A program made the position numbers and the translations under genes. Source: Gammaproteobacteria bacterium (GTDB lineage: Bacteria; Pseudomonadota; Gammaproteobacteria; Tenderiales; Tenderiaceae). From it: a DNA stretch of 37,699 bases. The stretch's first letter is position 1. Each line of letters starts with the position of its first letter. The stretch lies in NCBI GenBank assembly GCA_021731365.1, contig JAKFXL010000053.1, positions 1-37,699 on the forward strand, read 5' to 3'. Below the pieces are notes generated by a model, which saw only the letters and a program-made list of their open reading frames with translations, was not told where the DNA came from and searched no databases. Positions 1-37,699 of this stretch are shown here, in pieces.

Positions 1-325
1 CCGCCAGTTTTTCTGCATTACGCTGCTCCTGACGTTCATAGAACTCCTGCGCCCTTAACCGTTCAGCACTGTGCTGCTCTACCAATCCTTGCGCCTGTTC
101 AAAAACCTCTACAGGTCCTGGCAATGTACCAAGGCTAGTATTGACCTGTGCCGCCAACCCTCCCCACAATAACAAAAACATAATAATCGCGATAACCGGG
201 AGCCCTATACATTTAAAAATATCAACCAGCTGTTCACGAGGATTTTCGCCTGTTGCCAAACGCACAGCTGGAGTCAACCATTGAAATCCTACTGTATCCA
301 TCACATGGATTATTCTATTTTTCAT
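1..325 (-). CDS. nrtB: Nitrate ABC transporter permease NrtB, N-terminal part (cut by window edge)
   Basis: The ATG at 323-325 opens a minus-strand frame that stays open to base 1. I translated it by hand. It begins MKNRIIHVMDTVGF, then has a cytoplasmic stretch (WLTPAVRLATGENPREQL), a first membrane helix at about residues 40-58, and a periplasmic charged stretch rich in Gln, Glu and Arg. The stretch around GENPREQL and LGTLPGPVEV is typical of NrtB permeases of the nitrate/sulfonate/taurine ABC family. A purine-rich ribosome site (AGAGAGAAGGG) sits directly upstream. It follows nrtA after 149 bases, so the pair form one transport operon. The permease core and the ATPase gene would lie beyond the left edge. 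Calling nitrate rather than another substrate rests on nrtA and the upstream leader. Confidence 0.8.
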   Translation of the reverse strand, partial: MKNRIIHVMDTVGFQWLTPAVRLATGENPREQLVDIFKCIGLPVIAIIMFLLLWGGLAAQVNTSLGTLPGPVEVFEQAQGLVEQHSAERLRAQEFYERQEQRNAEKLA

Positions 326-401
326 AACGCCCTTCTCTCTCTTGCTACTCTTACCAACGTTAGCCGTCGTTATGGCGTCAGCCGTTACCAACTTGATGGA
401 G

Positions 402-427
402 ACGCTCCCCCCATCACGGGGGAGCGT
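402..427 (-). terminator. Strong hairpin between nrtA and nrtB (attenuator or mRNA stabiliser)
   Basis: A perfect 10-bp G/C-rich stem (ACGCTCCCCC paired with GGGGGAGCGT) encloses a 6-base loop, about 48 bases after the nrtA stop. No T run follows on the minus strand, so it is unlikely to be a full intrinsic terminator. Such hairpins after binding-protein genes often protect the upstream message or reduce read-through, giving more binding protein than permease. That role is inference. Confidence 0.6.
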
Positions 428-474
428 TCTCCTGACTATGTTTTTGCTCTCTATTTAACAGAGTCATATGCCTC

Positions 475-1854
475 CTACTTCACCACTTCTGCGCCTTTCA
501 GGCCGATTTTAAATTTGGTCAAATAGTCATTAGGCTTTGTACCGTCGTAGGTAATGCCATCTATAAACTCATTCTGTGGTGGACGAAAACCGCTCTCTTT
601 AGCAAAGTCAGGAAATTCGCTCGCCTTCATCTTGCCCTCGGCAATCAACTCTTTTGCAGCCTGGGCATAGATATCAGAGCGATATACTTTTTTGGCAACA
701 TCCATATACCAGCTATCTGGCTTTTGCTCATCAATCTGTCCCCAGCGACGCATCTGTGTCAGGTACCAGACAGCATCAGAGTAGTAAGGATAGGTGGCGT
801 TATAACGGAAGAAGACATTAAAATCAGGCACCGATCGTTTATCACCCTTTTCATACTCAAAGGTGCCGGTCATGGAGTTCTCAATTACTTTCACATCCGC
901 CCCTACGTAGTTTGGTTTTGAAAGTATCTTTGATGCCTCAACCCGATTGGCATTGTTATTTTCATCCAACCATTTGGCAGCACGGATCATCGCCTTAACA
1001 ACACGAATATGGGTATTGGGATTTTTTTCAGCCCAAGCTTTGTTTACACCGAATACTTTTTCAGGATTATTTTTCCAGATCTCATAATCAGTAATAACCG
1101 GCACACCAATACCCTTAAATACAGCCTGCTGATTCCACGGTTCACCCACACAATAACCATTGATGGTGCCAGCCTCCATGGTGCTGGGCATCTGTGGTGG
1201 TGGTGTAACTGATAATAATGCGTCTGCTTTTATGGTGCCCGAGGTATCCCCCTTGGCAGGTGCGTAGTAACCCGGATGAATACCACCGGCTGCTAACCAG
1301 TAACGCAGTTCATAATTATGGGTAGAGACAGGGAAGACCATACCCATTTTGAACGGTTTTCCTTCGCTCTTGTATTGATCAATCACGGGTTTAAGTGCAT
1401 CGGCCTTAATCGGATGAACAGGTTTTCCATTCTTCATGGGTACATTTTTTTTCATCTCCCGCCATACATCATTAGAGACTGTAATTGCATTACCGTTAAG
1501 GTCCATCGAAAACGCCGTAATGATATCGGCTTTAGTCCCATAACCTATGGTGGCACCTAGCGGCTGTCCGGCCAACATATGTGCACCATCAAGTTCGCCG
1601 TTAATCACCCGGTCAAGCAATACCTTCCAGTTGGCCTGCGCTTCAAGCGTTACATACAGCCCCTCATCTTCAAAAAACCGTTTTTCATAAGCGATGGCCA
1701 ACGGTGCCATGTCAGTCAGCTTAATAAAACCAAATTTCAACTCCTCTTTTTCTGGCTTACCTACTTCGGCATACACAGTCCCAACCATCCCCATCAGCAT
1801 GGATGTCAGCAGACCAACACCCATCTTTTTGATAAAGGTACGTCTTTGTTTCAT
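475..1854 (-). CDS. nrtA: Nitrate ABC transporter substrate-binding protein NrtA (Tat-type signal)
   Basis: This 459-residue protein belongs to the NrtA/NasF-type periplasmic nitrate-binding proteins of ABC importers. The N-terminus carries a twin-arginine style signal (QRRTFIKK, then a hydrophobic stretch to about residue 29), as many NrtA proteins do. The body has the family pattern: [25 protein letters not shown] near residues 41-65, [20 protein letters not shown] near 91-110, and a central [13 protein letters not shown] segment. Length is normal. The start at 1854 has an upstream AGGAGT. It is the first gene of its unit, preceded by an RpoN promoter and an antitermination leader, and nrtB follows. 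Nitrite or cyanate is a less likely substrate. Confidence 0.93.
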
Positions 1855-1880
1855 CGGTAAACTCCTATTGTATTAAAAGT

Positions 1881-1934
1881 AAAAAAGCGCCCATTCGTGA
1901 ATGATGTAATCACTACATCATCACCAATGGACGC
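1881..1934 (-). terminator. Leader terminator (attenuator) before nrtA
   Basis: A long minus-strand stem-loop ends in TTTTTT (1881-1886). The outer stem pairs GCG(T)CCATT (1934-1926) with AATGG(G)CGC (1895-1887), and the inner stem pairs ATGATGTA with TACATCAT. It lies only 27 bases before the nrtA start, so if left to fold it should stop transcription before the gene. Its 5' arm shares bases 1929-1934 with hairpin P2 of the upstream antitermination element, so the two folds exclude each other. Confidence 0.88.
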
Positions 1935-1965
1935 CATTGTCCTTGTGCAGATCGCCATTGATCTG
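1929..1965 (-). promoter_or_regulatory. ANTAR-type two-hairpin antitermination element in the nrtA leader
   Basis: Two hairpins with identical AATGGC hexaloops lie 5 bases apart. P1 (1948-1965) is CAGATC-loop-GATCTG. P2 (1929-1942) is GGAC-loop-GTCC. Loop position 1 is A and position 4 is G, the signature of RNA targets of ANTAR-domain antiterminators (NasR, NasT, EutV). P2 overlaps the 5' arm of the terminator at 1881-1934. A protein that holds P1/P2 would therefore let polymerase run into nrtA, classically in response to nitrate or nitrite. The regulator gene is not in the window. Confidence 0.85.
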
Positions 1966-2048
1966 ACTTGTATACACACTACCCAACGTTGGGTTTCAAG
2001 CCTCACCGCCCATTACTGGCCAGTTAATATTTATCTCACCACAACATT

Positions 2049-2065
2049 TGCAACCGCTGTGCCAA
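2049..2065 (-). promoter_or_regulatory. Sigma54 (RpoN) promoter for nrtA
   Basis: TTGGCACAGCGGTTGCA has the invariant GG and GC with exactly 10 bases between them and a near-perfect -24/-12 consensus. The predicted start is near 2038, giving a leader of about 184 bases that contains the P1/P2 element and the attenuator. Together with the NtrC-like dyads upstream, this indicates control by nitrogen limitation. Confidence 0.88.
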
Positions 2066-2148
2066 TTCTGGCTTCTATAGATATAACCCTATGTTTCATG
2101 GAGTTAACGGCACTTAAAAACCCGCCGCCAGAATTCCAAAAATAACCA

Positions 2149-2198
2149 CGCACCAAATATGAACCCTGGAAACCTGAGCACCGCACCCTATTTGTGCA
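2149..2198 (-). promoter_or_regulatory. NtrC-like enhancer sites for the nrtA promoter
   Basis: TGCACAAATAGGGTGCG (2182-2198) fits GCAC-N7-GTGC, the core NtrC dyad, and is centred about 152 bases before the predicted start. A second, weaker match (GTTC-N7-GTGC, 2150-2164) is centred 33 bases nearer, three helical turns away. The first site is convincing. The second is supported mainly by its spacing, which repeats at the other two promoters of this region. Confidence 0.6.
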
Positions 2199-2223
2199 TT
2201 GCCCGGCTGCCTGTCTGCCATAT

Positions 2224-2248
2224 AAAAAGGGCAGCACATGGCTGCCCC
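2224..2248 (-). terminator. Intrinsic terminator after the porin gene
   Basis: A GGGCAGC / GCTGCCC stem with a 5-base loop is followed by a run of five T on the minus strand, starting about 27 bases after the porin stop. It separates the porin unit from the nrtA promoter. Confidence 0.88.
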
Positions 2249-2274
2249 TGAAAGAGTAAAGAAACCTGACAAAA

Positions 2275-3516
2275 CTAGAACTGAGCCTGCCCCATCAGCC
2301 AGAATTTATCCGTATCTGTAGATAAGGTATCAGCAGAGTAGCTGGCATATTTAGCTGATAGCGTATAGTTTTTACCCAGTTTTTTGGCTGCCAGAAGATC
2401 TATCTCAGAGCCATATTGATCATTACCAATATCAGAGGAGAAATCATGATAGACCGCCTGCAGTTTAATGCCCGCCACCTTACCTTGAATACTCAGGTAT
2501 GTATCCACCAATCCATTAGCAGGTGTTGCTAAAAATTTATCCGCCCAGCCGTTAAAGGCGTGCAGTGTTGCCAATTGAGTAGTAAAGGCGCTGCTATCGG
2601 CACCCAGTACTTCATACCCCAGCAGGGCGGTAATACCGCTGTACTCAGCACCCAGCTCGATGAGTTTATAATCAGCGTCAATCGTAGATGCCCCCTCTTT
2701 ATAATCGCCCTGTTTGGCATACTCTGCGGTGTAGAGCGCCTTGACATCACCATTCATCTTTGTTCCACCGGAAAAACGGATGCCGAGGGTTGAGTTGGAT
2801 GCGGCTGGTGCATTCATCAGATCTAAAAAATAGCCATACGCCGATATTTTACCGGCCGCCAGACCGCCGTACGCCACATTAATAAGATGGCTCCTGGTAT
2901 CAACATTGCCCTTACCGGACTCTTCACCAAATATGGTGTTAATGTTAGTGAGATATGCATAAGTAACAGCAGTATCTTTAAGCGAACTGTTGACGACAGT
3001 AAAACCATCATAGGTCTGCTCATTTTGACGCCAACCAACATTCCCCACAAAACGGGAATTATCCAAGATGATACGCTGACGACCTAATTTAAAGGTGGTA
3101 TCCGTGAACCCCTTATAACTCAGGTAGACTTGATTGACCTCTGTACCCGCAGGATCAGCTACCACTGGATAACCTGTTTTTGCTGATGGCAGGCCCGTGG
3201 CATCATTATATTTAACATCACCTAGCGCCATCACATCATCAAACTCAACAAATACACTGGTATCCATGTAACTTTCTGTTTGATAGTTGAGGCGTGTACG
3301 TAAAGTGGATGCCTTTGCCTTTTCTGCGACACCCGCCTGATCAACCATTTCATAACGGTAACGCAGATCAATGCCTGCCTTACCGCTGGCAATTGCCGCC
3401 TCAAAACTTTCTGCTGCTGAGACAGGTGCTGCTGTAGTCCCCATCAATATGGCGACCATTATTACAATCGGACGACGGCTCACTGTTGTCACCGCTATTT
3501 GAACTCCACCCTTCAT
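2275..3516 (-). CDS. Outer-membrane porin, nitrogen-regulated (alginate-export/OprD-like beta barrel)
   Basis: This is a 413-residue exported protein. The signal peptide has a twin-arginine-like SRRPIVIM stretch, a hydrophobic core and probable cleavage after APVSAA at about residue 35. The mature part is a run of alternating polar/apolar strands with conserved porin segments such as DLRYRYEMVDQ and TLRTRLNYQTESY near the start and KLGRQRIILDNSRFVG in the middle, and it ends in phenylalanine (AQAQF type), the barrel-assembly signal. This fits the alginate-export/OprD-like porins. A GAGGT ribosome site precedes the start. The gene is a single-gene unit with its own RpoN promoter, leader and terminator, so it probably lets nitrate or nitrite cross the outer membrane. 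The substrate is inferred from regulation alone. Confidence 0.82.
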   Translation of the reverse strand: MKGGVQIAVTTVSRRPIVIMVAILMGTTAAPVSAAESFEAAIASGKAGIDLRYRYEMVDQAGVAEKAKASTLRTRLNYQTESYMDTSVFVEFDDVMALGDVKYNDATGLPSAKTGYPVVADPAGTEVNQVYLSYKGFTDTTFKLGRQRIILDNSRFVGNVGWRQNEQTYDGFTVVNSSLKDTAVTYAYLTNINTIFGEESGKGNVDTRSHLINVAYGGLAAGKISAYGYFLDLMNAPAASNSTLGIRFSGGTKMNGDVKALYTAEYAKQGDYKEGASTIDADYKLIELGAEYSGITALLGYEVLGADSSAFTTQLATLHAFNGWADKFLATPANGLVDTYLSIQGKVAGIKLQAVYHDFSSDIGNDQYGSEIDLLAAKKLGKNYTLSAKYASYSADTLSTDTDKFWLMGQAQF

Positions 3517-3541
3517 ATTGCTACCTCTTTAATTAAGTCAC

Positions 3542-3593
3542 AAAAAAATGCCTGACCAACAGATACGCACAATGCACAATCTGCGGGTCAGGC
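3542..3593 (-). terminator. Leader terminator (attenuator) before the porin gene
   Basis: The outer stem GCCTGACC / GGTCAGGC (8 bp) continues into CAGAT / ATCTG and is followed by A and seven T on the minus strand. It sits between the RpoN promoter and the porin start, so it must be overcome for expression. Bases 3590-3593 of its 5' arm are shared with hairpin P2. Confidence 0.88.
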
Positions 3594-3624
3594 CTCTTTG
3601 CCTAATGTGAACAATGTTGCTCAC
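3590..3624 (-). promoter_or_regulatory. ANTAR-type two-hairpin antitermination element in the porin leader
   Basis: P1 (3607-3624) is GTGAGC-AACATT-GTTCAC, with one G.T pair. P2 (3590-3603) is AGGC-AAAGAG-GCCT. Both loops have six bases starting AA. P2 has the G at loop position 4, whereas P1 has A there, a deviation from the consensus. The spacer is 3 bases, and P2 overlaps the terminator arm exactly as in the nrtA leader. Confidence 0.75.
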
Positions 3625-3674
3625 TGTATATATCTGACATTAAAACCATAAATCAATATCAGTCAGTACCGTTT

Positions 3675-3691
3675 TGCAACTGCTATGCCAA
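3675..3691 (-). promoter_or_regulatory. Sigma54 (RpoN) promoter for the porin gene
   Basis: TTGGCATAGCAGTTGCA has the GG-N10-GC spacing and a near-consensus -24/-12 sequence. The predicted start is near 3664, leaving a leader of about 148 bases before the porin ATG. Confidence 0.85.
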
Positions 3692-3763
3692 CCATAAAAA
3701 CTCATGTAACGTTATGATTTTTTGGTGGAGACAATCACATCACCCCATATACAACATCACTAC

Positions 3764-3812
3764 GCATTTAATCAGTGCACGTCATCAAATGGTTTTGCTC
3801 CATTTTAACGCC
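3764..3812 (-). promoter_or_regulatory. NtrC-like enhancer sites for the porin promoter
   Basis: TGCACTGATTAAATGCG (centre 3771, about -107) keeps one perfect GCAC half. A second site (3796-3812, centre 3804, about -140) matches the classical enterobacterial glnA NtrC site at 13 of 17 positions, including TAAAATGG. The 33-bp spacing and the -140/-107 placement copy the glnA enhancer geometry. The sites overlap the terminator of the upstream operon. Confidence 0.55.
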
Positions 3813-3849
3813 ACAAAAATCCCGCGACGCTTAACAGGCCGCGGGATTT
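3813..3849 (-). terminator. Intrinsic terminator of the redox operon
   Basis: A perfect 10-bp stem (AAATCCCGCG / CGCGGGATTT) with a 13-base loop runs into a short T tract, 7 bases after the DUF3365 gene stop. It ends the three-gene operon that starts near 8036. Confidence 0.8.
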
Positions 3850-3855
3850 AAATAT

Positions 3856-4443
3856 TTATAGTGGTATACGAATCACCACGCCCCCCATGGTATCGCCAAT
3901 TTTAAAATCACTCTTGGGTGTATCTTTATGGTCGTTATGGCACTCAACACAGGCCGGGGCAACAGCAACATCAGGATATATGGCGGTGTAATAATTTTTC
4001 CCGCCCAGAGATTCCTCTTTATAGAAATTTTGCCCGGGGTTCTCTTCAATAAACTTCAACCCACTCGCCTCTGCCTCTGTTTTTGGCTCATTCTGTTTAT
4101 TGATCGGCCAGGATGAGATTAGCGAATAACTGAAATCACTGTTGCTTTCCGCAACACGCTCCGCACCAAAACGAAACATCTGTGCGGGCAACGGTAACGC
4201 CTTATCATCCTGCCAGTGCTCACTGGCTTTAATCACCTTCTCCTCTTTAACCAAGCGGTTGATTACCAATTTGGTATAGACAGCCCGATCTGCCTCCATC
4301 ACTGCATGCAGGGCGTCCGCCATTTTTTGTGGTGTAATGGCTGTATTAACAGCTGCCGGGGTTTCAGCCTGCTGACCACACCCTGATAACAGCGCTGTGC
4401 TAACGATACCGATGGCCAGTGCTTTTTTTCGCATATGATTCAT
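3856..4443 (-). CDS. DUF3365 (Tll0287-like) mono-haem lipoprotein
   Basis: This 195-residue protein has a lipoprotein signal (hydrophobic residues 8-19, lipobox LSGC with the lipid cysteine at 22) and one c-type haem site, CVECH, at 165-169 near the C-terminus. The central pattern, with FRFGAERVAE near 91-100, KFIEENPG near 130-137 and YYTAIYPDVAVAPACVECH before the haem site, is the DUF3365/Tll0287-like domain found in periplasmic haem sensors and electron carriers. A strong GGAGAGAG precedes the start. It follows the multi-haem cytochrome after 52 bases and is the last gene before the terminator. The probable job is membrane-anchored electron transfer or haem-based sensing in the nitrite route; the substrate is unknown. 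Confidence 0.82.
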   Translation of the reverse strand: MNHMRKKALAIGIVSTALLSGCGQQAETPAAVNTAITPQKMADALHAVMEADRAVYTKLVINRLVKEEKVIKASEHWQDDKALPLPAQMFRFGAERVAESNSDFSYSLISSWPINKQNEPKTEAEASGLKFIEENPGQNFYKEESLGGKNYYTAIYPDVAVAPACVECHNDHKDTPKSDFKIGDTMGGVVIRIPL

Positions 4444-4495
4444 TACTCTCTCCTTCTACACGTTGAATAAACAGACTCACTTACAAACACTATTT

Positions 4496-5842
4496 TTATC
4501 TTGCCCCTCGCTTCTCATCACGTGCCAATGCCATTTGTGCGCTCATCACCTCTACAGTGGGTGATGATGAGAAGTTGTTTTTTATTAACGTGCCATCAGC
4601 CAGTGCGTTGATAGCAAACTGATAACCGTGGCAATGCATACAGACACTACGTACCATTTTTTCGTTGGGCCGAAGATTGAGACTCTGATTGTGTTGAATG
4701 GCAACATGTCTGTCCCCGAGTTGGCGCACCTCCGCCCGTGGCATGTGACAGGTCGCACAGGAGACACCGCTACCCACAGCTATCAACCCTGCCAGCTCCT
4801 GCTGCCAAAGCTGCGCATGAGGTGAGTCTGGATAGTGTCTGCTATGTTCATCATCATGGCACCCCATGCAGGCATCAACCGCCGCCTCTTTCACCCCGCC
4901 TTGATGCGCGCCATGACAGCTATTGCAATCGAGTGGCTGCTTGGCAACTTTTGCCTTCATGGGTAACCGGGCCATGGCCGGTACCATGGGTGACATTCCC
5001 TGTGCCAGGCGCATACCGTGTTTACCCGCCGTAAACCCCGATACCTCCTGTTTGTGGCAGCTCTCACATATTTTTACGCCTGGCTTGTCGATCCAGGTTT
5101 TATTCTCTTGCCGATGACAGTCAGAACAGTTCACACCCGCCGTGGCATGCCCCGAATCAACCCAGTGTTGAAATTCATCCGTCGCTAGCTGTCTGTTGGC
5201 CGGGGCATCGGCATCTCCCGCTGCAAGCGCTGTTGCCGGTGAAGATGCAACCGCCAGATTCCATTGATGCAAATTGCGTTCAGGAACACGTTGAGGATTC
5301 AGATGGGCTGGCTCATTGCCATGTTTAACCAAAAACGCTTCATATAGCGCCTGATTGTCGTGATAGTTATGGCAGCCGGCACTGGCACAGCTATCAAAAG
5401 AGATATCGTTATGGCTAGCACGCTCTTGAGCTATATCTTTGTGGCAGATAAAACAGAGGTCATTTGGCAACGTCACACCCATCGCATCCGTCACCTCTGG
5501 TTTATGCTCACGATGACAGGTGATGCAGTAACGTGCATCCAGCAGTGCAACCCTGTTGGCATTCCGTGGGTCGGTAAATTTACTCCGTGGATGTGCGTCG
5601 CGCGCTGCCTTCAGCTGATCGCCGTGGCAGTTGATACAGGCTGCCTGTAACGCCTCACCACCTGCAAACGCCTCCCCGTGACAACTGTCACACGCCAGCT
5701 CTATCTGATAATGTCCGTGGCTGGTCGTTCCTGGCAACAGTGCCGTTTTGTCTTCACCTGTCAGTGCGTATCCGTAGTAAGCAGCCACCCCTAAACTCAG
5801 CAACAACCAAACAATCCACCATTTAATATTGCTCGATCTCAT
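4496..5842 (-). CDS. Membrane-anchored multi-haem cytochrome c (11 haem sites)
   Basis: This 448-residue protein has one N-terminal membrane helix (about residues 8-27) and a periplasmic body. Ten CxxCH haem sites start at residues 51, 69, 106, 130, 239, 259, 306, 325, 362 and 401. One unusual CX4CH site is at 152-158. The C-terminal half (KHGMR near 274-278, CMGCHDDEHSRHYPDSPH near 325-342, SCATCHMPR near 361-369) resembles octahaem hydroxylamine oxidoreductase/nitrite reductase-type cytochromes, but I cannot assign it to a family with certainty. It starts 8 bases after the oxidoreductase gene with AGGGGCG as ribosome site. Under the shared nitrogen control it could carry electrons to, or itself catalyse, nitrite reduction in the periplasm. 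That is inference. Confidence 0.85.
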   Translation of the reverse strand: MRSSNIKWWIVWLLLSLGVAAYYGYALTGEDKTALLPGTTSHGHYQIELACDSCHGEAFAGGEALQAACINCHGDQLKAARDAHPRSKFTDPRNANRVALLDARYCITCHREHKPEVTDAMGVTLPNDLCFICHKDIAQERASHNDISFDSCASAGCHNYHDNQALYEAFLVKHGNEPAHLNPQRVPERNLHQWNLAVASSPATALAAGDADAPANRQLATDEFQHWVDSGHATAGVNCSDCHRQENKTWIDKPGVKICESCHKQEVSGFTAGKHGMRLAQGMSPMVPAMARLPMKAKVAKQPLDCNSCHGAHQGGVKEAAVDACMGCHDDEHSRHYPDSPHAQLWQQELAGLIAVGSGVSCATCHMPRAEVRQLGDRHVAIQHNQSLNLRPNEKMVRSVCMHCHGYQFAINALADGTLIKNNFSSSPTVEVMSAQMALARDEKRGAR

Positions 5843-5850
5843 CGTCGCCC

Positions 5851-7824
5851 CTAAAAATAGTAACTACTGAGAATGTGAAAGCCGAGCAGCACCGGTAGCG
5901 GCCAGAAGAGGCCAAGATGGATCCAGCCTGAGTAACGACGCCAACGCCCCAATGCAATACTGGCACCACCACGCTCAAGCGCCGATACCATGCCTACCAC
6001 TGCACCCACCAGCGCAATGGCAACAAAACAGAACATTAATAGAAAATTAAGGTTGTCCCCCATACGCAACCCGGTATGCAGGATTAACAGCATCAACAGT
6101 AACGCCCCTAATACAGAGTGCAGCGCACGCCAATAACCAAAATCGATAAACGAAAATTTTTTGATCCGCTTCCGCAACGAGAGCAGCAGTGCCAAAACAG
6201 TCATGCCCAGCAACGTAAATCCAGTCACCTGTTTTGAAAACGTTACACTCCATAGGTCACTGATATGCCACCCCTGTTGCACGGTGGTCACAAACGGAAT
6301 AGGTTTGACAAAGAGTGTGATGAAGGCCATCAACATCGCCAGCAGTGATGCCCCCATGAGCAGATTGCCTGCTCTGTTTTTGATGGGCACGGCAGACTCA
6401 CCCAACATCTCAGCCAAACGTGGCTTGCAACCACCGCACACCGTAGAGGCCCCCGTACACTGCACTAACATCTCAACCGTTGTGCAGCCACCGGTGACCG
6501 CTGCGCTTAATACACCACGACTGACACCGGTGCAGTTACAGACAATTGCATTGGCAGGCCACTGACGCACATCCTGTGACTGCTGCTCTGTCCACAACTC
6601 ACCGCTCCGTTTAAAACGCATCAGCTGCCATGGCCAGAGACGGCGATGGTGCACCACACCCTCTTGTACCCGTTGATGCTGGGGCCACTCACCTATGGCA
6701 ATCGCCCCTTGAAGTCGACCACCCACCATCACCAACTTACGGTAGTAACCCTTTTCATCATTTTGATAAACCGCTGTGCGGTAGTGGCTAGGGATCTCCT
6801 CCTCTACCACTGTGCCAATGCTCAACAGCGCTGTGCCCACCACTTTGAGTCGCGCCACTGCCGTACTGCCACGATAAAATGCGTGCTGGCCAACAATGTT
6901 ATGGGCCGCCACCGAGGCCTGCTCCAGCCCCGGCGCAACCAAACCATAAATCTGATTATTGTGTTCGGTACACTCGCCCACGGCATAGATCGCCGGATTG
7001 GATGTTTGCAGCAGATCATCCACCCGAATACCACGCCCCACTCGCAACCCTGCACCACGCGCCAGTTCCACATTGGGTTTTATACCTGTGCAAAAAACCA
7101 CGGTATCGCAATCGAGTACGCTGCCATCACGCAGACGCACCCCCTCGACTAAACGCTCTCCTAATATCGATTGAACACCACTGTTGAGATAGACCTTGAT
7201 TCCCAGAGACTCAACCTCAGCACACATCATGGCAGCAGCATGATCGTCCAGCTGACGCCCCATCAAACGATCACTGTGTTGAATAATAAAAACAGCCGTA
7301 TGGCTGCGCTGTAGTGCATGGGCGGCCTCAAGCCCTAACAGCCCCCCACCTACCACCACTGTTCGACGGCTACCAATACGGCGTGCCAACAGCCCATTAA
7401 GATCTGACATATTGCGGAAGGTGAAGACATTGTGCAGCGCCCTACCAGGGATATCTGGCACGTGAGGGCGTGACCCCACTGCCAAGATCAATCGCGAATA
7501 TGGCTGCTGCCGCCCTAACAGATCCGTCACTGTTTTTTCGTGGCGATCAATAGCAACCACCGCACAGTTGTAACGACACTCAATACTCCCGGTTGTGGGC
7601 AGCTGCAACGACTGAAATATATCCGCCCAGCTGGAGTGACCCGCCAACATCTGGGTCAGTCGCACACGGTTATAGGGTTCCCACGGTTCGTCGCCATAGA
7701 TCACCAAATGCAACAGCGGGTCCAGACGCAACAACTCCTGTGCGACACGAATCCCCACCGGCCCGCTGCCTACAATCACAACAGGGGGCAATGCTAACAC
7801 TGCCTGATCTATTGCCACCGCCAT
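5851..7824 (-). CDS. NasC/NirB-like FAD-NAD(P)H oxidoreductase with Bfd [2Fe-2S] domain fused to a haem-b-type membrane domain
   Basis: The chosen ATG at 7822-7824 gives 657 residues. An in-frame ATG at 7890 lies inside the leader terminator and is rejected. Order of parts: FAD fold with VIVGSGPVG (about 16-24); NAD fold with VVVGGGLLG (about 155); a BFD-like [2Fe-2S] domain with CNC and CGGC (about 430-465); then 4-5 membrane helices to the end. The last helices carry histidines (ALHSVLG, LILHTG, WIHLG, GFHILS) suited to bind b haem. The soluble part matches the electron-transfer subunit of assimilatory nitrate/nitrite reductases. The fused membrane domain is unusual and suggests NAD(P)H electrons cross the membrane to the cytochrome encoded 8 bases downstream. 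It is the first gene of the operon, behind the sigma54 promoter and leader. Confidence 0.85.
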   Translation of the reverse strand: MAVAIDQAVLALPPVVIVGSGPVGIRVAQELLRLDPLLHLVIYGDEPWEPYNRVRLTQMLAGHSSWADIFQSLQLPTTGSIECRYNCAVVAIDRHEKTVTDLLGRQQPYSRLILAVGSRPHVPDIPGRALHNVFTFRNMSDLNGLLARRIGSRRTVVVGGGLLGLEAAHALQRSHTAVFIIQHSDRLMGRQLDDHAAAMMCAEVESLGIKVYLNSGVQSILGERLVEGVRLRDGSVLDCDTVVFCTGIKPNVELARGAGLRVGRGIRVDDLLQTSNPAIYAVGECTEHNNQIYGLVAPGLEQASVAAHNIVGQHAFYRGSTAVARLKVVGTALLSIGTVVEEEIPSHYRTAVYQNDEKGYYRKLVMVGGRLQGAIAIGEWPQHQRVQEGVVHHRRLWPWQLMRFKRSGELWTEQQSQDVRQWPANAIVCNCTGVSRGVLSAAVTGGCTTVEMLVQCTGASTVCGGCKPRLAEMLGESAVPIKNRAGNLLMGASLLAMLMAFITLFVKPIPFVTTVQQGWHISDLWSVTFSKQVTGFTLLGMTVLALLLSLRKRIKKFSFIDFGYWRALHSVLGALLLMLLILHTGLRMGDNLNFLLMFCFVAIALVGAVVGMVSALERGGASIALGRWRRYSGWIHLGLFWPLPVLLGFHILSSYYF

Positions 7825-7870
7825 ATTCCCCACAATTACCTCATCGCTAAAAGCAGCTATAAAAACCAAT

Positions 7871-7919
7871 AAAAAAGGCGTCCAGCACATGGAAAACTCT
7901 CCATGCTGTGGACGCCTTT
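7871..7919 (-). terminator. Leader terminator (attenuator) before the redox operon
   Basis: The stem AAAGGCGTCCA / TGGACGCCTTT continues, after a small internal mismatch, into GCATGGA / TCCATGT around a 6-base loop, and is followed by a T run on the minus strand. It ends 46 bases before the ATG at 7824. Its 5' arm includes the loop and 3' arm of hairpin P2. Confidence 0.88.
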
Positions 7920-7944
7920 GTCATAGATGGGCCACCGTTAGCCC
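7911..7944 (-). promoter_or_regulatory. ANTAR-type two-hairpin antitermination element in the redox-operon leader
   Basis: P1 (7929-7944) is GGGCT-AACGGT-GGCCC with one G.T pair. P2 (7911-7922) is a short GAC-AAAGGC-GTC. Both hexaloops have A at position 1 and G at position 4. The linker is 6 bases. P2 has only three clear base pairs, weaker than in the two other leaders, but its loop GGC and 3' arm form the base of the competing terminator, the same arrangement as before nrtA. Confidence 0.75.
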
Positions 7945-8046
7945 GGCATAAAATTTCTGTAACTACATACAGCCCATTACAGCCATCACTTACCTACCGC
8001 ACAACCTCGCACATATTTAATAAAAACAGTATCTCCAAAGTAGCTT

Positions 8047-8063
8047 AGCAATTCACATGCCAC
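8047..8063 (-). promoter_or_regulatory. Sigma54 (RpoN) promoter for the redox operon
   Basis: GTGGCATGTGAATTGCT has GG and GC with exactly 10 bases between and a good -24/-12 match. The predicted start is near 8036, with about 210 bases of leader before the ATG at 7824. Confidence 0.8.
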
Positions 8064-8135
8064 ATTAAAATTAATAGTAACGTCATGATCTAACAGGGGG
8101 GACGGTAAGATGAAAAGCAGAACAGTATCCATCTA

Positions 8136-8185
8136 TGCCTAAAAACTGTGCACCACACCACGACCCAATGCGCCAGATCTGTGCA
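8136..8185 (-). promoter_or_regulatory. NtrC-like enhancer sites for the redox operon
   Basis: TGCACAGATCTGGCGCA (centre 8177) and TGCACAGTTTTTAGGCA (centre 8144) each keep a perfect TGCAC half and a degenerate second half. Centres are 33 bp apart, at about -141 and -108 from the predicted start, the placement known for the glnA enhancer. They lie just after the pentapeptide gene. Confidence 0.6.
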
Positions 8186-8199
8186 GATATCAGATTATA

Positions 8200-9114
8200 T
8201 TATCGCCCAGCCAAACATTGCCCCACTGAACCACGTGCGCAGATCGTTTTGTCTAGCCACAGGGTCTGATCAAGTTTGGCACCAGCCAGGTTGACACCTT
8301 TTATGTTGGCCCCACTCAAATCTGCATACGAAAGGTCTGCACCACTTAAATCAGCGCCACTTAAATCACTGCCGTTAAGTTTTGCGCCCATCAATTGTGC
8401 GCCGCGCAAATTCGCTTGACCAAGATTGACAAGACTCAAGTTGGCATAGGCCAGATCGGCATTCTGTAAATCAGAGCGCTGTAACGTGCTACCTGTGAGA
8501 TTTGCATTACGCATTACCGCCTGTTGCAGATTGCTGTTATCAAGCACAGCGCCCTGCAGGCTACAGTTGCTCCAGTTAACATTGGCGGCTGGCGCTGCGG
8601 AACACTCCGCCTCCGGCCCGTTGGCCTGAGGCGTATAGTTCATTACCAATGCAACCAGGGCACCAACAGTGGCGAGTATCGCGGTGACTGCCAAGACTAT
8701 CGTTAATGGTTTTTTTTTCTGCTCTGATGACGAACTTTTCGATCTGTTTCGATGATATTCAACAACATCCTCAGGTTCTATGCCATTCAACGCCCTGGCG
8801 TTACGTTTGGCAACATCCAGTAGATATTGGTTTATGGCATCGTCGGTATTCTGTTTTGATGTGGGGATATGTTCATCATCACGCGCTGCCACATCGACCA
8901 GATACTGATTCACAGTACCACTGAGTGTGCCCTTAACAGCGGCTGGTACTAACTCTTTTACATCAGCGATGGCTTGCCAATGCTCCTGGTCAGTGCTGAC
9001 CTGATCCTCTTTACGCAGCCGGTTAAGCAGCAGATATTGGGCAATCACCGTCCGTGGATAGGGTCCACGGACCTCACCATCTTTTTGTATATACCACAAG
9101 GTATGTGTTTGCAT
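8200..9114 (-). CDS. GYF_2-domain membrane protein with C-terminal pentapeptide repeats
   Basis: This 304-residue protein starts at the ATG 9112-9114, which has GGAAG 8 bases upstream; an in-frame GTG at 9129 is less likely. It has three parts. A GYF_2 (DUF4339-like) domain at the N-terminus holds WYIQKDGEVRGPY near residues 7-19. One membrane helix lies at about 140-162 after a Lys/Ser-rich stretch. The C-terminal domain consists of pentapeptide repeats of the A(D/N)LSx type (for example GADLSGADLSYADLSGANI), about 16 repeats forming a right-handed quadrilateral helix. A repeated NQYL(V/L)DVA motif occurs twice in the linker (near 70 and 95). The cellular role is unknown; GYF_2 domains are thought to bind peptides. 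It is transcribed away from the fliK-like gene. Confidence 0.82.
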   Translation of the reverse strand: MQTHTLWYIQKDGEVRGPYPRTVIAQYLLLNRLRKEDQVSTDQEHWQAIADVKELVPAAVKGTLSGTVNQYLVDVAARDDEHIPTSKQNTDDAINQYLLDVAKRNARALNGIEPEDVVEYHRNRSKSSSSEQKKKPLTIVLAVTAILATVGALVALVMNYTPQANGPEAECSAAPAANVNWSNCSLQGAVLDNSNLQQAVMRNANLTGSTLQRSDLQNADLAYANLSLVNLGQANLRGAQLMGAKLNGSDLSGADLSGADLSYADLSGANIKGVNLAGAKLDQTLWLDKTICARGSVGQCLAGR

Positions 9115-9258
9115 TTCAATCACTTCCACAAGAAAACAGATTACTGAGAATCACTCACCATCGCTTTATGCACAATCTCATATACAACCCCGTATACAAT
9201 ATTGGTCCAGCTTGGCAATATACAGATTCATCGGCCAAATCCGGACCTGCTTTATCCC

Positions 9259-10497
9259 ATGAAAATTAATGGACCCCCTTCAACCTTGCCCAATCTGGCC
9301 GCTGCCACGGCACAACCGCAACCACTGCGTGTTGGGCAGCTGTTACAGGCGGTGGTAATTAAGCAGCTCGCCAGCAATCACGTATTACTACAGCTACTCC
9401 CCGCACTCAACCGTTCATCTTCCAGCCAACCGGCAGCACCGCTCCAGCTTCAGGCCAACACCACACAACCACTCATTGTTGGGCAACAGCTTCAGCTGGA
9501 AGTAAGCAAGCTCGGTGATACACCACTCTTAAAAGTGCTCAGTCAAACCGCTTCGCCCGACGCCGTGCTTAAACAGGCGCTGATGCAAAATCTGCCGCGC
9601 CAAACAGGGTTGACACCATTGCTGGCTAATATCAGCTGGATCGCCCAGCCACAAAACAGTACCGTCCCATTACCACAGGCCATTCAGGTTTTGGCAAAAG
9701 CGCTGCTCGACCAACTTCCCAATCGCGGAAAAATAGCCTCTGCTGAGGGTGTTAAACAGGCCTTTAAGGAATCGGGGCTATTTATGGAGAGTGCACTTCG
9801 ACAGACGGTCCAGGGTAAAACCACGCCCGCGCCGGGTGGCGATTTTAAAAGCCTGTTGTTACAACTGCTCAGCAGCATACAGAAGGAGTCTGCACAGACA
9901 GCGGCCTCTCCATCACTCACACGCCCAATATCGCCTTCAATATCCATCCCAGTGCCCGCCGTACCGGGGGGGCGTCCACAACCCCAGGGGCCGGCAGAGG
10001 CGACATTGGCCACACTCAATAATACCCTCGCGCTCCTGCAGGAGCTGGGCAAACAGGTGGAGGGGGGGCTGGCCAGAACTCAACTGCACCAGCTGGCGTC
10101 ACTCTCTACGTCGGACCAGAACCCACTCACCTGGAGCTTTGAGTTGCCGATTCGTCATCAGGAGAGGATTGACCTGTTTCAATGTGTGATCAACGAGGAG
10201 CGAAGTGAAAATAACAGCGATGAGCAACAACGCCGCTGGAACATCACTATCGCACTGGAACTGGAGCCACTCGGCCCAATGCACGTGCGGTTACAGCTGG
10301 AGGATGGAAAGATCAGCACTACCTTCTGGGCGGAGCGCGTGGAGACCACAACGCTTATCGGCCAACACTTAACAGAGTTGGCCCAACGTTATCATGAGGC
10401 GGGCATTGAGAGCCGGGAGCTGCGCTGTTTTCAGGGGCAACCGCCCGAACCCCACCGTCAACCGCTGCCCACCATCGTACTGGATGTAAACGCATGA
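9259..10497 (+). CDS. FliK-like hook-length-control protein (second copy)
   Basis: This is a 412-residue protein rich in Gln, Leu, Pro and Ala. The N-terminal two thirds are low in complexity. The C-terminal domain (about residues 285-395), containing WSFELPIR, GPMHVRLQLEDGKISTTFWAE and LRELAxRYHEAGIESRELRC-like order, matches the FliK C-terminal fold that contacts FlhB. No clear ribosome site is visible; ATG 9259 is preferred over a TTG at 9202 because the upstream residues look unlike a protein start. It overlaps the next gene by 4 bases (ATGA). With FlhX it forms a FliK/FlhB-C pair outside the main cluster, perhaps for a second substrate switch. The true fliK of the cluster is at 34245-35465. 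Confidence 0.78.
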   Translation: MKINGPPSTLPNLAAATAQPQPLRVGQLLQAVVIKQLASNHVLLQLLPALNRSSSSQPAAPLQLQANTTQPLIVGQQLQLEVSKLGDTPLLKVLSQTASPDAVLKQALMQNLPRQTGLTPLLANISWIAQPQNSTVPLPQAIQVLAKALLDQLPNRGKIASAEGVKQAFKESGLFMESALRQTVQGKTTPAPGGDFKSLLLQLLSSIQKESAQTAASPSLTRPISPSISIPVPAVPGGRPQPQGPAEATLATLNNTLALLQELGKQVEGGLARTQLHQLASLSTSDQNPLTWSFELPIRHQERIDLFQCVINEERSENNSDEQQRRWNITIALELEPLGPMHVRLQLEDGKISTTFWAERVETTTLIGQHLTELAQRYHEAGIESRELRCFQGQPPEPHRQPLPTIVLDVNA

Positions 10498-10781
10498 GCC
10501 AACACAACTCCCCGCCCGCCAAGGCCGTAGCGCTCCAGTGGGAAAGTGGTAAACAGGCCCCCAAGGTGATGGCAAAGGGTGAAGGCAGTCTGGCCGAAGA
10601 GATCATCGCCCTTGCCAAAGAGCACAACATCCCCATCCAGGAGAATCTGCCACTGGTGCTGGCACTGTCACAAATTGAGCAAGGTGACGAGATACCCCGC
10701 GAGCTTTATCTATCCGTTGCCCTGGTCATCTCTTTTGCTTACTCGTTATCAGGTAAACGGCCACCGACGGAGGCGTTATAA
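10494..10781 (+). CDS. flhX: Stand-alone FlhB C-terminal domain protein (FlhX-like)
   Basis: This 95-residue protein equals only the cytoplasmic post-cleavage part of FlhB. It has AVALQWESGKQAPKVMAKG at 11-29, then LAEEIIALAKEHNIPIQENLPL, and ends with QGDEIPRELYLSVALVISFAYSL. The membrane helices and the NPTH self-cleavage motif of full FlhB are absent. Such FlhX proteins can substitute for the FlhB C-domain in the export switch in other bacteria. The start overlaps the stop of the fliK-like gene (ATGA), so the two are translationally coupled. Full-length FlhB with NPTH is encoded at 28473-29651, so this copy is extra. Confidence 0.85.
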   Translation: MSQHNSPPAKAVALQWESGKQAPKVMAKGEGSLAEEIIALAKEHNIPIQENLPLVLALSQIEQGDEIPRELYLSVALVISFAYSLSGKRPPTEAL

Positions 10782-10800
10782 AGGGTTAAACCCGCAAACA

Positions 10801-11022
10801 TCAGCCACAACACCCTCCCCCTTTACCCTGCTCCTGAATCGGCGGACAGGGAATGGTGCCGTAAGAGCAGAAGACACAGCAGTCCCCCGCCTTTGGTTTC
10901 AACACCGTTTGACACCCTTCACACTCATAGAACCACTGACAGGCATCGGTCGGCATGGTCTCCATGTTGGTGTGTCCACAGTGCGGGCAGGTCAGGGTCG
11001 ATTCCAGGGTCACGCCGCTCAT
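10801..11022 (-). CDS. GDCCVxC-domain small cysteine-rich protein of the mer operon
   Basis: This 73-residue protein has 13 cysteines. CPHCGH at 12-17 and CEGC near 34-37 look like a zinc-ribbon pair. The naming motif GDCCVFC is near 46-52, and the end is GKGGGCCG. GDCCVxC proteins are often the third gene of mer operons. The function is unproven; the cysteine load suggests Hg(II) or other soft-metal handling in the cytoplasm. Its start overlaps merP by 4 bases (ATGA), and it ends 19 bases from the convergent flhX gene. Confidence 0.85.
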   Translation of the reverse strand: MSGVTLESTLTCPHCGHTNMETMPTDACQWFYECEGCQTVLKPKAGDCCVFCSYGTIPCPPIQEQGKGGGCCG

Positions 11023-11303
11023 CGACTGACCCCCTTTACCTTAGAGGGGTAACCGGCCCCCTCCGTCGCCTGCGTCAGCCTCTTCACATCGACTCTATTG
11101 TCGTCATAACTGACCTGCGCCTCACGTCTATCCAGACTCACCTCCACATGGGTAACACCCGGCACCTTGGAGAGTGCACTCTTGACCGTTAACGGGCAGG
11201 CCGCACAGGTCATGCCCTCCACCGCCAGTGTGGCGGTCTGAGTAGCAGCCCAGACAGGAGAGATCATTGAAACAAGCGCAATCATGACAAACAGTTTTTT
11301 CAT
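11019..11303 (-). CDS. merP: Periplasmic mercury-binding protein MerP
   Basis: This 94-residue protein has a cleavable signal peptide (about residues 1-19, ending WAA) and a heavy-metal-associated domain with GMTCAAC at 30-36. Cysteines 33 and 36 are the Hg(II) pair. The C-terminal part keeps VSLDRREAQVSYDD and the GAGYPSK loop typical of MerP. It lies 13 bases after merT and overlaps the GDCCVxC gene. Its known role is to scavenge Hg(II) in the periplasm and hand it to MerT. Confidence 0.95.
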   Translation of the reverse strand: MKKLFVMIALVSMISPVWAATQTATLAVEGMTCAACPLTVKSALSKVPGVTHVEVSLDRREAQVSYDDNRVDVKRLTQATEGAGYPSKVKGVSR

Positions 11304-11316
11304 AACGAACTCTCGG

Positions 11317-11667
11317 TTAGTAGAACAGCGGTAATAGATAAGGGAAGCCGATGGCCATCAGCACCAGTCCGGCCACACCCCAGAAGATAATTTTATAGCT
11401 GCGTCGTACCTGCGGAACCGCACAGAGGTCATCGGGTTTACACACCGCCACCGGCCGGAAGATACGACGCCACGCCAAAAACATAGCTACCAGGGCCACA
11501 GCGATAAAGAGCGATCGATACGGCTCCAATACCCGCAGGTTAGCGATCCATGCACCACTGATACCCAGTGTCACCAGCACTAACGGGCCAAGGCAGCAGG
11601 TGGAGGCGAGTATCGCCGCCACGCCCCCCATTGCCAATGCACCACGACCTTTGTCCGACTCCGCCAT
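11317..11667 (-). CDS. merT: Mercuric ion transport protein MerT
   Basis: This 116-residue inner-membrane protein has three hydrophobic segments (about 11-35, 51-66 and 92-114). The first holds the vicinal pair Cys24-Cys25, and the loop after the second holds Cys76 and Cys82, the four cysteines that define MerT. It is the first gene of the divergent mer operon, with the MerR-type promoter directly upstream and GGGGTTAGAG before the ATG. It takes Hg(II) from MerP into the cytoplasm. No merA reductase gene is found here. Confidence 0.95.
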   Translation of the reverse strand: MAESDKGRGALAMGGVAAILASTCCLGPLVLVTLGISGAWIANLRVLEPYRSLFIAVALVAMFLAWRRIFRPVAVCKPDDLCAVPQVRRSYKIIFWGVAGLVLMAIGFPYLLPLFY

Positions 11668-11702
11668 CTCTAACCCCGTTTACATCGCTGTGTGATGGTA
11701 TA

Positions 11703-11733
11703 ACGTTACCTCTGTAGTCAAGTACGGAGTCAA
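11703..11733 (-). promoter_or_regulatory. MerR-controlled mer promoter with 19-bp spacer
   Basis: On the minus strand, -35 TTGACT (11728-11733) and -10 TAACGT (11703-11708) are separated by 19 bases that contain the dyad CTCCGTAC...CTACAGAG. This is the arrangement of the Tn501/Tn21 mer operator: an over-long spacer that MerR untwists when Hg(II) binds. merR starts 5 bases from the -35 on the other strand, so MerR also sits on its own promoter region. Confidence 0.88.
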
Positions 11734-11738
11734 GCAAG

Positions 11739-12149
11739 ATGAGCAACCCTTCAGAGCAGCTAACCATCGGCACCTTTGCCAAACGGGCCGGGGTCAACGT
11801 CGAGACGATCCGTTTTTATCAACGCAAAGGGCTACTGCTGGAGCCGGAGAAACCCTACGGCGGCATCCGTCGTTATGGTCATGCCGATATCGCACGGCTG
11901 GGATTTATTAAATCAGCCCAACAGCTTGGCTTTAGCCTGGACGAAATAGCTGAATTACTAAGTCTGGAGGATGGTGCCCACTGCGGTGAGGCGCGTGAAC
12001 TGGCGGAGCATAAACTCGGAGATGTCCGCAACAAGCTGGCCGATCTGCAACGCATCGAATCGGTACTCACCCAATTGGTGGCACAGTGCTGTGCCGCCAA
12101 TGGTGAGGTTAACTGCCCGCTAATTGCATCACTGCAACGGCCAGAGTAG
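11739..12149 (+). CDS. merR: Mercury-responsive regulator MerR
   Basis: This 136-residue protein has an N-terminal MerR-type winged helix ([20 protein letters not shown] at 9-28, GGIRRYG near 41-47), a dimerisation helix and the metal loop. The three Hg(II) ligands of Tn501 MerR are conserved at identical positions: Cys82 (HCGEA), Cys117 (QCC) and Cys126 (NCPLI). An extra Cys118 replaces the usual His. These residues mark it as mercury-specific rather than a copper or zinc family member. It is divergent from merT and shares the operator between them. It ends 14 bases before the end of the convergent RCC1 gene. Confidence 0.95.
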
Positions 12150-12163
12150 TACGGTTCTACCTG

Positions 12164-13813
12164 CTAACGGAACCGCTGCAACAGATTTGGATAGGCGGTC
12201 AATGGCGTCAGCACCAGCGGCCCCGTCCCCTCCATATTTTTAACCAGTATTGGTGTTGGCTGATAGAAAGGGTTTTCTACCGTCCCGCCCTGGCCTGTGT
12301 TGCCTCTGAAACCGGTCCCCCATACCAACACCCCGCCGTCAGACTTAAGCGCAAGGCTATGGTTATAACCTGCCGCAATCGATACCACGCCCTCAAGCTG
12401 ACCAAGCGCCGCTTCACCAACCACCTGGGTCGGTAGATCCCGGCTACCCGTACCTTGAGCAACATTGGGACCACGCCCCAGCTGACCGTCATTATTCAAA
12501 CCCCAACTCAATACCTTTCCAGAGGAGGTCATCGCCAACGCATGTCTGCCACCCGCCGCCACCATGGTGATGTCAGACAGTGGTGCGCCCCCCTCACTCT
12601 TCACCTGAACAGCATAAGGTATCATTTGAGACAATTTAGACCCCTGCCCCAACTGACCACTCAGATTATCTCCCCAAGCATATACCTCACCATTTCGAGT
12701 CAACGCCATGCCAAAGTTATAACCCGCTGAAATAGCAACAATATTGGTAAGATCACGACCATCCACAAGTTTAACCGTAGTGGCTAACGCAATGGGCGGT
12801 GTGACAGCCCCTGTACCCGTGCGGCCCTCAGAGTTGTACCCCCAGGCCCATACACGTCCATCCGCCGCTAGTGCCAATGAGTAGTTCCAACCGGCACTGA
12901 TACCAACAATACCTGTCAAAAGTGCCCCATCAGCACGCATCACAGGCCCTGGATAACGCGCCGACGCCCCTGTGGCCTGGCCACTGTAATATCCCCAACT
13001 CAATACCGAGCCATCATCCAGCAAGGCCAAGGCATTATTATCGCCAATGGCCGTTTGAACCACCCGCTCAAGATCTGCTGAATTGGCTGAGTTACGCACC
13101 CGCACCGGCAATAACGAAAATTGGGGGTTTTGAGCCGTTAGCTCCCAAGCGCTATTATCCCCCCAGCCCCAGACATTGCCCTCTTCAGAAAGCGCCAGCA
13201 CAGCGCTATCACCTGCCGAGGCCATATATATAGTGTCCAATGATGGTGCGCCGCTGGCGTTCATCACCGCAATCGGCAGCGTTGAAAAGGTCAACTGAGT
13301 CCCCGATTTATTCTGTCCCAATACCCCTGACGGGTTAGCCCCCCAAGTCAGCCCATTGCCTGACGGAGTCACCACCAGATTGTAATCGCCAGACCCCGAG
13401 CTGGAGGTCACACCATGGGTCCCCGCCCAATGACGTTGTGGCGTCACCTGCACCGTCACGGTGGCGCTGATAGTACCCGAGGTCACGGTGATCTCCTGTG
13501 AGCCAAGCTGCAAACCAACCGCCCCTGAACAATCACTATCCACCATCAGTGCCGCTGGTTTAGCCGCCTGGCAGCTGATGTTACTCAGTATTTCCCCGTT
13601 GGCATTACGCAATATCATCACTAACGATGTATCAAACTGCCACGGCAACTTTGCACTGGCGGGCACAATCAAGGTGGCTCCTCCCCCCGTCCCAACATTC
13701 ATATTGCTGTCAACAGGTGCTGCCGGCTCCCCCACACCACCGCCACATGCGGTTAAAACAGTGACCAATAGAACGACCGAAACGCAATTCAGTTTCCGTG
13801 AAATCTGAAACAT
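12164..13813 (-). CDS. RCC1-repeat beta-propeller lipoprotein
   Basis: From the chosen ATG at 13813 (GGGGTA 14 bases upstream; ATG 13831 is an alternative) the protein has 549 residues. The signal sequence ends in a lipobox (TVLTAC), followed by Gly-rich CGGGVG. A small Ig-like domain (about 45-140: SAKLPWQFDTSLVMILRN onward) precedes at least six RCC1 blade repeats of the pattern WGxNxxGxLGxG... and ...SxGxxxSLALxxDGxVxxWG. It is surface- or periplasm-exposed by its signal. Bacterial RCC1 proteins have no single known role; protein binding is the usual guess. There are no operon partners: 14 bases from merR on one side and 178 from the DUF2802 gene on the other. Confidence 0.8.
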   Translation of the reverse strand: MFQISRKLNCVSVVLLVTVLTACGGGVGEPAAPVDSNMNVGTGGGATLIVPASAKLPWQFDTSLVMILRNANGEILSNISCQAAKPAALMVDSDCSGAVGLQLGSQEITVTSGTISATVTVQVTPQRHWAGTHGVTSSSGSGDYNLVVTPSGNGLTWGANPSGVLGQNKSGTQLTFSTLPIAVMNASGAPSLDTIYMASAGDSAVLALSEEGNVWGWGDNSAWELTAQNPQFSLLPVRVRNSANSADLERVVQTAIGDNNALALLDDGSVLSWGYYSGQATGASARYPGPVMRADGALLTGIVGISAGWNYSLALAADGRVWAWGYNSEGRTGTGAVTPPIALATTVKLVDGRDLTNIVAISAGYNFGMALTRNGEVYAWGDNLSGQLGQGSKLSQMIPYAVQVKSEGGAPLSDITMVAAGGRHALAMTSSGKVLSWGLNNDGQLGRGPNVAQGTGSRDLPTQVVGEAALGQLEGVVSIAAGYNHSLALKSDGGVLVWGTGFRGNTGQGGTVENPFYQPTPILVKNMEGTGPLVLTPLTAYPNLLQRFR

Positions 13814-13991
13814 AGTAGTGTAATACCCCATTTTGATAATGGCAGGACTGATATCCAGCAGATGGCTAAAAACAGTACTAACATAAAAGCCATTGCAATT
13901 TATGTCTACCATAATGGTGGGCCGATTATAACGGGGGGAGGTGAATTTAATGCCGCCCGGGGCGGTCAATCGTAAAAACGCTCAGCGCTGA

Positions 13992-14378
13992 TCACTCCGG
14001 CAGTCGTGGTCCATGCAGCCGCACCAGCAGTTCTGCCTCCTCATGCAACAGGCCACACTGCTCTACCAACTGGCGGGCACTGGCCCCCTGGTGCACCAGG
14101 TCAATCGCAAGATGGTAATTTTGAGCCACAGGATCATGAGTCTCCTGTTTCTCCTGCCGGTCTGTCAGGCCATGAATCTGATTTTCAAGGCGGACCAGAT
14201 GGGAGCCAACACCCGCTGCCCCCGCATAAAGGGCCGCCAGCTCTTGCTGATGACGCTGTAACTGCCGACCATTTTCCACAATGGCATCACGCAATTGCCG
14301 GTGCTTTCTGCAAAACATCAGCACCACCATCGTCAGCAACACCACAAAAATCAATGTAAGCAACGCCAGATCTATCAT
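13992..14378 (-). CDS. DUF2802 membrane protein of the chemotaxis cluster
   Basis: This 128-residue protein has one N-terminal membrane helix (about 3-22), a basic stop-transfer stretch (CRKHRQLRD), a central coiled coil with many Gln, Glu and Leu (about 28-75), and a C-terminal conserved part (AIDLVHQGASARQLVEQCGLLHEEAELL) resembling a small helix-turn-helix. DUF2802 genes sit at the end of the cheW group in Pseudomonas-type clusters, as here. The function is not known; a link to polar chemotaxis arrays is guilt by association. Confidence 0.82.
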   Translation of the reverse strand: MIDLALLTLIFVVLLTMVVLMFCRKHRQLRDAIVENGRQLQRHQQELAALYAGAAGVGSHLVRLENQIHGLTDRQEKQETHDPVAQNYHLAIDLVHQGASARQLVEQCGLLHEEAELLVRLHGPRLPE

Positions 14379-14399
14379 GTATTCCTTACAGGTTCACCC

Positions 14400-14573
14400 T
14401 TATGCATACTCATCGATACGAGGTAACCCGTCGTCACCTCTATTGTTATCGTCTATATCATCATCTTTTTTCTGCCGTGGACGCCGCTCTGCCCCTTTAT
14501 CATCGGGGTCTATCTTGCGTATCGGCCTCTGCGGCCAGACAGGTGTTAATGGATTGGTATCAATCGCTGCCAT
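14400..14573 (-). CDS. Small hydrophilic protein between cheW and the DUF2802 gene
   Basis: This 57-residue protein starts at ATG 14571-14573 with GGAG 9 bases upstream. The longer frame to 14651 would overlap cheW and has no ribosome site. The N-terminal part (MAAIDTNPLTPVWPQRPIRKI) is Pro-rich. The rest is highly charged (basic RRPRQKK, then an acidic Asp/Asn run) and probably disordered. It lies 53 bases after cheW and 21 bases before DUF2802, in step with the operon. No family is recognised. Confidence 0.6.
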   Translation of the reverse strand: MAAIDTNPLTPVWPQRPIRKIDPDDKGAERRPRQKKDDDIDDNNRGDDGLPRIDEYA

Positions 14574-14626
14574 AATAGGAATCTCCGTCCCTGCGCCGGA
14601 CAACCTGCACCGCCGCATCTCAAATA

Positions 14627-15103
14627 TTAAAGATTGGAAAACTCCTTCCATTCATCATCAGTAAGCAAACGGTTAAGATCAACAAGAATCAACAGCCCTT
14701 CCTTCCGGTTTGCTACCCCCTGAATATAACGCGAACTCTCCTCATTGCCCACATTTGGGGCCATCTCAATATCAGAGTTACTTAAATAGACAACCTCTGC
14801 AACACTATCCACCAGAATCCCCACCACCTGATCTTCGGCTTCGATAATCACAATACGGGTAGAGTCATCCGCCTCCGCTGGCATTAAGCCAAAACGCTTG
14901 CGTGTATCCATGACTGTCACCACATTGCCACGCAGGTTAATAATACCAAGCACGTAATCTGGCGCGCCTGGAACAGGGGCAATATCAGTCATCCGCAGCA
15001 CCTCTTGTACCTGCATGACATTCACCCCATAGGTCTCTTCGCCTAAACGAAAAGTGACCCATTGAGTTATCTGATCACTCTCAGCTGCTGCACTCTGATT
15101 CAT
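14627..15103 (-). CDS. cheW: Chemotaxis coupling protein CheW
   Basis: This 158-residue single CheW domain (SH3-like) links chemoreceptors to CheA. Family segments are present: QWVTFRLGEETYGVNVMQVQEV at 14-35, PVPGAPDYVLGIINLRGNVV at 43-62 with the receptor-binding NLRG, and a late GLLILVDLNRLLT. GAGGGCTGG precedes the ATG. Unlike the ParC/ParP genes upstream it is separated by an 89-base gap, in which I see no clear promoter. Confidence 0.95.
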   Translation of the reverse strand: MNQSAAAESDQITQWVTFRLGEETYGVNVMQVQEVLRMTDIAPVPGAPDYVLGIINLRGNVVTVMDTRKRFGLMPAEADDSTRIVIIEAEDQVVGILVDSVAEVVYLSNSDIEMAPNVGNEESSRYIQGVANRKEGLLILVDLNRLLTDDEWKEFSNL

Positions 15104-15192
15104 TTCCAGCCCTCACGGCTCATCTTTTGCCCCAGTTTGGAGATTATTTTTGGAATTTTTCCATCATACAAAACGCAGGACATCCTACTGGA

Positions 15193-15864
15193 TCAATCTC
15201 CATCAGATATGTCGTCCTGAGGCACCCCTTCCTTTAGCATTGCAACAAAACGATCCACATCAAGCAGTGCGCACATCTGCTCTATAATGGTCCCCGCCAA
15301 CCATGGCCTGCTAGATTTGTCATGACGCCAGCGCACCTGTTTTTGAGTCAACTTAAGAATTCCACCCAGCTCATCACAGGCAAAACCAAACTTCCCATCA
15401 TTAACTAATATGATGTGTTTCAACTGGCGCTCCCCCCCCACCAAGTGACTGCGCGCTTGATGGTTTTCAGGAATAACAAATTTGGCTATATCCACTATTT
15501 TTATCTGATAACCACGACTTGCCAACAGCCCCAAAAACCAGTCGGCATACCCCGGCACAGCCGTTAATCTTCCAGGCCACGGCACAATTCCGTTCAAACA
15601 GGCCAACGGCACTGACAGCATTAATCCACCCGCCACTTTGAAGTGTAGACTTTCAAACTCGCCGTTACTCCACTCCGGCAACACTACGGAGGGTGGTGTT
15701 GCATCGAATTCAACAGGCGCTGTGGTGGTCTGTAAGGTCGAGTCAGGTAAAACCTTACTCTCTATCTGCAAGCTATCCTCAGACAACAGGGCATCAAGAT
15801 AAGCCTTGAGGGCCAGCTCCTGCTCAATCAGCTGACTCACTACCTTTTTGTCAACAATACTCAT
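15193..15864 (-). CDS. parP: CheW-domain protein, ParP-like array-localisation factor
   Basis: This 223-residue protein has an N-terminal helix (about 1-25) and a short linker, then a divergent CheW-like domain from about residue 65 (LHFKVAGGLMLSVPLACLNGIVPWPGRLTAVPGYADWFLGLLASRG). In polar gammaproteobacteria the gene between the ParA-like parC and cheW encodes ParP, which joins CheA to ParC and keeps arrays at the pole; position and domain agree. Its N-terminal part is shorter than that of Vibrio ParP. It overlaps parC by 4 bases (ATGA), so the two are probably made in fixed ratio. Confidence 0.75.
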   Translation of the reverse strand: MSIVDKKVVSQLIEQELALKAYLDALLSEDSLQIESKVLPDSTLQTTTAPVEFDATPPSVVLPEWSNGEFESLHFKVAGGLMLSVPLACLNGIVPWPGRLTAVPGYADWFLGLLASRGYQIKIVDIAKFVIPENHQARSHLVGGERQLKHIILVNDGKFGFACDELGGILKLTQKQVRWRHDKSSRPWLAGTIIEQMCALLDVDRFVAMLKEGVPQDDISDGD

Positions 15865-16646
15865 AGCGCCACTGACCGGCGCTCACCGTCCACACCACTT
15901 AATAAAACATCCAGTAACTGATTATAAGCAACTGCACCACGCGCCTGAGGAAGCATTATGGAGAGTGGCACCCCTTCACGGCTTGCCTCACGAAACTTGG
16001 TGTCAATCGGAACCACCGAAGACCATACATCACTCTGATGTTCACTTTGCAACTGCTGCAACGCTTCGGTAGAGGCCCGTGTGCGCCGATCAAACATAGT
16101 GGGCACGATGGTGAACGGTAATTTAATATTACGTGAGCGTGTAATCATGCTGAGCGTTCTGAGCATCCGTTCCAGCCCTTTAAGTGCCAGAAACTCCGTT
16201 TGTACCGGAATAAGCAGATGGTCACAGGCAGCCAGTGCATTCACCATTAATACGCCCAACACTGGCGGGCAATCAATTAATGCATAATCGTAACGACCAC
16301 TCAGCTGTTTTAACGCTTTATGCAATACCAATCCCATACCACTTTGGGTACCCAGTTGCCGGTCAAGTGTTGCCAATGCCATTGATGCTGGCAATATCTG
16401 CAGATTATCAAAACGGGTCGGACTGATTAATATAGATGGATCACTCTCACGATGTTGGAACAGTGTATAAACACCACGCTCCACTGCATCTGCCGAATAC
16501 CCAAAATAGGAGGTTAATGAACCGTGTGGATCGATATCCACCAGCAACGTTTTATAACCACGCGCTGCAAGCAGCCCGCCCAACGTCACCGCAGTGGTAG
16601 TTTTACCTACACCGCCTTTCTGATTTGCCACAGCCCATACTTTCAT
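15861..16646 (-). CDS. parC: ParA-family ATPase ParC (polar chemotaxis positioning)
   Basis: This 261-residue Soj/ParA-type ATPase has a deviant Walker A KGGVGKTT at 10-17, the Walker A' motif VDIDPHGSLTSYFG near 36-49 and the Walker B-like YALIDCPPVLG near 120. There is no DNA-binding N-terminal extension. The location between motD and the CheW-like gene is that of Vibrio parC and its Pseudomonas counterpart, which recruit chemotaxis arrays to the flagellated pole. It overlaps motD and the next gene by 4 bases each. Chromosome partition is unlikely, because no parB is adjacent. Confidence 0.85.
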   Translation of the reverse strand: MKVWAVANQKGGVGKTTTAVTLGGLLAARGYKTLLVDIDPHGSLTSYFGYSADAVERGVYTLFQHRESDPSILISPTRFDNLQILPASMALATLDRQLGTQSGMGLVLHKALKQLSGRYDYALIDCPPVLGVLMVNALAACDHLLIPVQTEFLALKGLERMLRTLSMITRSRNIKLPFTIVPTMFDRRTRASTEALQQLQSEHQSDVWSSVVPIDTKFREASREGVPLSIMLPQARGAVAYNQLLDVLLSGVDGERRSVAL

Positions 16647-17701
16647 TGTCCACCCCGGGGCGGTGAATTTGGTGAACCACTACGTGGTTGTGAAATATCT
16701 TCCAGCAGATTTCCCATCACCTCTCTGGAACCAGCAGCAGCTGTACCACTCTGTTGCTGAATCGGTCTCGCTTCAACCACACCATTCATCTCAGCTGCAC
16801 TGCGGCCTCTCAACAGAGGGGTCTTGGCATCAAGATTGACATTACTTACCGGTTTCACTGTCGTCTTTAATGTTGGCAACACCCCTCGATCAATTGGCCG
16901 TTCAGCTGTCTGAGCAAGAATCATCACCACCACACGACGATTTGCATTTCTCCCGGCCGCTGTTGTATTGGCCGCAATCGGGCGATACTCACCGTACCCT
17001 GTCGCCGACATACGAAAAGGGTCAACCTTCTCATCACTAAAAAGATGCACTACACTGGCAGCGCGCCCAGCGGACAACTCCCAGTTGGAGGCATACATAG
17101 GCGTATCGATAGGAATATCATCTGTATACCCTTCAACCCGAAGCGCATTGGGAAAATCCTTCACAACCTTGGCAATCTCAGTTAAAACAGGCACCGCCTG
17201 CGGCTGCAAAAGGGCACTGCCACTATTAAAGAGGATGGAGCTATTGATCTCAACATCAATGCCATCACCATTTTTATTGACCTTAATCAGATCTTTTTCA
17301 ATCATATTGTTGAGCGCCAAAGAGAGCTGATCCGCAATATTATCCAGATTCTTTTGGTCCGGAGAGTCAGCAGCAGGTGGCTGTGGCTCAGCTGGCTCGC
17401 TCTTCTTTTGGATGATAGGCGGGCGATCTTGATTATTGAGACTCATTGGTGAAGGAAAGCCGATAATAATCTCCGCTGGGGCTTGCACCGGATCAGGCAT
17501 CTTAATCGGATCAAGATCTTTTTGTGGATTGTTAAATGCAGAGACTAGTGAGTCTGAAAGAACTCGATACTTTCCCTCGTTAACCGATGACAGCGCATAC
17601 ATAACAACAAAAAAAGCGAACAACAGCGTAATGAAGTCGGCATAAGAGACCAGCCAGCGTTCGTGATTTTCGTGCTCCTCATGTCTCTTCTTACGTGCCA
17701 T
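16643..17701 (-). CDS. motD: Flagellar stator subunit MotD (MotB homologue)
   Basis: This 352-residue protein has a short basic cytoplasmic tail and one membrane helix (about 17-40) with YADF holding the proton-channel aspartate. A plug-like region follows. The periplasmic OmpA-like peptidoglycan domain runs from about 155 to 265 (FNSGSALLQPQ, VEGYTDD, NWELSAGRA, GYGEYRPIA, NRRVVV), and the last 90 residues are a Pro/Arg-rich tail. With MotC it forms a stator that anchors to the wall. MotC/MotD are the second stator pair in Pseudomonas and sit in this place there. Confidence 0.93.
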   Translation of the reverse strand: MARKKRHEEHENHERWLVSYADFITLLFAFFVVMYALSSVNEGKYRVLSDSLVSAFNNPQKDLDPIKMPDPVQAPAEIIIGFPSPMSLNNQDRPPIIQKKSEPAEPQPPAADSPDQKNLDNIADQLSLALNNMIEKDLIKVNKNGDGIDVEINSSILFNSGSALLQPQAVPVLTEIAKVVKDFPNALRVEGYTDDIPIDTPMYASNWELSAGRAASVVHLFSDEKVDPFRMSATGYGEYRPIAANTTAAGRNANRRVVVMILAQTAERPIDRGVLPTLKTTVKPVSNVNLDAKTPLLRGRSAAEMNGVVEARPIQQQSGTAAAGSREVMGNLLEDISQPRSGSPNSPPRGGQ

Positions 17702-17823
17702 AAATCTTAAATCGCCCTCTCCTGTAGGAGTGTCAAATTAATACCTTCCGTAGTGAGAAGGCAATATTCATGCCCATAGCGGAAAGTATAAGACTACAGA
17801 AAACACTGTTTTTATGACACCAA

Positions 17824-18564
17824 CTAGGGGAGATACCCCTCAAGTTTCGTTTCAATATTGCGAGGATTTTCACCCTCAGCAATAGAGATAATGCCCTCTA
17901 TCACCATTTCGCGAAATTGGGTCTGATTATGAACAATCGCTTTTAATTTATTGCCCATCGGAAGGAAGATTAAATTGGCTAGACCGACGCCGTAAATCGT
18001 CGCCACAAAAGCCACAGCAATGCCAGCCCCCAACTTACTAGGATCAGCCAAATTATTCATCACATGGATAAGCCCCATGACCGCGCCAATAATGCCAATT
18101 GTGGGCGAGTACCCACCCAACCCATCAAATACCTTGGCTGCCTGGGTATCAAAGTGCTCTTTTACACCCAGCTCTACCTCCAGAATATTACGTATCACAT
18201 CCGGTTCACTGCCATCAACAAGCAACTGCAATCCCTTTTTGGCAAAACTATCTTTTTCTGCCTCTACCAGAACCTCCAATCCCAGCAAACCCTCCTTGCG
18301 CGCAATATTGCTCCAGTTAATAATTTTCTCAACCGACGTTTTATGATCAAGCTTAGGTGGCATTAACACCCAAAGTGACATCGTTAAACTCCGCATAAAG
18401 ATAGGCACAGGGGTCTGTATCAAAACGGCACCCACCGTCCCACCTATCACGATAAGAAAGGCCGTCAACTGTAGCAGTGAACTGGTGTGGCCGCCTTCAA
18501 GAATATTGCCGCCAATAATAGCGCCAAAACCGATCAGCAATCCTAAGAGGGTTAAAATATCCAT
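17824..18564 (-). CDS. motC: Flagellar stator subunit MotC (MotA homologue)
   Basis: This 246-residue protein has four membrane helices: two near the N-terminus (about 2-22 and 32-52) and two in the second half (about 150-172 and 180-205) with GGYSPTIGIIGAVMGLIHVM and the pore proline motif. The charged cytoplasmic loop lies between. It matches MotA/PomA-family ion-channel subunits. It begins 3 bases after cheB. A 122-base gap to motD contains short inverted repeats but no T run or promoter that I can recognise. Confidence 0.93.
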   Translation of the reverse strand: MDILTLLGLLIGFGAIIGGNILEGGHTSSLLQLTAFLIVIGGTVGAVLIQTPVPIFMRSLTMSLWVLMPPKLDHKTSVEKIINWSNIARKEGLLGLEVLVEAEKDSFAKKGLQLLVDGSEPDVIRNILEVELGVKEHFDTQAAKVFDGLGGYSPTIGIIGAVMGLIHVMNNLADPSKLGAGIAVAFVATIYGVGLANLIFLPMGNKLKAIVHNQTQFREMVIEGIISIAEGENPRNIETKLEGYLP

Positions 18565-18567
18565 GTA

Positions 18568-19611
18568 TTAAACAGCATCCAGCAAATTCGAACCGATTTC
18601 CTTTAACGCAACAACTCTATCGGCCAGACCAGCATCTGCTATAGCACCGGGCATACCATAAATAACACTCGATGCCTCATCTTGAGCCCAAACCGTCGCA
18701 CCACCACGCTTCAACAGTTTTGCACCCTCGCGCCCATCCGCACCCATACCGGTTAAAACCAAGGCCAATACATTAGCGCCCAACAACTTGGCTGCAGAGC
18801 CAAAAGTCACATCAACACTTGGTTTATACGTCTGCGAAATAACACTCTCAACTATGCGAATAGACATCACACTCCCTTTGCCCTGCAATAACATCTGCAT
18901 TCCCCCGGGTGCCAGATAGGCAGTGCCTGGTTTTAACAAATCACCATCCATCGCCTCTTTCACCGTAATCGCACAAAGCATATCCAGTCTTTTTGCAAAG
19001 GTCGGTGTAAATGTACTTGGCATATGCTGAACCAGTAAAATCGGCAATGGAAAATCACTCGGCAGTTTAATTAGAACCTCCTGCAAAGCCACTGGCCCAC
19101 CTGTAGATGCGCCGATCACCACTGCCTTATAGCTCTCCTTACGCTTAACATCATTCCGCTGTAACGGTGATACAACAGTGCCAACAGGAGTCTTTGTCGA
19201 TATTGTTCGTAAACTACGGGCAGCAATTAACCTGACACGTGCGCACAGTTGGCGACCTGCACTTTCTCGATCAATAGCAATATCTTCCATGCGCTTTGAA
19301 AGAAAATCGATTGCCCCTGCCTCCAAAGCATCGAGGGTCGATTTGGCACCTGCTGTAGTGAAGGCAGAGAACATCAAAATTGGTGTGGGATGACTCTGCA
19401 TTATATGCTTCACTGCAGTAATTCCATCCATCACAGGCATCTCAATATCCATAGTGATTAGATCAGGGGAAAGCGCTGCTACCTGAGCAATCGCTTCACG
19501 ACCATTTACAGCAATCCCAACCACTTCAATATGTTTATCGCTATTAAAGATTTCTATCAAACGTCGTCTGAAAAATGCGGAATCATCAACAATCAAAACG
19601 CGGACTGGCAT
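18568..19611 (-). CDS. cheB: Chemotaxis response regulator methylesterase CheB
   Basis: This 347-residue protein has a receiver domain (residues 1-120, acidic DD at 9-10, phosphorylated Asp55 in LITMD) and a C-terminal methylesterase with the catalytic triad Ser169 (GASTGG), His196 (VQHMP) and Asp293 (GMGADG). It removes methyl groups from, and deamidates, chemoreceptors during adaptation. The partner CheR gene is not in the window. A weak ribosome site and a 256-base gap after cheA suggest reduced or separate expression; I found no convincing promoter in the gap. Confidence 0.96.
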   Translation of the reverse strand: MPVRVLIVDDSAFFRRRLIEIFNSDKHIEVVGIAVNGREAIAQVAALSPDLITMDIEMPVMDGITAVKHIMQSHPTPILMFSAFTTAGAKSTLDALEAGAIDFLSKRMEDIAIDRESAGRQLCARVRLIAARSLRTISTKTPVGTVVSPLQRNDVKRKESYKAVVIGASTGGPVALQEVLIKLPSDFPLPILLVQHMPSTFTPTFAKRLDMLCAITVKEAMDGDLLKPGTAYLAPGGMQMLLQGKGSVMSIRIVESVISQTYKPSVDVTFGSAAKLLGANVLALVLTGMGADGREGAKLLKRGGATVWAQDEASSVIYGMPGAIADAGLADRVVALKEIGSNLLDAV

Positions 19612-19867
19612 ATTTTTAATACAGACCTATCGGCAACTGTATAAAAACAGATGGCTTGGTAATAAAAAGGCACACCGAAAAGGGACGTAAGATAACGGAT
19701 GAATCCAAAACACTATTCTGTCCGTTTACACTGGGAAATAAAGCTGTCAAGGCTACTCCATATCCAACCTGATCAATCAAACAAAACTCCCCACTACCAA
19801 CACCAGACAACTATTTATAAACCCAATTAAACGCAATCAAGTTAATGGTCCTTGCCATAGGCAGGAA

Positions 19868-22030
19868 CTATAGTTTATTGGCGTAGGCTTCAAGAAGTCC
19901 GGGCATATCAAGAATCAAAGCAATGCCACCATTACCAGTAATCGTTGCACCAGAAATTCCTTTAGTTCCCTGCAGCATTGCACCCAGAGGTTTAATCACC
20001 ACCTCCTCCTGGCCGACAAGATTATCAACAACACAACCGATATTTTTATTACCGATGGTCGTAACAACAACGTAGCCCTGCCCCGTATCAGCGGATTTGC
20101 AGTCTGGATAGTCTTTAGCCAACCAGCGACTGAGATTCACCAGTGGCACGGCCTTATCACGGATAATAACAACATCCTTACCATCCACCTTGCCACGTTT
20201 AGCGGAATCCATATCAAAAATCTCATTCACATTGGCCAACGGTAATGCAAAAATTTGTTTGCCCAACACCACCATCAAAGTAGGCATAATTGCCAGAGTC
20301 AATGGTAGTTTAATAACAATACGGCTGCCACGGCCAAGAACGGAGTCAATCTCAACAGAGCCGTTAAGTTGATTGATTCTGGTTTTGACCACATCCATGC
20401 CAACACCTCGGCCAGAGACATCTGATATCTCTGTTTTGGTAGAGAAGCCCGGCGCAAAAATCAGGTTATAACAGGCACGATCATCAAGACGTGCCGCGCC
20501 ATCCTCATCCATCATCCCTTTTTCAACGGCCTTCTGACGCAGAAAATTGGGATCCATCCCTTTACCATTATCCTCAATCACCAGAAGAATATGATCACCT
20601 TCCTGCTGTGCAGAAAGAACAATGGTGCCTGCACGCGGTTTCCCGCTCTGCTCACGTTCATGGGGCAACTCAATGCCATGGTCAACTGCATTACGAATCA
20701 GATGCACCAATGGATCCGCCAAGGCCTCAACCAGATTTTTATCAAGATCGGTCTCTTCACCAATCAGCTCCAGATTGACCTCTTTTTTCAAGCTGCGTGC
20801 CAAATCACGGACCACACGTGGAAACCGCCCAAATACTTTTTTGATCGGTTGCATGCGTGTTTTCATGACAGATGCCTGGAGATCAGAAGTGACAATATCC
20901 AGATTGGCTATTGCTTTGCTCACCTCGTCGTCAGCCGACATGGTGGTTTTCAGTGTTGACATCCGGTTGCGAACAAGAACCAGCTCACCCACAAGGTTCA
21001 TGATATCGTCAAGCCGTTTAGTATCAACACGAACCGTCGTCTCAACGACGGCCGGGGCATCCTTGGAAGGCTTTGTATCATGGTCATGGTCAGCAACCAC
21101 CTTAGCCACCACCTCTGTAACTTTTTTGGGTGGCGGTGGTACTACTGATTTTTCCGGAACAGATTTTTCAACACTCGCCGATTTTAGAGGCTCTTTTTTA
21201 ACAGCAGCGACTTCAGAAATATTTTTCTTTGCATTAAGATCATCCAGCAATGCCTCAAACTCATCATCACTGATCTCGTCCTTATTAGACACATGTTTAT
21301 CTGCAACAGGCTGAGGTTTTTGAATAACCTTTGCTGCTGGAGAGTCTGTTTTTTTATCACTATCAATCTGATCTAAAAGCGCTTCGAACTCTTCATCCGA
21401 AATATCATTGGAGGGTGCAGGTCCCTTACCGCTCTGCAAATTACCAGCAGACACGGGAGATGTTTCAATTTTACCCTGCAATTGATCCAGCAACGCCTCA
21501 AAGTCATCATCGTTAATCTCATCATTATTACTCGAGGTACTGGTATTCGATCCCGTGTTTTTAGCCGCGGCGACATCTTCAGCCTGAACAGTAGAAACCA
21601 TCTCAACCGCTGGAGATGAAACAGAGATCTCACCGATCTCATCACCACGAATAATGGCATCAAGCGCTTCAATCACAACAGGATCGGCGGGGTCAGGATC
21701 TTCACCAGAGCGAACACTGTCCATCATTTCATTAACAATGTCAGTCACTTTGAGAATAACATCCATCAACTGTGCGTTCACCTGCCGCTCACCCTGCCGC
21801 AACAGATTAAATACGTCTTCAGCACGGTGGCATACAGCAACCAGTGTTGTTAGATTAAGAAACCCACCCCCACCCTTTACAGTATGAAAACCACGAAATA
21901 CGGCGTTCAGAAGATTTTGATCATCAGGCCGCTGCTCAAGCTCAACAAGCTGCTCGCCCAGCGTCTCAAGGATTTCACCCGCTTCAACCAAGAAATCCTG
22001 GAGTATTTCGTCGCTCAGATCGATTGCCAT
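19868..22030 (-). CDS. cheA: Chemotaxis histidine kinase CheA with repeated acidic EALLD motifs
   Basis: This 720-residue protein has a P1 Hpt domain (1-105) with phospho-acceptor His49 (FHTVKGGGGF). It is followed by a long disordered linker (about 130-330) in place of a folded P2, holding three repeats of the type DEISDDEFEALLDDL (at 171-187, 209-227 and 251-269). Then come P3 dimerisation, P4 ATP-binding (N-box near NLVEALADPLVHLIRNAVDHG, DNGKGMD, GRGVGMDVVK) and a P5 CheW-like domain to the end. The kinase core is complete and should phosphorylate CheY and CheB. GAGG lies 10 bases before the start. The linker repeats resemble the CheY-docking ends of CheZ and FliM. Confidence 0.96.
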   Translation of the reverse strand: MAIDLSDEILQDFLVEAGEILETLGEQLVELEQRPDDQNLLNAVFRGFHTVKGGGGFLNLTTLVAVCHRAEDVFNLLRQGERQVNAQLMDVILKVTDIVNEMMDSVRSGEDPDPADPVVIEALDAIIRGDEIGEISVSSPAVEMVSTVQAEDVAAAKNTGSNTSTSSNNDEINDDDFEALLDQLQGKIETSPVSAGNLQSGKGPAPSNDISDEEFEALLDQIDSDKKTDSPAAKVIQKPQPVADKHVSNKDEISDDEFEALLDDLNAKKNISEVAAVKKEPLKSASVEKSVPEKSVVPPPPKKVTEVVAKVVADHDHDTKPSKDAPAVVETTVRVDTKRLDDIMNLVGELVLVRNRMSTLKTTMSADDEVSKAIANLDIVTSDLQASVMKTRMQPIKKVFGRFPRVVRDLARSLKKEVNLELIGEETDLDKNLVEALADPLVHLIRNAVDHGIELPHEREQSGKPRAGTIVLSAQQEGDHILLVIEDNGKGMDPNFLRQKAVEKGMMDEDGAARLDDRACYNLIFAPGFSTKTEISDVSGRGVGMDVVKTRINQLNGSVEIDSVLGRGSRIVIKLPLTLAIMPTLMVVLGKQIFALPLANVNEIFDMDSAKRGKVDGKDVVIIRDKAVPLVNLSRWLAKDYPDCKSADTGQGYVVVTTIGNKNIGCVVDNLVGQEEVVIKPLGAMLQGTKGISGATITGNGGIALILDMPGLLEAYANKL

Positions 22031-22041
22031 CTAAGTCAGCC

Positions 22042-22788
22042 TCAAAAACCCAAACTCGAAAGTAAGTCGTCAACATCATCCTGCCCACTTACCACATCAC
22101 CTTTATCTACACCAGGGACAACAGGTCCTGTAGGAGTGATATCCGGAGTTTTTCTCTCTTCTACCTGATGCACGGTATTCATCTTCTGTCCTGTTATTCG
22201 AATCAGTCCTACTAAGCTTTCTTCAACCTCTTGTACTAATGCAATAACACGACGGATTATTTGTCCGGTTAAATCCTGAAATCCCTGGGCCATCATAATG
22301 TCTGAGAGATTAGAGTGAAGACTTGGAACATTTTTTGTTAACCACTGAAAGAACTCATCTATTTCATGATTAAGTGATCTGAATTCATCCGCAGCCATAT
22401 CGCGCTGTCTAAAACGATCCCAGCTACTATAAAGTTTTTCAACGCGTGTCTGTAGTTCTTCGGAGATAGGCATCGATGTTTCAATAGCGCTCAATGTTGT
22501 ATTGGCCGCATTTTCTGTCATACTTATTACATAATTGAGACGTTCCTTGGCATCAGGTATATCATTTTCAGTCATTGATGATATTTTTGAATCGAGCTGA
22601 AAGCCATTAATTGTATTGTGTAAATCTCGTGTTAATTTACCAAGGTCCTGAAAGAGTGAACTCTCACGAACTGCCGAAAGCTCTTCCAACACATCAAATG
22701 CTGCACGCTCATCTCCGCACTCAATGAGTTCAACCAGCCTTTTAGCAGACTCAAGACTAGCCGCATCACAAATTGTCATATTAGTCAT
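22042..22788 (-). CDS. cheZ: CheY-P phosphatase CheZ
   Basis: This 248-residue, almost entirely helical protein has a long four-helix bundle core with the catalytic segment QGFQDLTGQ (active Gln171), then a Pro/Thr-rich linker and a C-terminal CheY-binding peptide DDVDDLLSSLGF (237-248), very close to the enterobacterial CheZ end. AAGGAATTAC precedes the ATG. It lies between cheY and cheA, 18 bases from cheY. It speeds loss of phosphate from CheY. Confidence 0.95.
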   Translation of the reverse strand: MTNMTICDAASLESAKRLVELIECGDERAAFDVLEELSAVRESSLFQDLGKLTRDLHNTINGFQLDSKISSMTENDIPDAKERLNYVISMTENAANTTLSAIETSMPISEELQTRVEKLYSSWDRFRQRDMAADEFRSLNHEIDEFFQWLTKNVPSLHSNLSDIMMAQGFQDLTGQIIRRVIALVQEVEESLVGLIRITGQKMNTVHQVEERKTPDITPTGPVVPGVDKGDVVSGQDDVDDLLSSLGF

Positions 22789-22806
22789 TGTAATTCCTTC
22801 TGCTCA

Positions 22807-23202
22807 TCAGCCTTTATTGGCTTCTATGCGTTCAAAAATCTTATCGATTTTCTCCTTCAATGTGGCGGCGGTAAATGGCTTAACGATATAACCATTAACA
22901 CCAGCCTGAGCAGCCTCAACAATTTGTTCTTTTTTAGCCTCAGCTGTCACCATCAACACAGGAAGTGTTGATAATTTTGCATCTGCTCGAACCGCCTTGA
23001 GCAGGTCAATTCCCTGCATCCCAGGCATATTCCAATCGGTTACCAAAAAATCAAAATCTCCGGCTTGCAGTTTTGGCAAAGCCGTCAGTCCATCATCGGC
23101 TTCCTGGGTATTGTTAAACCCAAGGTCCCTTAATAGATTTTTGATAATCCGGCGCATAGTAGAAAAGTCATCTACAACGAGGATTTTCATATTCTTATCC
23201 AA
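22807..23202 (-). CDS. cheY: Chemotaxis response regulator CheY
   Basis: This is a 131-residue single receiver domain. It has the acidic pair at 11-12, the phosphorylated Asp56 (LVTDWNMPG), Thr86 and the conserved Lys108 (VKPF). The start used is TTG at 23200-23202, because GGAGG lies 10 bases upstream and the extra residues MDKN resemble Vibrio CheY. An ATG at 23190 is the alternative. It is the first gene of the chemotaxis group, behind a sigma28-type promoter. It binds FliM when phosphorylated and changes rotation. Confidence 0.95.
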
Positions 23203-23287
23203 AACTAGAAACCTCCATTTAGCCTAGAAACCTTAATAAAAATAAAACCATATAACTTTGTCGCCATCAGAATCTCACCCACTACTC

Positions 23288-23314
23288 TTATCTGCACATA
23301 CAAGGAATAGTTTA
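23288..23314 (-). promoter_or_regulatory. Sigma28 (FliA) promoter upstream of cheY
   Basis: TAAACTAT (23307-23314), an 11-base spacer and GCAGATAA (23288-23295) match the enterobacterial sigma28 consensus TAAAGTTT-N11-GCCGATAA at 13 of 16 positions, with exact spacing. It lies in the 128-base gap between fliA and cheY, giving a leader of about 80 bases. FliA itself is the product of the gene just upstream. Confidence 0.7.
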
Positions 23315-23330
23315 GGTAAACTTGGACAAT

Positions 23331-24080
23331 TTAGTTTTTAATTTCATTTGTCCATTGTCCAAGGCGTGCTTGAAGTCGAATCAACGCCTGACTATGTATC
23401 TGGCTAACACGGGATTCACTCACACCTAAAACTGCCCCTATCTCCCGAAGGTTTAACTCTTCATCATAATAGAGTGTCATCACTAACCGTTCGCGTTCGG
23501 GAAGCCCGGCAATTGCTTCCGCCAACGAACGTTTGAAATCATCTTTCTGTAATCCATCAAAGGGGGTTGTCGCGGGTTCTGACAGATAAGTGGCAACGGC
23601 TTCATCATCTGCACCCAGATCGTCAAAACTCAACATCAGGTAACCACTGGCTGCCTGTAGTGTTGTGTGATACTCATCCAGCGACATTTCCAGCGCCTCG
23701 GCAACTTCGTTATCACGGGCATCACGTCCCTTCAAACTTTCGATCTGTCGTACTGCTTCGGCTACTTTTCTGGCCTTACGATGCACCGAGCGTGGTGCCC
23801 AGTCATTTTTACGTATCTCATCCAGCATTGATCCACGTATGCGAATGCCTGCATAGGTCTCAAAACTGGCCCCTTGGGTAGAGTCGTAGTTTCGCGCTGC
23901 CTCTAACAGGCCAATCATACCGGCCTGAATCAGGTCATCCGCCTGTACGCTAGGCGGTAGACGACACATAAGATGGTATGCGATACGTTTTACCAGTGGC
24001 GCATGTTGAACGACCACTTCATCTTTACTGTTTTTTTTCTTTGGCTGCATAATGTTGCTATACATCGCGAGTCCATTCAT
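23331..24080 (-). CDS. fliA: Flagellar sigma factor FliA (sigma28)
   Basis: This is a 249-residue sigma70-family protein. Region 2 begins with VVQHAPLVKRIAYHLMCRLPP (about 23-43) and includes DLIQAGMIGLLEAARNYD and FETYAGIRIRGSMLDEIRKNDWAPRSVHRKAR. Region 4 (LPERERLVMTLYYDEELNLREIGAVLGVSESRVSQIHSQAL) lies near the end. Region 1.1 is absent, as in all FliA proteins. It directs late flagellar and chemotaxis genes, including the promoter just downstream. It starts 18 bases after flhG. Confidence 0.96.
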   Translation of the reverse strand: MNGLAMYSNIMQPKKKNSKDEVVVQHAPLVKRIAYHLMCRLPPSVQADDLIQAGMIGLLEAARNYDSTQGASFETYAGIRIRGSMLDEIRKNDWAPRSVHRKARKVAEAVRQIESLKGRDARDNEVAEALEMSLDEYHTTLQAASGYLMLSFDDLGADDEAVATYLSEPATTPFDGLQKDDFKRSLAEAIAGLPERERLVMTLYYDEELNLREIGAVLGVSESRVSQIHSQALIRLQARLGQWTNEIKN

Positions 24081-24098
24081 GGCGGTTGCCTCTAGTCA

Positions 24099-24965
24099 TT
24101 ATTGTGTATTTTGAATAAGCCGCTCGACGAAAAACTCCAGATGCCCTCCCGCATTTTTTGGTATTGGCCAGTTATCGGCTCTTTTCGCCAAACTCTTGAA
24201 TGCCATGGCAGATTTACTTCTGGGGTATGCTTCTACCACTGCTTTCTGTTTTTGCAGAGCCTTTTTCAAGTATTCGTCGTATGGCACCGTTCCCATAAAA
24301 TCCAGGATCACATCCAGATATTTGTCTGTCACCCTGACCATCTTATTAAATAGTTCACGTCCTTCTTGCATACTCTGAGCCATGTTTGATACTACCCTAA
24401 ATCTTGGTATACCGTAATCACGGTTCAAAAGCTTGATCACCGCATAAGCATCAGTGATTGAGGCGGGCTCATCACAGACCACCACAATAACCTCTTGAGC
24501 AGCGCGGATAAAGCTCACGACCGAATCATTAATACCTGCGGCAGTATCAATAATCAGCACATCCAGATCCTGGCCAATCTCGCTGAATGCCTGAATTACA
24601 CCCGCATGTTGCATAGGTGTTAATTCAGCCATATTCTGTGTTCCAGACGAGGCTGGCACAATCTGTACACCCGCAGGGCCCGTGACAATAATCTCCTCAA
24701 GCGTGCGCTCGCCACTAATAACATGAGAAAGATTAAACTTGGGGTGTAATCCGAACATAATATCGACGTTTGCCAATCCGAGATCGGCATCCATCACCAT
24801 TACCTTCTTCCCATCTCCCGCCATGGCCACAGCCATGTTCACCGCCACATTGGTCTTACCTGCTCCACCCTTACCGCTGGTGACTGCAATAACCTGTACT
24901 GGGCGACGACTATTTATACGCCGTAATCCCGCCGCTTGATCTGTCAATGAGCCAGGCATTTGCAT
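24099..24965 (-). CDS. flhG: MinD-like flagellar number regulator FlhG (FleN)
   Basis: This 288-residue ParA/MinD-type ATPase starts at ATG 24963-24965, chosen for the GGAG site 4 bases upstream and the TGATG coupling with flhF. An upstream in-frame ATG at 24989 lies inside flhF. Walker A GKGGAGKTN is at 31-39, followed by DADLGLANVD and the IDTAAGI switch. A short N-terminal Gln/Arg stretch resembles the FlhF-activating segment of FlhG. It limits the number of polar flagella and restrains the RpoN-dependent regulator. The C-terminal amphipathic end (GGHLEFFVERLIQ) may bind membrane. Confidence 0.95.
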   Translation of the reverse strand: MQMPGSLTDQAAGLRRINSRRPVQVIAVTSGKGGAGKTNVAVNMAVAMAGDGKKVMVMDADLGLANVDIMFGLHPKFNLSHVISGERTLEEIIVTGPAGVQIVPASSGTQNMAELTPMQHAGVIQAFSEIGQDLDVLIIDTAAGINDSVVSFIRAAQEVIVVVCDEPASITDAYAVIKLLNRDYGIPRFRVVSNMAQSMQEGRELFNKMVRVTDKYLDVILDFMGTVPYDEYLKKALQKQKAVVEAYPRSKSAMAFKSLAKRADNWPIPKNAGGHLEFFVERLIQNTQ

Positions 24966-26179
24966 CAAACTCCAACCTCCCCAAGCCATACTCCAGGCAG
25001 CTCTTCATCCAGCAGCTCTGTATTTTCCTGCATCAACGCTACACTTCGACTGACGAGTGTATGTGCCCGTGCCGGTTGCAGATCTTCTGGCACACGCTGC
25101 CCATCACTCACATAAGAGACCGGCAACTTATGCTGTATCACCATATTAAGAACATGGCCAAGACTCACGCTCTCGTCCATTTTTGTGATGATGCAACCGT
25201 GTGGTTTGATGTCAGAAAATCCTCTCACCACCTCCTCCAGACCGGATAGACGCGATGTAGCAGAGACCACCAGATAGGGCTTAACCCGCTCACGCTCACC
25301 TTTAAGCACCGCAAACTGCTTACTTAAACGTAAGTCTCGCTGGCTCATACCCGCTGTATCAATCAACACTAAGCGCTTGTCACAGAAACAGTCGAGTGCC
25401 GCTTGCAGGGACTCCGCTGAATCGGCAAAACGTATCGGCACATCCAATATTCTTGAGTAGGCTTTAAGTTGTTCATGGGCACCAATACGAAAGTTATCTG
25501 TTGAGATCAGCGCCACACTACGGCTGCCATGACGCATGGAGTAACGCGCCGCCAGTTTGGCAACAGTTGTGGTCTTACCAACACCTGTCGCCCCCACCAG
25601 GGCCACAATGCCACCTTGAGTCAAAATGTCATCATCAGTCACAGGAATATTGACAGCCACTTTGCCCAACAAACGACGCCATGACTCCTCCACATGTCCA
25701 TCGTTAGGGAGCTCTTTCAACAACCTTGCCACCAACGTGGTGCCCAACCCAAGGCGCACCAGCCGGCGCTGCAACTCGTAATGATAAGGGTGGTCACTTT
25801 GCCGCTCTTTATGAGCCAGGCTTGCCAACTGGCTCTCCAATAAACCACGCATGTTTTGAAGCTCACTGCGCATCTCAACCAGCGCCGGCTCCTGGCTCCA
25901 GACAACCTGGGGTCTGTTCTGCTGATGATTATCCTGCAATGTCGTGGGCTCTTTATGGTTGCTCTGTTGGCCTTTGACAGAAGCCACGCCAGAAGCCACA
26001 TTGGATGAGACTGTTTCTGACTCAGCCAGCATACTCTCGTCATAATCGATTGCTGAGACAATCTCAACACCACCGTTCACACGTCGGTTAGATAAAATAA
26101 CAGCGTCTTCACCAAGCTCATCCTTGACCATACGCATGGCCTGACGTACATCCGAAGCAAAAAAACGCTTTATTTTCAT
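24965..26179 (-). CDS. flhF: SRP-type GTPase FlhF, flagellar pole selector
   Basis: This 404-residue protein starts at ATG 26177-26179, with GAGG 9 bases upstream; the in-frame TTG at 26188 is rejected. The N-terminal B domain (MKIKRFFASDVRQAMRMVKDELGEDAVILSNR) leads into a disordered linker, an N domain and the NG GTPase with G1 GATGVGKTTT (near 210), LISTDNFRIGAHEQL, DTAGMSQRD and the late TKMDE. It directs where the flagellum is built. It overlaps flhG by one base (TGATG). Confidence 0.96.
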   Translation of the reverse strand: MKIKRFFASDVRQAMRMVKDELGEDAVILSNRRVNGGVEIVSAIDYDESMLAESETVSSNVASGVASVKGQQSNHKEPTTLQDNHQQNRPQVVWSQEPALVEMRSELQNMRGLLESQLASLAHKERQSDHPYHYELQRRLVRLGLGTTLVARLLKELPNDGHVEESWRRLLGKVAVNIPVTDDDILTQGGIVALVGATGVGKTTTVAKLAARYSMRHGSRSVALISTDNFRIGAHEQLKAYSRILDVPIRFADSAESLQAALDCFCDKRLVLIDTAGMSQRDLRLSKQFAVLKGERERVKPYLVVSATSRLSGLEEVVRGFSDIKPHGCIITKMDESVSLGHVLNMVIQHKLPVSYVSDGQRVPEDLQPARAHTLVSRSVALMQENTELLDEELPGVWLGEVGV

Positions 26180-26221
26180 TATTTCCAACCTCTTTTTTCA
26201 AACAGGTTTTAGGCCTTGATA

Positions 26222-28327
26222 TTAGCGCCCCCCAAGAGAGGCCTGCCCACCCACTGTTGCAACAATCTTGATCTGCTTGTCATCAGGGATCTCGTTATAC
26301 GAGAGCACTTTTAATGACGCTATTGACCCTCGTATCAACCGTGCCAGAATGGGTCTGATAATCGCTGACACTAATAACACTGCTGGCTGACCTTTCATCT
26401 CTTGACGCTGAGCGGCTTCGCCCAAGGCTGTAAACATCTTTTCCGCCAGCCCCGGCTCCAATCCCAACGCACCACTACTTGCGTTACGTACAGAGTCTTG
26501 CAACATCTGTTCCAATGATGGATCCAGGGTGATAACAGGTAATTCAGTTACCATCCCATTGATTTTCTGGACAATAGACCGTCCCAAGGAGACACGTACC
26601 AAGGCAGTTAAAGCAGCGGGGTCTTGACTCCTGCTCCCTTCGTCCGCCAACGTTTCGACGATACGGCGCATATCACGGATCGGAATATGATCTTCCAGCA
26701 GATTTTGCAGTACTTTCACCACAACACCCAGAGAGAGCAGCTCCGGCACAAACCCTTCGATCAGTTTTGGTGCTGCTTTGCGCAAACCATCCAATAGTTG
26801 TTGCACCTCTTCACGCCCCAGCAGCTCTGAAGAGTGGCCGGTGATGATATGGCTAAGATGGGTCGCCACAACCGTGCTAGGATCAACCACCGTATACCCG
26901 AGGGTCTGCGCCTGATCACGCTGACTCGCATCGATCCAGACCGCCTCCAGGCCAAATGCCGGATCTTTTCCGGCAATCCCCGGCAACTCGCCATAAACCT
27001 GACCAGGATTAATGGCCAGTTCACGATCAGGGTATATCTCCGCCTCACCAATCACAGTGCCCAGCAGAGAGATGCGGTAAGCATTGGGTGTCAGCTCCAG
27101 ATTGTCACGAATGTGTACCGATGGAATCAAAAAGCCAAGTTCATGGGTAAGCTTTTTACGTACCCCTTTAATTCGGGCCATCAACTGCCCACCTTGGCTC
27201 TTATCCACCATCGGGATTAATCGATAACCCACCTCCAGTCCCAAGATATCAACCGGCAGCACATCGTCCCAACTCAGATCACGACTCTCTGCAGCAGGCT
27301 CCATTTTGGTCTGCGGCAGCACCTCTCTCTCTTTTACCTCTTGGGCTTTCTTTTTAGAAAGCAGCCAGGCGGCGCCACCAATCAACGCCGCCAATGAGAG
27401 AAACGCCACATTAGGCATACCCGGAATAATCCCCATCAACCCAAGAATAGCCGCCGTGACTGTTAAAACACGAGGATCACTAAAAAGCTGGCTCATAATC
27501 TGGCCACCCATATCCTGCTCACTGGAGGCACGTGTCACAATAATGGCTGTTGCGGTAGAGAGTAACAGTGCGGGAATCTGCGCCACCAAACCATCACCAA
27601 TGGTCAGCATCGTGTAGTTTCTGACCGCCTCAGCAAACGGCATATCGTGCTGCACCAAACCAATAACCAAACCACCGATCAAATTGATAAACAGGATTAA
27701 AATCCCCGCTACCGCATCACCACGTACAAATTTACTGGCACCATCCATGGAACCGTAAAAGTCAGCCTCCTGAATAACCTCCATACGACGTACCTGGGCC
27801 TGCTCCTGATTAATCAGACCTGCATTCAAATCAGCATCAATCGCCATCTGCTTGCCCGGCATTGCATCCAGGGTAAAGCGGGCGGCAACCTCAGATACTC
27901 GCCCCGCTCCTTTTGTCACCACCACAAAATTGATAATCACAAGAATAGAAAAGACCACCAAACCAACTGCGTAGTTACCTCCAATAACAAACTCACCAAA
28001 CGCCTCAATCACATGGCCAGCAGCATCCGTACCGTTGTGTCCCTCCAGCAAAATCACACGGGTGGAGGCAATATTCAATCCCAGCCGCAACAACGTCGCC
28101 AACAGTATCAATGTTGGAAAAACACCAAACTGCAATGGCCGCTGGGTATACACCACCGCCAATAAAATAATCATGGAGAGCGCAATACTAAAGGAGAAAA
28201 AAGCATCAAGGACCAAGGGCGGCAACGGCAAAATCAACATGGCCAACAACATTAATACAACGGTAGGGATGCCTAAACCAGACATCATCACCTTTGATAG
28301 AGACGGCAATATTTTGACACCTTCCAT
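26222..28327 (-). CDS. flhA: Flagellar export gate protein FlhA
   Basis: This 701-residue protein has about eight membrane helices in the first 330 residues, with the FHIPEP family segment RVSEVAARFTLDAMPGKQMAIDADLNAG near 145-172, then a linker and a large cytoplasmic domain that forms the nonameric ring (begins near 350 with WDDVLPVDILGLEVGYRL). Length is normal for the family. It uses the proton-motive force to drive flagellar protein export with FlhB and FliPQR. It lies 145 bases downstream of flhB and 42 bases upstream of flhF. Confidence 0.97.
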   Translation of the reverse strand: MEGVKILPSLSKVMMSGLGIPTVVLMLLAMLILPLPPLVLDAFFSFSIALSMIILLAVVYTQRPLQFGVFPTLILLATLLRLGLNIASTRVILLEGHNGTDAAGHVIEAFGEFVIGGNYAVGLVVFSILVIINFVVVTKGAGRVSEVAARFTLDAMPGKQMAIDADLNAGLINQEQAQVRRMEVIQEADFYGSMDGASKFVRGDAVAGILILFINLIGGLVIGLVQHDMPFAEAVRNYTMLTIGDGLVAQIPALLLSTATAIIVTRASSEQDMGGQIMSQLFSDPRVLTVTAAILGLMGIIPGMPNVAFLSLAALIGGAAWLLSKKKAQEVKEREVLPQTKMEPAAESRDLSWDDVLPVDILGLEVGYRLIPMVDKSQGGQLMARIKGVRKKLTHELGFLIPSVHIRDNLELTPNAYRISLLGTVIGEAEIYPDRELAINPGQVYGELPGIAGKDPAFGLEAVWIDASQRDQAQTLGYTVVDPSTVVATHLSHIITGHSSELLGREEVQQLLDGLRKAAPKLIEGFVPELLSLGVVVKVLQNLLEDHIPIRDMRRIVETLADEGSRSQDPAALTALVRVSLGRSIVQKINGMVTELPVITLDPSLEQMLQDSVRNASSGALGLEPGLAEKMFTALGEAAQRQEMKGQPAVLLVSAIIRPILARLIRGSIASLKVLSYNEIPDDKQIKIVATVGGQASLGGR

Positions 28328-28330
28328 AAC

Positions 28331-28528
28331 CTAAGCCCTTTTAAAACCGGTTAAGCCCGCGCCACTACACAGACGCACACACCAGGCAGCAGAGAGTGCA
28401 ATCAACGTCTCAAACAATGGCCATGCAAACAGCAGAAAAAAAACAGGGACGTGGATATACCGCACAAAATCGCTAATTATCCCCAGAATCGGCCTGCTGA
28501 CTCTTATTTGATTTACCATCAACGTCAT
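28331..28528 (-). CDS. Possible small membrane protein between flhB and flhA
   Basis: A 65-codon frame overlaps the end of flhB by 56 bases and stops 3 bases before flhA. It encodes a hydrophobic middle (about residues 28-52, with HVPVFFLLFAWPLFETLIALSAAW) flanked by basic residues, so a single membrane helix is plausible. No good ribosome site precedes the ATG, and no family is recognised. Translational coupling to flhB could replace the ribosome site. It may equally be a chance frame. Confidence 0.3.
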   Translation of the reverse strand: MTLMVNQIRVSRPILGIISDFVRYIHVPVFFLLFAWPLFETLIALSAAWCVRLCSGAGLTGFKRA

Positions 28529-29651
28529 ACTGCATATCCTCAGGGATCGTAATATCCACCATCTTCAAATCATCTGGATTAACACTCGATGCCGTACGTC
28601 TAAGATGGAAGATGTAGGCCAACACCCTAGCCACTGCAAGATATAGGCCTTCTGGGATTTCATCATCAATTTCAGTGGTATGGTAAATGGCACGGGCCAG
28701 GGGTGGTGCAGATAAAATAGGGACATTATTCTCTTTAGCGATACGCCGGATCTCAAAGGCAACATAATCTGCACCCTTGGCAACCACAACAGGCGCACGC
28801 ATATTGTCAGGGTCATACTTCACCGCGATAGAAAAATGGGTTGGATTGGTAATAATCACGTCAGCGTTGGGCACCGCCTCCATCATACGTTTCATAGACA
28901 TCTCCATCTGAGTACGTCTAATATGCCCCTTCAGCTCAGGACTACCATGAACATCCTTGTTCTCCTGCTTCACCTCCTGCTTCGTCATCTTCAATTGACG
29001 CTTGTGGTTCCATATCTGAAAAGGAACATCAATCACCGCAATCAACAACGTACTCGTGCTCACCGCAAGAAAGGTCCAGACCAATAGTGAACCTGCATGA
29101 GCAATGGCCTGTGTAACAGGCTCACTCCCCAGCCCCATCACCTGACCCGTAGTATTGTAAAGCACAAAGATACCCGCACCGGATATGACAAAAAACTTGG
29201 CCAATGCCTTAGTCAGCTCCATCAGCCCCTGTGGCCCAAAAATCCGTTTCATGCCACTCAAAGGGTTGAGTTTTGAAAATTTGGGGGATAGTGCCTGAAT
29301 GGAAAAATTCCAGCCACTAACCGCAATAGAGCCAACCACTGCCGAAATAGCCATCAGCACCAAAAATGGAGAAAGCATCAATAACGAGGTTGAAACAGCC
29401 TCCCGAAAAGCAAGTGTCATATGAACAGGATCAAATAATTGATCACGCGGCGTAGTAAAGCTATTACGCATCACAGACATCATGGACTCAACAATCATAT
29501 TGCCAAACAGCAACAATCCAATCGAACTGCCCAATAACATCACAAACGTCGTCAACTCCCGCGAACGGGCTACCTGCCCTTTTTCACGCGCTTCGCGTAA
29601 TTTTTTCTCCGTGGGCTCCTCGGAACGCTCTCCACCATCCGACTCAGCCAT
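28473..29651 (-). CDS. flhB: Flagellar export switch protein FlhB
   Basis: This 392-residue protein begins with the typical charged SDGGERSEEPTEKKLREAREKGQVARS. Four membrane helices follow (about 30-210). The cytoplasmic domain carries the self-cleavage motif NPTH (in DVIITNPTHFSIAV, near 265) and PVVVAKGADYVAFEIRRIAKENNVPI. Cleavage at NPTH and contact with FliK switch export from rod/hook to filament. It overlaps fliR by 8 bases. The extra FlhX copy elsewhere repeats only the C-domain. Confidence 0.97.
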   Translation of the reverse strand: MAESDGGERSEEPTEKKLREAREKGQVARSRELTTFVMLLGSSIGLLLFGNMIVESMMSVMRNSFTTPRDQLFDPVHMTLAFREAVSTSLLMLSPFLVLMAISAVVGSIAVSGWNFSIQALSPKFSKLNPLSGMKRIFGPQGLMELTKALAKFFVISGAGIFVLYNTTGQVMGLGSEPVTQAIAHAGSLLVWTFLAVSTSTLLIAVIDVPFQIWNHKRQLKMTKQEVKQENKDVHGSPELKGHIRRTQMEMSMKRMMEAVPNADVIITNPTHFSIAVKYDPDNMRAPVVVAKGADYVAFEIRRIAKENNVPILSAPPLARAIYHTTEIDDEIPEGLYLAVARVLAYIFHLRRTASSVNPDDLKMVDITIPEDMQYDVDGKSNKSQQADSGDN

Positions 29652-30420
29652 GAATCAACATCTCACGCATAAACGCAAACCCTTCACCAAAGAGCCTGGC
29701 CATCTGTGGAAAGGCAGTAGAGAGTGTTACCAAAATGATGATAAATCCGGCGATAATTGTAATTGCAAAACCAACAGCAAAAATATTCATCTGCGGCGTC
29801 GATTTTGTCACCACACCCATCACCACACTGATCATCAGTAATGAAATAATGGCTGGCAGCGCAATCATCACCGCCCCCGAAAATATCCACGATCCAAAAT
29901 AGGCAATATTGATTAACGACGAATTGGGCAGCCCACCCGCCGCAACAGGAAGAATAGAAAAGCTGTCAACCAGCACCTGAATTAATACCAAATGGCCATT
30001 CATCGCCAAAAACAGCAACACACCCATAAGGTTATAAAACTGGCCAATTACCGGAACCGTCACACCACTGGTAGGGTCCATCATCTGGGCAAACCCAAGC
30101 CCCATCTGCATACCTACCAGTTGCCCTGCATTAACGATAGCGGCAAAGATAATCTGCATCACGAACCCAAGCGCAATTCCGATAATCATCTGCTGTATCA
30201 ACATGATCACCCCCTCTAATGAGACAGGGTCAAAACTCATGTCAGGTGTAAGATTGGGCATAACAATCAAGGCCAGCATTACACTCAAGCCAACCCGAAC
30301 CCTCCTTGGCACAAAACCGGTACTAAAAATGGGTGCCACCATAACAAAACCGGCCAGCCGCACAAAAGGAAGTAGATACCAGATAAACTGAGCCACCACG
30401 TCATCAAGTTGAATATTCAT
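29644..30420 (-). CDS. fliR: Flagellar export gate protein FliR
   Basis: This 258-residue inner-membrane protein has about six hydrophobic segments and starts MNIQLDDVVAQFIWYLLPFVRLAGFVMVAP. The conserved centre PVIGQFYNLMGVLLFLAMNGHLVLI and the end FAVGFAITIIAGFIIILVTL are typical. It forms the FliP5Q4R1 gate. It sits 15 bases after fliQ and overlaps flhB. Confidence 0.96.
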   Translation of the reverse strand: MNIQLDDVVAQFIWYLLPFVRLAGFVMVAPIFSTGFVPRRVRVGLSVMLALIVMPNLTPDMSFDPVSLEGVIMLIQQMIIGIALGFVMQIIFAAIVNAGQLVGMQMGLGFAQMMDPTSGVTVPVIGQFYNLMGVLLFLAMNGHLVLIQVLVDSFSILPVAAGGLPNSSLINIAYFGSWIFSGAVMIALPAIISLLMISVVMGVVTKSTPQMNIFAVGFAITIIAGFIIILVTLSTAFPQMARLFGEGFAFMREMLIHG

Positions 30421-30435
30421 AAAAATTACCAGGCG

Positions 30436-30705
30436 CTAACCAATAAACCCGGGGATATCATGAATAAGCGCTCTCATGTAATTAACCAGGAGATTTAATA
30501 TCCAAGGCCCTGCAATAATCAGGACAAAAAATGTAACCAGTAACTTAGGGATAAAACTGAGCGTCTGTTCATTAATCTGCGTAGCGGCCTGAAAAACGCT
30601 TACCAGCAAACCCACCGCCAACGCCGGTAACAGCAGAACAGATACCAGAACGATAACAAGCTGGATAGCATTTCGACCAATATCCAATACCACCTCTTCG
30701 GTCAT
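30436..30705 (-). CDS. fliQ: Flagellar export gate protein FliQ
   Basis: This 89-residue protein has two membrane helices (about 15-38 and 52-75), with the family segment LLPALAVGLLVSVFQAATQINEQTLSFIPKLL between and across them. Length is standard. An excellent AAGGAGG ribosome site precedes the start, which is 11 bases after fliP. Confidence 0.97.
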   Translation of the reverse strand: MTEEVVLDIGRNAIQLVIVLVSVLLLPALAVGLLVSVFQAATQINEQTLSFIPKLLVTFFVLIIAGPWILNLLVNYMRALIHDIPGFIG

Positions 30706-30716
30706 GGCGATCCTCC

Positions 30717-31463
30717 TTATGTAACGTAAAAGCTGGATGCCAATGTGCCAATAACAAGAACCCAGCCATCCACCAGAACAAACAGCATAATTTTAAAAGG
30801 CAATGAAACAATTAATGGTGATAACATCATCATTCCCATCGCCATAAGTACGCTGGCAACGACTAAATCAATAATCAAAAAGGGTATGAAAATAATAAAA
30901 CCGATCTGGAACGCTGTTTTTAATTCGCTCGTTACGTAGGCAGGAACAAGAACTGTCAGAGGAATAGAATCAAGGTTGGCTTCATCAATAGTCACGCCGG
31001 AAAGCTCTACAAAAAGAGACAAATCAGTATCACGTACCTGATCCATCATAAATCTCTTAAAGGGAACCTGTGCCATTTTAAGGGCCACATCACCCTCCAT
31101 TGTTCCATCCATATAGGGTTTTGCCGCCTCGTCATACACCCGATCAAAGACCGGTGCCATAATAAAAAACGTCAGAAACAGTCCGAGACCGATAATTATC
31201 TGATTTGTCGGTGTTGACATGGTACCAATAGCCTGTCGCAACAGAGCCAACACAATCACAATACGGGTAAAACAGGTCATCATTAACAGTGCTGCTGGTA
31301 AAAATGCCATCATTGTCATGAGCAACAGCACTTGAATACTCAATGTATATGTCTCACTCCCATTGGCATTAGTGGTCATTGTAAGTGCATCTATGCCAGC
31401 TGCTGACGCCATAGAACCCATGCTGTAAAACATAAAAAGTATTAGAATCGATAACGTTTTCAT
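30717..31463 (-). CDS. fliP: Flagellar export gate protein FliP
   Basis: This 248-residue protein has a cleavable signal peptide (about 1-21) and four membrane segments. The conserved stretches [33 protein letters not shown] and [22 protein letters not shown] mark the family. The start overlaps the fliO stop by 4 bases (ATGA). It is a core part of the export gate. Confidence 0.97.
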
Positions 31464-31927
31464 GACTTATCAAACCGTCCCAGGCTTCGTTTAAGTTTCT
31501 CAGCAAACGGGCTCAATGATGGCTCATCGTTAATCACAACCTCATCCCCTTTTTCAATAACATGTAAAAGGTTTATCTGCCCTGGGGCAACACCAATCAG
31601 AATCTGTCTGTCACCCACCTTGACCAGAACAACTCGCTCCTTTTGCCCAACCAAAACCCCCGCCAGTGGTTTCAACTCAGGATTGGATGACGCATTAAAA
31701 CCCATATGATTTTTTGCTACCCACGCCAGCGCAAATATCATACCCAACACAATCATCAGGCCAATGACCATCTTGATTATTTGGTTAACAGGTGAGTAAA
31801 CAATTGACGATTGTGAAGAGGCGACAGGATCTGCCGCCCAAGAGATTCCAGAAAATAGTAACGTCATTAGCAATAACATAAAAAAATTAAAATTAATTTT
31901 TATCGATATTCCTTTACCACTCATCAT
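31460..31927 (-). CDS. fliO: Flagellar biosynthesis protein FliO
   Basis: This 155-residue protein has a hydrophobic N-terminus (signal or helix, about 13-31), a second helix near 48-70 ([23 protein letters not shown]) and a small cytoplasmic FliO domain with [26 protein letters not shown]. It helps assemble the FliP ring. Two adjacent ATG codons (31927 and 31924) could both start; GGAG is 4 or 7 bases upstream. Confidence 0.93.
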
Positions 31928-31942
31928 CGCTCTCCAGTGTCG

Positions 31943-32344
31943 CTATCTGAGCTTCTTTATTCTTTCTTGGGCGCTAATAACATCTGTTAGGCGAATACCA
32001 AATTTTTCATTAACAACCACTACCTCACCATGAGCAATCAATGTTCCATTCACCAGCACATCCATTGGCTCTCCTGCCAATCTGTCAAGTTCTACTACAG
32101 ATCCCTGGTTTAACTGCAATAAATTACGAATACTTATCTTGGTGCGACCAATCTCCATTGAGATGTTCACAGGGATATCAAGAATCATATCCAGATTCTC
32201 ACTCCCCTCTACATACTTCCCTTTGCTCTCTGAAAACTCATCAAACTTGGCAGTCTCAACAGCCTTGCTTTCACTCTCATCTTGCTCAGCCAATGCCGCA
32301 GCCCAATCGTCACCTGCATCTACATCATCAATCTCATCACTCAT
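31943..32344 (-). CDS. fliN: Flagellar motor switch protein FliN
   Basis: This 133-residue protein starts at ATG 32342-32344, with AGGAG 8 bases upstream, in preference to an in-frame GTG at 32350. The N-terminal third is acidic and flexible. The C-terminal SpoA domain (ILDIPVNISMEIGRTKISIRNLLQLNQGSVVELDR, then HGEVVVVNEKFGIRLTDVIS) forms the lower C-ring. It begins just after the fliM stop. Confidence 0.96.
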   Translation of the reverse strand: MSDEIDDVDAGDDWAAALAEQDESESKAVETAKFDEFSESKGKYVEGSENLDMILDIPVNISMEIGRTKISIRNLLQLNQGSVVELDRLAGEPMDVLVNGTLIAHGEVVVVNEKFGIRLTDVISAQERIKKLR

Positions 32345-32346
32345 TT

Positions 32347-33348
32347 TCACACTCCTAACTTAGCTACGACAGGCAATCTTTTCTGAACAAGCTCAATAAC
32401 TTTAATCGAATTAAAGCCGTGGGAAACACCAAATTTACCGCGAAAAATTGGTACATCATCTTCAGTTGTTAATGAGATCATCTCTGGGAACTCAAAAGGA
32501 ATGACATCCCCTTTTTTCATTCCAAGGACATCTTCAAGAGTGACCTCAATATCAATCAATGTACTTTTAAGATGAATATCAGCAGTTTTGATATCCTCTT
32601 TTAAAGATGTAGTCCATCGCTCATCGGTTTCAGTACGGTCACTAACTGTCCCTGCATCAAGCAACTCTCGAATAGGTTCCAACATTGAATAAGGAATTGT
32701 GACATGAAGATCTCCGCCACCACCCTCCAACTCAATATGAAAAGTGCTAATCACAACCACCTCTGTCGGACTAACGATATTGGCAAAATGTGGGTTCACT
32801 TCTGAACTCTGGTAGGCGTATTCCACTTCCATGACCGGAGACCACGCTTCCTGCATATCAACAAATACTTTTTGCAGCATCAACTCAATAATTCTGGATT
32901 CTGTTTGAGTAAACTCTCGGCCCTCTATCTTGTTATAGAACTTACCACTTCCACCAAAATAGTTGTCGACAATAATGAATACCAGTTTTGGATCAAACAC
33001 TATCAGTCCCGTGCCGCGCATTGGACGAACATTGACAAGATTTAAACTGGTAGGAACAAACAGACTATGAACATACTCTGCAAATTTGAGCATCTGTACA
33101 CCACCCACAGATATCTCTGGTGACCGCCTTAACATATTAAACAGACTAGTCCTGAAATAGCGTGCGAACCGCTCATTAATCATCTCCAGCGTCGGCATCC
33201 TGCCACGAACAATCCTATCCTGACTGGTGAAGTCGTATGAACGCGCCTCACCATCAAAAATATCCTCCTCCACCCCAACATCACCACCATCTACGCCATG
33301 GAGGAGCGCATCAATTTCATCTTGGGATAAGAGATCACTAACCGACAT
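32347..33348 (-). CDS. fliM: Flagellar motor switch protein FliM
   Basis: This 333-residue protein has an N-terminal CheY-P binding motif LSQDEIDALL at 7-16, a middle CheC-like domain (GGxxxLKFxE region, FDPKLVFIIVDNYFGG, then FTQTESRII) and a C-terminal SpoA domain that pairs with FliN. AAGGGTGATGT precedes the ATG. It is the second gene of the fliL operon, 44 bases after fliL. Confidence 0.97.
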   Translation of the reverse strand: MSVSDLLSQDEIDALLHGVDGGDVGVEEDIFDGEARSYDFTSQDRIVRGRMPTLEMINERFARYFRTSLFNMLRRSPEISVGGVQMLKFAEYVHSLFVPTSLNLVNVRPMRGTGLIVFDPKLVFIIVDNYFGGSGKFYNKIEGREFTQTESRIIELMLQKVFVDMQEAWSPVMEVEYAYQSSEVNPHFANIVSPTEVVVISTFHIELEGGGGDLHVTIPYSMLEPIRELLDAGTVSDRTETDERWTTSLKEDIKTADIHLKSTLIDIEVTLEDVLGMKKGDVIPFEFPEMISLTTEDDVPIFRGKFGVSHGFNSIKVIELVQKRLPVVAKLGV

Positions 33349-33392
33349 ACATCACCCTTTAGTAGAAGGACTCATTGGAATATAGAACAGCT

Positions 33393-33920
33393 CTACTGCA
33401 TAACAAAGCTGGTGAAATAAACCTCTTCAACACCCGGCTTACCAAAGTACTTTTCCATCACTGCCTGTATCTCTTTAAGCGTCTGCTCACGTAGTTTGTC
33501 TTTGCCATCACGGCCAGCCAACCCTTCAAAACTCTGATTGCTAAACATTAAAATTACGTTGTTTTTTATAACAGGCATGTGTGTCTTCACCGCTTCAATA
33601 GCCAGCGGATCATAAGACATCAGCTCTACCCCAACCTGTAAAAAACGTAACCCTGATTCCGTCTCAAAATTGACCACGATGGGTTTTTCAAAGGCAAAAT
33701 AGATAGGATCATGAGCAGCCGGTGCCTCATGTTTTGCAGCGTCCTCTTTTTTATCTGCACCATCGCCCCCGCCACCCAACATTCCGGTAAAAAAGAGCGT
33801 ACCCACTGTGCCTCCACCAAGAACCAGTACAATCACCGCAATCATGATGATCATCTTTTTATTTCCACCACCGGCTGGTTTCTCAGCGGCTTCTTCTTTC
33901 GGTTTTCCCTTCGCGGCCAT
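33393..33920 (-). CDS. fliL: Flagellar basal-body protein FliL
   Basis: This 175-residue protein starts at ATG 33918-33920, with GGAG 8 bases upstream. The longer reading to 33980 would run into the RpoN promoter and is rejected. A Lys/Glu/Pro-rich cytoplasmic tail is followed by one membrane helix (about 23-46, with a Gly-rich end). The periplasmic FliL domain (FAFEKPIVVNFETESGLRFLQVGVELMSYD, ending GVEEVYFTSFVMQ) supports the stators. It is the first gene of the operon behind a sigma54 promoter. Confidence 0.95.
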   Translation of the reverse strand: MAAKGKPKEEAAEKPAGGGNKKMIIMIAVIVLVLGGGTVGTLFFTGMLGGGGDGADKKEDAAKHEAPAAHDPIYFAFEKPIVVNFETESGLRFLQVGVELMSYDPLAIEAVKTHMPVIKNNVILMFSNQSFEGLAGRDGKDKLREQTLKEIQAVMEKYFGKPGVEEVYFTSFVMQ

Positions 33921-33963
33921 GCCTTTATCTCCAAATAGCGGTTGCTTGTAACAGCCAAGACAA

Positions 33964-33980
33964 AGCAATAAGGGTGCCAC
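33964..33980 (-). promoter_or_regulatory. Sigma54 (RpoN) promoter for the fliL operon
   Basis: GTGGCACCCTTATTGCT has an exact -24 TGGCAC and -12 TTGCT with 10 bases between GG and GC. The predicted start near 33953 leaves 33 bases before the fliL ATG. In polar flagellates this class of promoter is activated by FleQ/FlrC-type proteins, not encoded here. Confidence 0.88.
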
Positions 33981-34244
33981 TGATTTTATATCTATATTTC
34001 AACAAGTTAAAATACAAACAAAACCATGAGTTATATATTTGACGGTTTTTTAGCCGTAAAAATGTCAGCTTTACAGAAACAGCAGGAGTAAAAACGGGGG
34101 AGAAGATCGGTTTGATAGTCAGGAGAATGGGTGGCGGGCAACCGGTAAAAATTGCATTCCAAAAATAGCGGGGCTTAACGGTTAATACATTACGCCACCA
34201 CCCCTCCAACAAAGGGTGGAAAAATGGGCTTATTCAGTGCTTGT

Positions 34245-35465
34245 CTACACATACAAATCAACACTTTCAACAAGCTCAGTAGTACGTCTCTGGGACAAAG
34301 CAACAGAAGAGGCCTGCTCACCGGATTCATCTGTTTGGCTGTTCGACTCTTGAAAATGGCCATCACCCGCCCCCGATCCAGACTGTTGGCGCTGACGAGG
34401 CTCCTGAAATGGCTGGTCTGAAACATTGGCCTGGGCCAACTGCATACCACTATTCAAAAACATCTCCCGCAACCGTGGCAGGCTCGCTTCAATAGCGTCA
34501 CGTACAACACCATGCTGTGCATTAAAGGTAATAGTGGCCTGGTCATCTTTCATCATTATCTTGACCTCAATTGGCCCAAGATTAGCTGGATTCAGACGTA
34601 TCTCCGCACTCTGACTCCCACCGGCCCGCGCCAGCCAAGTAACACGATTGCCAAGCTCACTCTGCCACTGAGTATTTCCTAACGGCACATGAATATAGGT
34701 GGGTGAAACCGGACGCGTCTCGGCACTGCCTGTCAATAGACCCGGTTGGCGCGTGGTGATGGCTGTCAATGACGAACTCAAGTCAATGCCAGCACCTTTC
34801 GCATCTAACAACCCCCCCTCTTTAAGTGGCATGGCGACCGCACTCAATTCAGCCATCTTTCCCAACTGCAATACAAGCTCATCGCCCTGGGTAAGGGAGC
34901 TGTTATTCAAAGGACTATCCAAAAGGGTCGGCTGCTGCACTGGGACAGAAGCAACAGCCTCTGTTGAGCGCCGCAACTCGGGCAATGACTGAAAACGCTC
35001 AAGCAGCCGACGCTGATCAAAGGATGCCTGCGCCGCCACACTGTCAACCACTGCCGCCGCCGTCCCCGACAGTTCAGCAGCCAATGGGGCCACGGACGGG
35101 CCATTCAGCAACAGCGTCCGTAAACGCTCCATCAACTCACGCAGATTCGCCGTTAACTCGGCACTGTCATCAGCGGCAACCACACCCTCAAGCGGCACGC
35201 CCTTGCCGCTCGGCAACCCCTTCTCACCCGCAAGATATTGCTCAACCGTTGCCAACAGCTGGGCCTGATCAAGCGCCAACAGTGGCGCAATCTCCCCCCG
35301 CGCCAACTCCTGAATTGACTCTTCCAGGGAATCAATGAAGTCAGCCCCGACAACATCACCAGCATTATCAACAGGTTGTGTCTTCAGAGAAGATCCAGCC
35401 CCAACAGCTGTAGAGGTGCTCAATACTAAAGGAATAGCCTGTAGGCTCGGCTGCATAGTTAACAT
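34245..35465 (-). CDS. fliK: Flagellar hook-length control protein FliK
   Basis: This 406-residue protein has a long variable N-terminal ruler part, rich in Ala, Leu, Gln and Ser. The conserved C-terminal domain (about 265-360: LGNRVTWLARAGGSQSAEIRLNPANLGPIEVKIMMKDDQATITF) contacts FlhB, and the tail is Gln/Ser-rich. ATG 35463-35465 is used. ATG 35454-35456, three codons in and with GGAT 8 bases upstream, may be the real start. It is a single gene between its own RpoN promoter and the fliL promoter; 264 bases follow before that region's next promoter and gene. Confidence 0.93.
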   Translation of the reverse strand: MLTMQPSLQAIPLVLSTSTAVGAGSSLKTQPVDNAGDVVGADFIDSLEESIQELARGEIAPLLALDQAQLLATVEQYLAGEKGLPSGKGVPLEGVVAADDSAELTANLRELMERLRTLLLNGPSVAPLAAELSGTAAAVVDSVAAQASFDQRRLLERFQSLPELRRSTEAVASVPVQQPTLLDSPLNNSSLTQGDELVLQLGKMAELSAVAMPLKEGGLLDAKGAGIDLSSSLTAITTRQPGLLTGSAETRPVSPTYIHVPLGNTQWQSELGNRVTWLARAGGSQSAEIRLNPANLGPIEVKIMMKDDQATITFNAQHGVVRDAIEASLPRLREMFLNSGMQLAQANVSDQPFQEPRQRQQSGSGAGDGHFQESNSQTDESGEQASSVALSQRRTTELVESVDLYV

Positions 35466-35500
35466 CCATCTGATCGTAAGATTTTATACATACCAGGAAG

Positions 35501-35517
35501 AGCAATTGCTATGCCAG
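35501..35517 (-). promoter_or_regulatory. Sigma54 (RpoN) promoter for fliK
   Basis: CTGGCATAGCAATTGCT has the GG-N10-GC spacing and good -24/-12 halves. The predicted start near 35490 leaves about 25-34 bases of leader. It starts 12 bases after the stop of the adhesin gene. Confidence 0.82.
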
Positions 35518-35528
35518 CGGAGGGTTAC

Positions 35529-37699
35529 CTACACTCCATCCTCCTCACGCTCCTCGTCATCCTCTCCATCATAGAGTTGATCAAGGGGCAGCATCACCGA
35601 GATGTCGTTGTAGCTGAAGTTTTTAATGTTGGTGAAAATTGCAGGGTCTATCTCCGCCAACCCCTCCACCGTAATCAGCTGCTGTCCAGAGAGGCCTGCC
35701 AGTTTATTAAAGGTGTCGCTAGGGTTGCCAATGATGTAGGCAGGTTTGCCACCGTAGAAATATACGCTGTTGGCGCTGGCGATCAGTGCAAACTCGCGGT
35801 TAATTCTCAGACTCACCGGTTCATACCGTGCACCTACGTTAGCCGCTGCGTTTATGCTCGCACTGTCGGCAATGATGTCAGGGGTGGTTGCGTAACTGCG
35901 TTGTGACGGGGTATCGGTACGAATGGAGGCGTAGCCATACAGTGAACCATCAGTCACCACAATCTCCACCACACCACTCTCATAGCCAGCATCAATCTTG
36001 TCGACAAAGACATCCTGTTGATTATTAAAAGCAACCTTGCCTTGGGTAACCAGGTTGTTGACCTGTACCTTGCCACGGTTGTTGATGCCTACGTTGCCGT
36101 TCTGGTTGATGACGTCGAGGATCGCGGTGCGTGTCTCCACTCCATCGATCAGCCCCGCTGTGTCTGTCAGGCCAATGCCGCTGTTGGCGCGCAGTATCAC
36201 TTTGTCGGCGATGATGTTGTCGGCGTTGCCGTTGGTGTCGATGATCTGGCCGCCGTTGCTGGTCAGCGCCACCTGTGGTGCGGTCAGGCTGCCGATACCC
36301 ATAGTGCCTTCGGCATGGATGGCGATGCTGCGGCTGGCCTGTGCGCGGGTCACATCAATGCTGTTGCTGTCGTGCAGTTCAATGGTGTCGGCGCTGAGTT
36401 CAACGCTGCCAAAGTCGTTGCTGCCGGTGATGGTCAATGTTTGTGTGGCAGTCAGGCGGCTGTTGCCTGTGACGTTAATGCCGCCGCTGCTGACCAGATC
36501 ACCCACTACATCCAGTGCCATGCTTTGAGCGTTAACACTGGCCAGGGTGGTATTGCTGCCGTTGTTCAGGGTCACTTTGCCTGCTGTTGCTTTCAGCCCC
36601 AGGGGACCACGCAGGGTGTTGGTGGCGTTAGTCAGGCTGATGTTGCCCGCAGCAGCCAAGGTCAATGCATGGTCCGCCACCAGGGGGGCAGTGCTATTGA
36701 GGTTGCCGTTCACCAGCAGATCCACCGCGCCTGTAGTGCTCAGCTGTGTCATGTTCAGGTCGCCCCGGTTCTCCAGGTAGAGACCACCGCTGTTGATCAG
36801 CTGCATATTTTTCACGTCGCTCTGCAGGCGGTCGGTGGCTGTGCCTGCCCCAGTCACCCGGTTGAGTGTCAAGGTGTCGGCAGTCAGCGTGGCTCCCGGC
36901 GTGCTGGTGACCGTGGCGGCGCTGAAGGTCACCGTTCCCGGCAGGGTCAGGTTCCCCTGCACGGTGATCACATCGGCATCACCGGTCACCCCATCAAAAG
37001 CGATGCTGTTTTTATTACTGTACTGGACTGGCTGTGCGCCATTGACGGTAAACGTCCCACTGTTGAGTACAAAGGTGTCGTTGGCGGCAGTGCCGTAGAC
37101 CGTCAGGGGGGCGGTCACCTCATCACTAATCGAAGTCACATTGCTCAAAGCCAGGGTGTAGCGATTCTCACCGCTGTTAAAGGCAAACTCGCCTTGTGTA
37201 TCATTGACGCTGTAGGTTTCGCTGTAGCTATTGCCACCACCGGCCAGCTGAACGTTGTTGCTGCCGGTACCGCCGTTGAAGTGCAGTGCGCCGTTCATGG
37301 TACCGGCCACGTTGAAGTTAAGGGTGTCACTGCCCGCGCCACCCAGCAGTGTCGAGAAGCCATCAAAAAAGAGCGTCACCTGCTCCGGGTTATTGCCGAT
37401 GGTCTGGTACTTAACAGTGCCACCACTGCCACCATTCAGGGTCCAGAGTGAGTCATAGTCGGTGCCCTTGAGTGTGCTGCCCAGGCCGCCCACCACCCCT
37501 TCAATGCTGCTGATGCTGGAGCCGGTGCCGGTATCAAAGGCGTTGCCGACCGTCACCACCACCTCGTTAAGATTGCTGTAGTTGATGGTGTCACGACCGG
37601 CACCGCCGTCTATCCTGCCACCAAACGGGGTGGTCAGGGTGTCTGAGAAGGCGAAGCTGTCGTTGGCCGCGCCGCCCTGCAGATGGGTGATGCCGCTGA
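35529..37699 (-). CDS. C-terminal part of a very large beta-helical, filamentous-haemagglutinin-like surface protein (cut by window edge)
   Basis: The frame is open from the stop at 35529 to the right edge (about 722 codons). I extended it by hand past 37562 and met no stop. The sequence is a long series of short beta-strand repeats rich in Thr, Asn, Gly, Val and Leu, such as GAVDLLVNGNL, GNISLTNATNTL and SRLTATQTLTITGSNDF, typical of FHA-type right-handed beta-helices. Earlier GGAGSDTLNF and GTAANDTFVL units resemble calcium-binding RTX-like blocks. The tail is acidic (LYDGEDDEEREEDG). There is almost no cysteine. It is probably an exported adhesin, by two-partner or type I secretion; its N-terminus and transporter are not in view. 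Confidence 0.8.
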   Translation of the reverse strand, partial: SGITHLQGGAANDSFAFSDTLTTPFGGRIDGGAGRDTINYSNLNEVVVTVGNAFDTGTGSSISSIEGVVGGLGSTLKGTDYDSLWTLNGGSGGTVKYQTIGNNPEQVTLFFDGFSTLLGGAGSDTLNFNVAGTMNGALHFNGGTGSNNVQLAGGGNSYSETYSVNDTQGEFAFNSGENRYTLALSNVTSISDEVTAPLTVYGTAANDTFVLNSGTFTVNGAQPVQYSNKNSIAFDGVTGDADVITVQGNLTLPGTVTFSAATVTSTPGATLTADTLTLNRVTGAGTATDRLQSDVKNMQLINSGGLYLENRGDLNMTQLSTTGAVDLLVNGNLNSTAPLVADHALTLAAAGNISLTNATNTLRGPLGLKATAGKVTLNNGSNTTLASVNAQSMALDVVGDLVSSGGINVTGNSRLTATQTLTITGSNDFGSVELSADTIELHDSNSIDVTRAQASRSIAIHAEGTMGIGSLTAPQVALTSNGGQIIDTNGNADNIIADKVILRANSGIGLTDTAGLIDGVETRTAILDVINQNGNVGINNRGKVQVNNLVTQGKVAFNNQQDVFVDKIDAGYESGVVEIVVTDGSLYGYASIRTDTPSQRSYATTPDIIADSASINAAANVGARYEPVSLRINREFALIASANSVYFYGGKPAYIIGNPSDTFNKLAGLSGQQLITVEGLAEIDPAIFTNIKNFSYNDISVMLPLDQLYDGEDDEEREEDGV

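Follow-up and report, generated by a model that had tools for sequence, protein, structure and literature searches.

A widespread three-gene operon that may link cytoplasmic NADH to periplasmic haems within a nitrate-assimilation regulon

What is an NADH dehydrogenase fused to a membrane domain, and followed by a multihaem cytochrome, doing amongst genes for nitrate assimilation? The question is raised by a three-gene operon in a 37,699-nucleotide stretch of DNA from a member of the Tenderiaceae (the window; contig JAKFXL010000053.1). The initial annotation had described a NirB-like protein that continues into a histidine-bearing membrane domain, then an 11-haem cytochrome, a mono-haem lipoprotein and a terminator, with no sirohaem or Mo domain encoded by the three genes. 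All of this was confirmed (Table 1). The porin gene beyond the operon is a conserved neighbour of the cassette in close relatives. At the nrtB end of the window contig C32 was joined to C58 through a 127-bp overlap, and nrtC follows nrtB on C58.

Table 1. Features of the operon and its surroundings, by position in the window.
Feature	Position	Strand	Details
nrtB, running on into contig C58	1..325	-	127-bp end overlap
NrtA-like nitrate/nitrite ABC-transporter binding protein	475..1854	-	PF13379, E 1e-99
nrtA leader	1880..1975	-	ANTAR-type tandem hexaloops (1965-1948, 1942-1929) and terminator; z -6.4
Porin, alginate-export family	2275..3516	-	
Porin leader	3540..3615	-	one hexaloop hairpin (3605-3588) overlapping terminator; z -5.1
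Intrinsic terminator closing the three-gene operon	3815..3849	-	from sequence; approximately 3849-3815
PF11845 (sCache_heme) mono-haem lipoprotein	3856..4443	-	E 1e-20
Membrane-anchored 11-haem cytochrome c	4496..5842	-	5 N-terminal haems and 6-haem HAO-like domain
Oxidoreductase, FAD/NAD(P)H, Rubredoxin_C and Bfd [2Fe-2S] fused to membrane domain	5851..7824	-	
Membrane domain of oxidoreductase	5854..6393	-	C-terminal ~180 residues; helical; model pLDDT 93.6
Intrinsic terminator of cassette leader	7877..7916	-	leader -39.7 kcal/mol, z -6.2
Hexaloop hairpin ahead of cassette	7929..7944	-	GGGCU-AACGGU-GGCCC (loop A1, G4); P1-like ANTAR-leader element

The gene-neighbourhood survey that had been proposed identified related cytochromes at 418 loci across GTDB species genomes; in nearly all of the best 80 of these the three genes occur in the same order. 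Since the order is unchanged across several phyla (Gammaproteobacteria, Betaproteobacteria, Nitrospirota, Verrucomicrobia, Poribacteria and others), the trio is not a chance arrangement. A globin or truncated globin gene lies within 1.8 kb 3' of the cassette at 50 of 71 loci, and a small cbb3-type cytochrome c gene comes after it at 33 of the 71. Some relatives have Nap or Nar with the cassette in place of NasA. No globin is encoded in the window, and PF00042, the one globin model searched, matched nothing in the genome. No cassette homologue was found among PLSDB plasmids. A literature search found no description of the three-gene set, which is widespread and apparently undescribed.

The oxidoreductase contains Pyr_redox_2, Rubredoxin_C and Fer2_BFD domains. 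Its open reading frame begins at 7890, within the leader terminator, and translation probably starts at ATG 7824, the coordinate of the initial annotation. The order of its parts, FAD/NAD domain, Rubredoxin_C and Bfd [2Fe-2S] domain, is that of NirB, with which the protein also shares a nitrate regulon, but the NirB model TIGR02374 matches only over positions 1-467 of 794 (387 bits, cut-off 578). No match to PF01077 was found, the C-terminal sirohaem/4Fe-4S NIR_SIR domains being absent; a four-His membrane domain takes the place of this half, and in most cassette genomes the protein coexists with true NirB. All four Bfd cysteines are invariant in 70 oxidoreductase homologues, and the same complete conservation (70/70) holds for four His of the membrane domain, which form two pairs with a spacing of 14 residues (His591/605 and His658/672 in the numbering of the 7890 frame). 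Membrane helices bearing two His pairs of suitable spacing are what is expected of a di-haem cytochrome b, and the domain is predicted to be one, presumably holding haem b. It weakly resembles di-haem b proteins, including NOX5 and STEAP4, and one homologue has a marginal match to PF01794 (E 0.07). Foldseek searches of the PDB with both structural models returned nothing at E < 0.001; talin bundles head the list for the membrane domain, reflecting nothing more specific than helical architecture. By analogy, the layout is that of NADPH oxidases, STEAP proteins and ferric reductases, in which a cytoplasmic NAD(P)H-flavin part sends electrons outwards through His-ligated membrane haems. Unlike these proteins, to which its sequence relation is marginal, the cassette has a Bfd [2Fe-2S] relay and a periplasmic c-haem acceptor.

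The cytochrome has an N-terminal helix (residues 3-28) and eleven haem motifs, ten CXXCH and one CX4CH. Exactly 11 motifs occur in 79/79 of the homologues used, and no Cys outside the motifs is invariant. A further 11 His are near-invariant, each in at least 82 of 83 cytochromes, and because their number equals that of the haems the sequence suggests bis-His ligation throughout, with every haem six-coordinate. The HAO/octahaem-like segments noticed at the outset are real, the C-terminal half being homologous to HAO and nitrite reductases (TvNiR, NrfA; hhalign probability 99.4, E 4e-21), and superposition on the HAO structure gave a middling score (VIA Z 7.4, rmsd 4.0, 193 residues). This multihaem core is shared with octahaem HAO, TvNiR/ONR and NrfA through its six C-terminal haems, which match octahaem-family haems 2, 3, 5, 6, 7 and 8; the counterpart of HAO's conserved GxDH His in the alignment is His333. 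In contrast to those enzymes, the cytochrome is anchored in the membrane and carries five additional haems at its N-terminal side, and the motif of catalytic haem 4 (NrfA haem 1, often CXXCK) is missing, a gap taking its place in the alignments. HAO-family homology with no catalytic haem motif argues for a conduit. The decahaem DmsE/MtrA model TIGR03508 scored 50 bits against a threshold of 192.

The lipoprotein has the single CXXCH of a stand-alone sCache_heme (DUF3365/Tll0287) domain and a lipobox-type cysteine, Cys22. Cysteines recur among 80 lipoprotein sequences only in these two elements, and no axial Cys is conserved. In this respect, and in its fixed operon, it differs from Tll0287 and the Pseudomonas putida protein, whose axial Cys we took from the literature (PMC12889525) and not from an alignment. 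A profile of the lipoprotein matched no chain among PDB sequences. An sCache_heme protein that binds NO tightly likewise has no axial Cys, PF11845 domains fused to signalling modules show NO-sensor properties, and the stand-alone P. putida protein, which has the axial Cys, binds NO weakly and was judged to be redox-related (PMC12889525).

Placement of the cassette in a nitrate regulon is supported by ANTAR-type leaders and by neighbours that include NrtABC and NasT. ANTAR targets are hexaloops with A at loop position 1 and G at position 4 (PMC3369931). The nrtA leader fits a two-hexaloop (A1,G4) target, the two stems being 6 and 4 bp long and the second hairpin overlapping the terminator, and its tandem pattern is expected 0.125 times per shuffled window. 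Ahead of the cassette, the first hairpin has a 5-bp stem; a second, GAC-AAAGGC-GUC, seen by eye and with a stem of 3 bp, overlaps the terminator. A search of the leaders against Rfam matched no family, ANTAR included; an ANTAR protein is encoded in the genome. Since its hairpin and terminator resemble the ANTAR (NasT-type) leader of nrtA in the same window, the cassette is likely to be under nitrate/nitrite control.

The initial annotation further proposed that electrons pass from NADH across the membrane to periplasmic haems, which is supported, and that these haems form an assimilatory nitrite or nitrate reductase replacing NirB or NasA, which is not. Of 27 genomes with the cassette, 22 encode a full-length NirB, as against 144 of 342 without it. 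In seven cases (L034, L065, L078, L083, L085, L089 and G147) NirB lies in the same cluster as the cassette, so that relatives come near to having an intact, co-regulated NirB, which the initial annotation had named as refuting evidence. Replacement of NirB was rejected on this co-occurrence; because an ordinary nitrite reductase usually accompanies the cassette, the latter probably does not replace one, and it may have periplasmic nitrite-reducing activity. NasA is present here and in 18/27 cassette genomes; as about one-third have no NasA, and some neither NasA nor NirB, the nitrate link is strong but not absolute. NirB and NrfA were not found in this genome. Its nasA is cut at the 5' end by a contig end (C22:49618) that has no 127-bp overlap partner among 157 contig ends, and nirB-nirD would fit on a contig below 3,311 bases, the smallest in the set. 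Because a relative carries nirB at the position matching this break, the absence of NirB is unproven and was rejected as positive evidence. A role as Nap donor was also rejected: in G055 the Nap cluster beside the cassette already includes NapC-like and NapGH-like genes of its own.

We tentatively favour, at somewhat less than even confidence, a nitrate-regulated electron-export module for reductive handling of a periplasmic nitrogen oxide. The FAD domain would oxidize NADH (or NADPH) in the cytoplasm, the Bfd [2Fe-2S] cluster would relay the electrons to a pair of membrane haems b, and these would carry them across the membrane to the eleven haems c and finally to the lipoprotein's one c-haem, without involving the quinone pool. 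The likely job of the module would be to handle NO first and nitrite second, by-products formed during nitrate processing by NasA, Nap or Nar and by NirB; the adjoining cytoplasmic globin of most relatives would handle NO inside. Domains, conserved ligands, gene order, leaders and co-occurrence are supported by sequence; haem b content, direction of flow, the lipoprotein as end point and the substrate we infer. The invariant His and Cys, the match of 11 haems to 11 His, the conduit-like cytochrome, a lipoprotein that resembles the tight NO binder in having no conserved axial Cys, globin and small cytochrome c neighbours, ANTAR leaders and association with NirB and NasA (elsewhere with Nap or Nar) favour this export module, and against it stand the weak NO binding of the P. 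putida protein, the lack of a PF00042 globin here and the cassette genomes without NasA. There is a precedent in Bradyrhizobium japonicum, where a globin-flavoprotein NO-detoxification pair lies within the nas operon (PMC4724949). That system, narK-bjgb-flp-nasC, likewise combines NasT-controlled nitrate genes, a single-domain globin and an FAD protein, but is cytoplasmic only, without membrane haem b, multihaem cytochrome or sCache lipoprotein; the unit described here has no globin, whereas most relatives have one adjoining.

A bolder version, which we consider possible but rather unlikely, is a new kind of periplasmic nitrogen-oxide reductase, driven by NADH and so far undescribed: the di-haem b domain and 11-haem cytochrome would feed a catalytic sCache haem on the lipoprotein, removing NO or nitrite during nitrate use in many phyla. 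The cytochrome may then be an HAO-family derivative that has lost its own catalytic haem. We give a comparably low chance to a general role in supplying electrons to some acceptor in the periplasm or outer membrane that is not a nitrogen oxide (a small cytochrome c, a reductase or Fe(III)), the nitrate link being regulatory. The conduit-like cytochrome, the weak kinship with NOX5 and STEAP4 and the frequent cbb3-type cytochrome c neighbour would suit such a role, but in many lineages the cassette sits with nitrate transport and reduction genes, and with globins.

Improbable, to our mind, is a periplasmic NADH-linked reductase converting nitrite to ammonium for assimilation in NirB's place. Its appeal lies in the HAO/TvNiR/NrfA homology, the nitrate regulon, the NADH feed and the failure to find NirB or NrfA here; yet that failure coincides with the dead-end break 5' of nasA, most cassette genomes have NirB, at times in the same cluster, and the cytochrome pairs a missing haem-4 motif with a candidate distal His for every haem. 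Redox or NO sensing, with the lipoprotein haem as sensor and the chain keeping it reduced, is very unlikely: it would accord with the properties of signalling-fused PF11845 domains (PMC12889525) and the missing axial Cys, but no signalling partner is conserved beside the lipoprotein, and a sensor that needs eleven haems and its own NADH dehydrogenase would be expensive. We give about as little credence to a NasC-like electron donor to nitrate reductase, with a secondary membrane part. The FAD-Bfd part does resemble NirB/NasC electron-transfer modules, but the cytochrome and lipoprotein are periplasmic and NasA is cytoplasmic, the cassette also accompanies Nar and a complete Nap cluster, and at L083 the FAD half of the oxidoreductase is missing though NasA is present.

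Strains that can be cultured carry the cassette (Aliagarivorans, Alcanivorax, Marinobacter, Hahella and Catenovulum), which makes it directly testable. The operon brings together an NADH dehydrogenase, predicted trans-membrane haems and a periplasmic multihaem chain within a nitrate-assimilation regulon. If the export module is correct, the HAO-like cytochrome should not be annotated as an ammonifying nitrite reductase, and nitrate users would own a dedicated, quinone-independent route for electrons from NADH to the periplasm.

The operon has the architecture proposed in the initial annotation. A FAD/NAD(P)H–Rubredoxin_C–Bfd protein, matched by the NirB model over its electron-transfer half only, runs into a fused membrane domain; it is followed by an 11-haem cytochrome and a PF11845 lipoprotein, and a terminator directly 3' of the lipoprotein gene closes the cassette. 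Downstream are porin, NrtA and NrtB genes, each its own unit. The window's left end shares 127 identical bases with contig C58 of the same assembly, on which nrtC comes after nrtB. A GYF-domain and pentapeptide-repeat protein is encoded upstream of the operon, and most of the window is a large block of flagellar and chemotaxis genes, adjoined by the gene for a long, secreted protein whose WG repeats are RCC1-like. The window also encodes a MerR-type regulator; genes of MerT-like and MerP-like type run divergently from it, and merA is missing beside them.

Features of the window and of compared loci
Feature	Location	Strand
Oxidoreductase with fused membrane domain	window 7824-5851	-
11-haem cytochrome	window 5842-4496	-
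PF11845 lipoprotein	window 4443-3856	-
GYF-domain/pentapeptide-repeat protein	window 8200-9129	
Flagellar and chemotaxis block	window 9202-35465	
MerR-type regulator, MerT-like and MerP-like genes	window 11019-12149	
WG-repeat secreted protein	window 12164-13969	
Cassette variant with separate membrane domain	L083 5153-11970	
Cassette variant with separate membrane domain	L104 2182-4737	
ANTAR (NasT-like) gene, contig C71	L160:2746-3306	
~310-aa protein	L021:15062-16000	
~325-aa Fer2-FAD-NAD reductase	L051:13112-14089	

A profile of ten cytochromes, searched against the GTDB genome collection, recovered 418 related loci. Gene content was read in the best 80 of these, spanning many phyla, and the order oxidoreductase–cytochrome–lipoprotein is conserved in nearly all of them. 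Among the 71 loci with enough downstream sequence, a single-domain globin lies within 1.8 kb of the cassette in 39, a truncated globin in 11 and a small cytochrome c in 33. Nrt genes are present in 21, and a NasT-like gene in 20, of the 45 cassette loci longer than 20 kb. Several relatives (L021, L023 and L036) conserve 3' of nrtC a ~310-aa protein with no Pfam match. In cassette loci without NrtABC, truncated globin genes are followed by a Fer2-FAD-NAD reductase, possibly a globin reductase.

All 70 proteins compared keep four histidines in the C-terminal domain of the oxidoreductase, as two pairs with 14-residue spacing in each, and the four Bfd cysteines are likewise invariant. The structure model of the membrane domain is of high confidence (pLDDT 93.6) and has helices of membrane length; most of its structural matches are generic bundles, but NOX5, STEAP4, cytochrome b6 and the cytochrome b of hydrogenase also appear. 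We infer two haems b, with electrons flowing outward. Because two loci (L083 and L104) encode this domain on its own, in a small protein that lacks the FAD half, it appears to be the cytochrome's partner. L083 additionally encodes a NirB–NirD fusion, a NasA-like protein and an MFS transporter.

The cytochrome has exactly 11 haem motifs in all homologues used. The HAO/octahaem-like segments noted initially are confirmed by a strong profile–profile match (hhalign 99.4, E 4e-21). In the structure model (pLDDT 85.6, pTM 0.84), residues 209-427 align at middling Z scores with NrfA (Z 5.1), octahaem nitrite reductase (Z 5.2) and hydroxylamine oxidoreductase (HAO; Z 7.4, 193 residues at r.m.s.d. 4.0). 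Haem 4 is the catalytic haem in HAO and TvNiR. Whereas the octahaem proteins recovered here carry its motif 10 to 38 residues ahead of haem 5, the cassette cytochrome has no counterpart in either of two alignments. Of 83 sequences, at least 82 share each of eleven further histidines, one per haem. One of these residues, His333, aligns with the GxDH histidine of HAO, so bis-His ligation of all haems is no more than likely.

PF11845 was lately described as sCache_heme; when tested, a signalling-type protein without the axial cysteine bound NO tightly and a stand-alone protein with it bound NO weakly (PMC12889525). The cassette lipoproteins resemble the former in lacking a conserved axial cysteine: no recurrent cysteine other than those of the lipobox and CXXCH occurs among 80 of them. 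This suggests, from sequence, an open or labile haem, at which chemistry might therefore take place as the chain's end point.

Could the cassette stand in for NirB? Full-length NirB occurs in 22 of 27 cassette genomes of the class and in 144 of 342 without the cassette (369 in all; Fisher p 8e-5), and NasA in 18/27 and 98/342 (p 1.2e-4), both p values ignoring phylogeny and so only indicative. These counts are enough to reject the idea that the cassette generally replaces NirB. In 6 of the best 80 of the 418 loci, NirB is encoded no more than 10 kb from the cassette, and genome G147 has the order cassette, porin, nirB, nirD, narGHJI. In the present genome, the nirB/nasA look-up located nasA and found no NirB in the contigs, the only PF01077 match being a CysI-like protein. 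Since nasA begins at a contig end without a partner, and a family member carries nirB directly 5' of nasA, NirB may still be encoded in this genome.

The nrtA leader shows the pattern recognised by ANTAR proteins (PMC3369931): a pair of hexaloop hairpins, both with A1 and G4 in the loop, of which the second overlaps a terminator. By chance, such a tandem would occur 0.125 times per shuffled window. The cassette leader has a hairpin of the same kind ahead of a strong terminator (z -6.2), as does the porin leader (z -5.1). An upstream hexaloop and terminator occur in 10/68 homologous operons and in 0 simple shuffles preserving base composition alone. An ANTAR gene of this genome stands alone beside molybdopterin genes, away from the nitrate locus.

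The parsimonious reading of these sequences would be a quinone-independent chain from NADH to the periplasm under nitrate control. Because the cassette accompanies NasA, Nap or Nar, the factor shared across its contexts would be nitrite and its by-product NO. Of these, NO may be favoured as substrate, as the neighbouring globins and a Bradyrhizobium precedent for NO handling alongside a globin (PMC4724949) point to it.
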